Below, piece after piece: positions 1 through 64,000 of a stretch of DNA of 64,000 bases. The translations under genes were made by a program, and so were the position numbers. The notes beneath the pieces were generated by a model that searched no databases, was not told where the DNA came from, and worked only from the letters and a program-made list of their open reading frames with translations. The stretch is from assembly GCF_000182745.2 (NCBI RefSeq), contig NC_016021.1:1-64000 (forward strand). Direction: 5' to 3'. Numbering within the stretch: position 1 is the first letter of the stretch; each line of letters begins with the position of its first letter. The stretch comes from Komagataeibacter medellinensis NBRC 3288 (GTDB lineage: Bacteria; Pseudomonadota; Alphaproteobacteria; Acetobacterales; Acetobacteraceae).

Positions 1-945
1 ATGCTGAACAACGTAGCAGGGAAGAGAGGGATCGGACGAATGAGCAAACGCAAATCACCGCCTGAACAGAGTGAGCTTGTGCTTTCTCCGACAACCGCGC
101 GCGTCATCCAGCTCTCGGCCGAAATCCAGGCAACACCGCCTGACGACATTGAGTTCATGCACACGGTCCTCTGCCAAGTCGGGCTCCCCCGCAAAAGGAC
201 GAAGGAAACGCGCTTCGAGCGAAACAATGGCAAGGCGTCCCTGCTCATTACAGCCGGCGAAATGTACAACGACGGTCATTGGGAAAAGCTCTTCGTTCCT
301 TATGGGACAAAGCCGCGCCTGGCCCTCTTCCATATCAGTACCGAAGCCATCCGGACCAAATCGCGCACTGTCGCGGTCGGCCGGACCATCAGCGAATTCA
401 TGAAACGGCTGAACATCAGCCAAAACGGCCCATCCCGTGAGGCATTCAGGGCACAGATGAACGCCTTGTGCGCCTGTGAAATGAAGCTCGGTTACGGGTC
501 GCGCAATCTGAACGCCCGACCGGTAGACGAATTCGATGCGTGGACCAAAAATCTCGCTAAAGACAGCACAATCGAACTGTCCGAGAAATTCTGGCACGAG
601 TTAAAAGAAAACGCCGTCCCCCTTGATCCTCGTGCACTTGAGGGCTTGCAGCATTCCGCACTGGCACTCGACATCTATACGTGGCTTGCCCATCGGCTTC
701 ATCGCGTGCGGGGATCTGGCGAACGGCTCACCTGGTCCAACCTTCGGCTACAGTTTGGGCAGGAATATACGGACGACAAGAATTTCAAGAAGGCATTCCT
801 GATAGCCTTGCGACAGGTTTCGGCTGTTTATCCGGATGCGAAGCTAGAACAGGTTCGAACGGGTCTGAGGCTGATCGCATCGCCACCCCCTGTCCCGCGA
901 CAGACCGTTGTCTCTTTTCAAAAAGTAATTGGGTCAGAGGCTTAA
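1..945 (+). CDS. repA: RepA-like plasmid replication initiator
   Basis: This 314-residue protein is read as the plasmid replication initiator of the RepA/RPA type. The call rests on family resemblance of its middle and C-terminal parts (for example RPVDEFDAWTKN and LALDIYTWLAHRL) and above all on the ten iterons that begin 25 bases after its stop. Initiators of this class bind iterons with winged-helix domains and open the origin with DnaA. An ATG at position 40 has a GAGAGGG purine tract just upstream and gives 301 residues; it is probably the true start, because the ATG at base 1 has no visible upstream context in this window. The function is secure; the exact subfamily is not. Confidence 0.85.
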   Translation: MLNNVAGKRGIGRMSKRKSPPEQSELVLSPTTARVIQLSAEIQATPPDDIEFMHTVLCQVGLPRKRTKETRFERNNGKASLLITAGEMYNDGHWEKLFVPYGTKPRLALFHISTEAIRTKSRTVAVGRTISEFMKRLNISQNGPSREAFRAQMNALCACEMKLGYGSRNLNARPVDEFDAWTKNLAKDSTIELSEKFWHELKENAVPLDPRALEGLQHSALALDIYTWLAHRLHRVRGSGERLTWSNLRLQFGQEYTDDKNFKKAFLIALRQVSAVYPDAKLEQVRTGLRLIASPPPVPRQTVVSFQKVIGSEA

Positions 946-969
946 CTCAAAAATTCGGGTATAATGGGC

Positions 970-1345
970 GGTGCAATCACCACCCTTTGGACAGCGTGTC
1001 TCCCGGTTTATCACGGTGCAATCACCACCCTTTTGGGAGCGATTCCGACATCCTCGGTGCGGTGCAATCGCCACCCCTTTGCGTCCGATTCGTCCTCAGA
1101 AACAGACGGTGCAATCGCCACCCTTTTTCCAAGCGGATCTCCGCAGGAAAGACGGTGCAATCACCACCCCTTTTATCCGCCTCACAGCCACCAAAAACAC
1201 GGTGCAATCGCCACCCTTTTTGGAGAAAGGCTCGCCTCTGTGGATAAAAAAGTTATCCCGGTGCAATCGCCACCCGGATGCGGTGCAATCACCACCCCAA
1301 AAGACGGTGCAATCGCCACCCGTAAGGACGGTGCAATCACCACCC
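970..1345 (+). repeat. Replication origin: ten 16-bp iterons
   Basis: Ten direct copies of GGTGCAATC(A/G)CCACCC start at 970, 1015, 1061, 1108, 1154, 1201, 1260, 1282, 1306 and 1330. The first six lie 45-47 bp apart and the last four 22-24 bp apart, so spacing changes by a factor of two within the array. The only 59-bp gap, between copies six and seven, contains a DnaA box. Adenine or guanine at the tenth base is the only variation. This is read as the RepA-binding part of the origin and its copy-number control region. Open frames across the array are by-products of the repeats. Confidence 0.92.
1239..1247 (-). promoter_or_regulatory. DnaA box inside the origin
   Basis: The minus strand reads TTATCCACA, an exact match to the consensus DnaA-binding box. 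It sits in the wide gap between iterons six and seven, followed at once by an A-rich run, which is where host DnaA would be expected to help load the helicase. Confidence 0.75.
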
Positions 1346-1410
1346 CCCTAAAACCGGTATGATTCCCGATAAATAAACCGATAGGTTTTTCCGGTAGTTG
1401 CCTGCGGTTT

Positions 1411-1513
1411 TCCGGTGGATTTGTGGACAGTCGCCCAAGGGCGAACGCTCGAAGCGTGTGGACAGCTCTTCGACCTGCCCACACGCTCCGGCTCTGACCA
1501 CAAGTCCACCGGA
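1411..1513. repeat. Nested inverted repeat beside the origin
   Basis: Outer arms 1411-1426 and 1498-1513 pair over 15 of 16 bases. Inside are a perfect 6-bp hairpin (TCGCCC/GGGCGA, 1431-1444) and a second stem pairing AGCGTGTGG at 1453 with CCACACGCT near 1479-1487. The AGCGT at 1453 can instead pair with ACGCT at 1445, so two folds compete. An AT-rich stretch follows at about 1519-1545. It could be a single-strand origin, a copy-control structure or an unwinding region; the sequence alone does not decide. Confidence 0.6.
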
Positions 1514-1606
1514 CAACTTCAATAAGATTTTTTTTGATAGATTTAAGGGGAGGGCGCCGCTCGCCTTCGGCGCGGCGCTATGCGCAGACCTAGGAGGAAA
1601 CGAAGA

Positions 1607-1804
1607 ATGGGTTTTCTGAGAGACATCCTGATTATCAGGGAGCGAAAACGACTGCGACGCGAGAAAGCCGCTGTCGCTAAGCGATTAGCTGTCTCCCCGA
1701 TGTTCAAGAACACATTCGCGACTGATCGGGTGCTCGCTGATCGTATGCGATCGAACGGGGTTCCGCGGTGGAAACGAGCCCTCATGATCTTCTTACTCAG
1801 ATAG
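1607..1804 (+). CDS. Small basic protein of unknown function
   Basis: This 65-residue protein starts at an ATG nine bases after a perfect AGGAGG ribosome-binding site (1592-1597), which is why the upstream ATG at 1580 is not used. It is very rich in arginine and lysine, with an N-terminal helix-like stretch (RERKRLRREKAAVAKRL) and a C-terminal hydrophobic end (ALMIFLLR). I do not recognise a family. Its position just after the origin and its charge fit a nucleic-acid-binding accessory factor, but that is only an inference. Confidence 0.55.
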   Translation: MGFLRDILIIRERKRLRREKAAVAKRLAVSPMFKNTFATDRVLADRMRSNGVPRWKRALMIFLLR

Positions 1805-2302
1805 TGCCCAGGAAGCAGCACATGGTCATATCCGGCCTATAAGCCGTTCTGATGCGAGTCTGTTTTTTCGCGGGATACTCTCCCCCTAGGCAGGGTCATC
1901 GTCTGGACAGTGAGGCCACCAAGACGATCGTCTCCGTCTAGAGGGTTATCGACATGACACCCGAGGATATTAGCCGCGAACCGACGGACTATGACCGCGC
2001 CGGCATGGGCTGGTGAAATAATCTGGATGAGGCCACGCGGCATTTTTGGACGAGCTCGCTGGCAATACCGTTCGGACTGTTGACACCAGGCAGACATTCA
2101 AACGTGAAACCAGTTGGGAAACAGCAGCGGTGAGGGCGGGCCGGTACGACAATGCCGTTCTCCTCTTAAAAATAGTGTCTCATAAGACGATCGTTAAACG
2201 GACACTTTCAAAAGACGTGACAGCGGAACGAAAACCCTACACAAAGTTCGTCTCATAAGGGTGGTACGGTAATAATCTCAATAGAGGGGGGCTTTACGTT
2301 AC
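1805..2302. other. Gene-free stretch before the recombinase
   Basis: No convincing gene is seen here. Two direct copies of GTCTCATAAG lie at 2177-2186 and 2250-2259, and the palindrome ACGATCGT (2187-2194) follows the first copy. Because this lies immediately upstream of a serine recombinase gene, it is the natural place for that enzyme's res site, though no subsites can be defined with certainty. Confidence 0.35.
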
Positions 2303-2872
2303 ATGATGCTGATCGGTTACGCCCGTTGCTCACGGGACACACAGGATCTGGCCGCGCAACGCGCTGCCCTCGCTACTCTCGGGGTGGATGAAGATCGCAT
2401 CTATGTCGATTTTGGATATTCTGGCACGAAGCGGGAGCGGCCGGGTCTTGACCAGGCACTGGCTGCGGTAAGGCGGGGTGACACGCTTGTCGTGCCGAAG
2501 CTTGATCGCCTCGCCCGATCTGTTCCCGATGCGCGAAGCATTGCCGAAATGCTGACCTCCAAAGGGGCGAAGCTGGCAATCGGCTCGAACGTCTATGATC
2601 CGACTGACCCAATGGGCAAGATGTTCTTTAACGTCTTGGCAACATTTGCCGAGTTTGAAGTCGATTTGGTGCGACAGCGAACACGCGAGGGCATGTTAAT
2701 TGCCAAACAAAAAGGTAAACTAAAAGGCAAAAAGCCAAAACTTAGCGTAAGGCAACAGCAAGAATTACGCAGAATGCACGAAACTGGTGAGTATTCTATC
2801 AGTGATTTAGCTGATGTATTCTCTATTTCTCGCCCAACAGTATACAGAACCATCAAACGAAACGTGGAATAA
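2303..2872 (+). CDS. Serine recombinase (resolvase/invertase family)
   Basis: This is a 189-residue small serine recombinase. The N-terminal catalytic motif YARCSRDTQ carries the nucleophilic serine, followed by the conserved VPKLDRLARS and FAEFEVDLVRQRTREG segments. The C-terminal part ends in a helix-turn-helix (SISDLADVFSISRPTVYRTIKR). Near the replication origin such enzymes usually resolve plasmid multimers, but the gene could be a transposon relic. The last 60 or so codons are strikingly AT-rich compared with the first two thirds, suggesting a mosaic gene. A second ATG at 2306 is an equally good start. Confidence 0.88.
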   Translation: MMLIGYARCSRDTQDLAAQRAALATLGVDEDRIYVDFGYSGTKRERPGLDQALAAVRRGDTLVVPKLDRLARSVPDARSIAEMLTSKGAKLAIGSNVYDPTDPMGKMFFNVLATFAEFEVDLVRQRTREGMLIAKQKGKLKGKKPKLSVRQQQELRRMHETGEYSISDLADVFSISRPTVYRTIKRNVE

Positions 2873-3369
2873 TCGTTTATAACGCCTTTTTCCGTATTTA
2901 TAATATCAGTACGAATATACAAAGTGATACAAATTTATTTTGAGCATGAACGGCATTTCAGCACCATTTTTGCCACGAAAAAAAGTGAAAATCCCACATA
3001 ACAAATATCGTCGTTCACGCCTGATCGTTTTCTTTACATTTGTCACAATTCCGTTATGTTCGACAGAAGTCGAACGTAATTTGTTCTAAATTTCCACGGA
3101 TTACCGCTGTTCGAGATCATTTCATCAGCCTGAACGACTTCTCGGACCAAGGCTTTTTTTGTTGCGGCTCGTGAGAAAAATTCGATATTTCTACAAGGCA
3201 AGATATTTCGATGCGGTCAGATCGCTGACGATCGGGTGTCTCAAACGAGAGGTTTCGTCCTTGCCATGCGAAATTCTTCGGCCTTGCCAAAACTTAACGC
3301 CCCGGTTTGTTTTCCTGCTGGGCCTCTCCGCGTTCAGGAGAAGGCTATTGTAGGAAGGGGGATTGTCAC
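2873..3369. other. AT-rich intergenic region upstream of the vir operon
   Basis: About 500 bases without a supported gene. Base composition is far more AT-rich than the flanks up to about 3110. A perfect 7-bp inverted repeat (GTTCGAC at 3058-3064, GTCGAAC at 3069-3075, 4-base loop) could be an operator for the downstream transfer operon. No clear promoter pair can be picked out. Confidence 0.4.
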
Positions 3370-3732
3370 TTGCTGGAACCGTTCGAGCTGGCAGACATCA
3401 AGGTCGGACTTCGGGACGGCGGGAAAATTTTGGGCGTTTTCATCGTCGCACGACCGGACAGCGATGAAGGACCGGTCTTTGTGGTCTATTTCCGAGCGGA
3501 CTGGACACAAAGCCGCACGTTCAGGATTCTTTCCAGGTTCCGAACCGAAGGCGTACGAACGTACAAGAATCTCGGCAGTCTCTATAAGACCATCCGCAGC
3601 ATCGGCTACGACGGACGGATCACGATTTATCCGTCTGGCGACAACGCGCTTCATACGTTCGTGGGCGTCCTTCCTGAAGATCTCGGCGACCATCCCGCAG
3701 ATATGGTCACGTCGGAAGGCGACAAAGAGTAA
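3370..3732 (+). CDS. Hypothetical protein heading the vir operon
   Basis: The frame gives about 120 residues from a TTG at 3370, eight bases after AGGAAGGGGG. No ATG lies nearer than 3307, which has no ribosome-binding site. The product is soluble and mixed alpha/beta in character, with no signal peptide (segments such as LGVFIVARPDSDEGPVFVVY). It overlaps the virB1 frame by a few bases, so the two are probably translated together. I do not recognise a family. Position suggests a regulator or accessory factor of the transfer operon, but nothing in the sequence proves it. Confidence 0.5.
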   Translation: MLEPFELADIKVGLRDGGKILGVFIVARPDSDEGPVFVVYFRADWTQSRTFRILSRFRTEGVRTYKNLGSLYKTIRSIGYDGRITIYPSGDNALHTFVGVLPEDLGDHPADMVTSEGDKE

Positions 3733-4501
3733 TCTAAAAACCGCACACTTTGCTGCTGCCGCGTTATTATTACCGCTCGCAGCGGGCGAAGTGTGCGCGC
3801 AGCCTTTGGCAATAAAGGATTTCGGACAGCTCGCGCTGAAATGCGGTCCGAATGTCGCGCCTATTACTTTGGCCTCGATCGCGCAGACTGAATCAGGGTT
3901 TGATCCATTTCTGGTTCACGACAACAACACGAAAAAAGCGTTCAATCTGGAAACAGATGCCGAAGCTGCGGAGCTGGCAAGCCGACTGATCTCGATCGGC
4001 CATTCGGTCGATCTTGGGCTTATGCAGATCAATTCGCATAACCTGCCCGCTCTTGGATTACGGGTTCAGGATGCGTTTGACCCCTGTGTTTCGATAGGTG
4101 CGGCGTCGATTATCCTATCCGATACCTATGTTGGCGGTGAGAGCCACGAGGCGCAGCAGAAGGCGCTTCGGGTAACAATCTCCCGATACAATACCGGAGA
4201 TGCACAGCGCGGCTTTACGAATGGCTATGTGGGCAAGGTGGAAGCATCTGCCCGCAAGGTTGTTCCTGCGCTCGATGTAGGCATGGGTCAGAGCGGCGTG
4301 CCGGCCGCTCCCCAGCCGCAACAGGTTGCTGTTCCTACTGATCCAAACGCCCCCCCGGTGTGGGACGTGTGGGGCAGCTTCGAATACAGCACAGCGTCTG
4401 ACACCAAGAAAAAAGGAAATGATCCTCGGGCTTCAGATGCGGTGTTGTTTGTCCAGGCTAGGGATGGTTCGGCCGTTTTTCCTCAACTGAGCAAGGAATA
4501 A
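3725..4501 (+). CDS. virB1: VirB1-like lytic transglycosylase
   Basis: VirB1 locally opens peptidoglycan so that the secretion channel can be assembled. The SLT domain is clear: the catalytic glutamate lies in IAQTESGFDP, followed by GLMQINSHN and SRYNTGD. A signal peptide (LKTAHFAAAALLLPLAAG, then a cleavage region near VCAQP) precedes it. There is no ATG, GTG or TTG before the signal peptide. The best start position, codon 3725-3727, reads AAG, one base from ATG, and would give a 258-residue protein overlapping the preceding gene. Start choice is therefore inferred. The C-terminal tail after the domain is proline-rich. Confidence 0.82.
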   Translation, partial: KSNLKTAHFAAAALLLPLAAGEVCAQPLAIKDFGQLALKCGPNVAPITLASIAQTESGFDPFLVHDNNTKKAFNLETDAEAAELASRLISIGHSVDLGLMQINSHNLPALGLRVQDAFDPCVSIGAASIILSDTYVGGESHEAQQKALRVTISRYNTGDAQRGFTNGYVGKVEASARKVVPALDVGMGQSGVPAAPQPQQVAVPTDPNAPPVWDVWGSFEYSTASDTKKKGNDPRASDAVLFVQARDGSAVFPQLSKE

Positions 4502-4504
4502 GAT

Positions 4505-4828
4505 ATGCTGTCGTCCAGTCATTACGTTGCAGTTCGTAGTCCACGCTTGAAGGCGGGTCTGGTTGCATGGGTGGTTTTTCTATCTGTTCTTCCGGCAGTG
4601 GCCCATGCACAGACTGTTTCTGGTGGTTCAACGCCCACACAGATGATTAACAATATCTGCACATTCATCTTGGGTGATTTCGGCAAGAGCATTGCTGTCG
4701 TCGTACTCGCGGCTGCCGGATTGATGCTGGCATTCGGCCGTCTTTCGTTGGGTATATTCGCCGGAATGGTTGGCGGTATCCTCTTAATGTTTGGCGCGGC
4801 CTATCTCGGGTCCATGGTTACCGGGTGA
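4505..4828 (+). CDS. virB2: VirB2 pilin precursor
   Basis: This 107-residue protein has a long signal sequence ending at about AHA-Q (residue 35) and then two hydrophobic helices (KSIAVVVLAAAGLMLAFG and IFAGMVGGILLMFGAAYLG) joined by a short polar loop, the standard layout of VirB2/TrbC major pilins of type IV secretion systems. Mature subunits polymerise into the conjugative pilus. It begins three bases after virB1 and is followed by virB3, as in the Agrobacterium order. Confidence 0.92.
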   Translation: MLSSSHYVAVRSPRLKAGLVAWVVFLSVLPAVAHAQTVSGGSTPTQMINNICTFILGDFGKSIAVVVLAAAGLMLAFGRLSLGIFAGMVGGILLMFGAAYLGSMVTG

Positions 4829-4831
4829 CTC

Positions 4832-5155
4832 ATGGAAAAATTGGAAGAAGACACCCTCTTTCTTGCAGCAACCCGTCCGGCGCTATTGGCAGGGGTCCCT
4901 CTGCCGGTAGCTGCACTATTGCTGACGATGATTGGGCTCATAATGGTCCTTCTTCAAAACCCACTATATGAAGCAGTAATGGTTCCGCTTTGGTTCGGAT
5001 CGCGAATACTTGTCGCGAGAGACTATAATGCGGTTGGCGTGGTAGTTTTGTTTTTGAAGACGGCCGGACGTTCTTTGGATAGTTCCTTGTGGGGCGGGGC
5101 ATCTGTCAGCCCAAATCCGCTGAAGGTTCATAAACGGGGGAGGGGCATCGTGTGA
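4832..5155 (+). CDS. virB3: VirB3 inner-membrane protein
   Basis: A 107-residue protein with the VirB3 signature: a charged N terminus, the motif FLAATRPALLAGVPL, and two adjacent hydrophobic stretches (residues about 21-60). VirB3 works with the VirB4 ATPase at the cytoplasmic membrane during pilus assembly. The stop codon overlaps the start of virB4 (GTGTGATG), so the pair is translationally coupled. Confidence 0.92.
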   Translation: MEKLEEDTLFLAATRPALLAGVPLPVAALLLTMIGLIMVLLQNPLYEAVMVPLWFGSRILVARDYNAVGVVVLFLKTAGRSLDSSLWGGASVSPNPLKVHKRGRGIV

Positions 5156-7527
5156 TGTTTGGCAATCCCGGTTATGGCGAACGCTCAGGTGAGATTTATC
5201 TTCCGTATGTTGGGCACATTACGGAAAATGTCATTCTGCTTCGTGATGGATCAGTTATGGCAATGGGCTACGTCAAAGGCGTTCCCTTCGAGCTGGAAGA
5301 TACTGTCGTCCGTAATGGCCGCAAGCGCAATATGAATACTGTCCTTCGGAATATCTCCGATGATAACGTAACAATTACGACTCACATGGTACGGCATTCG
5401 GATGTGCCGGGATTGCCAAAGACGCATTTTAGGTCAGATTTTGCGTCGAGACTTCATGAAGATTACAATAGAAGAGTTCTAAAAGATCGTTTGTTTAGAA
5501 ACGACTATTTTCTCTCTGTTGTGGTGACTCCCCGGAATGCACTCGGCAAGATGGGCAGCAAGCTCTTTCGGGTGGGTAAAGGCGAGGCGACAGAGGCCAG
5601 TGACGCGACAGTCAGGCAGCTTGAAGATGTCTGGCAGATCGTTTCGTCTGCTCTCGACAATTATAGCGTGCGGCGCCTGGGGCTGCGTGAGCATGATGAT
5701 GTCGTCTTCACTGAAATCGGCGAGGCGTTGCGTCTCATCATCTCTGCACGCTGGATGCCTGTCCCGGTTGTATCGGGACATCTTGGAGCGTCCATTTACA
5801 CGGATCGGGTAATCTGCGGCAAACGTGGCTTCGAAGTTCGTTCTCTGGATCGGAGCTATGTCGGTGGCATTTTTTCGTTCCGTGAATATCCGGCCAAGAC
5901 CAGGCCCGGAATGTTGAATGCCCTGCTCAGTGTGGGTTTTCCCCTCGTGGTAAGTCAGTCCTTTGGCTTTCTGACACGCTCACAGGCTGATGAAAAGCTG
6001 ACGCTGAAGGGTAATCAGATGGTAAGCGCAGGTGACAAGGCGACCAGCCAGATCGACCAGCTCACGGATGCCGTAGATAAGCTCATATCGAATGAATTTG
6101 TCTTCGGATCGCATCATCTTTCATTGGCAGTTTATGCTGATACCCTTGCGCAGCTAGGCGATAATGCTGCTCGTGCGCGGGCACGGCTGACCGATGCCGG
6201 TGCAGTAGTCGTACAGGAAGGTATCGGCCTAGAGGCCGCATTCTGGTCACAGTTGCCCGGAAATTGGGAGTACCGCACCCGTCCCGGCGCTATCAACAGC
6301 AATAATTTTGCTTGCTTTTCGACCTTTGACAATTTTCCGGCAGGAGCACGCGAAGGCCATTGGGGCACGGCAATCGCCCGTTTTCGGACGGATGGTGCGA
6401 CGTCTTACGATTATGTGCCTCACGTCAAGGATGTGGGCATGACGGCGATCTTTGGCCCGATCGGCTCGGGCAAGACGACCCTGCTGACATTCATTATGGC
6501 GATGATGGAACAGGCGCTCTCTGAGGTGAACGGTGCCGTCGTATTCTTCGACAAGGATCGGGGAGGGCAGCTTCTGGTCCTTGCTACTGGTGGCACGTAT
6601 CTTGTTCTCAAGCGTGGTGTTTCCTGCGGCCTTGCGCCGTTGCGTGGCCTGACGAACACGCCCGAGGATCGGGAGTTTCTGCGGCAGTGGCTCACCGGGC
6701 TGATTGAGAGTGACGGCAAGGACACGGTCTCGTCAGAAGATGCAAAGCGACTGCAACGGGGGATCGAACGGCAGATGTCCTATCCCGTCGAAATGCGCTC
6801 ACTTGCTGGATTGCGCCAGTTCTTGATGCACGGGCCAGAAGAGGGAGCTGGTGCCAGGTTGGAACGCTGGTGCAGAGGCGGCGCATTGGGATGGCTGTTC
6901 GACGGCGAAACCGATGAAGTGGATCTGTCGAGTGCCATAACAGGCTTCGATCTGACGGCTTTTCTCGATCATGACGAAATATGCGCCCCGACGGCTGCGT
7001 ATCTGCTCTATCGGATCGAGAAGGTGGTTGACGGCCGACGTTTTCTTATGAGCTGCGATGAATTTAGGGCCTATCTTTTGGACCCGAAATTTGCCGCTGT
7101 AATCGACAAGTTCCTGCTGACCGTTCGTAAAAACAACGGGATGCTGATTTTGGCGACACAACAGCCGGAGCACGTTCTGGAATCAAAGCTGGGTTCGTCG
7201 CTCGTTGCGCAGTGCATGACAAAGATTCTCTACCCGTCTCCCACGGCTGACCGGCACGCCTACATCACGGGACTAAGCTGCACCGAGGGCGAGTATCGTG
7301 CTGTACGGGAAGGGATGGTGGGTGATCCCAAACGGTTTCTCATGAAGCGGGAAAACGGCAGCGTCATTTGTGAATTCGATCTGTCCTCCATGCCGGAATA
7401 CATCGCGGTACTGTCCGGCCGCGCCAATCGAGCGAATTTTGCCGAACGGTTGAGGGCAGAATACGGGGCCGATCCGAGCCAGTGGCTCGACCATTTCATG
7501 GCCCGTTACCACGAAGCGAAAGACTGA
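5152..7527 (+). CDS. virB4: VirB4 transfer ATPase
   Basis: At 791 residues this is the size expected of VirB4/CagE ATPases, which power pilus biogenesis and substrate transfer. A Walker A motif (GPIGSGKTT, near residue 440), a Walker B region (RRFLMSCDEFRAYLL) and the following LTVRKNNGMLILATQQPE are all present. The start is GTG at 5152 or the ATG directly after it; both overlap the virB3 stop. No break or missing motif is seen. Confidence 0.95.
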   Translation: MMFGNPGYGERSGEIYLPYVGHITENVILLRDGSVMAMGYVKGVPFELEDTVVRNGRKRNMNTVLRNISDDNVTITTHMVRHSDVPGLPKTHFRSDFASRLHEDYNRRVLKDRLFRNDYFLSVVVTPRNALGKMGSKLFRVGKGEATEASDATVRQLEDVWQIVSSALDNYSVRRLGLREHDDVVFTEIGEALRLIISARWMPVPVVSGHLGASIYTDRVICGKRGFEVRSLDRSYVGGIFSFREYPAKTRPGMLNALLSVGFPLVVSQSFGFLTRSQADEKLTLKGNQMVSAGDKATSQIDQLTDAVDKLISNEFVFGSHHLSLAVYADTLAQLGDNAARARARLTDAGAVVVQEGIGLEAAFWSQLPGNWEYRTRPGAINSNNFACFSTFDNFPAGAREGHWGTAIARFRTDGATSYDYVPHVKDVGMTAIFGPIGSGKTTLLTFIMAMMEQALSEVNGAVVFFDKDRGGQLLVLATGGTYLVLKRGVSCGLAPLRGLTNTPEDREFLRQWLTGLIESDGKDTVSSEDAKRLQRGIERQMSYPVEMRSLAGLRQFLMHGPEEGAGARLERWCRGGALGWLFDGETDEVDLSSAITGFDLTAFLDHDEICAPTAAYLLYRIEKVVDGRRFLMSCDEFRAYLLDPKFAAVIDKFLLTVRKNNGMLILATQQPEHVLESKLGSSLVAQCMTKILYPSPTADRHAYITGLSCTEGEYRAVREGMVGDPKRFLMKRENGSVICEFDLSSMPEYIAVLSGRANRANFAERLRAEYGADPSQWLDHFMARYHEAKD

Positions 7528-7543
7528 GGCGAGGGAGGGCACG

Positions 7544-8230
7544 ATGAAGGCATATAGTCTGGTTGCAGTGGTATGGTTTTCTCTCATTGGAGCGGATGCC
7601 GCCCATGCGCAGGTAGCTGTATTTGATAATGCAAGCATTGCGCAAAGCGTCACCAATACCACAAATGAAATCAATCAGATGATGGACGAGCTGAAGCAGC
7701 TACAAGCGCAATATCAGCTCCTTCAGAACATTCCGAATGTTGCAACGGGGATGCTGACGACTTTCAACAGCGCCAATCTGCAAAATCCTCTGCCGACAGT
7801 TACACAAGCAACCGGTCAGATCACGGGAGCAACCAATACACTGAATAGCTATGGTCAGTCATTTATGAGCCTGAACAGGTATTCAGCTACGGGAACAGAT
7901 CCAGTTGCGCAGTCATATCAGCAGAGAGAAACTTCTTTAGCAAACATTCAAGGTATAGCAGCGCAGAACCTTGATTCTATTAACCAGCGCCTCGCTTCGC
8001 TTGATGAAATGAAGCAGGAACTGTCGAACGCAAAGGATATTACGCAGGTCAGCACGATTAACGGTCGGATAGCCGTCGAGAATCAGGCCATCCAGGCACA
8101 GGCGGCTGCGGCCCAAAATCTTCAGACTCTCTCTATGGCGCAGATCCGAAATCAGGAATTGCAGGAGCAAGAGGCGGCGCGGAAGGACGACGAAGCGACC
8201 GCTGCTTATTTCCCTGCGGCCATCCAGTGA
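7544..8230 (+). CDS. virB5: VirB5-like minor pilin
   Basis: A 228-residue exported protein with a signal peptide cleaved near AHA-Q (residue 22), followed by long amphipathic helices rich in glutamine and asparagine (INQMMDELKQLQAQYQLLQN). This is the typical VirB5/TrbJ pattern; VirB5 sits at the pilus tip and contacts the recipient. It follows virB4 by 16 bases in the usual order. Confidence 0.88.
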   Translation: MKAYSLVAVVWFSLIGADAAHAQVAVFDNASIAQSVTNTTNEINQMMDELKQLQAQYQLLQNIPNVATGMLTTFNSANLQNPLPTVTQATGQITGATNTLNSYGQSFMSLNRYSATGTDPVAQSYQQRETSLANIQGIAAQNLDSINQRLASLDEMKQELSNAKDITQVSTINGRIAVENQAIQAQAAAAQNLQTLSMAQIRNQELQEQEAARKDDEATAAYFPAAIQ

Positions 8231-8241
8231 AGGGATATGCT

Positions 8242-8637
8242 GTGAACGGTTACAAGACCCTTGTTGTGGCATCTTTGGGCGTGCTTGCGAGTGGTGTGGC
8301 TTCTGCTCACCCGTTACCCAATGCCGCGGAGCATACAGTGGAATGGTATTCATCGCACGCGGCCGAACGGCGTCAGGTAAACCGTGAGTGCATGAACGAC
8401 CGGACGTATGAGAATTATCCGGATTGTAGGAATGCCGTTGCGGCTGAGACAGGTGCCGAAGCCCCGGCCCAGCCAGCAACGGACGACATGACGCAGCCGG
8501 GTTATTACGTGGACAAGCGGCAGCGTGACATCGTGCTGGCTTTGTGCGGGGTGAACCATCCTCCCCCGGCCGCCGTATGTAGCGCAGCAAGAAACGCAGC
8601 CTCGGCAGCCAACAAAAAGGGAAGCGGTCGGCAATAG
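8242..8637 (+). CDS. EexN-like entry-exclusion protein
   Basis: The product has a signal peptide (TLVVASLGVLASGVASA) and a block resembling the EexN family: WYSSHAAERRQVNRECMND followed by the cysteine-containing CRNAVAAE. EexN-type proteins stop redundant transfer between cells already holding the plasmid and lie between virB5 and virB6, exactly as here. The GTG at 8242 is preferred over the one at 8227 because AAGGGA lies six bases before it. No lipobox cysteine is seen after the signal peptide, unlike typical EexN lipoproteins, so it may be periplasmic. Confidence 0.68.
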   Translation: MNGYKTLVVASLGVLASGVASAHPLPNAAEHTVEWYSSHAAERRQVNRECMNDRTYENYPDCRNAVAAETGAEAPAQPATDDMTQPGYYVDKRQRDIVLALCGVNHPPPAAVCSAARNAASAANKKGSGRQ

Positions 8638-8681
8638 ACGTGAACTTAAAGACGGTGCGCCGTTGACGCGGGGTAAAGACT

Positions 8682-9602
8682 ATGACGACGCCATTTGAAG
8701 ACTTCGACACAAGCCTACGGACAGCTTTTTCGACCGGGACATCGAATGTCATCAGCCAAGGACTGTCTGCTGTGGCGTCCCCGTTCACGGCGTTGATTGT
8801 TCTGTGGGTGATTGTCCAGGGCGTACTCGTCATGCGTGGTGATCTGGATGCCAGACGCGGCATATCAAGGATTATTCGGGTGACGCTAGTTTCCGCATTC
8901 ATCTTGGAAGCTGGCATATACAACGGTTACGTCGTGAATCTTTTCCAGACTGTGCTTCCGACTTGGGCTGCGAGTTCGGTATCCAGCTCTACGGCTTCGA
9001 CACCTAAATTGCTGGACGACATCTGGAACAGCCTCGTCAATTATTCGGCAACAATAGATAAGCAACTTCATTGGTTTCAGGTTGTCGATCTGATTGAGCT
9101 GGCAATGATAGCGATCGCAGATGGTGCGATGCTGACAATAGCTTTTGCCATCTACATCTGCTCAAGCCTCATGACTGCGGTGATTCTGTCTCTCGGTCCA
9201 TTCGTCATTGCAGGTTTCCTATTCGATGCGACAAGAAATATTTCCGAACGATGGATAGGAAAGCTGGTGGGCCTCGCTCTCCTGTCATTGCTTGTTGATG
9301 TTACGATGATAATCGTGGCGACAGGCATACGGACTTATATGTTGGCCTGTAATCTTAATGCAGTTTCTGCTGCGGGAACGCCGGGTATTGCCATTCAGAT
9401 TATGGAACAGACGGCGATGTTTATTGCCGTATCGACCTTTATTCTTATTTCGTTGCCGGCTGCTGCTGCTTTTATCGGCGGGGGAGTATCGCTCAATCCT
9501 GCTGGGGCAATCCTGAATACAATCATTGGCGGCGCAACGGGTGGTGTTGGGACTGTCGCAAAGGCAGGGGCCAACATCGGCAGGAAGTCTTCTAATAAAT
9601 AA
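8682..9602 (+). CDS. virB6: VirB6 polytopic inner-membrane protein
   Basis: This 306-residue protein has at least five strongly hydrophobic segments and the conserved core around ILSLGPFVIAGFLFDATR, which marks the VirB6/TrbL family. VirB6 forms part of the inner-membrane channel through which DNA passes. It has a glycine-rich cytoplasmic tail (NTIIGGATGGVGTVAKAGAN). Confidence 0.93.
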   Translation: MTTPFEDFDTSLRTAFSTGTSNVISQGLSAVASPFTALIVLWVIVQGVLVMRGDLDARRGISRIIRVTLVSAFILEAGIYNGYVVNLFQTVLPTWAASSVSSSTASTPKLLDDIWNSLVNYSATIDKQLHWFQVVDLIELAMIAIADGAMLTIAFAIYICSSLMTAVILSLGPFVIAGFLFDATRNISERWIGKLVGLALLSLLVDVTMIIVATGIRTYMLACNLNAVSAAGTPGIAIQIMEQTAMFIAVSTFILISLPAAAAFIGGGVSLNPAGAILNTIIGGATGGVGTVAKAGANIGRKSSNK

Positions 9603-9640
9603 CTAAGTTAAGTTTTAACATTACTAGGGGAGTAAGACGG

Positions 9641-9811
9641 ATGGCAAAGATCCGTATAAGTATTTCTGTACTCATGCTCTCTGTTTTATCGGCGTGCGCA
9701 AGTCACGATCCGGTCCCAAAATGCAAAGGACCGACATTTGCTCTGAACTCGGGGCACTGGAAACCGACAGAAGCGGACCTCAAAAAGCCAAAGGAGATTG
9801 GGCATAAATGA
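9641..9811 (+). CDS. virB7: VirB7 lipoprotein
   Basis: A 56-residue lipoprotein. It has a basic start (MAKIRIS), a hydrophobic stretch and the lipobox LSAC with the lipidated cysteine at residue 19, and a second cysteine nine residues later that could form a disulfide with VirB9. AGGGGAG lies eight bases before the ATG. Its stop overlaps the virB8 start (ATGA). Position between virB6 and virB8 plus the lipobox make VirB7 the natural reading. Confidence 0.88.
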   Translation: MAKIRISISVLMLSVLSACASHDPVPKCKGPTFALNSGHWKPTEADLKKPKEIGHK

Positions 9812-10497
9812 CAGATCAGAAATTTGTCCCGCCCGTTCCGAAGGAAAAGATGGCGGAATATTATGAGCAGGTCGAGAATTTCCAGAAGTCGCGAGCGCGC
9901 GCGGTCGTCAAGATCAATAAGTACCTGACGATCGGCTTAGGAATTTCATTGCTGGCTAACGTCGGCTTGGCCTGGTCGGTTGCTTCGCTGTTGCCGTTGG
10001 AAAAGCTGGTGCCCATGCCGTTGTGGGTTCGCCCGGACGGAACGGTTGATAGCGAGATCTCCATGTCACGCTTGCCGAAGACAATGGACGAAGCAGTCGT
10101 CAATGCAGCGGTGTGGCAATATGTTCGGCTGCGCGAGGGCTATACATATGCCACGGCGCGCTATGCCTATGACACGGTTTCTCTCATGAGCAACGAACAA
10201 GTCAGAGAGCAATATCAGTCGTGGTTTAATTTCCCCAACCCCAAGAGCCCACAGGTAACGGTTGGAAAAAGGGGCCAGATCGACGCCGAACGTCTGTCTC
10301 TCGCTCCCATTGGCAATAACGTCATTCAGGTGCGCTTCCGGCGCATTGTGTCGATGGAGGGAGCGCGCCCACAGACGACGACCTGGACCGCGACTGTGCA
10401 GATTCAGAGGGTCACGGATCTTCCGGCCAGTGCCCGCTTGGCAAATCCGGGCGGTGTGATCGTCACGTCCTATCAGTCGTCGGAGGATGGGGTATGA
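9808..10497 (+). CDS. virB8: VirB8 assembly factor
   Basis: A 229-residue bitopic protein: a short cytoplasmic N terminus, one membrane helix at about residues 40-62, then a periplasmic domain containing AVWQYVRLREGYTY and YQSWFNFPNP, which are VirB8 family landmarks. VirB8 nucleates the core complex. It overlaps virB7 and virB9 by four bases each, so it lies inside a tightly coupled block. Confidence 0.94.
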   Translation: MTDQKFVPPVPKEKMAEYYEQVENFQKSRARAVVKINKYLTIGLGISLLANVGLAWSVASLLPLEKLVPMPLWVRPDGTVDSEISMSRLPKTMDEAVVNAAVWQYVRLREGYTYATARYAYDTVSLMSNEQVREQYQSWFNFPNPKSPQVTVGKRGQIDAERLSLAPIGNNVIQVRFRRIVSMEGARPQTTTWTATVQIQRVTDLPASARLANPGGVIVTSYQSSEDGV

Positions 10498-11414
10498 TTC
10501 AGCGTCTCGCAGTTGCTGCCTTCCTTGCAGCGACCTCTCTTTCGGTCGTGCCCGCATTTGCAGAGCAAGACCCTCTACCCAGCCGTCATGACACGCGAAT
10601 GCGGTACGTGCCTTATGTAGCGGATCAGGTTGTTCATCTTTCGACTGCCGTGGGGGCGACACTGGTGGTTGGTTTCAGTCCTCATGAAACCGTCGATCGC
10701 GTCGCAGTGAGTGACAGCATACATCTGAAGGCAGCCCCGGCAGGGAACTATCTTTTCTTCAAAGCGACACAGGGGCTTGGCCTTCAGCCTGTTATCGTGT
10801 TGACACGAAACGATACCGGTGCCGAGCGGCGATACGTCTTTGAAGTGACGACAGTTGCAAGTGCGTCGCTCGCGAATGCGACGGACGGCGTTTACTACAG
10901 CGTGCAGTTCACTTATCCCGCTGATGAAGCCGCAGCGCGTCGTGCAGCCGTCCTGGCCCGGCAGCAACAGGAGCGGGCTCAGGCCGAGGCACGAGCAAAA
11001 GAGTTGGAACTTCAGCTCGCGCATGAAAGGATGGAACGGGAAACAAAAGACCCGAATTTCGGTCCCAAGAATTGGAAATACATTGCTCAGGGTGATCGTT
11101 CTATTCTTCCTATCGAAGTATGGGACAATGGAAACATCACTGTTTTCCGGTTTCCGGGGAATGTGCGTCTTCCCTCGCTTTTCACGATCAATCCGGACGG
11201 CAAAGAAGCGACTGCCAATTATAGCGTGAAGAACGATCCGGCTGGGTGGGGAACACTGATGATTGCCGATCATCTCGCCCCAGCATGGCGTCTGCGAGAT
11301 GGAAACACCGTCTTGTGCGTCTTCAACAAGGCATTTGATCCGGTTGGTCGTAACCCAGGCACAAATACCATCAGCCCGAACGTGGTCCGCACGCTGAAGG
11401 AGGCCGCCCAATGA
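10494..11414 (+). CDS. virB9: VirB9 outer-membrane complex protein
   Basis: A 306-residue exported protein with a signal peptide ending near AFA-EQ (residue 23). The first half contains the beta-rich VirB9 N-terminal domain, the middle a charged helical linker (AEARAKELELQLAHERMERE), and the C-terminal half the VirB9/CagX domain (PIEVWDNGNITVFRFPG). With VirB7 and VirB10 it builds the outer core ring. Confidence 0.94.
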   Translation: MIQRLAVAAFLAATSLSVVPAFAEQDPLPSRHDTRMRYVPYVADQVVHLSTAVGATLVVGFSPHETVDRVAVSDSIHLKAAPAGNYLFFKATQGLGLQPVIVLTRNDTGAERRYVFEVTTVASASLANATDGVYYSVQFTYPADEAAARRAAVLARQQQERAQAEARAKELELQLAHERMERETKDPNFGPKNWKYIAQGDRSILPIEVWDNGNITVFRFPGNVRLPSLFTINPDGKEATANYSVKNDPAGWGTLMIADHLAPAWRLRDGNTVLCVFNKAFDPVGRNPGTNTISPNVVRTLKEAAQ

Positions 11415-12544
11415 GCGACGAACAAAACAACAATAGTGGAATTAACGACGGCGGCTCTCTCGTATCAAACAACAATCGACGCGAACTAAACGCATGGCAA
11501 AAGGTTGGCATTTTCATACTCGTTGTCGTAGTTGCGCTGGGTTTTATTTGGCTTCGTGCTCTCGATAGAGCGAAGAAAACAGAGGAACAGAATAATCAGC
11601 CTGTCGTAGCGGCTGGGACGCACATGCGCAGCGCACCGCTGACACCGCCACCTGCTCTTACAGACCAAAATCTGCCAATGCCGCAGCAAGCTCCGCAGCG
11701 GTTTTTTATGCCTGCGCAAGCAACGCATCACGAGGTAACGCCGGCAGAAAGCCCGATTTTTGCCGCGTCAGGAGGCTCGGGGGGAAGCTCTGCACCTCAG
11801 CCCGCGTCTGCGCAGGAATCTCCCAAGACGGTGACGGTCAATGGAGCACAGCCCCCGGCCGGACAAGATCCGCAGGGGGATAGGTCACTGGCCGTTCGGC
11901 TAAAGCCGACAGTGTTGGAGGAAGCGCGCGCGCGGTTGCTTCCGCACCCGGACTTTCTGGTTACGAAGGGGACAATTATCCCGTGCATTCTTCAGACCAA
12001 GCTAAACACTCAACTCGCCGGATACGCGAAATGTGTGATTCCCCTAGATGTGCGGAGCACAACGGGGAATGTGGTTCTCATGGACAAGGGGACGATTGTC
12101 ACCGGTGAGATGCAGCACGGTTTAATGCGCGGTGAAGACCGGGCATTCGTGATTTGGGATCGGGCAGAGACACCGGAACACGGCATCATTGATCTTGCAT
12201 CACCCGCGACGGGTGAGCTGGGCGAGAGCGGTGTTAAAGTGACGGTGAACAATCACTGGTGGTCGCGCTTTGGCAGCGCCATTCTTCTAAGCGTGATTCA
12301 GGGTGGTCTCGATGCCGGGGTCGAGCTGGCATCCCGGGTTGGTAGCAACAATAGCGGTGCATACTTCAATTCATTCCAGTCAAACGGGCAGACAGTCGCG
12401 AATACGGCGTTGCAAGCGGACATCAATATTCAACCAACTGGAGAAAAAGCACAGGGAAAGACGGTCGCTATTTTTGTCGCGCGCGATCTTGATTTCTCGG
12501 ACATCTATGACCTGAAGCCAACGGTAGGTAGCAATGCTCAATGA
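11411..12544 (+). CDS. virB10: VirB10 core-complex protein
   Basis: A 377-residue protein with a single inner-membrane helix at about residues 33-50, a proline/glutamine-rich periplasmic linker (residues about 65-160) and the C-terminal VirB10/TrbI beta-barrel domain (TIIPCILQTKLNT, GNVVLMDKGTIVTGE). VirB10 spans both membranes and senses ATP use by VirB4/VirB11. It overlaps virB9 by four bases and virB11 by eleven. Confidence 0.94.
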   Translation: MSDEQNNNSGINDGGSLVSNNNRRELNAWQKVGIFILVVVVALGFIWLRALDRAKKTEEQNNQPVVAAGTHMRSAPLTPPPALTDQNLPMPQQAPQRFFMPAQATHHEVTPAESPIFAASGGSGGSSAPQPASAQESPKTVTVNGAQPPAGQDPQGDRSLAVRLKPTVLEEARARLLPHPDFLVTKGTIIPCILQTKLNTQLAGYAKCVIPLDVRSTTGNVVLMDKGTIVTGEMQHGLMRGEDRAFVIWDRAETPEHGIIDLASPATGELGESGVKVTVNNHWWSRFGSAILLSVIQGGLDAGVELASRVGSNNSGAYFNSFQSNGQTVANTALQADINIQPTGEKAQGKTVAIFVARDLDFSDIYDLKPTVGSNAQ

Positions 12545-13574
12545 AGCAGCGGTACAGCTCCGTTTCCTGATGCAGCCCCTTGCGGGCTGGCTCGAAGACC
12601 CGGCGACGGAAGAGATCTGCGTTAATAAGCCCGGAGAGGTTTTTGTTCGGCAGAGGGGTGTGTTTACACAACACGCTCTTCCCTTGAGCTATACGGATCT
12701 GGAAGACATCGCGATCCTGGCAGGAGCTTTGCGCAAACAGGACGTGGGTGAACGGCATCCTCTGTGCTCTACCGAGTTGCCAAACGGGGAGCGTCTGCAA
12801 GTGTGTTTGCCGCCAGCCGTACCCGCGGGGACGGTGAGCCTGACGATCCGGCGGCCAGGGGGGAGTGTGGCTGCCCTCAGTTCCGTGACAAAGCGGTACA
12901 ACATTGCGCGTTGGAACCGCTGGGATAAACGGACAGAGGCCGAAGAGAAACGGCACGAAGAGGTTCTGCGGTATTACGATGAAGGCAATTTCGAAGCCTT
13001 CCTCGCTGCGTGTGTACGGAACCGTATGACCATGCTGCTGTGCGGGGCGACGGGCTCTGGAAAGACCACGATGGGCCGAACGCTGATTTCGGCCATTCCG
13101 CTGCATGAGCGGCTGATAACGATCGAAGACACGTTAGAGCTTGTTATTCCGCACCCCAACCATGTGCGGTTGCTCTATTCAAAGTCGGGAACAGGAATCA
13201 GCTCGGTCAGTGCGGAAGACCTTTTGCACGCAAGTCTGCGCATGAGACCGGATCGGATCTTGCCGGCGGAGCTTCGCGACGACGCCGCATGGACATATCT
13301 CAATGAGGTCGTATCGGGGCATCCCGGTTCGATTTCTACCATTCATGGCGCAAATCCGGTTCAGGCGTTCAAGAAGCTCTTCTCGCTTATCAAGGGCTCG
13401 CCCCAGGGGGCGGCGCTAGAAGACAAAACTCTTGTGGACATGCTCTCCGCCGCGATTGACGTAATCGTGCCCTTCGAGACGACAGGCGAGATCTATTCCA
13501 TCGGCGAAGTGTGGCTGGCAGCGGATGCGCGCCGTAGAGGCGAGACAGCAGCAGATCTTCTGACGAAATACTGA
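12534..13574 (+). CDS. virB11: VirB11 traffic ATPase
   Basis: A 346-residue hexameric ATPase of the VirB11/PulE class. Walker A is GATGSGKTT (residues 171-179), followed by ITIEDTLEL (Asp box), the RPDRILPAELRDDAA Walker B region and the GHPGSISTIHG His box. It energises pilus assembly and substrate hand-over beneath the inner membrane. The usual glycine in the Walker B region (LGELR) is proline-alanine here (LPAELR), a mild deviation. Confidence 0.95.
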   Translation: MLNEAAVQLRFLMQPLAGWLEDPATEEICVNKPGEVFVRQRGVFTQHALPLSYTDLEDIAILAGALRKQDVGERHPLCSTELPNGERLQVCLPPAVPAGTVSLTIRRPGGSVAALSSVTKRYNIARWNRWDKRTEAEEKRHEEVLRYYDEGNFEAFLAACVRNRMTMLLCGATGSGKTTMGRTLISAIPLHERLITIEDTLELVIPHPNHVRLLYSKSGTGISSVSAEDLLHASLRMRPDRILPAELRDDAAWTYLNEVVSGHPGSISTIHGANPVQAFKKLFSLIKGSPQGAALEDKTLVDMLSAAIDVIVPFETTGEIYSIGEVWLAADARRRGETAADLLTKY

Positions 13575-13587
13575 AAGGAAGCGCACG

Positions 13588-15408
13588 ATGGCGTCAGAAA
13601 ACAAGTCGATCGTCTTGATCGCCCGGATTATCCTCGGAATTCTGATGGTATTTGTGTCTTGGACCGTTGTCGCGTCTTTTGTTTTTCTGAAGGGAACGGG
13701 TTTATCGGGCTCGTTCGAGCATCCTTTCTATCAATGGTGGCTCTATTTTCTGTATGGCCGGGATAATCCGATCGTAGTGCAATGGCTCAAGATCGGCGCG
13801 GGGGCAGGCGGTGTTGTGGTTGCGCTGGTAATGCTGGCGGTGATCTTCCGGCGTGGTGCAATCGGCCCTTCTCTGCGCCCGTCCATATTCAGTCGAAGGC
13901 AACGGCCTATCCGTGGCGTGACAGAGAATCATGGCTATGCGGACTGGATGACAATGAAGCAGGCCAGGCAGCTCTTTCCACGTCCTTCCGCTGAATATGG
14001 AGGTGTCGTTGTAGGCGAAGCCTATCGCGTGGACGAAGACCGGCATGCAAGGGTGCCCTTTCATCCTAAAGAGCCGAAAACATGGGGACAGGGCGGCCGT
14101 GCGCCATTGCTCATAGATCCCTGTGAGACAGGATCGACCCACAGTCTGGTTTTTGCCGGACCGGGATCGTTCAAGTCCACGTCGGCCGTCACCACGCTGA
14201 CCACATGGACGGGCTCTGCCGTGGTGCTTGATCCGAGTACAGAATTGGGGCCGATGCTTCGACCGTTCCGCGAAACGCTGGGTCATCAGGTCTACGAGCT
14301 GCGGCTCGGTGGAGATGTTGGCTTTAATGTCTTGGACTGGATCGACATTCGTTCGCCCGAAGCAATCACGAATATACAGGACGTGGTGTCATGGATATGC
14401 CGGGAGAGTGGTGCCAAAAAAGACGCCAATAACGAGTTTTTTGACCGGCAGGGCCGCAATCTCGTGACGTGTTTATTGGCGCACATGATGTTTGATCCGG
14501 ACCTTCCAGCCGAGGAAAAGACCTTGCGGACGCTGAGAAGCGGGGTCTGCACGCCGCAAGAAGAAATGCGGAATCTGCTGAACACGATCCATGCGAGCAG
14601 TCCGTGCGCCTATGCGAGCCAGACGGCCGGCGCGCTCAAGGGACTGGTCGATGAGACGTTTTCCGGGGTGTATGGCAATGCCGATGACAAGACAGCCTGG
14701 CTCAGTAATCCTGCGTTTGCGGACCTGGTGTCCGGAGACAGTTTTCGCTCGTCAGATCTGGTCGATGGCAAGATGGATGTTTTCGTACAGTTGCCATTGC
14801 GGGCTTTGGAAAACACACCCGAAATTGGTCGCACGATTATAGGGGCGTTACTGAATGCCGTTTATGAAGCTGATGGCAATATTCGGAATCGTGTCCTCTT
14901 CCTTCTGGACGAAGTCGCACGTCTCGGTCCTATGCGGATCATGGCAACAGCACGGGATGCCGGGCGCAAATACGGTATTACCCTGAGATTGCTCTATCAG
15001 TCGGTCGGACAACTCGAAGAACAATGGGGCCGTGAGGGAAAGCGAGCATGGTACGAGGCGGCCGCACATCGGACATATGTTGCGATCTCCGATCTCGATA
15101 CCGCGAAAGAGCTGGAAGAAACCTTCGGTCAGTATGGTGTCATGGCGACATCCGTGGGCAGCAATACCGGCACGTCGGGGAAAGGCTGGGAAGCGAGCAA
15201 CCGTTCGCGCGGGGCGAACACGAGCTATCACGAAATCAGCCGCCCGCTGATCCGACGGGAAGAACTGCTGAACGATGTCCGGGTAGATGAAGCGTTTGTG
15301 GTGGTGCGTGGTGGTCGTCCGTTGCGTTGCGGGATGCCTATCTATTTTCGACGGCCTGAAATCAGAGAAAAAATAGCGGCCAATCGGTTCAATAAGATCT
15401 CGGCCTGA
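13588..15408 (+). CDS. virD4: VirD4/TraG coupling protein
   Basis: At 606 residues this matches VirD4-type coupling proteins, which bring the relaxase-DNA complex to the secretion channel. Two N-terminal membrane helices (about 8-34 and 70-88) precede the ATPase domain. Walker A is GPGSFKST (near residues 191-198) and Walker B is VLFLLDEVARLG. It follows virB11 by 13 bases and closes the structural transfer operon. Confidence 0.94.
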   Translation: MASENKSIVLIARIILGILMVFVSWTVVASFVFLKGTGLSGSFEHPFYQWWLYFLYGRDNPIVVQWLKIGAGAGGVVVALVMLAVIFRRGAIGPSLRPSIFSRRQRPIRGVTENHGYADWMTMKQARQLFPRPSAEYGGVVVGEAYRVDEDRHARVPFHPKEPKTWGQGGRAPLLIDPCETGSTHSLVFAGPGSFKSTSAVTTLTTWTGSAVVLDPSTELGPMLRPFRETLGHQVYELRLGGDVGFNVLDWIDIRSPEAITNIQDVVSWICRESGAKKDANNEFFDRQGRNLVTCLLAHMMFDPDLPAEEKTLRTLRSGVCTPQEEMRNLLNTIHASSPCAYASQTAGALKGLVDETFSGVYGNADDKTAWLSNPAFADLVSGDSFRSSDLVDGKMDVFVQLPLRALENTPEIGRTIIGALLNAVYEADGNIRNRVLFLLDEVARLGPMRIMATARDAGRKYGITLRLLYQSVGQLEEQWGREGKRAWYEAAAHRTYVAISDLDTAKELEETFGQYGVMATSVGSNTGTSGKGWEASNRSRGANTSYHEISRPLIRREELLNDVRVDEAFVVVRGGRPLRCGMPIYFRRPEIREKIAANRFNKISA

Positions 15409-15428
15409 GTGTCAGGGGGACATGAGCA

Positions 15429-15635
15429 ATGTCGGAAACGAACAATGAGAAGCGTCGGGATAAGGCGCGTCAGCAGGGAAGCCAGAAGACGGCCGGTATT
15501 GCCGAGGCGCAGAAAGCGGCATCGCGTGAGAATGTCGCTGATCGCTACTGGAAGCAAACAAGCGAAAAGGGACAGACCCCTGGACAGCGGGCGGAGAGCA
15601 ACAAGCCACGTGCAAAGCCCAAAAGCAGTCCGTAA
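15429..15635 (+). CDS. Small hydrophilic protein of unknown function
   Basis: A 68-residue protein dominated by charged and polar residues (Lys, Arg, Glu, Gln, Ser), with no membrane segment and low sequence complexity, so it is probably disordered. The ATG at 15429 lies eight bases after AGGGGGA. It sits between virD4 and the GIY-YIG-like gene, apparently in the same transcript. No family is recognised. Confidence 0.5.
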   Translation: MSETNNEKRRDKARQQGSQKTAGIAEAQKAASRENVADRYWKQTSEKGQTPGQRAESNKPRAKPKSSP

Positions 15636-15648
15636 CTAGGAGGCTGAC

Positions 15649-16227
15649 ATGCCTGAAGCGGGCTGGCTGTACGTTCTCGAAATTCCGGCATTACCTGGGG
15701 TAGTGAAGATCGGGCGCACGTCCAGAGATCCGACGTTACGATGCCGCGGGGTGGGCGGCGCGGATTGCCCCTTTGAGCTGGTTGTCGCGTGGAAGAAACC
15801 TGTGCCTGATGCGCAAGCGGCCGAAAAGCAGGCGCATCGGATGCTGGTTGCCAAGCGGCTGCGACGTGCAGACCGGGTGCTTGGTCATGTGGCTTTTGCC
15901 CGGTCCCGCGAGTTTTATCGGGCGAATGTCCAGGACGTCACGTCGGTCCTTGAGGTCATTGTTGCTTCTCGCGTGCGCGCGCGATCTTTGCTGCTGGCGG
16001 CAGCTCGCCCAGGTCGGTGTCAGCCCTTTCGATCAGGATGGAAAGGGCGACGCAAACTGGCAAGGCATTATCGGCCGACTGGCCGGGCGGCCGGGTTTAA
16101 TGCGCTCATGGTTCCTATGATGCTTCTTGCTGTCATTATGGCGGTGCGTCCGGATGTGAACTGGCTACCGTGGCCTATAGCGGCTTCGCTCGAATGGCTG
16201 GAATCGCTGAGTATGATGCTTTGGTAA
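15649..16227 (+). CDS. GIY-YIG-like (T5orf172/MUG113) domain protein
   Basis: The first 100 residues show the T5orf172-type GIY-YIG pattern: GWLYVLEIPALPGVVKIGRT, an arginine a few residues later (DPTLRC), then AEKQAHRMLVAKR and REFYRANV. Members of this family are small nuclease-like proteins common on phages and plasmids. The C-terminal 90 residues are unusual: a basic stretch and then a hydrophobic segment (NALMVPMMLLAVIMAV) that would anchor the protein in the membrane. An AGGAGG precedes the ATG. Its role next to virD4 is unknown. Confidence 0.7.
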   Translation: MPEAGWLYVLEIPALPGVVKIGRTSRDPTLRCRGVGGADCPFELVVAWKKPVPDAQAAEKQAHRMLVAKRLRRADRVLGHVAFARSREFYRANVQDVTSVLEVIVASRVRARSLLLAAARPGRCQPFRSGWKGRRKLARHYRPTGRAAGFNALMVPMMLLAVIMAVRPDVNWLPWPIAASLEWLESLSMMLW

Positions 16228-16377
16228 AGACAGTGATGGGCGATCAAAAAAAGCCATACAGTAACAGTAGGGCTGTTGATCGGCGGCTTAGGAAGATAAG
16301 CGAGGTGTCTGATCTGAGCAGCAAAATTGAGAAAATCGACGGTCATGATCTCCGTTTGCTTGATAGGATACCTTGAC

Positions 16378-16417
16378 TTGTATCCATATATCTGAAAAGC
16401 CAGATATATGGATACAA
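16378..16417. promoter_or_regulatory. ArsR operator overlapping the arsR start codon
   Basis: Perfect 17-bp arms at 16378-16394 and 16401-16417 are separated by six bases. The arsR ATG (16408-16410) lies in the right arm. TTGACT at 16373-16378 is a good -35 element placed exactly 35 bases before that ATG, but no good -10 is visible. No Shine-Dalgarno precedes arsR, so the message may be leaderless and repression would occur right at the start site. Confidence 0.8.
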
Positions 16418-16761
16418 ACTCTGCCATTGCCGCACTTAGCGCCCTGTCACAGTCCACGCGGCTGGATATCTTCCGCCTGCTTGTGCGCCATGAGCCGGAC
16501 GGGCTGCCCGCCGGGGACGTCGCACGCCATCTTGATATGCCGCAGAACACGATCTCGGCCCACCTCGCCACCCTAGCCCGCGCCGACCTGCTGACCTCGC
16601 AACGCCATAGCCGGCTGATCGTCTATCGCGCCTGTCTTCCGAGCCTGCGGGACCTGATGCTTTTCCTCGTCAGGGACTGCTGTGCGGGCAGCCCCGAGCT
16701 CTGCGCGCCCCTGATCGCGACCCTGTCCTCCTGCTGCCCATCCCGGGAATCCTGCTCATGA
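16408..16761 (+). CDS. arsR: ArsR arsenic-responsive repressor
   Basis: A 117-residue winged-helix repressor: helix-turn-helix around LPAGDVARHLDMPQNTISAHL and a wing at SQRHSRLIVYRA. It is expected to bind the 17-bp inverted repeat at its own start and to let go when arsenite binds. Cysteines at 91, 92, 99, 109, 110 and 116 form a C-terminal metalloid-binding region, instead of the ELCVCDL helix site of the E. coli type. Its stop overlaps arsC (ATGA). Confidence 0.93.
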   Translation: MDTNSAIAALSALSQSTRLDIFRLLVRHEPDGLPAGDVARHLDMPQNTISAHLATLARADLLTSQRHSRLIVYRACLPSLRDLMLFLVRDCCAGSPELCAPLIATLSSCCPSRESCS

Positions 16762-17180
16762 CCATCACGATCTACCACAACCCAGCCTGCGGCACGTCGC
16801 GCAACGTGCTGGCACTGATCCGCAACAGCGGCGAGGAACCTCGCATTATTGAGTATCTGAAAACGCCTCCCAGTCGTGAGGAACTGGTCAGTCTGATTGC
16901 CCGTATGGGCGTTCCGGTGCGCTCGGTCCTGCGGGAAAAGGGCACGCCCTTTCACGAACTCGGCCTCGATAATCCGGCCCTGAGCGATGACGCGCTGATC
17001 GATGCCATGATCGCACACCCAATCTTGATGAACCGGCCGATCGTCGTCACCCCGCTGGGTGCGGCACTCTGCCGTCCGTCCGAGGCGGTTCTGGACATCC
17101 TGCCCAACCCGCAGCGGGGTGCTTTCGTCAAAGAGGATGGCGAGAAGATCGTCGATGAATCCGGTAAGCGGATCTCCTGA
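16758..17180 (+). CDS. arsC: Glutaredoxin-dependent arsenate reductase ArsC
   Basis: A 140-residue protein with the active-site motif CGTSRN (Cys11) and the downstream LREKGTPF and [18 protein letters not shown] segments of the ArsC/Spx fold. It reduces arsenate to arsenite using glutaredoxin and glutathione, feeding the ArsB pump. It overlaps arsR at the start and arsB at the stop by one to four bases. Confidence 0.95.
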
Positions 17181-18475
17181 TGCTGGCTCTTCTGATTTTC
17201 GTTGTCACGCTCGTTTTTGTCATCTGGCAGCCTCGGGGGCTGGGTATCGGTTGGAGCGCAATGGCAGGTGCCGCCGTGGCTCTGGCAACTGGTGTGATCC
17301 ACTGGCACGACATCCCCGTCGTCTGGCACATCGTCTGGGACGCGACCTTCACCTTTATCGCGCTGATCGTCATCTCGCTGTTGCTGGATGAGGCCGGGTT
17401 CTTCCATTGGGCCGCCCTGCACGTCGTGCGCTGGGGCAAAGGGCGAGGCCGGACGCTATTCCCGCTGATCGTGGTGCTGGGAGCGGCCATTGCAGCGGTT
17501 TTCGCCAATGACGGCGCGGCCCTGCTGCTCACGCCCATTGTCATCGCCATCCTCACTCAACTCCGCCTCAGTCCTGCTGCGGCCCTGGCCTTTATTGTCG
17601 CCACGGGCTTCGTCGCCGATACCACCAGCCTGCCGCTGGTGATTTCCAATCTGGTGAACATTGTCAGCGCGAATTTCTTCGGCATTGCGTTCGATCGCTA
17701 TGCCGCGATCATGGTCCCTGTCGATCTGGTAGCCCTTGGTGCAACGCTTGCCGTCCTGTGGCTGTGGTATCGACGGCAGGTGCCTGCGACCTATCCCGTC
17801 GCCGAACTGCCCGCACCTGCCACGGCCATTCGTGACCCTCATGTATTCCGGGCGGCATTTCCGCTACTGGCCCTCGTTCTGGCGGCCTATTTCCTGACAG
17901 CGCCGTTTCATATCCCGGTCTGTGTCGTAGCCTGCCTGGCCGCCGGAACCCTGTTACTCGTCGCCGGGTATGGCCGGGTGATCGCTGTTCGCAAGGTGCT
18001 GCGGGGCGCCCCGTGGCAGATCGTGATCTTCTCCCTGGGCATGTATCTGGTGGTGTATGGGCTGCGCAATGCCGGGCTGACCAACTATCTTGCGACCGCA
18101 CTGGTCTGGCTCGGTCATCAAGGGACGTTCACGGCCACCATCGGCACCGGCTTTCTGGCGGCTGTTCTGTCGTCCATCATGAACAATATGCCGAGTGTGC
18201 TGGTCGGGGCGCTGGCGATCCAGCAGGCTCACGACATCACGCCGCTGACACGCGACCTGATGATCTATGCCAACGTCATCGGCTGCGACCTCGGACCAAA
18301 ATTCACGCCGATTGGTAGTCTCGCAACACTGCTGTGGCTGCATGTGCTGGCATCCAGGAACCATCGGGTCACATGGGGGCAGTATATGAAAGTTGGACTG
18401 GCGATCACCCCGCCCGTCCTGCTGGTCACACTCGCGGCGCTGTCCCTGTGGTTGCCCTGGATCAGCCACTCGTAA
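17180..18475 (+). CDS. arsB: ArsB arsenite efflux transporter
   Basis: A 431-residue polytopic membrane protein with about 11-12 hydrophobic segments. Motifs such as [17 protein letters not shown] and [13 protein letters not shown] are typical of the ArsB/NhaD family, which exports arsenite and antimonite. It is the ArsB type, not the unrelated Acr3 type. It is coupled to arsC (TGATG) and to arsH (TAATG). Confidence 0.94.
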
Positions 18476-19197
18476 TGCACGAATGGACCAATATCACAAT
18501 GACCGAACCTGACTTGCCGGCCCTCCACCCCGAATATCTTGAACGGGTCGATCTCGCGCGGCTGGAACCGCAACCGCGTGTGGACCATCCGCCGCGTATC
18601 CTGCTGCTCTATGGCTCTTTGCGTCCCCGATCCTTCAGCCGGTTGCTGGTGCTTGAGGCGGAACGTATCCTGAAGGTACTGGGGGCCGAGACACGGGTGT
18701 TCGACCCGACCGGCCTACCGATAGCGGATTCTGTGCCCACGACCCATCCGAAAGTGCAGGAACTGCGGGAACTCTCGATCTGGTCGGAAGGTCAGGTCTG
18801 GTGCAGCCCTGAACGGCACGGCAACATGACGGCAGTATTCAAAAACCAGATCGACTGGCTGCCTCTGACCGAAGGCTCGATCCGCCCGACGCAGGGCCGC
18901 ACGCTGGCGGTCATGCAGGTTTCGGGTGGGTCGCAGAGCTTCAATTCCGTCAATGCCCTGCGGGTGCTGGGGCGGTGGATGCGGATGTTCACCATCCCCA
19001 ACCAGTCCAGCGTACCAATGGCCTATACGCAGTTCGGTGACGATGACCGCATGAAGCCGTCCCCCCTCTATGACCGGATGGTGGATGTCATGGAGGAACT
19101 GATGAAGTTCACATCGCTGTTGCGCGACCGGGCCGACTACCTTGTGGACCGCTATAGCGAACGGAAGACGGAATTCCGTCTCCCGGAAAGCCTGTGA
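18475..19197 (+). CDS. arsH: ArsH NADPH-dependent flavoprotein
   Basis: A 240-residue FMN-binding flavodoxin-like oxidoreductase with [10 protein letters not shown] (phosphate loop) and [18 protein letters not shown] (flavin contact), the hallmarks of ArsH, which oxidises trivalent organoarsenicals. The ATG at 18475 overlaps the arsB stop; a second ATG at 18499 is possible. The longer frame back to 18334 runs inside arsB and is rejected. Confidence 0.93.
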
Positions 19198-20285
19198 GCC
19201 GGGCAATGGCGGAACAGTTCGATGTTGTGATCGTGGGCGGTGGTCAGGCGGCACTCGCCGCATCGTATTTTCTACGACGGACCGGGCTGCGTTACGTCAT
19301 TCTCGATAACGGGACGCAGGCGGGTGGTGCGTGGGTGCATGGCTGGGACTCCCTGCATCTGTTCTCGCCCGCGTCCTACAGTTCGCTCCCCGGCTGGCCG
19401 ATGCCCGACACGCCCGATGGCAGCTACCCCACCCGCGACGAGGTACTTGACTATCTGCACCGCTACGAGGCGCGCTATGCGCCGCCGATCCGCCGTCCTG
19501 TGACGGTCCGACGTGTGGAACGCGCTGACCAGAAATTCCTGAATGTCCGAACGAACGCGGGTGATTTCCTCAGCCGCGCTGTCATCGGGGCGACCGGCAC
19601 ATGGTCTGCACCCTTTGTTCCCGATTATCCGGGCCAAAGGTTATTTTCTGGGGCGCAAATCCATTCCTCCCATTATTGTAAAGCGGCACCTTTTACCGGC
19701 CAGCGTGTGCTCGTGGTGGGTGGGGGCAACTCCGGTGCGCAGATTATGGCGGAGCTGTCCCTTGTCGCCCAGGCAACATGGGTCACGCTGCATGACCCCG
19801 TCTTCCTGCCCGATGACGTGGACGGACGGGTCCTGTTCGAGCGGGCGACCGCTCGGGTTCTCGGCGGCCCGTCGGCCATGCCCACCGGCGGCTTTGGCGA
19901 TATCGTTATGGTACCGCCTGTGCGCGCCGCCAGGGAGCGAGGCGTGCTTCACGCGCTGCGTCCGTTCGTACGTATGACGGCAAGGGGCGTCGTCTGGCCC
20001 GATGGGCGGGAAGAAGCCATCGACGCGATCATCTGGTGTACCGGCTTCCGTCCTGCACTCTCTGCATTTGCACCACTCGATGTGATCGAGCCGGACGGGT
20101 TGATCCGCGTTAACGGGCAGCAGGCCGTCAGGGAGCCACGTCTCTGGCTGCTGGGTTATGGCTCCTGGTGCGGCCCCGCATGCGCCACCCTGCTGGGGGC
20201 GGGCCGTGTCGCGCGATCCATGGTCCGACAACTGGCGGCCTGGCTTGCGTCACCGGCACAGGGTGTCCGCTTACCAAAACCTTGA
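19194..20285 (+). CDS. arsO: ArsO-like flavin monooxygenase
   Basis: A 363-residue flavin-containing monooxygenase. An FAD-binding GGGQAA motif lies near the N terminus, a second nucleotide-binding motif ([13 protein letters not shown]) around residue 175, and the late motif [11 protein letters not shown] matches FMO-type enzymes. ArsO-type members are found in ars operons and are thought to modify arsenicals or organoarsenicals. The start is GTG at 19194 (overlapping arsH) or ATG at 19206. It is the last gene of the ars operon. Confidence 0.85.
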
Positions 20286-20730
20286 GCGACTCTCTTTACG
20301 ACCGACATGAGGCGAAAGCAGACTGTCCCCTTACAAAAATGTCGATGCAATCTTTAACATAATTAAAGATACTTTTCGCTTTAATAAGGAATATTCGCCT
20401 AATTAAGGGAATCAATAACGTGCTGAAATATCGGAGTATTGACTAACTTAATTAAGGAATTTCGACAGGTTTGTCGAAGTTCCTTAGGCTCATGTCGCGT
20501 TTCCCTAGATGATGACAAAGATCACATTGACGCTGCTTCGGGCCGTTTTTTGAAGCCTAATTGACTGCAAAATGTTCCCTCATTCCTGACAAAAAATACC
20601 CTGGTTGATTGCACTTGAATCTATACGAACGACCGTTGGCACGCGCAGGTGGCTTGGCCACCTTTGCAAACGATCGTTTACGAATGTCTTCTTGAATTGT
20701 AAAAATGGACTCAGAAGGAGCTTCGTCGCC
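20286..20730. other. AT-rich intergenic region with palindromes
   Basis: No gene is supported. Three loosely related TTAAT(T)AAGGAAT-like blocks lie near 20381, 20399 and 20447. A 14-bp inverted repeat with one mismatch (20454-20467 and 20472-20485) surrounds TTCGACA/TGTCGAA, and AAACGATCGTTT at 20668-20679 is a perfect palindrome. Lying upstream of a serine recombinase gene, this is a plausible res/recombination site. Confidence 0.4.
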
Positions 20731-20966
20731 GTGGTGCCACCCAAACCTGGAAAAACACCCGTTGGCGGCCGTCTAATTGGCTACGCTCGCGTCTCCACAG
20801 ACGATCAGGGCACCGACGCACAGTTGAATGAGCTACGCGACGCTGGCTGCACGATGATTTTCGAGGAACATGCCTCCGGTACCGACCGGAACCGCCCTGT
20901 GCTTATACGCCTGCTAAGGGATATGAACGCTGGTGACACCTTGGTCGTGGTCCGGCTCGATCGTCT
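20731..20966 (+). pseudogene. Serine recombinase, 5' part (split by IS1111-like element)
   Basis: The catalytic half of a serine recombinase: RLIGYARVSTDDQ with the active serine, then VVVRLDRL. The GTG at 20731 lies ten bases after AAGGAG. The frame stops being recombinase at 20966, and the missing continuation (ARSVSHLLAVIEQL) resumes at 22418. Joining 20966 to 22418 restores the expected RLDRLARSVSH motif with no frame change, so the break is a clean insertion. Confidence 0.85.
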
Positions 20967-21307
20967 TATGTGGACGGCCGTTTAAGCGCAATACCTCACA
21001 TTGTTCTCCCGATGTCATTTCTAAAACGTATTATTCTACCGGCTGGATGATGAATACCGATTTAACGTGAAGACCCGGTCAGATGCGCTCTTATGTCCGG
21101 CCTGTTTATGCGACTTTATGCGCTGGCCATCATGGGTGTGCGCTCACGTGTCAGGCACCAATCTGGTATCACGTGCTCAGGGGCACAGACGGTCGAACGG
21201 TATGGCCTGAACTGTTGCTGAATGACTGTCTTCCCATCACGTCGGTTCGTACATACTGCCGGATCTACCGGAGCAAGCTCCGGTGTCCATCGTTCTGCTG
21301 GTGCAGG
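20967..21307 (-). ncRNA. Candidate bridge-RNA region of IS1111-like copy A
   Basis: The 341 bases after the transposase stop hold no gene. In IS110-family elements a structured noncoding RNA that pairs with donor and target DNA is encoded in the longer noncoding end, which for the IS1111 group is downstream of the transposase, as here. The presence of an RNA is inferred from family and layout; no loops have been assigned. Confidence 0.4.
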
Positions 21308-22339
21308 TCAGCCTGCTGAAACACTGACACCAGCCGGACGATAGATCTCTTTACGTGACAACAACGCCCAGATGATACGAGCCATTTTATTGGCAAGTGC
21401 AACTGTTGCCAGACGCCTTGGACGACGCGCCATGAGTTCGCATAGCCACTGACCCGCAGCGCTATCCCACTTATGGGCACGATGAAGCATGGCCGTCGCA
21501 CCAAGAACCAGCAACGTTCTTATCTGCCGATTGCCCGTTTTGGTAATCCTTCCCAGACGGGTTTTACCGCCGGTAGAATGCTGACGAGGCACAAGCCCCA
21601 GCCAGGCGGCAAAATGGCGCGCAGAGGCGAAAGAGCCAATATCCGCGACCGAGGCGACAATCAGAGAAGCCGTTATAGGACCGACCCCAGGGATGGTCAT
21701 CAACCGACGCGCATCGTCATCGCTTTTTGCACGCGCCCGGATCTGCACTTCCAAAGCATCAATGCTCTGAGCGACCTTTTCATAATGCTCAAATAACAAC
21801 ATGGCACTCTGCTTCATGGCAGCAGGCAGGTCGGCTGATGTCTCTATTTTTGCCATCAGTTCTGGCAGATGGCGTGTGCCCAGAGGGGCTATCAGCCCGA
21901 ACTCGGAAGCAAGAGCCCGTAACGCATTACTCAGCATGGTCTGCTGTTTGACCAGAAGAGCGCGGGCAGAATGCAGTGACAAGACACCTTGCTGCTCTTC
22001 GCTCTTGATCGGAACACACATCGTATCAGGATGAGTCGCCGCCATGCAGATCGCAGCCGCATCAACAGCGTCATTTTTCTTGCCTTTTTTGACAAATGAT
22101 TTGACCCGATCAGGAGGAACCAGTCTGACATCATGACCAATCCTGCTGATCACCCGTGCCCAGTAATGAGCTGACCCGCAGGCTTCCAGAACAACTTCAC
22201 ATGGGTCAAGTTTTGCAAAAAATGCTGAAACTTCACTGCGACCAAGCTTGCGCTTGAAAACGCACTTTCCAATTGCGTCAGCCCCATGAGCCTGAAAAAC
22301 GGATTTGGCAATATCAAGGCCAATTATGCTAGCTTTCAT
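21308..22339 (-). CDS. IS110-family transposase (copy A)
   Basis: A 343-residue DEDD recombinase: N-terminal IIGLDIAKSVFQAHG and VVLEACGSAHYWAR with acidic catalytic residues, KNDAVDAAAI in the middle, and the C-terminal Transposase_20 part with PGVGPITA and the serine-bearing RQHSTGGKTRLGRITK. It cuts and rejoins DNA guided by its bridge RNA. It appears intact. It differs substantially from copy B at 30033, so the two are separate IS species. Confidence 0.92.
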   Translation of the reverse strand: MKASIIGLDIAKSVFQAHGADAIGKCVFKRKLGRSEVSAFFAKLDPCEVVLEACGSAHYWARVISRIGHDVRLVPPDRVKSFVKKGKKNDAVDAAAICMAATHPDTMCVPIKSEEQQGVLSLHSARALLVKQQTMLSNALRALASEFGLIAPLGTRHLPELMAKIETSADLPAAMKQSAMLLFEHYEKVAQSIDALEVQIRARAKSDDDARRLMTIPGVGPITASLIVASVADIGSFASARHFAAWLGLVPRQHSTGGKTRLGRITKTGNRQIRTLLVLGATAMLHRAHKWDSAAGQWLCELMARRPRRLATVALANKMARIIWALLSRKEIYRPAGVSVSAG

Positions 22340-22417
22340 ACGGGCGGTCTCCTCCTGATGGTCAGTGAACCTCCATCATGGCACATTGATGCCGCAGGGA
22401 GGCCGTCCACCCCATCT

Positions 22418-22810
22418 GGCCCGCTCGGTCAGCCACCTACTCGCCGTTATCGAGCAACTGGATTACGCTGGCGCGCATTTCCGTAGTTTGGACGACCCCA
22501 TCGACACTACGACCCCGCAGGGTATGTTCTCGCTGCAGGTGCTCGGCGCCGTAGCTCAGCTCGAGCGAGCGCTCATTTCCGAACGCACCAAAGCCGGTCT
22601 GTGTGCAGCCCGAAGCTGTGGGCGCGTCGGCGGCAATCCGGGCCTGCGGACTCGCGATGCAAATGCCATCCGCAAAATCCGGCAAAGTCGCAACGCCGCG
22701 TATCTCGACGCTGTTCTTGCACGCCTCGACACTTGGCTACCGATCGTGCGGCGAATGCGCCCAAGTCACCCTTGGGGTGATGTCGTACGTGTCCTGAATC
22801 GTGGACACCC
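22418..22810 (+). pseudogene. Serine recombinase, 3' part
   Basis: Continuation of the gene that starts at 20731: ARSVSHLLAVIEQLDYAG, then the DTTTPQGMFSLQVLGAVAQLERALISERT segment of serine recombinases (cited here as one region, residues about 100-130 of the joined protein), then a basic C-terminal domain. The 3' end runs into the IS481 copy at 22811, so the natural stop is probably lost as well. The gene is thus interrupted once and truncated once. Confidence 0.8.
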
Positions 22811-23769
22811 TAGGTGTTTGGTCCCGGGGTTTGATGGGTTGGATTGATGATGAATCTTTCTGGCTCTGAAGTCCATATTTTGCAGACGTATTCGTAAGGC
22901 GTGAGGCCACTCAGCGTCTTGAGCCTTCGCCCGAAATTATAAGCTGCCATGAAGTCGTTGAGGTGTGTCCTCAACTGCTCATGACTGTCGTAATGGAAGC
23001 GTTTGACGGTTGCCTCTTTGATTGTCCGGTTCATCCGTTCAACCTGACCATTGGTCCAGGGATGATTGGGTTTCGTCAGACGATGTTCGATCCCGTGGGC
23101 TTCGCAGATCATGTCGAAGCGCATGGGACGCGACCAGGCCGTATTGCGATTACGGGGTTGGTCAGCGAACTGGATCCCATTGTCGGTCAGGATGGTGTGG
23201 ATCCGGTAAGGGATGATGCTCAGGAGATGTTCGAGGAATTCCCAGGCCGTCTTCCGATCAGCTTTCTCGACCAGTTGTGTGACAGCGAATTTGCTTGTCC
23301 GGTCAATGGCAACGAAGAGGTACAGCTTGCCTTCAGCGGTCTGGACTTCCGCTATGTCGAGATGAAAGAACCCGATCGGGTAGCGTTTGAAGCGCTGGCG
23401 TTTGGCTTTGTCCCCCTCTATGTCCGGCAGTCGTGAAATCCCGTGACGCTGAAGGCAGCGATGCAGGGCCGAGCGTGTCAGATAGGGAATGCTGGCCTGC
23501 AGGGCATAAAGGCAGTCATCCAGCGGCAGCAACGTATGCCGGCGAAAGGCCACGATCATCGCTTCGTCCGTCTCGGACAGGACCGTTGAGCGCGGCTCTT
23601 TAGGACCTGTCTTCTGATCTTCGACACTCTGTCGCTTCCGCCATTTAGCCACTGTCTTCGGGTTGATCCCGAACTCCTCGCTCAGCGCCGCGAGCGAAGC
23701 CTGCGATCGCTGTATTGCTGCTCGCACGGCGTGCGTGGTCGTGGCGCTCCCATGACGTATCTGTCCCAT
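22810..23769 (-). CDS. IS481-family transposase
   Basis: A 319-residue transposase: an N-terminal helix-turn-helix ([19 protein letters not shown]) and an rve integrase core with the DDE pattern in [21 protein letters not shown] and [15 protein letters not shown]. The inner ATG at 23769 is preferred because AAGGAAG lies just before it; a second ATG five codons upstream lacks a site. It ends with EYVCKIW and a short tail, as in intact relatives. Confidence 0.9.
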
Positions 23770-23829
23770 AATGCTTCCTTCCACTCTCGTGAAAATATCA
23801 CACCATCAAACCCCGGGATTAAACACCTA
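22811..23829 (-). mobile_element. IS481-family element, full copy
   Basis: About 1019 bp between near-perfect terminal inverted repeats that begin TAGGTGTTT at both ends and match over about 25 of 27 bases. One transposase gene fills it, and its TAG stop falls at the very edge of the element. No clear target duplication is visible at the edges. A second, shortened copy lies at 32797-33707 in the same orientation. Confidence 0.82.
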
Positions 23830-23912
23830 ACTCAATACACGTCTTCAAAGACTGATTTTGACGGCACCACTTATCCCAAGCCCTATACAGGTGGAAAGTG
23901 GAAAATCCTGAT
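23830..23912. other. Spacer between IS481 and IS3 elements
   Basis: Eighty-three bases between two mobile elements. I see no gene, and no match to the porin stump on the far side of the IS3 element. Confidence 0.4.
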
Positions 23913-23982
23913 GGTAATCCCCCCATAAAAAGAGTGGCTTTTGGATGAGAATTTTCTCAGCGTAAGAAATGAGGAGATTCTG

Positions 23983-24246
23983 ATGAAGAGTGATCGCTTT
24001 ACTGACGCGCAGATTATGGGTGTGATCCGCCAGGCTGAGGGCGGCGTCCCGGTTCCTGATCTGTGTCGGGAGCATGGGATCAGCAACGCCACATTTTACC
24101 GGTGGCGGGCGAAATATGGCGGCATGGATGCTTTGATGATCAGTCAGATGAAGGCTCTGGAAGAGGAGAACCGTCGGCTGAAGCGCATGTATGCGGATCT
24201 GAGCATGCAGACGGATATCCTGAAGGAAGCCCTGGGAAAAAAATGA
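23983..24246 (+). CDS. IS3-family OrfA (outer element)
   Basis: An 87-residue helix-turn-helix protein (FTDAQIMGVIRQAEGG, HGISNATFYRWRAKYGG) with a C-terminal leucine-zipper-like helix (MKALEEENRRLKRMYADL). It is the DNA-binding half of the outer IS3 element. GAGGAG lies just before the ATG, and the stop overlaps the orfB start (ATGA). Confidence 0.85.
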   Translation: MKSDRFTDAQIMGVIRQAEGGVPVPDLCREHGISNATFYRWRAKYGGMDALMISQMKALEEENRRLKRMYADLSMQTDILKEALGKK

Positions 24247-24304
24247 AGCGGCCAGCCCAGCGCCGGGAACTGGCCGCACAGGCTGTGGCGCATCATGGGG
24301 TCAG
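24243..24304 (+). pseudogene. IS3-family OrfB, 5' fragment (outer element)
   Basis: The first 20 or so codons (MKRPAQRRELAAQAVAHHGV) before the nested element enters. The continuation [15 protein letters not shown] is found at 25618, so joining the two across one copy of the duplicated CAG restores the frame. Confidence 0.78.
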
Positions 24305-24364
24305 TGAGGTGGTCCCGTCCGTTCGGACAGTTTTGCGGGCTTGATAAGCTATACCCGATTGTTG

Positions 24365-25243
24365 TTATGCCGCCCTTCTGACGGCGTTGCTGTTGGCCAT
24401 CTGGTCCGGGGTTAACCCCGGACCAGATGGCGTCGGCACGTCATAATACGCCTCATCGGGCGTACGTCCAGCCAGCGCCGTATGCGGACGCCTTTCGTTA
24501 TAATGGGCGATCCATCTGCCAAGCCCGGCCCTCAGCTCTGATCCGGTCTCGAACGCGTGCAGGTAGACGCATTCATATTTCAGCGACCGCCACAGACGCT
24601 CGATGAACACGTTATCCAGCCATCGCCCACGCCCGTCCATACTGATGCGGATCTGACGCTCTTCCAGTATCCCGCTGAAACGGGGTGTCGTAAATTGCGA
24701 CCCCTGGTCAGTATTGAAAATGTCCGGGGCGCCATAGCGCATGAGGGCATCCTGTAGCGCCTCGATACAGAACTCCACGTCCATCGTGTTCGACAGACGC
24801 CAGGACAGGACCTTGCGCGTGAACCAGTCCATGATCGCCACGAGATAGAGAAATCCCCGTTTCATGGGAATATATGTGATATCGGAACACCAGACCTGGT
24901 CAGGCCGATTGATGACCAGATCCCGTAGCAGATATGGATATTTCCGATGCTCCGGATGGGGCACGGTCGTGCGCGGCTTCTGGTAGATCGCCCGCAGGCC
25001 CATGATCGCCATGAGCCGCCGGACCCGCTTGCGGCCCACTTCATGTCCGTGGCGGCGCAGATGCCATGTCATCTGCCGTGAACCATAATACGGCGTTTCC
25101 AGGAACTGGGCGTCGATCAGCCGCATCAGCTCCAGATTGGCTTCGCTCTGTGGCACAGGCCGATAGTAGACGCCCGACCGGTTGAGTTGCAGTAGCGTGC
25201 ATTGCCGGATTATCGGCAGACGCGCTCGCTTCGGGTCAATCAT
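24365..25243 (-). CDS. IS3-family OrfB transposase (nested element)
   Basis: A 292-residue integrase-core transposase. The DDE residues lie in WCSDITYIPMKRGF, PDIFNTDQGSQFT and the DNVFIERLWRSLKYE segment. An HTH_21-like N-terminal part (YYGSRQMTWHLRRHGHEVGR) precedes it. It overlaps the upstream orfA by four bases. It appears complete, so this element may be active. Confidence 0.92.
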   Translation of the reverse strand: MIDPKRARLPIIRQCTLLQLNRSGVYYRPVPQSEANLELMRLIDAQFLETPYYGSRQMTWHLRRHGHEVGRKRVRRLMAIMGLRAIYQKPRTTVPHPEHRKYPYLLRDLVINRPDQVWCSDITYIPMKRGFLYLVAIMDWFTRKVLSWRLSNTMDVEFCIEALQDALMRYGAPDIFNTDQGSQFTTPRFSGILEERQIRISMDGRGRWLDNVFIERLWRSLKYECVYLHAFETGSELRAGLGRWIAHYNERRPHTALAGRTPDEAYYDVPTPSGPGLTPDQMANSNAVRRAA

Positions 25244-25551
25244 CTGCCGCCTCTGATCACGCCCAACCGAGCAGAGGCATCGCGTAAAAAATCCCGTTCC
25301 ACGAGAAGTTCGCCTATCTTCGCGTGCAGTTTCTCCACGTCAGCTGGGCTGACCGGGGGCTCAGCCACCGTCTTCCCGGAAAAGGTCGCCGCCATCCCCT
25401 CGATCGCCTGCCGTTTCCACTGGGCGATCATCGTCTGATGTACCCCATGTTTCGAAGCCAGTTCCGCCAGCGTCAGTTCCCCACGGATCGCCTCCAGCGC
25501 AACCCGTGACTTGAACTCTGCCGCATACCTCTTCCGCGTAACCTTGCCCAT
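25240..25551 (-). CDS. IS3-family OrfA (nested element)
   Basis: A 103-residue helix-turn-helix protein (RYAAEFKSRVALEAIRGE, ASKHGVHQTMIAQWKRQ) followed by a coiled-coil segment (DVEKLHAKIGELLVERDFL). It supplies sequence-specific binding to the element ends and is normally fused to OrfB by frameshifting or made alongside it. Confidence 0.9.
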   Translation of the reverse strand: MGKVTRKRYAAEFKSRVALEAIRGELTLAELASKHGVHQTMIAQWKRQAIEGMAATFSGKTVAEPPVSPADVEKLHAKIGELLVERDFLRDASARLGVIRGGR

Positions 25552-25617
25552 AAAACCCGTCCTCGTTCAGGCCAGATGATAGCTTATCGCCCTGTCCGAA
25601 AAATGGGGACCACCTCT

Positions 25618-26386
25618 CAGCATTGCGCTGGCCTGCCGGATTTTTGGGATATCGGAGACCTGCTTTCGCTATCGTCCACGACTGGCGGCGGAGAACGACA
25701 GGATTGCCGATCTTCTGGTAGGACTGACCCAGGTTCACAGGAGATGGGGATTTGGCCTGTGTTTCCTGTATCTGCGCAATGTGCAGGGACGTGTCTGGAA
25801 TCATAAGCGGGTTTATCGGATCTATCGGGAACTGGAGTTCAACCTGCGGATTAAACCCCGCAGGCGTCTGGTTCGCGAAAAGCCTGAAAAGCTGTCGGTT
25901 CCGGCCCTTCCCAACAGGGTCTGGTCCATGGATTTCATGGCGGACAGGCTGATGGATGGACGTGCTTTTCGGCTCCTGAACATTCTGGATGATTTCAATC
26001 GTGAAGGACTGGCGATCGAGGTTGATTTTTCCCTGCCAGCCTGTCGGGTTGTCCGCTGTCTGGAACAGGTTATGGAGTGGCGTGGCAGGCCAGAGGCTAT
26101 CCGAATGGACAATGGCCCTGAATATGTCAGTCATACGTTGGTTTCATGGGCCGAAAAGCAGGGGATTACCCTGATCTATACACAACCGGGCAATCCGCAG
26201 CAGAACGCCTATATTGAACGCTACAACAGGACTGTCCGGCAGGAATGGCTGGAGCAGCATCTGTTTGAAAGCATCCAGGACGTACAGGAGGTCGCAACAC
26301 AATGGCTCTGGACATATAACAATGACAGACCCAACATGGGAAACGGTGGGTTCACACCCGCCCAGAAACTAAAAGGAGCTGCCTGA
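25618..26386 (+). pseudogene. IS3-family OrfB, 3' fragment (outer element)
   Basis: The main body of the outer element's transposase: [18 protein letters not shown], then [15 protein letters not shown], the DDE core ([39 protein letters not shown]) and the end [11 protein letters not shown]. Only the short N terminus is missing. An internal ATG at 25781 could start a truncated product, but the nested element almost certainly abolishes function. Confidence 0.82.
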
Positions 26387-26426
26387 ATTCTCATTCAATG
26401 CCCCACTAAAAATGGGGGGATTACCC

Positions 26427-26489
26427 TTCAACGACCTGCGCAACACAGGGCAGTTCACCTTCGGCGCGGACGCAGTGCTCGGCTTTTGA
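26427..26489 (+). pseudogene. C-terminal stump of a porin gene
   Basis: Twenty codons and a stop encode FNDLRNTGQFTFGADAVLGF. This differs at one residue from the C-terminal end of the intact porin at 34476 (FNDLRNVGQFTFG...). It shows that a second, nearly identical porin once preceded kup and was removed by the IS3-family insertion or a linked deletion. Confidence 0.85.
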
Positions 26490-26579
26490 GGACAGGCAAT
26501 TGTTAACGCAGCAACTCACATCTCGAAAGAGTGTGCGGAACACGCGGTTTGACCAATCAACATTACAGGAGATGAGATA

Positions 26580-28502
26580 GTGTCTTTAACAGCATCGGCC
26601 TCCGTTCAGGTCGGAAAGGGGGCAGCGGGACATGATGCTCGTCCAGCCGGCTTTGCCGCAATATTAGGCGCGCTCGGGGTCGTGTTTGGCGACATCGGCA
26701 CCAGCCCGCTTTATGCGTTGCGCACGACTGCACAGGTCGTATCGGATCATGGAACCATCGCCGCGAGCGAGGTGTTGGGGGTCGAAAGCCTCCTATTCTG
26801 GACGCTGATGCTGATTGTGACGGTAAAATATGTCATTCTTGTTATGCGCGCAGACTATAATGGCGAGGGCGGCATTATCGCCCTGATGTCTCTGGCGCAG
26901 CAGACCGCGAAGCGTAGATCCGTCAAGCTTCTTCTTGGCATGACCGGTGTCATAGGAGCCTGCCTGTTCTTTGGCGATGGTATCATCTCACCAGCAGTCT
27001 CGGTCATCTCGGCAATCGAGGGCATTGAGGTTTCCTTTCCAGCCGCGAGCCATCTTGTGGTTCCGTTATCGATTGTCGTTTTGATCGGACTGTTCTCGAT
27101 CCAGTTTCATGGCACGGGCAGGATTGGCATCATCTTTGGTCCGGTGATGGTGGTCTGGTTTCTGATGATCGGGATTTTGGGTGTTCTTGCGATCATTCAT
27201 CATCCCGGCATTCTGCTCGCACTTTCTCCCATCTATGCAATCATGTTCATCGCCCAACATGGTTATCTGTCGTTCCTGGCCCTTGGTTCCGTAGTCCTGG
27301 CCGTGACCGGTGCCGAAGCCCTTTATGCCGATATGAGCCATTTTGGGCGCAGGCCAATTCGTGAAGCATGGTTATTTTTTGTCCTTCCCTGTCTGGCACT
27401 CAATTATTTCGGTCAGGGGGCATTGCTGATCTCTGATCCGGCAACGATCTCCAATCCGTTCTTTCTGCTGGGACCGCAATGGCTCCAGGTCCCCATGATC
27501 ATCATATCGACAATTGCAACTGTCATCGCCAGCCAGGCGTGCATATCCGGTGGGTTCTCCTTGTGCCGGCAATTGATCCAACTCGGTTATGTGCCACGCA
27601 TGCGAATCATACATACAAACCCCACGGAAGAGAGCCAGATATACCTGCCCGGTCTCAACCATTCGCTCATGGTGGGCGCGTTGCTTCTGGTCATCGCGTT
27701 CCGTAGTTCCGAAGCTCTGGCGTCTGCCTATGGCATCGCCGTGACCGGCACATTCCTTTGCACCTGCATTCTGGCGGCAGTTGTTTATCGGGATCGGTAC
27801 AAATGGTCTCCCTGGGCGACCATCGCCGTGTTTGGCGGTTTTTTTATCATAGACGGAATTTTCTTCGCCTCGAACACATTGAAAATCATTGAGGGCGGAT
27901 GGGTACCAGTCCTGCTTGCAGCGGTGCTTATCCTGATGATGTTCACGTGGAAAAAAGGACGAAGTCTCGTTCTTGCGCGGCAACAGCATGACGCTGTGCC
28001 CGTAGCGGCATTCATGGCACGCCTCCCTCATTCCCGAAGCATCATCCGCGTGCCAGGGACAGGCGTGTTCATGACCGCAAATCCTGAATTTATTCCTACA
28101 TCTCTTCTTCATAATCTCAAGCACAACAAGGTACTGCATGAGCATGTCATTCTTCTGACGGTAAAAAATCTCGATCTTCCGCAGGTGATGACTGATCAGC
28201 GCGCGGAAGTCGCGGAGGTCGCGCCGAATATTTATCGCGTCACTCTTCGTTACGGCTTCATGGAAATGCCCAACCTGCCGCCCGCGCTGGCGCAACTACA
28301 ATTTGAGAGTACCGGTTTCGACGTTTCGCAGGCTTCCTACTTCGTCTCTCGCGAATTGCTTGTTCGTTCGCAGCCGTCCCATATCTCGCGTTGGCGCATG
28401 GCGCTCTTTCTTCTTATGACAAAAAACGCAACGCCTATTACCGACTTCCTGCGCATTCCACTCGATCGAGTTGTCGAACTTGGCGTCCGTATCGGGATCT
28501 GA
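26580..28502 (+). CDS. kup: Kup low-affinity potassium transporter
   Basis: A 640-residue member of the Kup/HAK family. The N-terminal signature GALGVVFGDIGTSPLYALR, about 12 membrane segments, the SPAVSVISAIEG and GAEALYADMSHFG blocks, and a C-terminal cytoplasmic tail are all present. It imports potassium, probably with protons. The GTG start is seven bases after AGGAGA. It stands alone in an IS-rich stretch, with a porin stump just upstream, and appears intact. Confidence 0.95.
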   Translation: MSLTASASVQVGKGAAGHDARPAGFAAILGALGVVFGDIGTSPLYALRTTAQVVSDHGTIAASEVLGVESLLFWTLMLIVTVKYVILVMRADYNGEGGIIALMSLAQQTAKRRSVKLLLGMTGVIGACLFFGDGIISPAVSVISAIEGIEVSFPAASHLVVPLSIVVLIGLFSIQFHGTGRIGIIFGPVMVVWFLMIGILGVLAIIHHPGILLALSPIYAIMFIAQHGYLSFLALGSVVLAVTGAEALYADMSHFGRRPIREAWLFFVLPCLALNYFGQGALLISDPATISNPFFLLGPQWLQVPMIIISTIATVIASQACISGGFSLCRQLIQLGYVPRMRIIHTNPTEESQIYLPGLNHSLMVGALLLVIAFRSSEALASAYGIAVTGTFLCTCILAAVVYRDRYKWSPWATIAVFGGFFIIDGIFFASNTLKIIEGGWVPVLLAAVLILMMFTWKKGRSLVLARQQHDAVPVAAFMARLPHSRSIIRVPGTGVFMTANPEFIPTSLLHNLKHNKVLHEHVILLTVKNLDLPQVMTDQRAEVAEVAPNIYRVTLRYGFMEMPNLPPALAQLQFESTGFDVSQASYFVSRELLVRSQPSHISRWRMALFLLMTKNATPITDFLRIPLDRVVELGVRIGI

Positions 28503-28614
28503 TGACCATCGCGCCGTACGAAGCGGCGTGGTATACCGACAAAAATAAGGTGCATGAAAAAATAGTATAAAATTAAAGCGAAGTTTGACCTGTTCGAACA
28601 ATGTGTGATGACGA
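28503..28614. other. Short gap after kup
   Basis: A small GC stem (CGCCG/CGGCG near 28513-28530) lies just after the kup stop and may act in transcription termination, but no T-run follows closely. Nothing else is seen. Confidence 0.3.
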
Positions 28615-28636
28615 TGTTGATTTTCACTGAGAACTG
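28615..28636 (+). repeat. IS21-family terminal sequence
   Basis: TGTTGATTTTCACTGAGAAC followed by TG marks one end of the IS21-type element whose istB follows on the minus strand. Further AACTGACCC/AATTGACCC repeats lie just inside, as is common for this family. The same 22 bases recur, inverted, at 48882-48903. Confidence 0.65.
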
Positions 28637-28700
28637 ACCCGGGTTTTTCATCAGGAATTGACCCAGCCAGATGCTATTTCAGGCACAGTCGGGCGGGCGG

Positions 28701-29480
28701 TCAAGAAGAGGATCTGTCCTTTCTGTTTTTTGACGCGGCGGTGCTGGCGCGGAACCTGTAGCTGTCATTTCCTGTCTCGAGGATATGACAGTGATGGGTC
28801 AGCCGATCGAGGAGCGTCGTTGTCATCTTCGGGTCACCAAAGACGTCTCCCCATTCACTGAAGCTCAGATTGGTTGTGATGATGACACTGGTGCGCTCGT
28901 AGAGGCGGCTGAGCAGATGGAACAGCAGGGCGCCCCCAGACGCACTGAAGGGGAGATAACCGAGTTCATCAAGGATCACGAGATCCAGGCGGAGCAGCCT
29001 GTCGGCAATCTGCCCGGCCCGGTTGGCGGTCTTTTCCTGTTCGAGCGCATTGACCAGGTCGACCGTTGACCAGAAGCGCGCCTTCTTGCGGTGATGGGTG
29101 ATCGCCTGGATGGCCAGCGCGGTCGCCATGTGGGTTTTCCCGGTTCCCGGACCGCCGATCAGCACGACATTTTCAGCACGCTCGATGAAGTCCCCGCTAT
29201 GGAGCTGGCGGATCATGGGCTCGTTGACCTGCGTATCGGCAAAGGAGAACCCGGACAGGTCCTTGTAGGCGGGGAACCGGGCGGTCTTTGTCTGGTAGGC
29301 GATGGAGCGCACTTCGCGTTCGGCCAGTTCCGCCTTCAGGAGTTGTGAGAGGATGGGGATGGCCGCCTCGAAGGCAGGTGCCCCCTGCTCGATGAGGTCG
29401 GCCGTGGCCTGGGACATGCCATACATCCGCAATCCACGGAGCATGACCACAAGTGAAGCAGCCGCAGGATCATGACGCAT
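28701..29480 (-). CDS. istB: IstB-like helper ATPase (IS21 family)
   Basis: A 259-residue AAA+ ATPase with Walker [12 protein letters not shown] and Walker [13 protein letters not shown]. IstB assists the IstA transposase in target capture. The ATG at 29480 ([11 protein letters not shown]) is chosen because IstA/IstB genes overlap slightly and the longer frame reads through istA. The partner istA is reduced to a C-terminal fragment, so the element cannot move by itself. Confidence 0.9.
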
Positions 29481-29763
29481 GGCGGCTGTCCCTTCGCAGG
29501 ATGTCATACCGCCCTGTATCGGCGCACGGTTCGTGTTCGAGCACCAGGGCCTGTGGGGCATCGAGCCGGGGAACCACGGTTCTCTTGGCATCGATCAGGC
29601 GATGAAGCGTATTGAGAACATGGGTCTTGGTCGCCACGCCGTCTTCAAGTGCCAGTTCAACCGCGCAGAGGACAGCCTGCTCATCATGCTGCAGCACAAG
29701 GGCGAGGATTTCAGCCATTTCCCGGTCGCCTCCAGGCCGCCTGAGCAGTTGACGCGGATTTCT
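29470..29763 (-). pseudogene. istA: IstA transposase, C-terminal fragment
   Basis: About 97 codons of the IS21 transposase end: LLRRPGGDREMAEILALVLQ and the following [16 protein letters not shown] region. The gene is cut at 29764, where an IS1111-like element begins. No trace of the other 400 or so residues is found beyond that element at 31143, so a deletion accompanied or followed the insertion. Confidence 0.78.
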
Positions 29764-30032
29764 TCTGTGGTTACCGTCCGTTATGCAAGAGTTTTCTGAC
29801 CAATATTGACGTGTGATCGTGTGCGGTCTTCTGTAAGGCCTGTTGATGTGGCCTTTCAGAAGCCACTGGCCGGTATGGTGATCAGCGGATCAGATCCAAA
29901 TCTCACAGGCGTGCTTTAAAGCACAGAGAAATCCACTGGTTTTTCCGATCCGGATCAAACGATCATGCGCCCATTCAGGTCATCGCCCTCTCACACCCCT
30001 ACCGGTTCCATCCGCGGAAGCCGAGCCATCGC
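29764..30032 (-). ncRNA. Candidate bridge-RNA region of IS1111-like copy B
   Basis: The 269-base noncoding 3' end of copy B, in the same position relative to the transposase as in copy A. A bridge RNA is expected here from the family; no structure has been assigned. Confidence 0.38.
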
Positions 30033-31055
30033 TCAGGCTGCCACGGACAGGGCCGGATCCCGATAATCCTCCTGTTTTGTTGCCATGGCCCAGATGGCTC
30101 GTGCCATCCTGTTGGCCAGCGCAATGGCTACCAGCATACGGGGCTTGCGGGCCAGCATCCGTGCCAGCCAGCTTCCCGGTGCAGGGGCCTTACGGCTGGC
30201 CCAGTTCACCTGGGTCATGGCGCCCATGATGAGAAGCCTGCGGATATCAGCCTGCCCGGCTTTTGATATCTTCCCCAGCCTTTCCTTTCCGCCAGATGAG
30301 AACTGACGGGGCACCAGCCCCAGCCACGCAGCAAAGTCGCGCCCGCGCCGGAAGCTCTGCAGGTCAGGCGCAAAAGCTTCAATCGCAAGAGCGGTCAGAG
30401 GACCCACTCCAGGCATGCTCTGCAATCTGCAGGTGTTTTCACTTTCCTGGGCAAGCATCCTGATCTTCTTTGTTCTGACATCAATCCGCACACTCTGCTC
30501 CGAAATCTGTCGCAGCAGATCAAGGCATTCCTGCTTCACAGCCTCTGGCAGAACCGCCTCATCCAGCATGGCTTCAATGTGTCTGATATGCGCAATCCCC
30601 TGTGGCACGACGAGACCGAATTCATACAGAACGGCACGCAGGGCATTCACCAGTTCCGTGCGCTGGTGCACCAGACGCTGCCGGGCCCGGAAAAGAACGC
30701 CACGCGCCTGCTGCGCTTCAGTGCGTGGTTCGACAAAGCGCATTTCCGGCTGACGGGCCGCAATGACGATCGCTTCCGCATCAGCAGCATCGTTCTTCTG
30801 GCGCTTCACGAAAGGCTTCACATACTGCGGAGCGATCAGTCTGACCTCGTGACCAGCTCCTGCCAGTTCGCGAGCCCAGTAATGCGCGCTCCCGCACGCT
30901 TCAAGAACGACCAGAGCAGGCGGCTGCGTGGCCATGAACTGCATAAACTGCTGACGACGCAGCTTTTTGCGAAACATCACCTCGCCCGCACGCGAAGCTC
31001 CATGAACCTGGAAAATGTTCTTTGCCAGATCAACGCCTATCACTGTATCCTTCAT
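30033..31055 (-). CDS. IS110-family transposase (copy B)
   Basis: A 340-residue DEDD/Transposase_20 recombinase starting at MKDTVIGVDLAKNIFQVHG. It contains VVLEACGSAHYWAREL, QKNDAADAEAI, SMPGVGPLTALAIEAF and the serine-bearing RQFSSGGKERLGKISK. The upstream extension to 31145 is rejected because family members begin just before the GVDLAK motif. It is intact and clearly divergent from copy A. Confidence 0.92.
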   Translation of the reverse strand: MKDTVIGVDLAKNIFQVHGASRAGEVMFRKKLRRQQFMQFMATQPPALVVLEACGSAHYWARELAGAGHEVRLIAPQYVKPFVKRQKNDAADAEAIVIAARQPEMRFVEPRTEAQQARGVLFRARQRLVHQRTELVNALRAVLYEFGLVVPQGIAHIRHIEAMLDEAVLPEAVKQECLDLLRQISEQSVRIDVRTKKIRMLAQESENTCRLQSMPGVGPLTALAIEAFAPDLQSFRRGRDFAAWLGLVPRQFSSGGKERLGKISKAGQADIRRLLIMGAMTQVNWASRKAPAPGSWLARMLARKPRMLVAIALANRMARAIWAMATKQEDYRDPALSVAA

Positions 31056-31142
31056 CTGCCGTTCTTTCGCGCAGTCGTTTCTTTCAACGACCATTCTGGC
31101 ACATTGCGATGCCGTGCGGGGAGGACGGCAACCACCCCATCT

Positions 31143-31316
31143 CACACTTGAGGAAATTTTGGGTTATTTTGTAGAATTCAGTCATCCCACAGGAGCCCGA
31201 TCTGGAATATTGACGATATTGTGCTTCTGGCGGCGGGTTCTGAACGCAGTGAGGGTGTCACGGCCTGAGAAGGCAGTGTTGGTGGAAGCTATGTGGTCTG
31301 TGCACTGTCTGTTTCT
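31143..31316. other. Left flank of the IS1380-family element
   Basis: No gene is seen. The stretch probably belongs to the noncoding end of the IS1380-family element. I could not fix a terminal repeat. Confidence 0.35.
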
Positions 31317-32702
31317 TCAGATGGCCTGCCGGAGCCTTCGCAATCGTGCATGAGCGAGGGCGAATTCGTGCTGACAGGGGAACATGTCCGGCATGGACAG
31401 GACAATCCGACGGACGCTGAGCGTTACACGTGTCGCGATTTTGAGCAGCCGTGCGCGTATGGTGCCACAGGTCGCCGTCTCCAGGCTGGTCTGGCCAAGG
31501 GCCAGTCTTTGCAGAGCGGTCAGCAGGACATAGGCTGCGGCCGAGAACCACAGCCGGAGCTGGTTGGCCCGGATGGTGTGGGACGAGGTCCTGTCTGAGA
31601 ACAGATCCATCTGGCATTCCTTGATGCGGTTTTCCATATCCCCGCGTGCGCAGTAAATCTGTTCGTAGAGATGGCGAGGGTCGGACATTCCCTGCGGTAG
31701 CGTGGTGACAATAAAGCGATGATAGCGGTTGCCGTGGCGCCATTCGGCCTTGGCCACCACCCGCCTGCAGCGCGTCCAGCTGTCCTTTGTGATCCAGTCA
31801 AAGGAGGCAAAGCCGCGCGCAGCTCTGCCTGTCGTGGCGGCTTCGTCACGAACCTCAGCGGACAAAGAGGCAATCCGGTCATACAGGCGGGTGTTGCCTG
31901 CAAGCCCGAACAGGAAGTCAACGTGGTTGTCTTCGCACCATGTCATCAGACTGTCCCGGGCGAAACCGCTGTCCCCACGCACCAGGATACGCACCCGGGG
32001 CCAACGGCTCCTGATCTGCTCCACGATCCGGCGGATGTCTGCCAGTGCTTCCTTCCCCGGGTCCCTGTCTGCCGTGCGCAGGGTAGCGCTGAGGAGATGG
32101 TCCCCGCAGAAGACATACAGGGGAAGATAGCAGTTATGGCCGTAATATCCATGAAAGGCCCGGCCTTCCTGATGGCCATGGATACGGTCATCGGTGGCAT
32201 CCACATCCAGAACGATCCGGGCGGGTGCGTGCTCATGCTGGTCAAGGAAGAGCGTGACGAACAGGGTAGCCAGGGCCTCATGATCAGCAATGATCCGACA
32301 GTAACGATCTGCCTGCTGCCCACTGCGCTCCAACCGGTTCAGTGTAGATTTGCCAGCCAATGCTGCGCAGTTTGCCCGGCCTCCTGGCAGACGGCCCGAG
32401 GCCAGACCAAAGATCAGGTCATGCCGCAGGGCATCGTGATCATTGAGATCTTCATAGCCCAGTGCCAGGCTCATGATCCGCTGACGGACAAGGTCTTCAA
32501 CCCGGTATTCCACAAAGCCGGGATGCCGCTTATCGCGAAAACAGGCAGCAAAGCGGCGGCTGAGACCCAGAATGTCATCAGCCTGCTTCACCAGAATGAC
32601 GCCCCCATCCGAACTCATGCACCCCCCGTCAAAACGGGCCACAACACGCCGTCCACAGGAGGCTGGAAACTCATACGCGCCTGCGCTACACTCTGTCTGC
32701 AT
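31317..32702 (-). CDS. IS1380-family transposase
   Basis: A 461-residue transposase. Features are the N-terminal FDGGCMSSDGGVILVKQAD, the catalytic ARIVLDVDATDDRIHGHQEG and ILVRGDSGFARDSLM, and the late CARGDMENRIKECQ. All match IS1380, an element first described in Acetobacter pasteurianus. The gene is intact. The space from 31143 to 32796 is about the length of a whole IS1380-type element, but its terminal repeats were not resolved. Confidence 0.92.
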   Translation of the reverse strand: MQTECSAGAYEFPASCGRRVVARFDGGCMSSDGGVILVKQADDILGLSRRFAACFRDKRHPGFVEYRVEDLVRQRIMSLALGYEDLNDHDALRHDLIFGLASGRLPGGRANCAALAGKSTLNRLERSGQQADRYCRIIADHEALATLFVTLFLDQHEHAPARIVLDVDATDDRIHGHQEGRAFHGYYGHNCYLPLYVFCGDHLLSATLRTADRDPGKEALADIRRIVEQIRSRWPRVRILVRGDSGFARDSLMTWCEDNHVDFLFGLAGNTRLYDRIASLSAEVRDEAATTGRAARGFASFDWITKDSWTRCRRVVAKAEWRHGNRYHRFIVTTLPQGMSDPRHLYEQIYCARGDMENRIKECQMDLFSDRTSSHTIRANQLRLWFSAAAYVLLTALQRLALGQTSLETATCGTIRARLLKIATRVTLSVRRIVLSMPDMFPCQHEFALAHARLRRLRQAI

Positions 32703-32770
32703 CGGGTTTTCTTATAGCTTACGAAAATTTCTTTTCTACAAAACAGACTTTTTCATAATCTAACCCGATG
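32700..32770. repeat. Inverted repeat upstream of the IS1380 transposase
   Basis: CATCGGGTT (32700-32708) and AACCCGATG (32762-32770) are perfect 9-bp arms around an AT-rich 53-base centre just before the transposase start. It may be a regulatory hairpin or part of the element's end. Confidence 0.4.
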
Positions 32771-33647
32771 TACAACCCTTCTGTGAGATTTCCGCGTTGA
32801 GCCTTCGCCCAAAATTATAGGCTGCCATGAAGTCGTTGAGGTGTGTCCTCAACTGCTCATGACTGTCGTAATGGAAGCGTTTGACGGTTGCCTCTTTGAT
32901 TGTCCGGTTCATCCGTTCAACCTGACCATTGGTCCAGGGATGATTGGGTTTCGTCAGACGATGTTCGATCCCGTGGGCTTCGCAGATCATGTCGAAGCGC
33001 ATGGGACGCGACCAGGCCGTATTGCGATTACGGGGTTGGTCAGCGAACTGGATCCCATTGTCGGTCAGGATGGTGTGGATCCGGTAAGGGATGATGCTCA
33101 GGAGATGTTCGAGGAATTCCCAGGCCGTCTTCCGATCAGCTTTCTCGACCAGTTGTGTGACAGCGAATTTGCTTGTCCGGTCAATGGCAACGAAGAGGTA
33201 CAGCTTGCCTTCAGCGGTCTGGACTTCCGCTATGTCGAGATGAAAGAACCCGATCGGGTAGCGTTTGAAGCGCTGGCGTTTGGCTTTGTCCCCCTCTATG
33301 TCCGGCAGTCGTGAAATCCCGTGACGCTGAAGGCAGCGATGCAGGGCCGAGCGTGTCAGATAGGGAATGCTGGCCTGCAGGGCATAAAGGCAGTCATCCA
33401 GCGGCAGCAACGTATGCCGGCGAAAGGCCACGATCATCGCTTCGTCCGTCTCGGACAGGACCGTTGAGCGCGGCTCTTTAGGACCTGTCTTCTGATCTTC
33501 GACACTCTGTCGCTTCCGCCATTTAGCCACTGTCTTCGGGTTGATCCCGAACTCCTCGCTCAGCGCCGCGAGCGAAGCCTGCGATCGCTGTATTGCTGCT
33601 CGCACGGCGTGCGTGGTCGTGGCGCTCCCATGACGTATCTGTCCCAT
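32760..33647 (-). pseudogene. IS481 transposase lacking its C-terminal end
   Basis: Identical in sequence to the full copy as far as AAYNFGRRL, then a foreign tail (NAEISQKGCTSG) read from the adjoining DNA. The lost part includes [13 protein letters not shown]. The DDE residues remain, but the element has only one end. Confidence 0.85.
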
Positions 33648-33707
33648 AATGCTTCCTTCCACTCTCGTGAAAATATCACACCATCAAACCCCGGGACTAA
33701 ACACCTA
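32797..33707 (-). mobile_element. IS481-family element, truncated copy
   Basis: Nearly identical to 22919-23829, with a few base differences such as one in the right terminal repeat (GGGACT for GGGATT). The left terminal repeat and about 108 bp are missing; the break is at 32797 next to the IS1380-type element. The right end keeps AAACACCTA. Confidence 0.85.
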
Positions 33708-33989
33708 ACTGACGACACGCCGTAGGTAGCTTTTCCAGATGTACGAAAATTCCGGTAACTGGCGGTTCTGAGGACGAAGCAGCCGTGAAAAGCCGTTTAG
33801 GTGAATGTCCGATGCCGTGGTTACGGATCTCAATAACCGACCTTCTGCATTCCCCCCCGATCTGCCTGTCTGCTCAGCGATACAGGAGCAGACAGGCAGC
33901 AGTCGCCTACATGTCAGACATAGAAAAGAGCCAAACAATGCTCCGAAAGCGGACGTTATCTCTAGAATTAAAATGCTGAGATCTCCGAG
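33708..33989. other. Gap with hairpin repeat, copy 1
   Basis: No gene is supported. It holds a perfect 12-bp hairpin, GCCTGTCTGCTC (33864-33875) and GAGCAGACAGGC (33886-33897) with a 10-base loop, followed by GCAGTCGCC. The same block recurs at 44111-44144 beyond kdpE, in the same orientation. Confidence 0.6.
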
Positions 33990-34439
33990 TTAACTCGTTA
34001 TTTTATTATTGCCACGAACGAGCCAATAGACGATCCCCAAGGCCAGGATTGCCGCCGAGAGTGCCAGAACCTCCATGACGTCGAGGCCGCTGAGATCCAG
34101 GACAATAAATTTGCGAACGGTCGCCATCATACCGATGAGAAGGACGGACCGCATTCTGACCATGCTGTGCGAGGGTGTGTCGGGCGAGACAAGAATAGAG
34201 TGTTTGAATTCCAGTGCAATCAGGACTGTAAAAAACAGACCAAAAAGGCTCTGTAGAACCACAGGATTGGTCGGGGAAAGGGTTGCTGTTCGGAGCATTT
34301 CAAAAACGGCGTATAGCACATGTATGAGACCAAGGGCCGCGACGACCATGATGCAGAGCGTAAGAACCAGCATAGCGATCTCTTCAAAAAGATCGAAAAT
34401 AGAAGAAATCTTCTCAAATCCTGGTATGTTTTTAATCAT
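33990..34439 (-). CDS. psiE: PsiE-family membrane protein
   Basis: A 149-residue protein with four hydrophobic helices. The C-terminal half (LIALEFKHSILV, VRMRSVLLIGMMATVRKFIVLD, and LALGIVYWLV) matches the phosphate-starvation-inducible PsiE family, whose biochemical role is unknown. It lies downstream of the porin on the same strand and may share its transcript. Confidence 0.82.
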   Translation of the reverse strand: MIKNIPGFEKISSIFDLFEEIAMLVLTLCIMVVAALGLIHVLYAVFEMLRTATLSPTNPVVLQSLFGLFFTVLIALEFKHSILVSPDTPSHSMVRMRSVLLIGMMATVRKFIVLDLSGLDVMEVLALSAAILALGIVYWLVRGNNKITS

Positions 34440-34475
34440 AGCCTTTGTCGTCCTTTTTAGCCTATGTCTGCGTAG

Positions 34476-35750
34476 TTAGAAACCTAATACCGCATCAGCT
34501 CCGAAAGTGAACTGACCAACATTTCTAAGGTCATTAAATGGCCTCGTTCCGTTCAGTGAGCGATCAAACCGGACTTCAGGACGGATCTCGAACAACTTGA
34601 CGGAATGACCGAGCACGGGACGCCAGGTAGCACCCAGTGTCAGGGCACCGTACGTCGTCGGCGGTGCTGATTGCGTGACGGTGGGTTTACCGAGCGTCGC
34701 TTGCATGTAGGCATTATTTGCGATGAAGGATGTTACAAACAGACCGGTATCATCACGATAGATCTCGCCGCGGTAATTTAGAAGAAGTGTGGGAGTTAAT
34801 TGATAGGAAAGGTAGCTTACGAAGCTGTAGGTGTTGGCATGAAGCCCTTCATCGTGCAGGAAGTTCAGCTCACCGGTGAAGGTCAGTCGGTCTGAAATCT
34901 TGTAACTTCCGCTAAGATCATTCCAGTAACGTTGAGCCGAGTTTGCACGCTGTCCGAGGGACCGGGTAGAGTTTTCAGGACCGACGCGACCGAGGTATGT
35001 CAGAGACAGTTTGCCATTTGCCAGACTGGACGCTGTCAGACCGAAATATCCCGCAGCAGTATGATTGTTGTCACCTCCCCCGAACGAGACCTGATTGCCC
35101 GTGTCCACTCCGAATAATGCGTCGATATGGTCGGTCAGGTGCCATTGAAACATTGCGCCCACATGCTCGAACGGCGTGGAATACTCAGTCGTATAGGACA
35201 GGGTATAGAAAGGACGGAGTGAGGGGTCGAGGGATTCCACGCCCATAGGGGAGGCCAGTATGCCAGCCTGCATGTCCAGACCATGGCGGGTTAACCAAGG
35301 CAGGTGAACGTCGAGATGGGCCTGAGGCACAATGAACTGGTAACGACTGGTCATTAACCGGTCTGTGATGCCTGCAATATTAAAGTACCGCCCGTCGGCA
35401 CCGTAGAGCCCCCGGACCATGAAGCCCACGTCGTAAGACGATGCTGTCGTATCGACTGCACGCGCAGCCGTCAGCGTCAGCTGGTCGAGTTGCGCCTGAT
35501 TGGCCCTGTCACCGAAGAACTGTCCGAAATTAATCCCATTTGCAGGGCGAGAAACGTTTGCGTTTATTCCTCCCTCGATCTGCCCTGCAAGGGTGATGTC
35601 ATCGAGCCACTCCGTGGCAGGCTTCGCGATCGCATCGTTCATGTCCAGAAGAACCATCGTAATGGCTGCTGTCAGGAAAAAACCTACATTTCCAGATCGG
35701 GGCGTCCATTTCAGGAATGCAGATTTGTCCAGATAAACTCTTGTCATCAT
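34476..35750 (-). CDS. Outer-membrane beta-barrel porin (BBP2/OmpL-like)
   Basis: About 424 residues with an N-terminal export signal (GFFLTAAITMVLLDM up to about AIA-KP) and a barrel of alternating strands ending in phenylalanine. LHDEGLHANTYSFVSYL and ILASPMGVESLDPSLRPFY are typical of the putative beta-barrel porin-2 family. The ATG at 35750, with GAGAG eight bases upstream, is preferred; an earlier ATG at 35798 has no site. It is divergent from the kdp operon, which suggests a channel for ions or small solutes. Its last 20 residues are repeated in the stump before kup. Confidence 0.8.
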   Translation of the reverse strand: MMTRVYLDKSAFLKWTPRSGNVGFFLTAAITMVLLDMNDAIAKPATEWLDDITLAGQIEGGINANVSRPANGINFGQFFGDRANQAQLDQLTLTAARAVDTTASSYDVGFMVRGLYGADGRYFNIAGITDRLMTSRYQFIVPQAHLDVHLPWLTRHGLDMQAGILASPMGVESLDPSLRPFYTLSYTTEYSTPFEHVGAMFQWHLTDHIDALFGVDTGNQVSFGGGDNNHTAAGYFGLTASSLANGKLSLTYLGRVGPENSTRSLGQRANSAQRYWNDLSGSYKISDRLTFTGELNFLHDEGLHANTYSFVSYLSYQLTPTLLLNYRGEIYRDDTGLFVTSFIANNAYMQATLGKPTVTQSAPPTTYGALTLGATWRPVLGHSVKLFEIRPEVRFDRSLNGTRPFNDLRNVGQFTFGADAVLGF

Positions 35751-35987
35751 TGTCGTGCTCTCGCCGGAAAGAAACGCCGCATAAAACGGATCTGACATCA
35801 GAAGTCCGGTCGAGCGACATTTCGGAGCTAGTCTCCGAAGACAGGGCGCGACAAGTCGGGAAAGGGATAGAACCAGCGTTTTAGGGCAAATTCCTATGAC
35901 TTTCCTATAAAAATTGCTGCGTTCTTATCTGTCATTCCTATGCGGTCTGGCTGGATACTTCGAGCTGCACACAAGGAGCATTCTCGC
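35751..35987. promoter_or_regulatory. Divergent porin/kdp control region
   Basis: TTCCTAT occurs at 35891, 35902 and 35935, spaced 11 and 33 bp, that is on one face of the helix. TATAAAAA follows the second copy. Such phased repeats are a plausible KdpE-binding site ahead of the kdp operon. AAGGAG at about 35973 serves the first small reading frame. Confidence 0.5.
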
Positions 35988-36071
35988 ATGCTGGATATTC
36001 TGTATCTCGCACTTGGGGTGTTCGGCTTCGGCGTCTGCGTTGCCTACATCTCCATCTGCACGAGGGTCTGA
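35988..36071 (+). CDS. 27-residue membrane peptide upstream of kdpF
   Basis: The frame MLDILYLALGVFGFGVCVAY and seven more residues forms one hydrophobic helix with a short basic end. AAGGAG lies ten bases before its ATG and the stop is two bases before kdpF. Similar tiny proteins precede kdpF in some alpha-proteobacteria. A role in stabilising the Kdp complex is possible but unproven. Confidence 0.6.
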   Translation: MLDILYLALGVFGFGVCVAYISICTRV

Positions 36072-36073
36072 TC

Positions 36074-36163
36074 ATGACCTTTGAACTCATCATGGCCAGC
36101 GTCGTTACGCTCGGCCTCCTGGTCTACATGACAGCGGTTCTCCTACGCCCGGAGAAATTCTGA
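36074..36163 (+). CDS. kdpF: KdpF small subunit
   Basis: A 29-residue single-helix peptide ending in LLRPEKF, the family signature. KdpF stabilises the KdpABC potassium pump in the membrane. It lies two bases before kdpA, in the standard order. Confidence 0.88.
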
Positions 36164-36165
36164 TC

Positions 36166-37872
36166 ATGTCATTCTATGGCTGGGTCACCATCATGGCCTT
36201 CTTCATCTGCGTTGTGGCGATGACGAGGCCGCTTGGTGGTTTCCTCAAACGTGTTCTCGAAGGAGAACGGCACGTTCTCGGGCAGATATTTAGTCCGGTT
36301 GAACGCGGCATCTATCGTATTGCGGGCATTCAGCAGGATCGGGAGCAATCCTGGTCGCAGTATGCAATTGCAGTCATCGTCTTCAAGATCATCTGTTTCA
36401 TTGCAGTTTACGCGCTTTTGCGTTTCCAAGGCTTCTTGCCGCTCAATCCGAATGGCATGGGAGGCGTCGCGCCTGATTTCGCTTACAACACGGCGATCAG
36501 TTTTGTGACCAATACGAACTGGCAGAGCTATGCGGGCGAGACGACCATGAGTCATCTCAGCCAGATGCTGGCATTGACGGTACAGAATTTTGTTTCGGCG
36601 GCGGCCGGCATTGCCATTGCAGCGGCCGTCATCCGTGGTTTTGCCCGTCGTAACGCCTCATCGATCGGCAATTTCTGGACAGATCTCGTCCGTATAACAC
36701 TGTATGTTCTTCTGCCAATCTGTGTGGTTCTGAGCCTTTTCTTCGTGTTTGAAGGTGTGCCGCAGACTCTGATTGGCTCTGTTACGGCTCAGACAATGGA
36801 AGGAGCACGCCAGACGATCGCGCTCGGTCCTGTTGCGTCGCAAGAAGCGATCAAGTTGCTTGGAACTAATGGCGGCGGTTTCTTCAACGTGAATTCCGCC
36901 CATCCATTTGAGAACCCGAACGCATTGACCAATTTCGTGCAGATGCTTGCGATTTTCGCGCTGGGCACCGGACTGACCAATATGTTCGGGCGCATGGTCG
37001 GCAGGGAGCGGCAGGGATGGGCAATTTTCTCCGCGATGGCGGCTTTGTTTCTCGTCGGATCCGCTGTGACTTACTGGTCCGAAGCCCATGCCAACCCTCT
37101 GGTGCACGCGCTCGGCATTGATCCGTCTCTAGGCAATATGGAAGGCAAGGAAACACGCTTTGGCGTCGTAGGATCAGCGCTTTTTGCAACGGTCACAACT
37201 GATGCCTCCTGTGGTGCAGTCAACGCCATGCACGAGAGCTTCCTACCGCTTGGTGGAATGATACCACTCGTAAACATGATGCTGGGTGAAGTGATCTTCG
37301 GTGGTGTCGGTTCAGGTCTTTATGGCTTCCTACTGTTTGCCATCATTGCCGTTTTCATGGCGGGGCTGATGGTAGGACGCACGCCGGAGTATCTCGGCAA
37401 AAAGATCGAGGCGCGAGAGATCAAAATGACGATGCTGGCTGTCCTATGCCTGCCTCTGATTATGCTTGGTTTCACCGCGCTCGCCGTTGTCGTGCCCGTG
37501 GGCCTGTCCGCTCTATCGGCGAGTGGCCCACACGGCTTCACTGAGGCACTCTACGCCTACACGTCCGCTGCAGCGAATAACGGCAGTGCCTTCTCCGGCC
37601 TGACGGCAAACACGTTCTGGAACGTGACGCTGGGGATCGGCATGATGGTCGGGCGCTTCTTCGTCATCATTCCGGTACTGGCCATCGCAGGGGCAATGGC
37701 AGCTAAGAAAACAGCCGCTCCTACGCCCGGCACGTTCCCCACTGATACCGGTCTCTTTATCGCCCTCGTGACAGGCGTGATCCTTATCGTGGGCGGCCTC
37801 ACCTTCCTTCCTGCACTCGCTCTCGGGCCGATCGTCGAGCATCTTGCGATGCTGGGCGGCACCCTGTTCTAA
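36166..37872 (+). CDS. kdpA: KdpA potassium-binding subunit
   Basis: A 568-residue channel-like subunit with about ten membrane segments. Selectivity-filter repeats are visible, for example [50 protein letters not shown] and [13 protein letters not shown]. KdpA selects potassium for the P-type pump KdpFABC. Confidence 0.96.
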
Positions 37873-37886
37873 GAGGCGCATCGTTC

Positions 37887-39995
37887 ATGGCACTCCATTT
37901 ACCTCATTCCGAAACCCCTCATGGAGGGCGGCATTCGGAACATCGCAGTCAGAGCAGTCTGATGCAGGCGTCGCTTTTGCTGCCTGCGATCAGGGAGAGC
38001 TTCCGCAAGCTCGATCCGCGCATCATGTGGCGCAACCCGGTCATGTTTGTCGTGGAGGTCGTGACCATTCTGACGACCGTCCTGCTCATACGCGACATAG
38101 TCGCCGGGGGAACACATCTTGGCTTTGCGATCCAGATCAATCTCTGGCTCTGGTTTACACTCCTTTTCGCCAATTTCGCTGAAGCCGTCGCGGAAGGACG
38201 TGGCAAGGCGCAGGCCGACAGTCTGCGTCGCACCCGGACTGAAACATTTGGCAAGCGTCTCTTGATGAATGACGAGGGCGGCTATTCGCATCTCGGGTTG
38301 TATGAGGAAGTGCCAGCTCCCGAACTCGTAGTGGGGGACGTCGTGCTGGTTCAAGCTGGCGACTTCATTCCAAGCGACGGCGAAGTCGTCGACGGCATTG
38401 CGTCGGTTGATGAATCTGCCATCACCGGTGAATCCGCTCCAGTAATCCGCGAAAGCGGTGGTGATCGCTCCGCAGTGACAGGCGGCACGCGCGTCCTGTC
38501 AGACTGGGTCATTGTGAGGATTACAGCAGCCCAGGGTTCCACCTTCCTTGATCGGATGATTTCGCTTGTCGAAGGCGCACAACGCCAGAAAACGCCTAAC
38601 GAGATTGCACTGACGATCCTGCTGGCGGGCATGACGCTGATCTTTATCTTCGCGGTCGCGACGATCCCGAGCTTCGTGCATTACGCGGGCGGCCATATTT
38701 CGGTTCTGATCCTCGTCGCGCTGTTCGTGACGCTGATCCCGACGACCATCGGTGCTCTGCTTTCGGCAATCGGTATCGCGGGTATGGATCGGCTGATCCG
38801 CTTCAATGTTCTCGCCATGTCGGGTCGCGCGGTAGAAGCAGCAGGGGATGTCGATACGCTGCTACTCGACAAGACTGGTACGATTACTATTGGAGACAGG
38901 CAGGCTACAGCGTTTGTTCCTGTTTCTGGCGTAACGGAACACGAACTTGCGGATGCCGCACAACTTGCATCTTTGGCTGATGAAACGCCGGAAGGGCGTT
39001 CGATCGTGGTGCTGGCCAAGGAGAAATTTGGTATCCGGGGGCGTGATATGCATAACCTCGGTGCGCATTTTGTCCCATTTACGGCGCAAACCCGCATAAG
39101 CGGGGTAGACGTTGGGGACAGGCAGATCCGTAAGGGTGCGGTGGATAGTGTAATCGCAAGCCTCGGGGAAACCCTGCCATCTGTCGAACAGATCCGTCAG
39201 ATTGCCGACGACATCGCTCGTCAGGGTGGCACGCCGCTGGCAGTCGCGGATAATACGCGCCTGCTTGGCGTAGTACATCTGAAAGACGTTGTAAAAGGAG
39301 GAATTCGCGAACGCTTTGCGGAACTACGCCGGATGGGGATCCGGACCGTCATGATCACCGGGGATAATCCCATGACGGCCGCAGCCATCGCAGCGGAGAG
39401 CGGCGTGGACGATTTCCTGGCTCAGGCAACGCCAGAAGCGAAGCTTGCACTGATCCGTTCGGAACAGGCATCAGGCAAATTGGTGGCAATGTGCGGAGAT
39501 GGTACCAACGATGCTCCAGCGCTAGCCCAGGCCGATGTTGGCGTGGCCATGAATACTGGGACTGTTGCCGCGCGTGAGGCCGGCAACATGGTTGATCTGG
39601 ACAGTGATCCGACGAAACTCATTGAGATCGTGGGGATTGGTAAGCAGCTGCTCATGACGCGTGGTGCCCTGACGACGTTTTCGATTGCCAACGACGTCGC
39701 CAAATATTTCGCCATCATTCCCGCCATGTTTGTTGGCTTTTATCCGGCGCTTTCCGCGTTGAACATCATGCATCTTGCTACACCGGAAAGCGCTGTGCTT
39801 TCGGCGATCATCTTTAACGCCCTGATTATCATCGCGCTCATTCCTCTGGCGCTAAAGGGGGTTCGTTATCGTCCGGTCGGCGCGGCATCGCTTCTGCGGC
39901 GTAATCTTCTGGTTTACGGTATTGGCGGCCTTATCGTCCCGTTTATCGGAATCAAACTTATCGACATGCTCGTGACGAGCATCGGTCTGGCCTGA
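37887..39995 (+). CDS. kdpB: KdpB P-type ATPase subunit
   Basis: A 702-residue ATPase. The phosphorylation motif is DKTGTIT (near residue 328); TGES in the actuator domain, [14 protein letters not shown] and [16 protein letters not shown] in the nucleotide and phosphorylation domains are all intact. It hydrolyses ATP to drive potassium uptake through KdpA. The N terminus is histidine-rich (residues 4-20), which is unusual. Confidence 0.96.
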
Positions 39996-40005
39996 GGACA
40001 CTGGC

Positions 40006-40629
40006 ATGACTCTTATCCGTCAACTTCGTCCCGCGCTGGTGATTTTGGGGTTTCTTTCCGTTCTCACCGGTCTGCTCTATCCCCTCGGCATCACTGCCAT
40101 TTCGCATCTCTTACTGCCAGAAAAAGCGGGCGGCAGTTTGGTCCATGAAAATGCCCAAACGGTTGGTTCCGCGCTGATCGGTCAGAATTTTACGCAACCG
40201 CGCTATTTTCATGGCCGCCCCTCGGCAACGACAGGTGCTGACCCGAATGATCCGACGAAAACCGTCCCGACACCCTATAACGCCGCGGCTTCGATGGGGT
40301 CCAACGCCAGCCCGACGTCCAGGGCGCTCATCGAACGTGTCAGGATTGCTGTGGCGCAATTGAAGACAGAGAATCCGGACGCCATTGCGGCGGGCTGGTC
40401 GATTCCCATGGATCTTGTGACCACGTCCGCCAGTGGGCTGGATCCTGATATTTCGCCGCAGGCCGCTCTTTTTCAAGTCAAGCGTGTTGCACATGCACGT
40501 AACCTTCCCGAGCAGACGGTCAGGCAACTGGTGGAACACATGATTGCACATCCCCTAATGGGGTGGCTTGGCGAACCGCATGTTAATGTGCTGGAACTCA
40601 ACATGGCTCTGGACGCCCTGCACAGGTAA
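40006..40629 (+). CDS. kdpC: KdpC subunit
   Basis: A 207-residue subunit with one N-terminal membrane helix (LVILGFLSVLTGLLYPLGI) and the conserved QNFTQPRYFHGRPSAT and SGLDPDISPQAA motifs. KdpC is required for pump assembly and may aid ATP binding. The stop overlaps the kdpD start (TAATG). Confidence 0.95.
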   Translation: MTLIRQLRPALVILGFLSVLTGLLYPLGITAISHLLLPEKAGGSLVHENAQTVGSALIGQNFTQPRYFHGRPSATTGADPNDPTKTVPTPYNAAASMGSNASPTSRALIERVRIAVAQLKTENPDAIAAGWSIPMDLVTTSASGLDPDISPQAALFQVKRVAHARNLPEQTVRQLVEHMIAHPLMGWLGEPHVNVLELNMALDALHR

Positions 40630-43316
40630 TGGAGGCACATCTCATTCGCCCGGATCCTGACGCCCTTCTTCGGCAGACTGTGTTGGACGGTGAAAGCCGC
40701 AAACGAGGTCGTCTCAAGGTATTTCTTGGGGCGGCTCCCGGTGTAGGTAAGACATTCGAAATGCTGACTGTTGCGCATCAGTTGCAGCGCGATGGTGTGG
40801 ACGTCGTGATTGGGGTGGTCGAAACGCATGGCCGTGCTGAGACAGCTGCGCTGGTGAATGGGCTGGAACTGGTGCCACTACGTACCATGACTTACCGGGA
40901 CCGGATGGCGCAAGAGATGGATCTTGACGCGGTGCTCAGGCGAGCTCCGTGCGTCGCGGCCGTCGATGAACTGGCGCATACGAACGTGCCAGGTTCACGC
41001 CATCCGAAACGCTGGATGGATGTCGAAGAGCTGCTCGCTGCCGGAATTGACGTTCTGACGACCGTCAATATCCAGCATCTTGAAAGCCTCAACGATATTG
41101 TTGCGTCTATTACGCGGATCCGCGTGCGGGAAACAGTTCCCGACCACGTGATCGGAGATGCAGATGAGGTCGAACTTATCGACCTCACTCCGAACGATTT
41201 GCTACAGCGGATGCGAGACGGCAAAATCTATGCCGAGCATACTGCCGGACGGGCGATGCTCCATTATTTTTCACCAGGCAATCTGACGGCGCTGCGTGAG
41301 CTGGCGCTGCGCCAAACCGCGCAGCAGGTGGACGCACAGCTCGTTGACCACATGAAGGCCAATGCGATTGTTGGCCCATGGGCGGCAGGTGAACGAATAA
41401 TGGTCTGCCTGACTCTTCAGGACGGGGATGCCAGTCTCTTACGTTATGGTAAGCGTCTGGCAGATCATCTTCACGCTCCCTGGATCGTGCTGCATGTCGA
41501 GACGAACCGTGATCTGAGCGATGCCGCTCGCGCAACAATGGCCTCACAGATGCATCTGGCGCAATCGCTCGGCGCGGAGCTTGTCACGATACCAGGACAG
41601 GACGTGGCACTTGATGCTGTCGCCTATGCGCGGACGCAAAATGTGACGCAGATCGTAGCCGCGCATCCGGTTGGGCGGGGCTGGAGCGCCCGAGTTCGGC
41701 AATGGCTCGGCAGGTCGACGACGGAACGCCTGATACAGTTTGCGCAGGGCTTTCCTGTCCACGTTGTACCGCGCTCTCCAGGCGAGAATGCCCCAACCGA
41801 ACAACTACTTAATATCGCTCCTTTCACGGCACGCCCTTATGTCGTCGGGACCCTGATTGTGCTCGGTGCATTAGTCGTGGCACTTCTCCTGCGTCAGAGC
41901 TTCGAGGTCAGCAACGTGTCGCTGGCCTTTCTGACCGCGATCCTCGGTGTGGCGGTCGCCTATGGTCTTTGGCCCTCGCTATGGGCTTCTCTGATGGCGA
42001 TGCTCTGCTTCAACTTTTTTTTTCTCCCTCCTTTTTATACGCTGACAATTGCGGCTCCAGACAATGTGGTGGCCCTATTTTTTTTCTTGGTAACGGCACT
42101 CATTGCTAGCAATTTAGGTGCGCGTGTTCGCAATCAGGCCGTCGTGGCACGGCATCGGGCGGACATCACACAGTCATTGTATCATTTCAGCCGTACGATC
42201 ACCGGGATCCTCCAACTCGAAGATTTGCTGTGGTCGGCAAGCCATCAAATTGCGACAATGCTTGACTGTGATGTGGCCATGTTGCTCCCTGACGGTGAGA
42301 TTCTGAAAGTCAAGGCATCCTACAATGGCGGAAAAGCCGTTGGGGCTGCCGATCTGGCGGCGGCAACATGGGCCTGGAAGAACAATAAAGTAGCTGGCCG
42401 AGGATCGGATAATCTGCCGGGTGGGCGATGGCTTTTCATTCCTCTGCGGACCGGACGTGGACCAGTCGCCGTGATCGGTCTTCATGCAGAAAGAACAGGA
42501 CCCATTCTCGACCTTGAACAACAGGGGCTGCTGGATGCATTGGCCGATCAGACCGCCTCCGCCATTGAGAGTATCCTTCTGGCCGGCGAACTGGATCAGG
42601 CACGCCTTGATGTCGAAACCGATAAATTACGGGGGGCATTACTGACGTCGATTTCCCACGATTTGAGAACGCCTCTGGCCTCTATTCTGGGCGCAACGTC
42701 CAGCCTCGAAAGTTATGGCGAGGAGCTCGACGAAAATGCGCGCAAGGAACTGCTCTCGACCATTCATGACGAAGCCGACCGGCTCAATCGGTTTGTCGCC
42801 AATCTGCTCGACATGACCCGTCTTGAAGCCGGGGCGCTCCAGCCTCGTAAGGAACGTGTGGATATTGGCGAAGTGATCGCCAGTGCTCTTTGCCGTGCAG
42901 CTCGTTTGCTCTCTGATCACGAGACAGAAATGGTCATCGAGCCTGATCTGCCGATGCTACTTCTGGATGATGTCCTTCTAGAACAGGCACTCTTCAATAT
43001 CCTCGACAACGCTGGGAAATATACGCCTGTTGGGACGAAAATAGTTGTCACGGCGTCCGTCGCTGCTGATACTCTGCTTATTCGTGTGACAGATGAGGGC
43101 GACGGATTTGCGGCTCACGATCCGGAAACCGCTTTCAGTAAGTTCAAACGTTTTAAATCTGCTGATCGGTCTCGTCCTGGAACTGGTTTAGGGCTTGCCA
43201 TCTCTCGGGGTTTCATTGAAGCCATGGGAGGAAAGATTGTGTCACGCAATCGTCAGGACTGCTCTGGAGCAGAGTTGGTTATGACGTTTCCTTTGGACGA
43301 GAAAAATACAAAATGA
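40629..43316 (+). CDS. kdpD: KdpD sensor histidine kinase
   Basis: An 895-residue sensor. The KdpD domain has Walker A (GAAPGVGKTFEML) and DELAHTNVPGSRHPKR; a universal-stress-like domain follows; four membrane helices lie at about residues 400-495; then a GAF-like part and the kinase with H-box SISHDLRTPLASIL, an N-box (FNILDNAGKYTP) and GTGLGLAISRGFIEA. It senses low potassium and phosphorylates KdpE. Confidence 0.95.
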   Translation: MEAHLIRPDPDALLRQTVLDGESRKRGRLKVFLGAAPGVGKTFEMLTVAHQLQRDGVDVVIGVVETHGRAETAALVNGLELVPLRTMTYRDRMAQEMDLDAVLRRAPCVAAVDELAHTNVPGSRHPKRWMDVEELLAAGIDVLTTVNIQHLESLNDIVASITRIRVRETVPDHVIGDADEVELIDLTPNDLLQRMRDGKIYAEHTAGRAMLHYFSPGNLTALRELALRQTAQQVDAQLVDHMKANAIVGPWAAGERIMVCLTLQDGDASLLRYGKRLADHLHAPWIVLHVETNRDLSDAARATMASQMHLAQSLGAELVTIPGQDVALDAVAYARTQNVTQIVAAHPVGRGWSARVRQWLGRSTTERLIQFAQGFPVHVVPRSPGENAPTEQLLNIAPFTARPYVVGTLIVLGALVVALLLRQSFEVSNVSLAFLTAILGVAVAYGLWPSLWASLMAMLCFNFFFLPPFYTLTIAAPDNVVALFFFLVTALIASNLGARVRNQAVVARHRADITQSLYHFSRTITGILQLEDLLWSASHQIATMLDCDVAMLLPDGEILKVKASYNGGKAVGAADLAAATWAWKNNKVAGRGSDNLPGGRWLFIPLRTGRGPVAVIGLHAERTGPILDLEQQGLLDALADQTASAIESILLAGELDQARLDVETDKLRGALLTSISHDLRTPLASILGATSSLESYGEELDENARKELLSTIHDEADRLNRFVANLLDMTRLEAGALQPRKERVDIGEVIASALCRAARLLSDHETEMVIEPDLPMLLLDDVLLEQALFNILDNAGKYTPVGTKIVVTASVAADTLLIRVTDEGDGFAAHDPETAFSKFKRFKSADRSRPGTGLGLAISRGFIEAMGGKIVSRNRQDCSGAELVMTFPLDEKNTK

Positions 43317-43996
43317 GCAATCCATCGGTCTTGGTCGTGGACGACGAGCCTGCCATTCGGCGCCTCCTCAGAACAGCCCTCGGCAGTCAGGCATGGCGTG
43401 TGATCGAAGCCCGGACGGGGGAAATGGCCCTGAACATGGCCATGGAGGTTGTGCCGGATATTGTTGTGCTTGATCTGGGGCTTCCTGACATGGATGGCGT
43501 GGACGTTCTTCGACGCCTGAGAAGCGCTCATCCAACTTTGCCTGTCGTGATCCTCTCGGTTCGAGATGACGAACGGGGCAAGGTCGCGGCACTTGAAGCC
43601 GGTGCTGATGACTATGTGACCAAACCATTCAGCATGGCTGAACTTGTCGCGCGCATGCGCAACGCAGTGCGACACGCACTCCAGCAGGAAGGTACCATTC
43701 CGCTCTTCGTGTCAGGCGATTTGAGTATTGATCTCGTGCGCCGCCAGATATCTCGTGGCGAAAGTGAAATCCGACTTTCACCGCGTGAATGGGATATTCT
43801 GCGCATGCTGGTTCGTTATGCGGGGCGTGTCCTGACCCATCAGACCATCATGAGTCAGTTGTGGGGTGCAACAGGAGATGTACAGCAACTTCGTGTCTAT
43901 ATCAGGCAGATACGTCAGAAGATCGAAATCGATCCGGAGAGGCCACGTCATATCATCACTGAAACGGGAGTTGGATACCGGATGGTTCAATTGTAA
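43313..43996 (+). CDS. kdpE: KdpE response regulator
   Basis: A 227-residue OmpR-type regulator. The receiver domain has VVDDEPAIRR, the phospho-acceptor aspartate in VVLDLGLPDMDG and the lysine in DYVTKPFS; the C-terminal winged helix ends with RHIITETGVGYRMVQL. It overlaps kdpD by four bases and is expected to activate the kdp promoter. Confidence 0.95.
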   Translation: MSNPSVLVVDDEPAIRRLLRTALGSQAWRVIEARTGEMALNMAMEVVPDIVVLDLGLPDMDGVDVLRRLRSAHPTLPVVILSVRDDERGKVAALEAGADDYVTKPFSMAELVARMRNAVRHALQQEGTIPLFVSGDLSIDLVRRQISRGESEIRLSPREWDILRMLVRYAGRVLTHQTIMSQLWGATGDVQQLRVYIRQIRQKIEIDPERPRHIITETGVGYRMVQL

Positions 43997-44110
43997 AAAT
44001 TTTCTGACCATCTCTTCATATATCAACATGATTTTTATGAATTGAAATAAATTAGGTTTGCTTCAGGCGAATCTTAGTCGAAAACTGGACCCACGCTTTT
44101 CCCCTGATGC

Positions 44111-44144
44111 GCCTGTCCGCTCAATGATGCAGGAGCAGACAGGC
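44111..44144 (+). repeat. Hairpin repeat, copy 2
   Basis: GCCTGTCCGCTC (44111-44122) and GAGCAGACAGGC (44133-44144) with a 10-base loop; one G-T pair replaces a G-C relative to the perfect copy at 33864-33897. GCAGTCGCC follows in both, so similarity extends over roughly 60 bases. The two copies are direct repeats about 10.2 kb apart. Confidence 0.7.
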
Positions 44145-44239
44145 GGCAGTCGCCCTCATTTGAGACAAACAGGGGCCGAATTGACGTATCTTGAAGCAGA
44201 CATGGACTCCGGATCCCTTTACCGCTCTTGCCATTTTTC

Positions 44240-44283
44240 TTGACTACGGCCTGCTTGCCCTATAGACGAGTGACTAATCACTC
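44240..44283 (+). promoter_or_regulatory. tetR promoter and operator
   Basis: TTGACT (44240-44245) and TATAGA (44261-44266) form a promoter with a short 15-bp spacer. GAGTGA (44268-44273) and TCACTC (44278-44283) form a perfect operator palindrome over the expected start site. A degenerate copy lies before the next gene at 44891-44906. Confidence 0.65.
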
Positions 44284-44299
44284 ATAAGAACGTATCGAG

Positions 44300-44869
44300 A
44301 TGGCCAGACCCTTAAGCGAAGAAAAACGTGCCGCCATTCTGCGCGCCGCAACCGAATTGGTGGCAACCATAGGTATAAGTGCTGCCACATCCCAGATCGC
44401 AAAGCGCGCAGGCATCGCTGACGGGACCTTGTTCACTTACTTTCCAACGAAAGACGATTTGCTCAACCAACTCTATTTGAGCATCAAATCTGCTCTGGCC
44501 GAAGCGATCATGGCAGATTACCCATCACGGGCCGGGGTTTTCGAGCGTACTCGACACTGCTGGGACAGGCTGGTGAACTGGGGAGCAGAGCACCCCGCGC
44601 AGCATAAGGCGATGCGGCAGCTTTCTGTGTCAGACAGAATATCAGAAAACACTCGTGATGCGGTTAATCTCGCATTCCAAGACATCAACAGAATGATTCG
44701 AGATAACCTTAACCGTGGCGCTGCTGGCGATGAATCTGCAGCCTTTGTCGGTGCGCTCATTATAGCGATGTCGGATGTAACGCTCGACTGTATCGCAGCC
44801 CATCCCGAGAAGATCGACCTGTATCGGGAGAGCGGCTTTCAGGTCTTTTGGAACGGCATAAGGTCGTAA
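44300..44869 (+). CDS. TetR-family repressor
   Basis: A 189-residue TetR/AcrR regulator with an N-terminal DNA-binding domain (ILRAATELVATIGISAATSQ, GIADGTLFTYFPTKDDLL) and a helical ligand domain. It probably represses itself and the following short-chain dehydrogenase gene through the two GAGTGA-type operators. The ligand cannot be told from the sequence. Confidence 0.9.
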   Translation: MARPLSEEKRAAILRAATELVATIGISAATSQIAKRAGIADGTLFTYFPTKDDLLNQLYLSIKSALAEAIMADYPSRAGVFERTRHCWDRLVNWGAEHPAQHKAMRQLSVSDRISENTRDAVNLAFQDINRMIRDNLNRGAAGDESAAFVGALIIAMSDVTLDCIAAHPEKIDLYRESGFQVFWNGIRS

Positions 44870-44890
44870 GTGTAATTGTCTTTATTAAAT

Positions 44891-44906
44891 GAGTGAGTAA
44901 TCAATC
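44891..44906 (+). promoter_or_regulatory. Second TetR operator
   Basis: GAGTGAGTAATCAATC matches the tetR operator at 14 of 16 positions and lies 15 bases before the dehydrogenase start codon. Confidence 0.5.
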
Positions 44907-44920
44907 GAAAGGATCGGAAA

Positions 44921-44980
44921 ATGTCTAAAATCTGGTTTGTAACTGGCAGTTCACGCGGGCTGGGGCGTGATATTGTAGAA
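44921..44980 (+). pseudogene. Short-chain dehydrogenase, 5' stump
   Basis: Twenty codons (MSKIWFVTGSSRGLGRDIVE) contain the NAD(P)-binding TGxxxGxG motif of short-chain dehydrogenases. The Tn3-family transposon begins at 44981, and no continuation is found at its other end, so the rest of the gene is lost. Confidence 0.82.
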
Positions 44981-45008
44981 GGGGTCGTTTGCGGGAGGGG
45001 GCGAAATC

Positions 45009-45623
45009 CTACGCTAAGCTGAGAACGCGCTTCCCATAATCCCTGAGCTCGCCCTTCGGTCCGACATATCTGTATAGAGTGACGCGCTCGATCCCGAGTT
45101 CCTTGCACAGATCGGAAACAGACGTGTCGCGCTGCGCCATGGCGGCCTGGGCGAGACGCACCTGTGCTTTGGTCAGGGCGAATTTTCGCCCTCCCTTTCG
45201 TCCGCGCGCTCTGGCTGCGGCAAGGCCAGCCATGGTGCGCTCGCGGATCAGATCCCGCTCGAACTCGGCCAGAGTGGCAAAGATACCGAACACCATGCGG
45301 CCGGATGCGGTCGTGGTGTCGATCTGAGCGCCTTTTCCGGTCAGCACACGCAGGCCGATCCTGCGGTCTGACAGATCCTTCACGGTGTTGACCAGGTGGG
45401 CGAGCGAGCGCCCGAGGCGATCGAGTTTCCAGACCACCAGCACATCGCCGTCGCGCAAGGATTTGAGGCATGCAGCTAAGCCGGGCCGATCATCGCGGCT
45501 ACCGGATGCACGATCATCATAAATATTACCTGGCTCGATACCGGCGGCACGCAGGGCGTCGTGCTGGAGGTCGAGGGATTGGGAACCATCGGCTTTGGAG
45601 ACGCGGGCATATCCGATCAGCAT
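45009..45623 (-). CDS. tnpR: TnpR resolvase
   Basis: A 204-residue serine resolvase: MLIGYARVSKADG with catalytic Ser9, VVWKLDRLGRSLAHLV, FATLAEFERDLIRERT, and a C-terminal helix-turn-helix (SVSDLCKELGIERVTLYRYV). The start at 45623 fits family length; the longer frame to 45704 runs through the res region. The last codons lie inside the transposon's terminal repeat. Confidence 0.93.
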   Translation of the reverse strand: MLIGYARVSKADGSQSLDLQHDALRAAGIEPGNIYDDRASGSRDDRPGLAACLKSLRDGDVLVVWKLDRLGRSLAHLVNTVKDLSDRRIGLRVLTGKGAQIDTTTASGRMVFGIFATLAEFERDLIRERTMAGLAAARARGRKGGRKFALTKAQVRLAQAAMAQRDTSVSDLCKELGIERVTLYRYVGPKGELRDYGKRVLSLA

Positions 45624-45748
45624 GTTTCTTAAACGTTGGTTTGAAGCGGTGACGAACATGAGCACATAAGCTTGCACTATTGTGTATCTTAACCAGCATC
45701 GCAATCAAACTATCTCAAACCTTACCTTGGAAAGAATAAGGAGCATGT
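45624..45748. promoter_or_regulatory. res site and divergent tnpR/tnpA promoters
   Basis: The 125-base gap between the divergent genes is where the resolution site and both promoters lie in Tn3-family elements. It is AT-rich, and AAGGAG precedes tnpA. Individual subsites were not assigned. Confidence 0.55.
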
Positions 45749-48640
45749 ATGCCGCGTCGCGTGACCCTGACCGATCGACAGCGCGAGGCGCTGTTTCACT
45801 TACCGGTCGATCAAGGTGATCTGCTGCGGCACTATACCCTTAGCGATGAGGATCTCGGGCATATCCGCCAGCGCCGGCGCGCCCACAACCGTTTCGGCTT
45901 CGCGCTGCAACTGTGCGTCCTGCGCTACCCGGGCCGGGTACTCACCCCTGGCGAGCTGATCCCGGCACAGGTATCGGATTTCATCGCGGCCCAGCTCGGG
46001 CTGAGCCGTGACGATCTACTCCTCTATGCCGCGCGCGAGGAGACCCGGCATGAGCATCTGGCGGACCTACGCCGGATCTACGGCTATCGCTCCTTTTCGG
46101 GGCGGGGCGCACGGGATTTGCGCGATTGGATCGCTCGGGAAGCCGAGGCGGCGACATCGAATGAGGATCTTGCCCGTCGCTTCGTTGCAGAGTGTCGCCG
46201 CACCCGCACAATCCTTCCCGGTTTCTCAACGATTGAGCGCCTTTGTGCCGATGCACTGGTCAAGGCCGAACGCAGGATCGAAGATCGTATCGCCCATCGC
46301 ATAACACCAGCCCTGAGCGAGAATTTGGCTCATCTGTTAGAGAATACGGTGGATGGTCGCATCACCCGCTTCGTATGGCTGCGACAGTTCGAAGTTGGCG
46401 CAAATTCGGCGGCGGCCAATCGGCTGATGGATCGACTGGAATATCTCCACAAGTTCGATCTTCCGGCAGATTTGCTGGACGGCGTTCCCGCGCATCGTGT
46501 GACCCGCCTTCGCCGGCAGGGCGAGCGCTATTACGCCGACGGCATGCGCGATCTGCCCGAAGGCAGGCGGCTTGCAATCCTCGCTGTCTGCACCATGGAA
46601 TGGCGGTCATCTCTGGCTGATGTCATCGTGGAGACCCACGATCGCATCGTAGGCCGTCTCTATCGGGTCTCCGAACGCCTTTGCAGCACCAAGATCGCCG
46701 ACGAAAAGGCGGCCGTTCGGGACACGCTGAAGTCTTTTGCTGAAATCGGTGGTGCTTTGCTTGGAGCGCAGGACGATGGCGCATCCCTGGACGGGATAAT
46801 CACCACCGGTCCAGGCTGGGAACGGTTCAGAACCCTTGTCGCCACGGCCTCTGCGTTGACCAATGTGCTCGCTGCCGACCCGCTCAGCCGTGTGCTGGAC
46901 GGCTATCATCGCTTCCGCCTCTATGCGCCCAGGATGCTGCGCCTGCTCGACATGCAGGCGGCGCCGATTGCCAAGCCTCTTCTGACGGCTATCGCGCTGC
47001 TACAGAGCGGGATCAAATCCGATCCTCCTATGGATTTTCTACGTCCCAACTCCAAATGGCATCGCCATCTTCGCGCTGCGCCCGCCGGCGACTACCGACT
47101 TTGGGAAATCGCGGTGCTGTTCCATATCCGCGACGCTTTCCGGTCCGGCGACATATGGCTGGCAAAATCGCGCCGCTATGGCGACCTCAAGCAGATCCTG
47201 GTCCCGCCACAGGCGATAGAGCAGACCGCGCGGTTCGCTGTGCCGCTGCAACCCGGTGAATGGCTTGCCGAGCGCAGGGCTCGACTGGATACACAACTGA
47301 AGGCGCTTGGCCGCGCGGCGCGAACCGGTACGATCCCAGGCGGCATCATCGAGAACGGCAAGCTGCACATCGACAAGCTGAAGGCTGACACACCCGAAGG
47401 CACTGAGGATCTCGTACTCGATCTCTATCAACAGCTCCCGTCCACGAGGATCACCGATTTGTTGCTGGAAGTGGATGAGCGAACCGGATTCTCCGAGGCT
47501 TTCACGCATCTGCGCACTGGCGTGCCTTGCCGCGACCAGATCGGCCTGATGAACGTGTTGTTGGCGGAAGGCGTCAATCTTGGTCTACGCAAGATGGCAG
47601 CGGCGACCAATACGCACAGCTTCTGGGAATTGCTGCGGATCGCACGCTGGCATGTCGAAGGCAGCGCCTATGATCGGGCGCTCGCCATGATCGTGGAAGC
47701 CCATGCCGCTCTGCCTATGTCCGCCTTCTGGGGACAAGGGAAATCCGCATCCAGCGACGGGCAGTTCTTCCTTGCTACCGAGCAGGGCGAAGCGATGAAT
47801 CTGATCAACGCGAAATATGGCAACGTCCCAGGCCTCAAGGGATACAGCCATGTGTCCGATCAATATGCACCCTTCGCTACCCAGGTCATCCCGGCAACGG
47901 TCAGCGAGGCACCTTATATACTCGATGGGCTGCTCATGAATGACGCAGGCCGCCGCGTCCGCCAGCATTTTGCCGACACGGGTGGCTTTACCGATCATGT
48001 GTTCGCCGCCAGCTCCTTGCTCGGCTACAGGTTCGCACCGCGTATCCGAGATCTCTCTCAGAAAAGACTCTATGCCTTCACGCCCAACGCGACGCCCGCC
48101 AATGTGCGAGCGCTGGTTGGCGGCAAAATCAATGAACCGCTCATCGAGCGCAACTGGCCCGACATCCTGCGCGTCACGGCAACGATCGCAGCGGGCACCG
48201 TCGCCCCCAGCCAGATTCTTCGCAAGCTCGCTTCCTACCCGCGCCAGAATGAGCTGGCCCTCGCATTGCGGGAGATCGGTCGCATCGAGCGCACCCTGTT
48301 CATGATCGACTGGATTCTCGACGCCGGTCTCCAGCGCCAGGCTCAGATCGGTCTCAACAAGGGCGAGGCCCATCATGCCATCAAGCGCGCCATCAGCTTC
48401 CATCGTCGAGGTGAGATACGCGACCGCTCAGGCGAAGGGCAGCACTATCGTATTGCCGGCATGAACCTGCTCGCCGCCATCATCATCTTCTGGAACACCA
48501 TGAAACTCGGGGAGGTCGTGGACAGACGCGCCGTGGACGGCATCATCATCTCGCCTGATCTCCTCGCCCATGTCTCACCGCTGGGATGGGAACACATCAA
48601 CCTCACCGGTGAATATCGCTGGCCTAAATCCTTAGCGTAG
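45749..48640 (+). CDS. tnpA: Tn3-family transposase TnpA
   Basis: A 963-residue transposase of full family length. It has the N-terminal DUF4158 region (LTDRQREALFHLPVDQGDLL), and in the C-terminal catalytic half STDG-type segments are replaced by YSHVSDQYAPFATQVIPA and the ending YRIAGMNLLAAIIIFWNT, LGWEHINLTGEYRW. It cuts at the 38-bp repeats and forms cointegrates. The final SLA codons and stop lie inside the right terminal repeat. Confidence 0.95.
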   Translation: MPRRVTLTDRQREALFHLPVDQGDLLRHYTLSDEDLGHIRQRRRAHNRFGFALQLCVLRYPGRVLTPGELIPAQVSDFIAAQLGLSRDDLLLYAAREETRHEHLADLRRIYGYRSFSGRGARDLRDWIAREAEAATSNEDLARRFVAECRRTRTILPGFSTIERLCADALVKAERRIEDRIAHRITPALSENLAHLLENTVDGRITRFVWLRQFEVGANSAAANRLMDRLEYLHKFDLPADLLDGVPAHRVTRLRRQGERYYADGMRDLPEGRRLAILAVCTMEWRSSLADVIVETHDRIVGRLYRVSERLCSTKIADEKAAVRDTLKSFAEIGGALLGAQDDGASLDGIITTGPGWERFRTLVATASALTNVLAADPLSRVLDGYHRFRLYAPRMLRLLDMQAAPIAKPLLTAIALLQSGIKSDPPMDFLRPNSKWHRHLRAAPAGDYRLWEIAVLFHIRDAFRSGDIWLAKSRRYGDLKQILVPPQAIEQTARFAVPLQPGEWLAERRARLDTQLKALGRAARTGTIPGGIIENGKLHIDKLKADTPEGTEDLVLDLYQQLPSTRITDLLLEVDERTGFSEAFTHLRTGVPCRDQIGLMNVLLAEGVNLGLRKMAAATNTHSFWELLRIARWHVEGSAYDRALAMIVEAHAALPMSAFWGQGKSASSDGQFFLATEQGEAMNLINAKYGNVPGLKGYSHVSDQYAPFATQVIPATVSEAPYILDGLLMNDAGRRVRQHFADTGGFTDHVFAASSLLGYRFAPRIRDLSQKRLYAFTPNATPANVRALVGGKINEPLIERNWPDILRVTATIAAGTVAPSQILRKLASYPRQNELALALREIGRIERTLFMIDWILDAGLQRQAQIGLNKGEAHHAIKRAISFHRRGEIRDRSGEGQHYRIAGMNLLAAIIIFWNTMKLGEVVDRRAVDGIIISPDLLAHVSPLGWEHINLTGEYRWPKSLA

Positions 48641-48668
48641 GATTTCGCCCCCTCCCGCAAACGACCCC

Positions 48669-48847
48669 TGTCACGTCTGATTCCCGCGCTTGAACGGGAT
48701 GCGGCTGCCATTGAAGCTTCTCTCGTCACGCCGTGGACAACCAGCCCGGTTGAAGGACAGATCAGCCGACTGAAAATGATCAAGCGCACCATGTTCGGAA
48801 GAGCAGGCTTCGAACTCCTCAGGGCTCGTGTCCTCCAGCCAGCATAA
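48669..48847 (+). pseudogene. ISL3-family transposase, C-terminal stump
   Basis: The frame gives RLIPALERDAAAIEASL, then TSPVEGQISRLKMIKRTMFG and the end LLRARVLQPA, the C-terminal signature of ISL3 (IS204/IS1001/IS1165) transposases. The 5' part is missing, cut at the Tn3 end. GGGTTCTCCCGCAC on the minus strand (48870-48883) could be its terminal repeat. Confidence 0.82.
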
Positions 48848-48881
48848 CCAAAAACATCATCACGAAAAGTGCGGGAGAACC

Positions 48882-48903
48882 CAGTTCTCAGTGAAAATCA
48901 ACA
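48882..48903 (-). repeat. IS21-family terminal remnant
   Basis: On the minus strand the sequence is identical to the 22 bases at 28615-28636, starting TGTTGATTTTCACTGAGAAC. It abuts the ISL3 end, suggesting that the ISL3-type element had jumped into an IS21-type end. Confidence 0.6.
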
Positions 48904-48922
48904 GTATAAATGGTCTAAATCA

Positions 48923-49147
48923 TCAGTATCGTGTTACTTCGGCTGTCGGGCATCCACCGCATTTTGAGCATTTGAGGCGGTCAATGATCCGATAGATGCG
49001 AGTGGAAGCCGGAATCCCCCGAGCAGTTGCAAACTGACCGAGAGGCTCGACAACGAAGTGGCCGCAGCCGCAGCGAATGCGGAAGATGCAGTCTTTCCGG
49101 TAATGGATCGTGTCGATTGGCTTGGGACGCTCATAATTTGCCGACAT
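48923..49147 (-). CDS. Small putative zinc-ribbon protein
   Basis: A 74-residue protein with four paired cysteines: CGCGH in the middle and CSKCG near the end, suggesting a zinc ribbon. It follows the relaxase gene closely on the same strand and is probably co-transcribed. No specific family is recognised; a DNA- or RNA-binding accessory role is possible. Confidence 0.6.
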   Translation of the reverse strand: MSANYERPKPIDTIHYRKDCIFRIRCGCGHFVVEPLGQFATARGIPASTRIYRIIDRLKCSKCGGCPTAEVTRY

Positions 49148-49156
49148 GATCCTACC

Positions 49157-52100
49157 TTATAGGCGCGCACTGCGCCGTTTCTTTTGTTTTTCCTGCGCTT
49201 TGGCTTCGGTTTTGCGTGAGAGAATGGTTCTGACCTTCGCTTTCAAGGCTTTGGTCATCTCACGCAACCGATCCATCATACCGTTTCGGTCCTTCATGGC
49301 TTCAGCCGTGTTTTTAAGGCCCTCGGATGCCTTCTGCTCGTGCCGGCGGGTTGAGAAGCGGCCTGCCAGAGTAGCACGTTGCTTGCCCTCTCCTTCCCGC
49401 GCTTCCAGACCCTGTTTTGTCTGCTGCATAGCGCGTACGGTGCCACGCCGGATATTTTCCGCTCGTTCCAGAAGGGCGTGTGCTGTCTCTTTTTCGGGCT
49501 GGCGCTCGAAGTTCCGGATGATATTTTTCAGGACATCGGTTGCGGTAATTGTACGCTGATCCCCCAGAGGCCGTCGGCCGGCAATCTCGCTCCGTTCAGC
49601 GCCATCCGATGTGACCATAAAGGTCTGCTCCCGGTGTCGGCTGGACGAAGTGTAAGCACCGAACGCCGTGACATTCCGTGACCCGGCCGGAATGGCAAAA
49701 ATATGCTCGGTGACGGTGACACCCTGGCTGGTATTGGTGGTCATCGCGTCCCCATAGGATAGCAGAAACCGACCGGTTTCCTTCTCCTTGAGGGAGTCCC
49801 ATTTTACCAGTCCATTCCGACCATTGGCCCCTCGCAGAACCAGCCCCTCTTCGCGTACGTCACGGACTTCAACCACAGTGCCGTTGCGGCCGAGATTCCC
49901 GCCTGAATTGGTGTCGAGGAAGCGGGCATTTGTCCGCTGGAACAGGCGAACCTTGTCGCCGCGTGCCAGGGACAGGTCATAGGAGGTATTTTCTCCGGTA
50001 GCCTGTGCCTTGATGGTAATCAGATCCGCGCTGATCTCCCCAAGCTCACGCCGGCGATCACGGATCGCGCGGCTGATGTTGTGGGCGTCAGCATTCGTCG
50101 GGGTGGAGATCGAAAGGGTGTATTTGTCGCGATCGGCATTCTCCGTACGGCGTTGCTGCCAGAGATCGACCACGGCCTTGATGGCTTCCTCGTAGCCTCC
50201 CGGTGCAACACGCAGGGTTCCATTTTCCGCCTTCCGCTTGACGGCTTCCTCGGTTTGCCCGTTGCGAAACATAAGGGTGGTTTCGCGCTCTTCCTGCTGA
50301 ATCTGGCGCGTGGACGTCCCCAAGAGGGGTATGTTTTCCTTGCCCAGCCCTCGTTGCAGTAATTCGATAACCGCGCCCGCCTCAACGGACTGCATCTGTT
50401 TCGGGTCGCCGATCATCACCAGCTTGAAGCCGATGTCCTCTCGCTTCCTGAGGATGTCATTGAGCTGGCGTGTGCCCAGGAGGCTGAGTTCGTCAACGAC
50501 GACGACGGATTTCTTGGTGAGTTTGAGCTTGCCGCTGTCGATCCGGCGCAGGAAGGATTCCAGAGCGCGGGTCTTGGCGACTTCCATACCCGTAGCAGAC
50601 AGATCGTCGGACTGTCGCCAGGCCAAGGCGATGCCGTGAACGTCCCGGCCCTGCTGCTTCCACGCGGTTACGAGCGGCTTCAGGAGTGTGGTTTTTCCTG
50701 AACCTGCAACGCCGATCCCCACGACGACCTGACCGCCCTTCCCTAGATCCTCCATCATCGTGCGTTGGGCCTGCCCGTGCGCGCTCTCGAAACTGAGTTC
50801 GGGATGGGCCTTGACGGCCTGGTCAATCTGCTTGTCCGTGAGCGCGCCGCTTCGATCCTTCGCGGCCTCGCGCGTCATGCGGATCAGGTCGCGCTCTTCG
50901 CTTTCGTGAAGGGCGGTCGTGATTCCGACCCGCTCTCTGCCTTCCGGGTCTTTGACTTCTCCCCAAATCAGGGAGGTTTGACGTCCGTGCTGGCGGACGC
51001 CGCGATTGCGCATGGCTGCGGTCACGGCGTTGATGTCGGCTGCTGTGTCGATCCCCGCTGCGATCAATCCTTTGGCGGCGGCGATCCGGGCATCAGAACA
51101 GTCAAGAGATGCGCGCTGCTGAAGCTGCTTGTCAAAGACATGCTGTGCAGCTTCATAGGCGTGTTCCAGGCGCTCGGCCCGATCGCGCTCGGATGCGATT
51201 TCATCGGGCCGGAGAATGCTCCGGTGCTTGTATCCGATCTCTGCGGCCGTACGCTGCCATGAGGCCATGTCGGTAAGATCGTCCGACTTCGCGCCGCGCG
51301 GATCTTGCACCCCTTGCTTGATAAGGCCGATTTTGCGCTTGGCATCGAGGGTATCCCAATCAAGGCCCTGCCCTGCCGCATAGGCACGCGCGGCGGCCGT
51401 TCCTGAAAGTGTGCGGCGGCTGAACTGTTCACAGACACTCTCGGGAATGGCTGCAACCCTGCCCATTTCCGTCCGCTCGTCCAGCACCATATCGACCCCC
51501 TGCTTGCGCAGGTTCGTCGCTAGGTGGGCCTGATAGACGGCGCCCCACTCCTTGACCTTGCCGTTAAGCTGATCGAGCCACAGGCCGCCCATGCGGCCCT
51601 CGTCGGTCAGTGCCGCGTTCAGAATGGCAGTATGCGTGTGGAGCTGCATATCGCCTGGCACCCGGCCCCCTCCCTGACGGAGCGTATGCAGCTCGGTAAA
51701 GACCTCGCCCTGGTCGTCTGTCCGGATGACCTCAACGGTCGGCCGTGCCGTATAATGATCGAAGGACACCCAGCCGATGGATGCGGGGTCCCAGCCATCT
51801 TTTCCGGCGTCGCCTTTCCGCGCACGTCCGATCACCTTTTCCACTTCCTGCATGGTTGAGGCGATCGCGTCGTGATGTGCCTGAAGGATGATTCCGCGCT
51901 CGGCTTCTGTCGGGGCGAATGCCCATGCAACGGAAACCGATTTGGGGGCGGAAAAGGTGAAATCCACATACCCGATCCGGGCGCGACTGGTGTCCATGCG
52001 CTCGTGATATTCGGACACACTCAACTCCTGCCCGTCGGCCATACGCCCGGACAGGATGTTTTCGCGTTGGTCATTGGTCAGGCTGGCCGCATCGGCACCA

Positions 52101-52819
52101 AGGACGGCCGTAAAACGCCGTACAGCCCGTTCAGCTTTCTTAGCAGGTATATCGCCGCCAGAAACCGTCTTGCCCGCCAGAACGGCTTCCAGTTCGGATC
52201 TCGTGGGCAATCGGCTTTCATCCATCTCGAAGATTTTGCCGATTGCTTCCGTGGCCGATCTTTTCGTCTTCCCCGGAATATCCTGTCCGTCTGCTCGTTG
52301 CCCGTTCAGAAGGTGAGCGACTTCGGCCGGTGTCAGGCCCTTCGTGGGGTCGATCCCAAGTCGTGCGGCCAATTCGGGATTCATGTCCCGGCGTGGGATG
52401 GCTGTCGCACTGCTGTAGTCGCGGGCGGCGCTGGCGTTGCGGATCTCGCTATCAAGTGCGTCGGCAGTGAAGGGCACGGCGCGTTGCTGCAACAATTCCT
52501 CGGCTTTGGCCCGGTCGATCAGATTGGCCGCCACGAAGGTTCCGGCTGCGCGGACTGCCAGCACGTTGTCCGAATCGGACGTGGCTTCTCGCAGGCGGTC
52601 GATTTCCATTGCCAGCGTGTCGGCCAGGTCATCCATCCCGCTCGTGGTGCCGGCATAGCGGGTGGCAGCGGCCTCGGCCGGGGTCGGGGGTCTTACACCC
52701 TGCGCGTAGTACTCCGCCATCACGGCCATCTCGGGCGGAAGGGTCTGCTGAAGCAGGTGCTCGCTCATGGCCTTGGCGGCGGACGTGGCCCCGGCCGCGC
52801 CTGTCCGATAGGTCAGCAT
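49157..52819 (-). CDS. traA: MOBF relaxase/helicase (TrwC/TraI-like)
   Basis: A 1220-residue two-part conjugative relaxase. The nicking domain has a tyrosine pair (MAEYYAQG, residues 37-38), FTFSAPKSVSVAWAF (near 288) and the metal-binding MQLHTHTAILN (histidines 394 and 396). The helicase half has Walker A GVAGSGKTT (residues 703-711) and VVVDELSLLG. It nicks oriT and unwinds the transferred strand. Between the tyrosines and the core lies an extra region of about 220 residues with three similar 43-residue repeats (about 145-275). It overlaps the upstream small gene by one base. Confidence 0.92.
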   Translation of the reverse strand: MLTYRTGAAGATSAAKAMSEHLLQQTLPPEMAVMAEYYAQGVRPPTPAEAAATRYAGTTSGMDDLADTLAMEIDRLREATSDSDNVLAVRAAGTFVAANLIDRAKAEELLQQRAVPFTADALDSEIRNASAARDYSSATAIPRRDMNPELAARLGIDPTKGLTPAEVAHLLNGQRADGQDIPGKTKRSATEAIGKIFEMDESRLPTRSELEAVLAGKTVSGGDIPAKKAERAVRRFTAVLGADAASLTNDQRENILSGRMADGQELSVSEYHERMDTSRARIGYVDFTFSAPKSVSVAWAFAPTEAERGIILQAHHDAIASTMQEVEKVIGRARKGDAGKDGWDPASIGWVSFDHYTARPTVEVIRTDDQGEVFTELHTLRQGGGRVPGDMQLHTHTAILNAALTDEGRMGGLWLDQLNGKVKEWGAVYQAHLATNLRKQGVDMVLDERTEMGRVAAIPESVCEQFSRRTLSGTAAARAYAAGQGLDWDTLDAKRKIGLIKQGVQDPRGAKSDDLTDMASWQRTAAEIGYKHRSILRPDEIASERDRAERLEHAYEAAQHVFDKQLQQRASLDCSDARIAAAKGLIAAGIDTAADINAVTAAMRNRGVRQHGRQTSLIWGEVKDPEGRERVGITTALHESEERDLIRMTREAAKDRSGALTDKQIDQAVKAHPELSFESAHGQAQRTMMEDLGKGGQVVVGIGVAGSGKTTLLKPLVTAWKQQGRDVHGIALAWRQSDDLSATGMEVAKTRALESFLRRIDSGKLKLTKKSVVVVDELSLLGTRQLNDILRKREDIGFKLVMIGDPKQMQSVEAGAVIELLQRGLGKENIPLLGTSTRQIQQEERETTLMFRNGQTEEAVKRKAENGTLRVAPGGYEEAIKAVVDLWQQRRTENADRDKYTLSISTPTNADAHNISRAIRDRRRELGEISADLITIKAQATGENTSYDLSLARGDKVRLFQRTNARFLDTNSGGNLGRNGTVVEVRDVREEGLVLRGANGRNGLVKWDSLKEKETGRFLLSYGDAMTTNTSQGVTVTEHIFAIPAGSRNVTAFGAYTSSSRHREQTFMVTSDGAERSEIAGRRPLGDQRTITATDVLKNIIRNFERQPEKETAHALLERAENIRRGTVRAMQQTKQGLEAREGEGKQRATLAGRFSTRRHEQKASEGLKNTAEAMKDRNGMMDRLREMTKALKAKVRTILSRKTEAKAQEKQKKRRSARL

Positions 52820-53139
52820 CAGGGTGCCGGGGTATCGGACGCCTCGTGACCGGAAGCGACAAGAAGAGACGCCATATCATTCATGCTTTCGGCCATTGTG
52901 TTGACGGCCTGGGTATTCTCGCCCACGGCGGCGGTCAGGTTGGTGAGGGCCTGCGCGACCGGAGAATCCCCCGGCTCGTCTCTGGCGGCTGCCAGCACTT
53001 CGGTCAGCATTTCGGTCTGCGCCTGAAGCGTGTCGAGCATCATCCCGAGGACGGTCTGAATGGCCGAGAGCTGCTTACCGTGCTCTTCCAGCGTATCGGA
53101 AACATGGGCGAGATAGGCCCCGTCGGTGTCTTTCGCCAT
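52819..53139 (-). CDS. Small coiled-coil protein before the relaxase
   Basis: A 106-residue hydrophilic protein with long predicted helices (LEEHGKQLSAIQTVLGMMLD, AVNTMAESMNDMASLLVAS) and no membrane segment. It is coupled to the relaxase gene and faces the repeat region, so an accessory relaxosome role comparable to TrwA is likely by position, although no ribbon-helix-helix motif is evident. Confidence 0.6.
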   Translation of the reverse strand: MAKDTDGAYLAHVSDTLEEHGKQLSAIQTVLGMMLDTLQAQTEMLTEVLAAARDEPGDSPVAQALTNLTAAVGENTQAVNTMAESMNDMASLLVASGHEASDTPAP

Positions 53140-53306
53140 GAGGGTTCGGGCTCCTTATTCCCGGCATTATCACGAAAACGTGAGCAATGAATCGGAAGGC
53201 GATGCGCCGGAATCAGTGCCTTCTTTTCGCACCTTTTCACCCCATGCGTCTAGCATGACTTGGTCTGTAGAAAAAACGCCACTCCCCCCTCACCCTCCTA
53301 CCTCTC
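53140..53306. other. Candidate oriT-proximal region
   Basis: The divergent gap between the relaxase and stb-like operons. A hairpin TCACG-AAAA-CGTGA lies at 53170-53183, and TGCGTCTAGC near 53254 faintly recalls a MOBF nick region. A pyrimidine-rich stretch precedes the 12-bp repeats. oriT is expected here from gene order, but the nick site is not identified. Confidence 0.45.
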
Positions 53307-53411
53307 ATGGAAGGATACGATAGAGGCCACGTATCAGGACACGAAAGAGGACACATCAGAGGATACGTTAGAGGGCACTCTAGAGGCTACGGAATAAAAA
53401 AAAGAAGGTGA
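53307..53411 (+). CDS. Possible 34-residue G-[YH]-x-R repeat peptide
   Basis: An ATG at 53307 opens a frame through all seven 12-bp repeats, giving MEGYDRGHVSGHERGHIR and a further GYVR, GHSR, GYGI and KKRR. Each repeat unit is one G-(Y/H)-x-(R/S) tetrapeptide. The sequence before the ATG is pyrimidine-rich with no ribosome-binding site, so the frame may be only a consequence of repeats whose period is divisible by three. Confidence 0.25.
   Translation: MEGYDRGHVSGHERGHIRGYVRGHSRGYGIKKRR
53313..53396 (+). repeat. Seven tandem 12-bp repeats (Stb/centromere-like)
   Basis: Seven uninterrupted 12-base units start at 53313, 53325, 53337, 53349, 53361, 53373 and 53385, with the pattern GG-N2-AC-N3-(A/T)(G/C/T)A. 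Examples are GGATACGATAGA and GGACACATCAGA. They lie 49 bases before an StbA/TraK-position gene. In R388, StbA binds tandem short repeats beside oriT, so these are read as the equivalent binding array. Confidence 0.75.
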
Positions 53412-53420
53412 CGGACGAGA

Positions 53421-53440
53421 AGAAAAATGCAATTTTTCTC
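53421..53440. promoter_or_regulatory. AGAAAAAT/ATTTTTCT inverted repeat before the stbA-like gene
   Basis: Arms AGAAAAAT (53421-53428) and ATTTTTCT (53432-53439) flank GCA, five bases before the next start codon, covering the place where a ribosome-binding site would be. Closely related repeats occur at 59983, 60553 and 63459. Confidence 0.55.
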
Positions 53441-53445
53441 AAGCC

Positions 53446-54042
53446 ATGAAAAACGCCAACAGACAGACGATCCGTGGAGTTCCGAGCAAACGTCCTCGCA
53501 CTGAAGAGGAATTGCAGGAGGCTGCGGATCGGTTCAGCCAGGACTGGACCCCACAGGATCAGGTGATGCCGTGGATACGCGCTCATGAGCCGGAGCTTAG
53601 TGCGATGGTGAGTGCGGGCTGGTCCTGGGATGATGTCGGCCGGGCGATGGCTCGTGCGCGCATCACGTATAAAACCGAGGTGCCCATGAAAGGGTCGATC
53701 TTGCGCGCGAAAGCGTACAAGGCGCGGAAGGACAGGTCAGAGGCGACGACAGTTCGAGCGGTTCCCGCGAGAACGCCAGTCGTCTCGGGAGGCGTGAAAC
53801 CGGCTCCTGCTGCCTCGTCCATCAGACCGTCAGCGGACCCCTCGCCTGCGTGGCTGGAACAGGCCCCGGAAAGGGAGGAAGGCGAACCGGAGTTCAAGCC
53901 GATCTCACTGCGAACCCCTCTGCCCCCGACAGCCGAACCCAAGGCGGTAAAAACGCAAACGGCTCCTGAGCGGCCGAAACGCTCAAGAGCCGATGCTTTA
54001 GCAATGCTAACTAATCGTCCTGTAAAGACTGAGGAATCATAA
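53446..54042 (+). CDS. StbA/TraK-like protein, first gene of the stb-like operon
   Basis: A 198-residue protein. The N-terminal 90 residues are compact and basic (KRPRTEEELQEAADRFSQDW, WSWDDVGRAMARARITYKTE, GSILRAKAYKARK) and could contain a helix-turn-helix; the rest is a proline- and charge-rich disordered tail. It stands where StbA (R388) or TraK (RP4) would be: next to oriT-type repeats and coupled to a ParA-like ATPase (TAATG). DNA binding to the 12-bp repeats is inferred from position. Confidence 0.6.
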   Translation: MKNANRQTIRGVPSKRPRTEEELQEAADRFSQDWTPQDQVMPWIRAHEPELSAMVSAGWSWDDVGRAMARARITYKTEVPMKGSILRAKAYKARKDRSEATTVRAVPARTPVVSGGVKPAPAASSIRPSADPSPAWLEQAPEREEGEPEFKPISLRTPLPPTAEPKAVKTQTAPERPKRSRADALAMLTNRPVKTEES

Positions 54043-54941
54043 TGAGCGACACGAAATCAGGCAACAAAAACCCTGCGCCTGCTGCCAAGAAGCCGGTCCA
54101 GCCTGCGAAGTTCGATCTGAACCAGACACTCGCGCAGGAACCGGTCTTTGACGTTAAACCCTTCACGCCGCGTAAGGTCGAAGAAGCCGAGCCGGTGATT
54201 GCCGAGGGCATGGACCTGAGCGGCAAGACGAAGATCGTCTTCGTCAACGGGCGCGGCAAGACCGGCAAGACCACATTCCTGCGCTGGGCGGCCGAGCGTG
54301 CTCTGCTGGGCAACCGGCCGATCCTCATGGCGGATCTGGACCCAACCAATGCGTCGTTCTCGTCGTATTTTCAGGACGTGGCGCGACCGAACACAGACGA
54401 TCCGGCAGGCGTTGCGCAGTGGATGCAGCGGTTCATCGAATACGCGGTCGAAAACCAGACAACGGCGGTTCTCGATCTTGGCGGCGGCGACACCACGCTG
54501 CGCGAGACGGCGGCCGAAATGCCGGGTTTCGCATCAGCGATTGCCGAGGCCGGCGCGGTTCCCGTCCTGATCTCGCTGGTCGGGTCGCAGGTCGATGATC
54601 TGGCCCCGATTGCAACACTGCGCGATCGCGGGTTTTCGCCGGACGCGCGGGCGATCGTGTTCAACGAGGCATCCAAGGAAATCGGTCACACGCGCGATCA
54701 GTCATTCGGCCGCCTGCTGACAAGCGCCGTGGTCGTGGATGAAGTCACGGACGGGGCGGTCCCGCTGTGGATGCCCCGGCTCAATGCGGCGGCAGCCGTC
54801 GAAAGCCGCCGGAGCCTGTTCAGCGCCGCGCGCGACGGCCTGACCACGCCTCCCCTCGGGATGTTCGACCGCTCAAAGGTCCGGACATGGCTCGAAGCGA
54901 TGGACCGCCGGTTTGCTGGGATCATGTCATGGCTTCCGTAA
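54042..54941 (+). CDS. StbB/TraL-like ParA-family ATPase
   Basis: A 299-residue P-loop ATPase of the MinD/ParA fold. After a disordered N terminus comes FVNGRGKTGKTTFLRWAAER with a deviant Walker A (RGKTGKTT), then LMADLDPTNASF and VLDLGGGDTTLRE. The NGRGKTGKTTF form resembles StbB of R388 and TraL of RP4 rather than classical ParA. Such proteins position plasmid DNA and help it enter transfer. Confidence 0.8.
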   Translation: MSDTKSGNKNPAPAAKKPVQPAKFDLNQTLAQEPVFDVKPFTPRKVEEAEPVIAEGMDLSGKTKIVFVNGRGKTGKTTFLRWAAERALLGNRPILMADLDPTNASFSSYFQDVARPNTDDPAGVAQWMQRFIEYAVENQTTAVLDLGGGDTTLRETAAEMPGFASAIAEAGAVPVLISLVGSQVDDLAPIATLRDRGFSPDARAIVFNEASKEIGHTRDQSFGRLLTSAVVVDEVTDGAVPLWMPRLNAAAAVESRRSLFSAARDGLTTPPLGMFDRSKVRTWLEAMDRRFAGIMSWLP

Positions 54942-55588
54942 GCCAGGACGAACCGGCAGACGATTTTGAAGGCGCGATCGCCAGCGCAAGACAGGATCTA
55001 CAGTTGGCGATTGCCAAGGCGCACCTGACGGATGATCCGTTGGGTGTTGCCTTGCACGCGATGTCCGAGACGCTGGGTGCTCAGGCCGCGCTCTACAAGG
55101 CGACGTTCAACAAGTATCGCGACATCAGCGCGGACCTCGATCGCGCGCGAAGCGATGCGGTCGAAGCTGGACGGCTGGAACTTGAAGGCCAGAAAGCCGG
55201 GATCGTTCAGGAACTGGCTCCCCAACTCCTGAAGCTGACCGCTTCGCAGGTGAAGGTTCAGGAACGCACGGTCAAGCTCAAGACGCTGCTCATGGCGGGC
55301 GGCATTGCCGGAGTGCTCGCCATCACGGCGGCCTGTGTCGGATACGGCACGGGCTGGAAAAACGGCAGGACGAACGGTCTTTACGACAAGGGGGCGCTGT
55401 TCGCGGCGCTACAGGAGCATGGCCCGGGCGCTGAGACGGCCCTGATTGAACTGGTCCGGAACAACGACATTCCGGCTGTCCTATCGGCCTGCCGCGCTCA
55501 TGCTTTCGATCAGGGCGGGCGACAGGCTTGCGCCGCGCCGCTCTGGCTTGAGCCGCCTCGGCCTCCTGCTGCACAGGACAACAAATAA
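54929..55588 (+). CDS. StbC/TraM-like membrane protein
   Basis: A 219-residue protein overlapping the ATPase gene by 13 bases. It has a helical N-terminal half (LQLAIAKAHLTDDPLGVALH, MSETLGAQAALYK), a single membrane segment (LLMAGGIAGVLAITAACVG) near residue 125 and a cysteine-containing C-terminal domain. TraM of RP4 has the same helix-plus-anchor design and position. Starting at 54929 removes an upstream extension that only overlaps the ATPase gene. Confidence 0.65.
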   Translation: MASVSQDEPADDFEGAIASARQDLQLAIAKAHLTDDPLGVALHAMSETLGAQAALYKATFNKYRDISADLDRARSDAVEAGRLELEGQKAGIVQELAPQLLKLTASQVKVQERTVKLKTLLMAGGIAGVLAITAACVGYGTGWKNGRTNGLYDKGALFAALQEHGPGAETALIELVRNNDIPAVLSACRAHAFDQGGRQACAAPLWLEPPRPPAAQDNK

Positions 55589-55623
55589 AGTCAGGGACAC
55601 GGTATCATAAGGGAGGGCAGACT

Positions 55624-55860
55624 ATGCGGAGAATGTCACTCAATCCGGGCCTGTGGCTTGCGCTTCGCCCGTTTGCCTCCCTGCTGGCTTTTGCCGTCGG
55701 CCTTCCGGCCGCCATATTGGCGGTGCTCTGCTTCATTCATGGTGCGTCGCTGCTCTGGTCAGCCGGAATCCTCATTGCGTACAAGACATTCATCGCGGGC
55801 GGAGTATGTGCGGCGCTGGCTGCTTTAGCGCGCTGGCCGCGCGAGTACCTGACGCGCTGA
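55624..55860 (+). CDS. Small membrane protein of unknown function
   Basis: A 78-residue protein with two or three hydrophobic helices (SLLAFAVGLPAAILAVLCFI, AGGVCAALAALA) and basic ends. AAGGGAGGG precedes its ATG. Its last 36 bases overlap the 3' end of the convergent DUF2726 gene. No family is recognised. Confidence 0.6.
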   Translation: MRRMSLNPGLWLALRPFASLLAFAVGLPAAILAVLCFIHGASLLWSAGILIAYKTFIAGGVCAALAALARWPREYLTR

Positions 55861-56397
55861 CGGACCGGGCGCGAAGTGCCCGGAAACGTCGAGCGTCATC
55901 GACGGTGTAAAGCGTCGCAACGGAATGTTGAGGGCTTCCATCAGATCGTTGACGAAGCGGTCGCGGTCCTGCCGCTGTCGCTGCTGGTGGCTTCTATCAT
56001 CGAGTTCGATGGCAAGGACCGGCCGCCCCGTCGCCAGTTCGATCACCACGAAATCGAGACTTTTACCGGCTACCCGATTCAACGCCTCGGGAAAGCGGCG
56101 TGGATCGACCACGATGCTTACCAGCTCCGCAAGCCGCACCTGCGGGCAGACATAGTGTCCGGCCGGAATCTGCGCCCGAAAGGCAAGAAGGGCACGGCGT
56201 TCCCAATCCGATAGAAGGGCTTTGGGCTGATAGCGTTTGCGCAGGATAGCTTCCCGCCCTGTCTGGTTCTGCTCGGGCGGTTCCTGCACGCTCTCGGCCG
56301 GCGTGTCGGCCGAGAGCGTCGCCGGCGTTGCCTTGCCAAGCGGTCGGCGGCGGACATGCCATACGACCGCACCAATTACGCAGGAGCCGCCAATCAA
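55825..56397 (-). CDS. DUF2726 (nuclease-like) protein
   Basis: A 190-residue protein with an N-terminal anchor (IGGSCVIGAVVWHVRR) and a DUF2726 domain: LLSDWERRALLAFRAQIP, CPQVRLAELV, then the restriction-endonuclease-like LDFVVIELATGRPVLAIELD with spaced acidic residues and RDRFVNDLMEALNIP. The fold suggests nucleic-acid cleavage or binding, but no substrate is known. Confidence 0.75.
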   Translation of the reverse strand: MIGGSCVIGAVVWHVRRRPLGKATPATLSADTPAESVQEPPEQNQTGREAILRKRYQPKALLSDWERRALLAFRAQIPAGHYVCPQVRLAELVSIVVDPRRFPEALNRVAGKSLDFVVIELATGRPVLAIELDDRSHQQRQRQDRDRFVNDLMEALNIPLRRFTPSMTLDVSGHFAPGPSARQVLARPAR

Positions 56398-56440
56398 CCA
56401 GAGCGTTTCGAGAGAAAGAAACAGGGCGCGGTCCTTCCGG

Positions 56441-57104
56441 TTAGCGGAGCTTCGGGCCTCGCGGTTTGGCCGCGGACGCGTCCGGTTCCTTCATAACGCC
56501 TGCGGGGCTGGATCGCGCACCCTGCCCTTTCTGCACCTGGCCGGACCAGTAGCTTGCAGCGCGCTGGCTGGTGGCGGGCTTTTCCTGCGCTGTGCGGTCT
56601 GCCGCTGCTGCGGAGAACCCGGATTTGACAGTCACGGTCACGTCGTCGCCGGCGGCCGCCTTCTGGCGGCCGAGATCTTGCGTCGGTACAACGATGATGC
56701 CCTTTCCCGTGTTCACGCTGCTGCTGTGCGTATCTGTGGCGACCAGTACGCCCGTGATCTGTTCGCCGGGACGCGCGGTCCGCACGTCCTGGGCCAAAGG
56801 CTCCGCACCCTGTTGTCGCAGATGCTCAAACGCTGTCCGAAGGGCGGCCACCCTTCCCCGGTCCGTCGCGTCCTCGACCAGATGACGCATGGCCGGGTTG
56901 GCAGGGTCATCAGCACCCGCGATGGAGGCGGCCAGCATTCGCGGCTTGGTGATAACGGAGAAATCGACATCATGCCCGTACTTCTGCCCAAGCGTGGCGA
57001 TGAAGGCTTCCTGAACCCGCCCATTTCCCTCGCGGAAAGGATGGACAAAATTAAGCTCGGACATGACGCGACCGGCCACGGCGGAAAACTGCTCGACGTT
57101 AGAG
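56441..57104 (-). pseudogene. Fic toxin, 3' part (split by IS)
   Basis: The Fic core HPFREGNGRVQEAFI is encoded here. The canonical motif is HPFx(D/E)GNGRxxR; the second arginine, which contacts the ATP gamma-phosphate, is glutamate in this protein. After the Fic fold comes a charged C-terminal extension with a small beta-rich part (KGIIVVPTQDLGR). Joining this to the 5' part at 58410 across one GAG copy restores an unbroken frame (VLKGSNVEQFSAVAGR). Confidence 0.85.
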
Positions 57105-57158
57105 TGAATTGCCCCGGGTTTTGTGGAGACAGAAAGACCCGTGAGGTAAGAAGAATTC

Positions 57159-57482
57159 ATGAGCAATAAATCGAAGCGTTTTCCGCCTGAGTTTCGTGAC
57201 CGTGCAGCCCGCATGGTTCTGGAGGAAGAGAAGAACCATCCTTCGCGGTGGTCTGCAGTGATGATGATAGCGCCAAAGCTGGATATTCATCCTGACACGC
57301 TGTCAAAATGGACCCGTCTGCATGAACGTGCCAATGCGCCTGCGGTGAGTGACCTGCCTGATCGAGAGAAGATCAGGCAACTGGAGCGAGAGAATCGCGA
57401 ATTGCGGCAGGCCAATGAAATCCTGCGTAAGGCGTCGGCATATTTTGCCCAGGCGGAGCTCGACCGCATCTTCAAGCCATGA
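57159..57482 (+). CDS. IS3-family OrfA (in fic)
   Basis: A 107-residue helix-turn-helix protein (FPPEFRDRAARMVLEEEKN, LDIHPDTLSKWTRLH) with a leucine-zipper-like helix (IRQLERENRELRQANEILRK). It directs binding to the 26-bp ends. Its stop overlaps the orfB start by four bases. Confidence 0.92.
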   Translation: MSNKSKRFPPEFRDRAARMVLEEEKNHPSRWSAVMMIAPKLDIHPDTLSKWTRLHERANAPAVSDLPDREKIRQLERENRELRQANEILRKASAYFAQAELDRIFKP

Positions 57483-58369
57483 CACGCTTCATTGAGGAGC
57501 ACCGGCAGACATATGGTGTCGGGTCAATCTGCAGGGTTCTGTCGATTGCACCATCTGCCTATTATGCAACTGTTGCCAGACAGAAAAATCCGTGTGTGCG
57601 CAGCCAGAAAGACAAAGAACTGTGCGATGACATCCGTAGAGTGTGGAATAATAATTTCTGCGTCTATGGAGCGCGCAAGGTCTGGCATCAGCTCAGACGT
57701 GAAGGTCTGGATGTCGCCCGCTGCACGGTAGAGCGGCTGATGCGCCGGATGGGGCTGAAAGGCGTCATTCGTGGCAAGGGGGTCAGAACCACACGGCCTG
57801 ATCCGCAACGTCCGTGTCCGCAGGATCTGGTGCAGCGCCAGTTTCATGCTCCTGCCCCCAACAGACTCTGGGTTTCGGATTTTACTTACGTTTCCACATG
57901 GCAGGGCTTTGTTTATGTGGCCTTCATCATTGATGTATTCGCACGGGTTATTGTGGGTTGGCGCGTCTCCTCAACGGCTCATACCGACTTCGTGCTGGAT
58001 GCTCTCGAGCAGGCTCTGTGCCAGAGGCGACCTGAGGGAAAAGTGACCCACCATTCCGACCGCGGCTGTCAATATGTGTCCATTCGTTACACGCAAAGAC
58101 TGGCTGAAGCGGGGCTCGTTGCTTCTGTCGGCAGTGTTGGGGATTCCTATGATAACGCCTTAGCAGAGACCATTAACGGACTTTACAAAACCGAACTCAT
58201 CTATCGGCAGGGGCCATGGAAAAACAGGGAAGCTGTTGAACTGGCAACACTTAAATGGGTCGACTGGTTCAATAATCGGCGGCTCCTGTCCTCCATTGGA
58301 AACATCCCGCCAGCAGAAGCTGAGGCACGCTTTTATGCACAACAGAAATCACATGCATTAGCCGCTTAA
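57479..58369 (+). CDS. IS3-family OrfB transposase (in fic)
   Basis: A 296-residue integrase-core transposase. DDE residues lie in LWVSDFTYVSTWQGFVY, VTHHSDRGCQYVSIRY and the SYDNALAETINGLYKTEL segment. It is full length, so the element is probably active. Confidence 0.93.
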   Translation: MTRFIEEHRQTYGVGSICRVLSIAPSAYYATVARQKNPCVRSQKDKELCDDIRRVWNNNFCVYGARKVWHQLRREGLDVARCTVERLMRRMGLKGVIRGKGVRTTRPDPQRPCPQDLVQRQFHAPAPNRLWVSDFTYVSTWQGFVYVAFIIDVFARVIVGWRVSSTAHTDFVLDALEQALCQRRPEGKVTHHSDRGCQYVSIRYTQRLAEAGLVASVGSVGDSYDNALAETINGLYKTELIYRQGPWKNREAVELATLKWVDWFNNRRLLSSIGNIPPAEAEARFYAQQKSHALAA

Positions 58370-58409
58370 ATCAGATAAAAAACGTCTCCACAAAACCCGG
58401 GGCAATTCA

Positions 58410-58816
58410 GAGCCCTTCAGGACATCGGGATCACGGATCGGCCGGAATGCCTCGGCCAGCCCGCGATCGAGCCTCGAACCCGGCAGGAAAGTCGTGCTGC
58501 CCTTGGTCATGAATTCGATGGGCTCGACCGGTCGTCCATCCACAACGGGCCGCTCGTTGCGCGTATGTCCGGCCCATTCGTAAATCTCGCCGAAGAGATG
58601 CTGGTGAATGGCTTTGAGGTGCGCCGCATCGAAATTACCGGCCGGGCCTGAACCCAGCCGGATGTCGATCATGCGGTCACTGGTGATCCTGTATTCGGCC
58701 CGATTGAGTGCCGCGCGCGACCGTAGGTCCAGCCGGTTGCGCAAGACATCCTGTTGATCCGGATCGTTGGAATTGGTGGGATAGGTATAACCGCGCCCCG
58801 GATCGCCGGTACTCAT
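58410..58816 (-). pseudogene. Fic toxin, 5' part (split by IS)
   Basis: The first 136 codons of the Fic protein: YTYPTNSNDPDQQDVLRNRL, typical of BepA/VbhT-like Fic proteins, then LKAIHQHLFGEIYEWAGHTR and the flap region (VDGRPVEPIEFM). Fic enzymes transfer AMP to target proteins such as gyrase. The ATG lies 12 bases after the antitoxin stop. Broken by the IS3-family element, the pair is not expected to make active toxin. Confidence 0.87.
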
Positions 58817-58828
58817 GGCGGCCGCGGA

Positions 58829-59038
58829 TTAGCGACCGGCCCGGATGGCGTCGCGCATCTCGCGGCGCAGGTCTTCGAGCGAAATCACGCCCCGGATATA
58901 GCGTTCGTTCGCCTCTTCAAGAACCGGATCATGGACGTATCCCTGCCGGTAGTTTGCCGCCCGGGCTTCCTCGACGGCGCGACGACGCTGCGCGGATTCT
59001 TCTGCGCTGATCGGTCTGGCGGAAAGGGTCTGTCCCAT
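58829..59038 (-). CDS. VbhA-like Fic antitoxin
   Basis: A 69-residue helical protein: SAEESAQRRRAVEEARAANY, then a linker and EEANERYIRGVISLEDLRRE, the layout of VbhA-type antitoxins. The inhibitory motif (S/T)xxxE(G/N) aligns with ANYRQG, so both the serine and the key glutamate are changed (Ala and Gln). The ATG at 59038 is preferred because AGGAG lies eight bases upstream. It precedes the split fic gene on the same strand. Confidence 0.75.
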   Translation of the reverse strand: MGQTLSARPISAEESAQRRRAVEEARAANYRQGYVHDPVLEEANERYIRGVISLEDLRREMRDAIRAGR

Positions 59039-59245
59039 CACGCTCGCTCCTGACTGGTAAGCGGTCATAATAGCCGATTTTGCAAGCGGAACCAAGAATT
59101 TATGGGGATGGTGTCGCCGCGTGTCTGCATCTTGCGAAGCAAATATGGGAGGGTAAACCCGTCACGCGACGACACGATAGCATGTGCGCGAACGGGCCTG
59201 AAAAAGCAAGTGAAGAGCCGCCCGAAGACGGCTCCCCTCCCCTGC
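59039..59245. other. Gap between antitoxin and ssb genes
   Basis: About 200 bases that should contain the promoter for the antitoxin-fic pair. I see no convincing promoter pair, repeat or small gene. Confidence 0.35.
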
Positions 59246-59665
59246 TTATTTCCGGTCGAACGGATCTTCTCCCTCCCACTGGTCGGCCGGTGGAGCATCG
59301 GCCCCCTGCCCGCGCTGCTGTGCGGGACGGCCCTTGAATTCGAAATCCGTCGGATCGACGTACCAGATCGTGACATCATTGGTTGCGCCCTGCGGCCGGA
59401 AAGTGGCCGAACGCAGATCGCCCCGGACCTCAACCTGCCGCCCCTGTGTCGCATTCTTTTCGACATACTCGGCGCGCTTCTCCTGCCGGAGATCGACGCG
59501 GACTTCGACCCATTCGGTCAGCTCGCGCCAGCCGGTTTCGGACTGCTGCGAACGCACATTCTTCGAGCACGCTACGCGGAAAACCACATATCCGCCGCCG
59601 TTGCCGAACGTCTTGCGCGTCGCATCCTTGCCAACACGACCAGAGAGATTGATGGATGGGAACAT
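59246..59665 (-). CDS. ssb: Plasmid single-stranded DNA-binding protein
   Basis: A 139-residue OB-fold protein with SINLSGRVGKDATRK, FRVACSKN and WVEVRVDLRQ, standard for SSB. It protects the transferred strand on arrival. The acidic C-terminal end reads EGEDPFDRK: the DPF that recruits partner proteins is followed by three extra residues instead of being terminal. Confidence 0.88.
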   Translation of the reverse strand: MFPSINLSGRVGKDATRKTFGNGGGYVVFRVACSKNVRSQQSETGWRELTEWVEVRVDLRQEKRAEYVEKNATQGRQVEVRGDLRSATFRPQGATNDVTIWYVDPTDFEFKGRPAQQRGQGADAPPADQWEGEDPFDRK

Positions 59666-59677
59666 GGTTAGGCTCCT

Positions 59678-59887
59678 TCAATGATTGATAAGTGTGAGGC
59701 AGAACATCAGCGCGACGAAGCTGCCAAAACAGCAACAGGCAAGAGCGCCACAAAGAAGACAGCGCGGGTTTTCCAGAACGCCTTCTGACGGAGCCTCTGG
59801 GACTTCCGACAGATACGCGGCGGCAAAGAAAACAAAGGTTAAAACACCGAATACTCCGGCGAAAACAGACAGATAGACATCTGACAT
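59678..59887 (-). CDS. Small membrane protein before ssb
   Basis: A 69-residue protein with two membrane helices (LSVFAGVFGVLTFVFFAAAY and CLLCGALACCCFGSFVALMF) and a cysteine-rich second helix (five cysteines in 30 residues). GGAGGG lies before the ATG at 59887. It is co-directional with ssb and probably in the same transcript, driven from the operator/promoter at 59949. No family is recognised. Confidence 0.6.
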   Translation of the reverse strand: MSDVYLSVFAGVFGVLTFVFFAAAYLSEVPEAPSEGVLENPRCLLCGALACCCFGSFVALMFCLTLINH

Positions 59888-59948
59888 AGGGTTTACCCTC
59901 CCTCCACCGAGCGGCTGGGGACTGGCCCCGGCTTTCCGCCCGGTGTTC

Positions 59949-60002
59949 TTATTATATACACGATATAATAAGGGAGGGGCAAGAGAAAAATGCAGTTTTT
60001 CA
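59949..60002 (-). promoter_or_regulatory. Shared operator/promoter, site A (ssb cluster)
   Basis: Perfect 9-bp arms TTATTATAT (59949-59957) and ATATAATAA (59963-59971). On the minus strand it reads TTATTATATC-N4-ATATA, the pattern common to sites A-D. Upstream on that strand lies the GAAAAACTGCATTTTTCTC repeat (59983-60001) and TTGCCC, an arrangement also present at site D. Confidence 0.65.
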
Positions 60003-60608
60003 CACAGATAATGGCGGTTCCCCGCCAAAAATTACCCTTGCATCCGCCCCCTCAAAACCCCAGCCTTTCGTTCGACCTGCCAGCGGCAGGGCGAAAGGCA
60101 GCGCAGCGACGCCTTTCGTCCCGACACCTTCAGATCCGCCGGCAACGCAGCGCAGGTCTAGGGGTCATCTCAGGGGACCCGTCTGCACGGAGCGACCAAA
60201 GGGAGCGCAGGAAGATGGGGTGGATGATCCCCTAGACCGGAGCGAGGCTGCTGGCACCAGCGCAGCCCCCCTTTGGGGGGCGAGCACCGGGGGGACATAC
60301 CGGGCTTCCGATCGTTACCCGGATGGGCGGAGACAGACGGCGACCGCAGCGCAGCGCAGGGCGGCGGCTGGCTCCGGTGAGTTGGCCGGGAGACAGGTGC
60401 AGCGCACCTGGCTCGCGGCCTTACGAACTAGAGCGGAGATCAAGCCCCCGAAAAAACCCGCACGCATCATCAGAACAGGTCATCTAGGGAACAAGAAGAA
60501 GCGATCTGATTTGTAAAACCTGATTAAATGGCGGTCTGGTGCAGTTTTAATTGAGAAAAATGTAATTTTCTGCGAAATTTCTGTTCCCACGAACAGGGAA
60601 TCACAGCC
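60003..60608. other. GC-rich structured noncoding region
   Basis: Six hundred bases without a convincing gene; frames through it have no ribosome-binding sites. GTCTAGGGGTCATC (60156-60169) pairs with GATGATCCCCTAGAC (60223-60237) across one bulge, enclosing about 53 bases. A perfect GCCCCCC-TTT-GGGGGGC hairpin lies at 60265-60281. GCAGCGCAG-like motifs recur near 60097, 60145 and 60346. A partial GAGAAAAAT repeat is at 60553. It could hold a structured RNA, a recombination site or a second origin. Confidence 0.5.
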
Positions 60609-60917
60609 ATGAAGAGACTGTTTATTGCGATCGGGACAGCAATGATCGGCGGTGCTGTTTCGTATTCACCGGCCGCCCATGCGGAGCCCTGTGCGGCTTT
60701 GTTGTGCATGGCCGGAATGCCGGCGACAGGTGCAGGTTGCAGCGGCCCGGTCGGAGAATTTTTCAGTATTCAGGTATGGGGCTTTTGGGGATACGAGCCA
60801 GGTGCAACGGCAGCAAGGCGTGCCGCGTTTTTGAACTCGTGCTCCGGGGCGGCGGCCAACGAAGCAGTCGTGCAGAGGATCATCGGGACGTACGGGACAC
60901 TGCTCGCTGCGCCATGA
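60609..60917 (+). CDS. TrbM/KikA-like conjugation protein
   Basis: A 102-residue exported protein with a signal peptide (IAIGTAMIGGAVSYSPAAHA) and the TrbM pattern: CAALLCMAG, GCSGPVGEFFSIQVWG and RAAFLNSCSG with conserved cysteines. TrbM-type proteins assist mating-pair formation in IncP-like systems. It overlaps the convergent DUF7673 gene by 38 bases. Confidence 0.78.
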   Translation: MKRLFIAIGTAMIGGAVSYSPAAHAEPCAALLCMAGMPATGAGCSGPVGEFFSIQVWGFWGYEPGATAARRAAFLNSCSGAAANEAVVQRIIGTYGTLLAAP

Positions 60918-61275
60918 CGAAAGACGCGGTTCCCCTCATGGTGGCGCATGTCATGAGAGGAACCGCGAAGGCGGACGTGGGATGACAGGCCGATCGCCAT
61001 TGCGCGATGATCGCGGCGAATTCCTGGCCAAGGGCACGATCGAGCTGATCGGGGTAATTGCCGGCCTGACCAATCAGACCGAAAACGACTGTCATATCTT
61101 CCACGATGGCCCTATCGAGCGCCCATAGCGACGTGAGATCAAACGATCCGCACGATCCTGCATTCCACCATGCCAGCAGGAAATCCGCGACACGCCGCGA
61201 TTGTCCGGTGTCACCCTTTGCAATTTTAATCAGGCGTGCCAGCGCCGCCCGTTCATTGTCCTGTTTCGCGGTCAT
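60880..61275 (-). CDS. DUF7673 plasmid protein
   Basis: A 131-residue protein with RLIKIAKGDTGQSRRVADFL, LLAWWNAGSCGSFDLTSLWAL and EFAAIIAQWR, which I recognise as the DUF7673 family found on many proteobacterial plasmids, often beside conjugation genes. The function is unknown. The ATG at 61275 is preferred over the longer frame because the family starts close to this point. Confidence 0.7.
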   Translation of the reverse strand: MTAKQDNERAALARLIKIAKGDTGQSRRVADFLLAWWNAGSCGSFDLTSLWALDRAIVEDMTVVFGLIGQAGNYPDQLDRALGQEFAAIIAQWRSACHPTSAFAVPLMTCATMRGTASFVMAQRAVSRTSR

Positions 61276-61321
61276 GGGTCTTTTCCGGGGTTTGTTGGTT
61301 TGAGCTGGCGGGCTGTGAGCG

Positions 61322-61738
61322 TCACCCCACAAAGGGTTTCCAGGTCCATTTTGCGGTCAGGTCTTCATCATCAATCTCGAAGCCCATCTCCTTCAGTCCG
61401 GTCAGGACCATGTTCACGAGGCGCATTCCCGGATGCTCGCGCATCCAAAGTTCTGCCGCTACGCGGACATAGACCGGCAGGCTGACGGAGAGCCCGACCA
61501 GCTCGCCCGTGTCGTCGCCCGTATGCGGTTTGAGACGCCGCTTGCGTTCGGGTACCAGATCCTCGGGCTCCACATGCACGCCGATCGTCTTCAGCGCCTG
61601 AAGGATGGCGCAGCGCATGGAGGTGTCGTTATCGTTTACATACTCTTCGAGCTGCCGGCGCACGGCGGGCTTGACGCGGAACAGCGTCAGGCGCGGGGTG
61701 CGATCAAGGACAGGGACAGCAGACGCGGATTCAGACAT
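61322..61738 (-). CDS. Possible double ribbon-helix-helix protein
   Basis: A 138-residue protein made of two similar halves: FRVKPAVRRQLEEYV, MRCAILQALKTIGV and EDL in the first, VSLPVYVRVAAELWM, MRLVNMVLTGLKEMGF and EDL in the second. Each has the strand-helix-helix look of ribbon-helix-helix DNA-binding proteins. GAAAGAG precedes the ATG, and operator site B lies just upstream. It is a reasonable candidate for the regulator of sites A-D. Identity is inferred from pattern only. Confidence 0.5.
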   Translation of the reverse strand: MSESASAVPVLDRTPRLTLFRVKPAVRRQLEEYVNDNDTSMRCAILQALKTIGVHVEPEDLVPERKRRLKPHTGDDTGELVGLSVSLPVYVRVAAELWMREHPGMRLVNMVLTGLKEMGFEIDDEDLTAKWTWKPFVG

Positions 61739-61769
61739 CGAAACTCTTTCAAGGCACAGATCCTCTCCT

Positions 61770-61792
61770 TTAACATATATCGGATATAATAA
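61770..61792 (-). promoter_or_regulatory. Shared operator/promoter, site B
   Basis: Arms TTAACATAT (61770-61778) and ATATAATAA (61784-61792); on the minus strand TTATTATATC-N4-ATAT. It is 32 bases upstream of the double-domain protein gene. Confidence 0.6.
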
Positions 61793-61826
61793 CGAGAGAG
61801 CCGGCCGCCCGCTGCCGTGGGCAGGG

Positions 61827-62060
61827 TCAAACATGCGCCTCTCCGAGATAGATGCCATAGCGGGGCCGGATCTTCGATCCGGGCCGCAATTTCTGGTCCA
61901 TTGCCCATAGGGAAACCGACATGCCGCGCCTGCGCGCGAGCTGCACGGCCGACCGTGCTGCCGTGTCCCGGCTTTCCTTGACGGCCAGGACCGACAGGTC
62001 CGGGCCGGCCAGATAGACATGGCGATGCTTCGCCACCCGTCGCGGCGCGAGGTAGGTCAT
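61827..62060 (-). CDS. Hypothetical protein
   Basis: A 77-residue basic protein starting at MTYLAPRRVAKHRHVYL. It contains alternating hydrophobic and charged residues but no recognised domain. Its ATG overlaps the stop of the upstream gene (ATGA), so the two are translationally coupled and probably work together. The upstream extension is rejected because it lies within that gene. Confidence 0.55.
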   Translation of the reverse strand: MTYLAPRRVAKHRHVYLAGPDLSVLAVKESRDTAARSAVQLARRRGMSVSLWAMDQKLRPGSKIRPRYGIYLGEAHV

Positions 62061-62320
62061 GACATCAGCCCTCCCATACGCGATGACACCCGGCACGCAC
62101 GCTCTAGCCCGGCCAGAAGATCCGCGAGGACCTGGCGGAGCAGGGGGTGGGTGCCAAGCGCCACGATCCGGCCGCCCTCCATCTGGACGGGCAAGCGGAC
62201 CGACCCCACGCAGATATGTGCGGGAAAGGGGCCATCGGCGCCGACCGGGTATCCCGGCCGGGCAACAGACATCCGCTCATAGCGGCGGACGAGAGCTTCG
62301 TATCTCACGCGATCAGTCAT
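62057..62320 (-). CDS. Hypothetical protein
   Basis: An 87-residue protein with an N-terminal basic helix (RYEALVRRYERMSVARPG) and a later helix (LLRQVLADLLAGLERACRV). AGGAT lies before the ATG and operator site C ten bases further. It heads a two-gene unit. No family is recognised. Confidence 0.55.
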   Translation of the reverse strand: MTDRVRYEALVRRYERMSVARPGYPVGADGPFPAHICVGSVRLPVQMEGGRIVALGTHPLLRQVLADLLAGLERACRVSSRMGGLMS

Positions 62321-62329
62321 CGCTTCATC

Positions 62330-62352
62330 CTTTTATATCCGCGATATAATAG
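62330..62352 (-). promoter_or_regulatory. Shared operator/promoter, site C
   Basis: Arms CTTTTATAT (62330-62338) and ATATAATAG (62344-62352) pair over 8 of 9 bases; on the minus strand CTATTATATC-N4-ATATA. It lies ten bases before the start codon of the 87-residue protein. Confidence 0.6.
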
Positions 62353-62391
62353 AGACACGGACGTTCACCACGATCGTCCGTGCTTGCTGGT

Positions 62392-62919
62392 CTAGTCGCC
62401 CAGGTGAGCTTCCCCGGCTGGCTCAGCGTCATCAGGGGGCGGTTCCCGCAAGGCGGCATCGACCAGTGACCTGAGCCGCCATACGGGGACCATGATCCGG
62501 AAGGCCATCCCGTATGAATCGGCCGCGCTTTGCACCCATGAGCGGATACGCTCGACCGGCGCATTCTCTGCTTTCATCGCCACGGCCAAGCTCATGAGAT
62601 GGGCCATCAGCTCGTCCAGCTCGAACTCAACCACGCGCAGGGCATCTTCGAGACTATGTTCGGCCAGTTTTTCAAAATCTGCCGAAATATTCTGGCGTTC
62701 TGCTTCCTCTGCTAGTTTGGCTTCCAGATGGGCCACGGCATCGACATAGCTCGTGAGACCCATCAGGACCATTTTCGCTTCGGTCCGTGCATCGACCATG
62801 ATGCGCAGGGCAAGAACCGCGTCGGCCACGGGTCCGGTTCGCTTGCCATTCGCAGGACTGTCATCTGTCTGCGTCATGCTGTGCTTCCGGCCCGCATTTA
62901 TTGACGATATGGCATTCAT
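62392..62919 (-). CDS. Hypothetical helical protein
   Basis: A 175-residue protein with a perfect AGGAGG eight bases before the ATG at 62919. It is almost entirely helical and acidic (AHLEAKLAEEAERQNISADF, ALRVVEFELDELMAHLMSLA), with no membrane segment. No family is recognised. It lies in a row of minus-strand plasmid genes that probably serve maintenance or host adaptation. Confidence 0.65.
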   Translation of the reverse strand: MNAISSINAGRKHSMTQTDDSPANGKRTGPVADAVLALRIMVDARTEAKMVLMGLTSYVDAVAHLEAKLAEEAERQNISADFEKLAEHSLEDALRVVEFELDELMAHLMSLAVAMKAENAPVERIRSWVQSAADSYGMAFRIMVPVWRLRSLVDAALREPPPDDAEPAGEAHLGD

Positions 62920-62974
62920 GCTGCGGTCCTCCTGACGAAATCACAAGAAAAACCCGTTTGTTTTTTGAATCGTT

Positions 62975-63370
62975 TCAGTCGATACGCAGACCCGTGCTGT
63001 CGATACGGGAAAGAACGGTATCTGTTGTCATCCAGCCCGCCACCCGACCGAAGCCGATGAAGGGGACCAGGACGGTATAAACAGAGTCCAGATCGTAGCT
63101 GGTGCGCTGGTCCCGTGGGCCTTCCCACAGGCATGACAGCATCAGCCCCTCGATCTCGGTGCCGTCGCTGCCGATGGTCGTGACCCACAGATCCGGCAGG
63201 ACGGCGGCTTCGCAGGCGCGAACGCGGCCCTTACGGGTCCAGTAGGCCATCAGATCCGGCTTTGTCTTCATCGCCGAAATCGTGCTGTATTCGTCGCGAT
63301 CCAGCCGGATCAGCGGCAAGGTATTGTGAAGAGGCGATACCTGTTTTTCGGCGTGGTCTTCCTTGGACAT
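62975..63370 (-). CDS. Hypothetical protein
   Basis: A 131-residue soluble alpha/beta protein, with GGGAGGAT before the ATG. Segments such as PLIRLDRDEYSTISAMKTKP and YTVLVPFIGFGRVAGWMTTD give no family match I recognise. It is the first gene after operator site D and is probably controlled by it. Confidence 0.6.
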   Translation of the reverse strand: MSKEDHAEKQVSPLHNTLPLIRLDRDEYSTISAMKTKPDLMAYWTRKGRVRACEAAVLPDLWVTTIGSDGTEIEGLMLSCLWEGPRDQRTSYDLDSVYTVLVPFIGFGRVAGWMTTDTVLSRIDSTGLRID

Positions 63371-63424
63371 AGGGCTATCCTCCCTGTGCGACGGATCGAA
63401 CGGTTTTATCCTCCCGGCCCGCCT

Positions 63425-63479
63425 CTAATATATACGAGATATAATAAAGAGAGTTCAAGAGAAAAATGGAATTTTTCTC
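63425..63479 (-). promoter_or_regulatory. Shared operator/promoter, site D
   Basis: Arms CTAATATAT (63425-63433) and ATATAATAA (63439-63447); on the minus strand TTATTATATC-N4-ATATA. Just upstream on that strand is TTGAAC and then a perfect 9-bp inverted repeat (GAGAAAAAT 63459-63467, ATTTTTCTC 63471-63479). Order and spacing match site A. Confidence 0.65.
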
Positions 63480-63521
63480 GAGAATGGTGGAGAGGCCGGC
63501 AAGACGGCCTCTCTCCCGGAT

Positions 63522-64000
63522 TCAGGCGCAGGCTGCCTGCTCTTGCTCGGCCAGTATCTCGGCATGGAAGGCTTCCATCGCGCGCTGGCTTTCTTCAGGG
63601 TCGATCAGGTAGGCATGAAAGCCGGTGAGGACGGTAAAGCCCGCCGCTTCCAGCGCCTGTTGTACCTCGGTGATACCCCATAGGGCACTCGCATACTCGG
63701 CCTCTTCGCGCTGCTCGTCGGGGACATATTCCAGGCCGCATGATGCGGCTTCATAACGGGCGATCGCGTCGTCCTCGGGGTCATCATACACGCCATACCT
63801 GATGCTGAGATCGACGGTCATGGAACTGGTGGCCTTGGCCTGTTTCATCGCCTCTTCGAAGTAGTGGACATAATACATCCGGTCACGCAGCTCGTTTCGG
63901 GTCGCATAGGAATCTTCCGAGGTATCATCCAGCCGGTCGGACAGGCGGCTGTACCATGCCTGCGTGTCGGTGATGGCGCGATCAAGAACGTCTGCCGGAT
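63522..64000 (-). CDS. Hypothetical acidic protein, partial
   Basis: The minus-strand frame is open to the window edge, so the start lies beyond 64000; at least 158 residues are present. An internal ATG at 63878 is not needed, since the upstream codons (LDRAITDTQAWYSRLSDRLD) read as good protein. The product is acidic and tyrosine-rich (YGVYDDPEDDAIARYEAASC). No family is recognised. Confidence 0.6.
   Translation of the reverse strand, partial: PADVLDRAITDTQAWYSRLSDRLDDTSEDSYATRNELRDRMYYVHYFEEAMKQAKATSSMTVDLSIRYGVYDDPEDDAIARYEAASCGLEYVPDEQREEAEYASALWGITEVQQALEAAGFTVLTGFHAYLIDPEESQRAMEAFHAEILAEQEQAACA

Follow-up and report, generated by a model that had tools for sequence, protein, structure and literature searches.

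What is a short tandem-repeat array doing between a conjugative relaxase gene and a divergent three-gene operon, and does this arrangement belong with the oriT/Stb region of plasmid R388? The R388 stb operon is a model for reconciling inheritance with transfer in a plasmid that lacks a normal partition system; most work on it concerns enterobacterial plasmids. The locus considered here lies within the window, the whole 64,000-nt stretch of DNA that was analysed, which is the first 64 kb of the 76-kb contig C1. Its features are:

49157-52819, minus strand: MOBF (TrwC/TraI-type) relaxase-helicase, 1220 aa (PF08751, AAA_30, NF041492)
52819-53139, minus strand: 106-aa helical, coiled-coil-like protein in the TrwA position (ORF just upstream of the relaxase)
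53243-53270, plus strand: predicted nic core of oriT (comparative evidence and R388 analogy)
53312-53395, plus strand: 12-bp direct repeat array of seven units, consensus AGGAYACGNTAG (TRF and period test)
53446-54042, plus strand: StbA-like protein, 198 aa, basic (profile match to R388-type StbA; orthologues in relatives)
54042-54941, plus strand: StbB-like P-loop ATPase, 299 aa, GRGKTGKTT (alignment; fold matches; weak R388 StbB profile)
54929-55588, plus strand: StbC-like protein, 219 aa, with a single predicted membrane segment (third ORF, coupled; hydrophobic 19-mer in most relatives)

The seven units of the array read, in order, AGGATACGATAG, AGGCCACGTATC, AGGACACGAAAG, AGGACACATCAG, AGGATACGTTAG, AGGGCACTCTAG and AGGCTACGGAAT. 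At period 12 the units have a mean pairwise identity of 0.66, compared with 0.29-0.36 at other periods, and none of 1000 dinucleotide shuffles equalled the array, which is also the top 7x12 stretch of the entire 64-kb window and was picked up by TRF as well. A preliminary description of this DNA had placed the array at 53313-53396, one base off its true coordinates; the seven 12-bp units that it reported are real, and the repeat is, as it stated, distinct from that of R388 (AGGAYACGNTAG at 12 bp, versus the 9-bp stbDR TTGCATCAT at 11 bp). The start codon of the 198-aa ORF lies 50 bp past the end of the array. When one mismatch is allowed, the consensus unit has 27 sites in the window against 19.8 expected, single and chance-like, and only clustered units were therefore counted.

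The three ORFs at 53446-55588 overlap each other by 1-13 bp and bear out the proposed operon of a basic protein, a P-loop ATPase and a protein with one hydrophobic segment. The 198-aa protein has an HTH-like N-terminal domain (about residues 20-98) followed by a long low-complexity tail, while Pfam and NCBIfam searches matched the 219-aa StbC-like protein to no family. The operon is divergent, as had also been described, from a TrwC/TraI-type relaxase encoded on the minus strand, which matches Pfam TrwC (5e-38) and AAA_30 (8e-37) and scores over the cut-off of the NCBIfam MobF model NF041492. The N-terminal part of this relaxase (window 52100-52819, minus strand) has a YY motif near residue 37 and, ahead of the remaining TrwC domain, a long insert, with the Pfam match beginning at residue 146; the same N-terminus is present in relatives, which suggests a distinct MOBF clade. 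No ribbon-helix-helix match was obtained for the 106-aa protein, and a small ORF occupies its position in pACRY03, pACMV2, pAC258-29 and other plasmids as well. Conjugative plasmids of Acetobacter, Novacetimonas and Komagataeibacter carry DNA that is nearly identical. The virB genes of C1 (4.5-15.4 kb) have their counterparts in the MPF_T genes of pAACEN1, a plasmid whose leading side additionally carries ssb and VbhA/Fic genes.

The predicted nic core consists of a hairpin, CATGC-GTCTA-GCATG (53243-53257), then a spacer and TGGTCTGTAG; written with a slash for the predicted nick, the part beyond the hairpin is ACTTGGTCT/GTAG. The short hairpin of the window folds no better than shuffles of the surrounding sequence, and support for the core is therefore comparative. 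The hairpin and TGGTCTGT are kept in about 20 distinct relatives (19 distinct upstream sequences), with nine distinct pairs of hairpin arms across the 19 sequences, most of them complementary and two or three imperfect. The core resembles the nic of R388 (GTATTGTCT/ATAG), which is reported as GCACCGAAAGGTGCGTATTGTCT/ATAGCC (PMC4176350), and by this analogy we infer that the plus strand is nicked between 53266 and 53267. The pairing that characterizes a MOBF oriT and its relaxase, a TrwC-type enzyme plus a hairpin-and-nic core (here with a predicted nick), is found at the locus, as is the R388-type arrangement of an stbABC-like operon beside nic, on the leading side and divergent from the MOB genes.

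Relationship to the R388 proteins was assessed with profiles. The StbA-like profile comprised 58 domains, none from R388; a comparison with R388 StbA in the alignment was set aside as circular. Among 1450 ORFs, the best matches to this profile from outside the family were R388-type StbA proteins (E 0.00044, 0.028 and 0.029), and hhalign of the StbA-like HTH domain against R388 StbA gave 74% with a pairwise E of 2.8e-5 over 55 columns (score 30.6; 100 permuted-column decoys, at most 11.8). By these measures the HTH-like domain of the first gene product is detectably homologous to R388 StbA. The profile-profile match between the StbB-like protein and R388 StbB is weak (13-20% probability) and colinear over 145-178 columns, with a score of 29.8 against decoys of at most 22.4; the 299-aa protein does not match NF041292 (StbB), and its low-confidence AlphaFold model matches SIMIBI-class ATPases. 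The AlphaFold models were built from one to four sequences and are of low confidence; Foldseek and VIA-align runs with the StbA-like model (pLDDT 64) returned nothing meaningful and did not recover 7pc1, the solved structure of the R388 StbA N-terminal domain, an outcome that we weighed as no evidence. No protein of the operon exceeds the cut-offs of the NCBIfam models StbA_2, StbB and StbC; R388 StbA and StbC are themselves below theirs. The lack of a match to these models fits the 'undescribed branch' that the preliminary description had entertained, and, judged by sequence, the module is an undescribed, divergent branch of the Stb kind.

Plasmids of relatives repeat this layout, from the relaxase through the small protein, nic and the array to the genes of StbA-, StbB- and StbC-like type; it is conserved in Acidiphilium pACRY03 and pACMV2, in A. 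pasteurianus pAC258-29 and in Roseomonas, Lichenicola and Methylobacterium plasmids. A strong StbB-like match, at E below 1e-25, was obtained in about 40 of 200 sampled Acetobacteraceae genomes. Among 289 genomes spread over the class, a match at 1e-15 was found in the window's own genome only; cases outside the Acetobacteraceae are scattered plasmids, and the viral contigs searched gave a single, plasmid-like locus. On this sampling, the module family is centred on the Acetobacteraceae. Virtually every locus encodes an StbA-like HTH protein directly upstream of the StbB-like gene. A coupled third ORF that contains a hydrophobic 19-mer is present in 44 of 52 relatives.

The 28.8-kb Lichenicola cladoniae plasmid unnamed8 carries, at 14811-15627, an oriT-like core, an array that is 12-bp-like by eye and a gene for an StbA-like protein 57% identical to that of the window (absent from the tree discussed below), with neither an StbB-like gene nor a relaxase nearby; this plasmid is possibly mobilised in trans. 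A second, different Stb-like module is present in the window's own genome (contig C7, about 34130-34210, minus strand); its array has the 11-bp unit AGGGAGCGAYA, and its nic-like core is GCACCAACGGTGCAATGGTGTATG.

Arrays in the relatives lie at the same place as in the window, with units that differ in sequence by lineage and recur every 11 or 12 bp. The dominant period in 53 dereplicated loci was 11 in 25, 12 in nine, another value in two and unclear in 17. Period 12 occurs in 7/7 members of one StbA-like clade (98% SH-aLRT), the window included, and in 2/27 loci outside it (Fisher p=7e-6, for loci that are non-independent through kinship and a clade motif that was noticed before the spacing test). 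Shuffled labels never cluster as tightly on the StbA-like tree as the observed spacing does, and one of the two outside cases, pAC258-29, is really 12-12-9, or 33 bp per three units. Spacing is thus associated with StbA-like clade: 12 bp in the clade of the window and 11 bp, as in R388, in most others. New here are this association and unit sequences private to each lineage. Tentatively, they might reflect a large undescribed alphaproteobacterial Stb lineage whose arrays act as plasmid-private address tags, unit and StbA-like protein co-evolving, which would prevent cross-reaction between plasmids in one cell, and 11 or 12 bp per protomer being a clade-specific filament property; we think this possible, if on balance doubtful.

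When the intergenic DNA of the locus was searched against the whole genome (match C1:64692-64735), a second array of the AGGAYACGNTAG-type unit emerged beyond the window end, at C1:64692-64751. Its five units are AGGATACACCAG, AGGATACAGAAC, AGGACACGTTAG, AGGCTACGATAG and AGGATACGGCGG, and it is conserved in five related plasmids. About 0.9 Mb of other plasmid DNA, near-identical relatives excepted, contains no clusters of the unit, and the same scan applied to R388 recovers its known extra stbDR sites. Among the contigs of relatives, some of them partial, a second array of the plasmid's own unit (three or more units) was found only in the plasmid type of the window. The R388-type recurrence of the repeat at further sites of the same plasmid is therefore present here, and together with the nic-like core, the layout in relatives and the StbA HTH homology it supports the R388-like oriT/Stb reading first offered for this locus.

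Other repeats on the contig are of different kinds. A 580-bp repeat is present in four direct copies that are 88-97% identical (window 59882-60465; C1 64052-64635, 66082-66667 and 71620-72209), dispersed through the leading region and adjoining minus-strand genes; one copy, as single-stranded DNA, folds better than 100/100 shuffles (z -3.6), and these repeats may be Frpo-like single-strand promoters that serve early expression. Two tandem-repeat arrays with 47- and 24-bp units (CGGTGCAATC..CCACCCC) lie at 1060-1346, within ORF 964-1362, and a 923-bp direct repeat (99.4% identical; window 22919-23841 and 32797-33719) is possibly a pair of insertion-sequence copies.

What, then, might the array and operon do? 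Probably, in our judgement, they are an Stb-type module belonging to a conjugative MOBF/MPF_T plasmid found in acetic acid bacteria, for which we infer array binding, repression, a segregation mode and ATPase-driven positioning. The relaxase would nick the plus strand at about 53266/53267, and the stb side would lead on entry into the recipient. The HTH-like domain of the 198-aa StbA-like protein would hold it on the array, each 12-bp unit probably taking one protein and the proteins lying head to tail; from there it would repress its own operon, and possibly also a gene near the second array, and keep the plasmid in a mode of maintenance (segregation). Release of the plasmid, or its repositioning towards the transfer apparatus, would fall to the StbB-like ATPase, for which the StbC-like membrane protein is perhaps the anchor. 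We favour this mechanism because of the shared anatomy and the data on R388, where StbA binds 9-bp repeats spaced 11 bp, stabilises the plasmid and inhibits transfer, for which StbB is then required (PMC3098194), and represses its own promoter (about 50-fold) and other promoters (PMC3937220).

The repression data would also suit an array that is an autoregulatory operator only, bound by an StbA-like protein that acts as a local repressor and has no role in segregation or transfer control; the array falls within the stretch from nic to the operon start, in which the promoter has to lie, and the second array could mark another repressed promoter. We regard this as unlikely, since seven or more units over 84 bp, in arrays that are long in many relatives, exceed the needs of simple repression, and the array's link with nic and with a P-loop ATPase has been kept. 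Somewhat less probable again is an ordinary ParABS-type partition system, with a small ParA, a non-ParB centromere protein and the array as centromere, that sits beside oriT by chance. Tandem repeats do precede the operon, the low-confidence model of the ATPase has a SIMIBI-class fold, and no other PF13614 ParA was found on the contig, which is also consistent with a stability role for the Stb-like module; however, the ATPase scores are weak and sub-threshold (CbiA 0.037, ParA_partition 0.079), the DNA-binding protein has no ParA/ParB family score, is encoded by the first gene and matches StbA, and pACRY03 and the Roseomonas plasmids have separate ParA genes beside the module. Replication-origin iterons, to which short direct tandem repeats are akin, and a functionless relic are both very improbable and were rejected, since the RepA of this plasmid type is about 24 kb off (pAACEN1 34039-34944) and spacing is maintained despite divergence of unit sequence between lineages.

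If the Stb-type mechanism holds, the many natural arrays of this divergent branch turn it into a testable code, in which swapping units or changing the spacing from 12 bp to 11 bp should shift specificity between proteins. The branch also yields nic-region predictions where plasmid annotation shows nothing but hypothetical genes next to a MobF relaxase.

Among known systems, Type I (ParA-based) partition resembles the window in its P-loop ATPase, DNA-binding partner and tandem repeats, but the proteins here match no ParA/ParB family and the module is linked to nic in relatives; R388 StbB, unlike the Type I ATPase, is dispensable for stability. The relaxases of RP4 and Agrobacterium belong to other families. 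By description (PMC3098194 and general knowledge) rather than by sequence, RP4 TraK-TraL-TraM and Agrobacterium VirC1/VirC2 are like the window in placing a DNA-binding protein and a ParA/MinD-like ATPase beside the transfer origin. The stbABC operon of R388 (IncW) differs from the window in repeat sequence and in its 11-bp rather than 12-bp spacing, the proteins here fall under the curated cut-offs and StbB is only weakly similar; a 106-aa helical protein stands where R388 has the RHH protein TrwA, and the coupling-protein gene is with the virB genes, not between relaxase and oriT as in R388. R388 and its IncN/IncP-9 relatives nevertheless share with the window the gene order and the divergence from the MOB genes, and R388 stb, like the module described here, lies beside nic on the leading side, with short repeats, one helical turn apart, in the nic-stbA interval, further repeat copies on the plasmid, a coupled third gene and an MPF_T transfer system.
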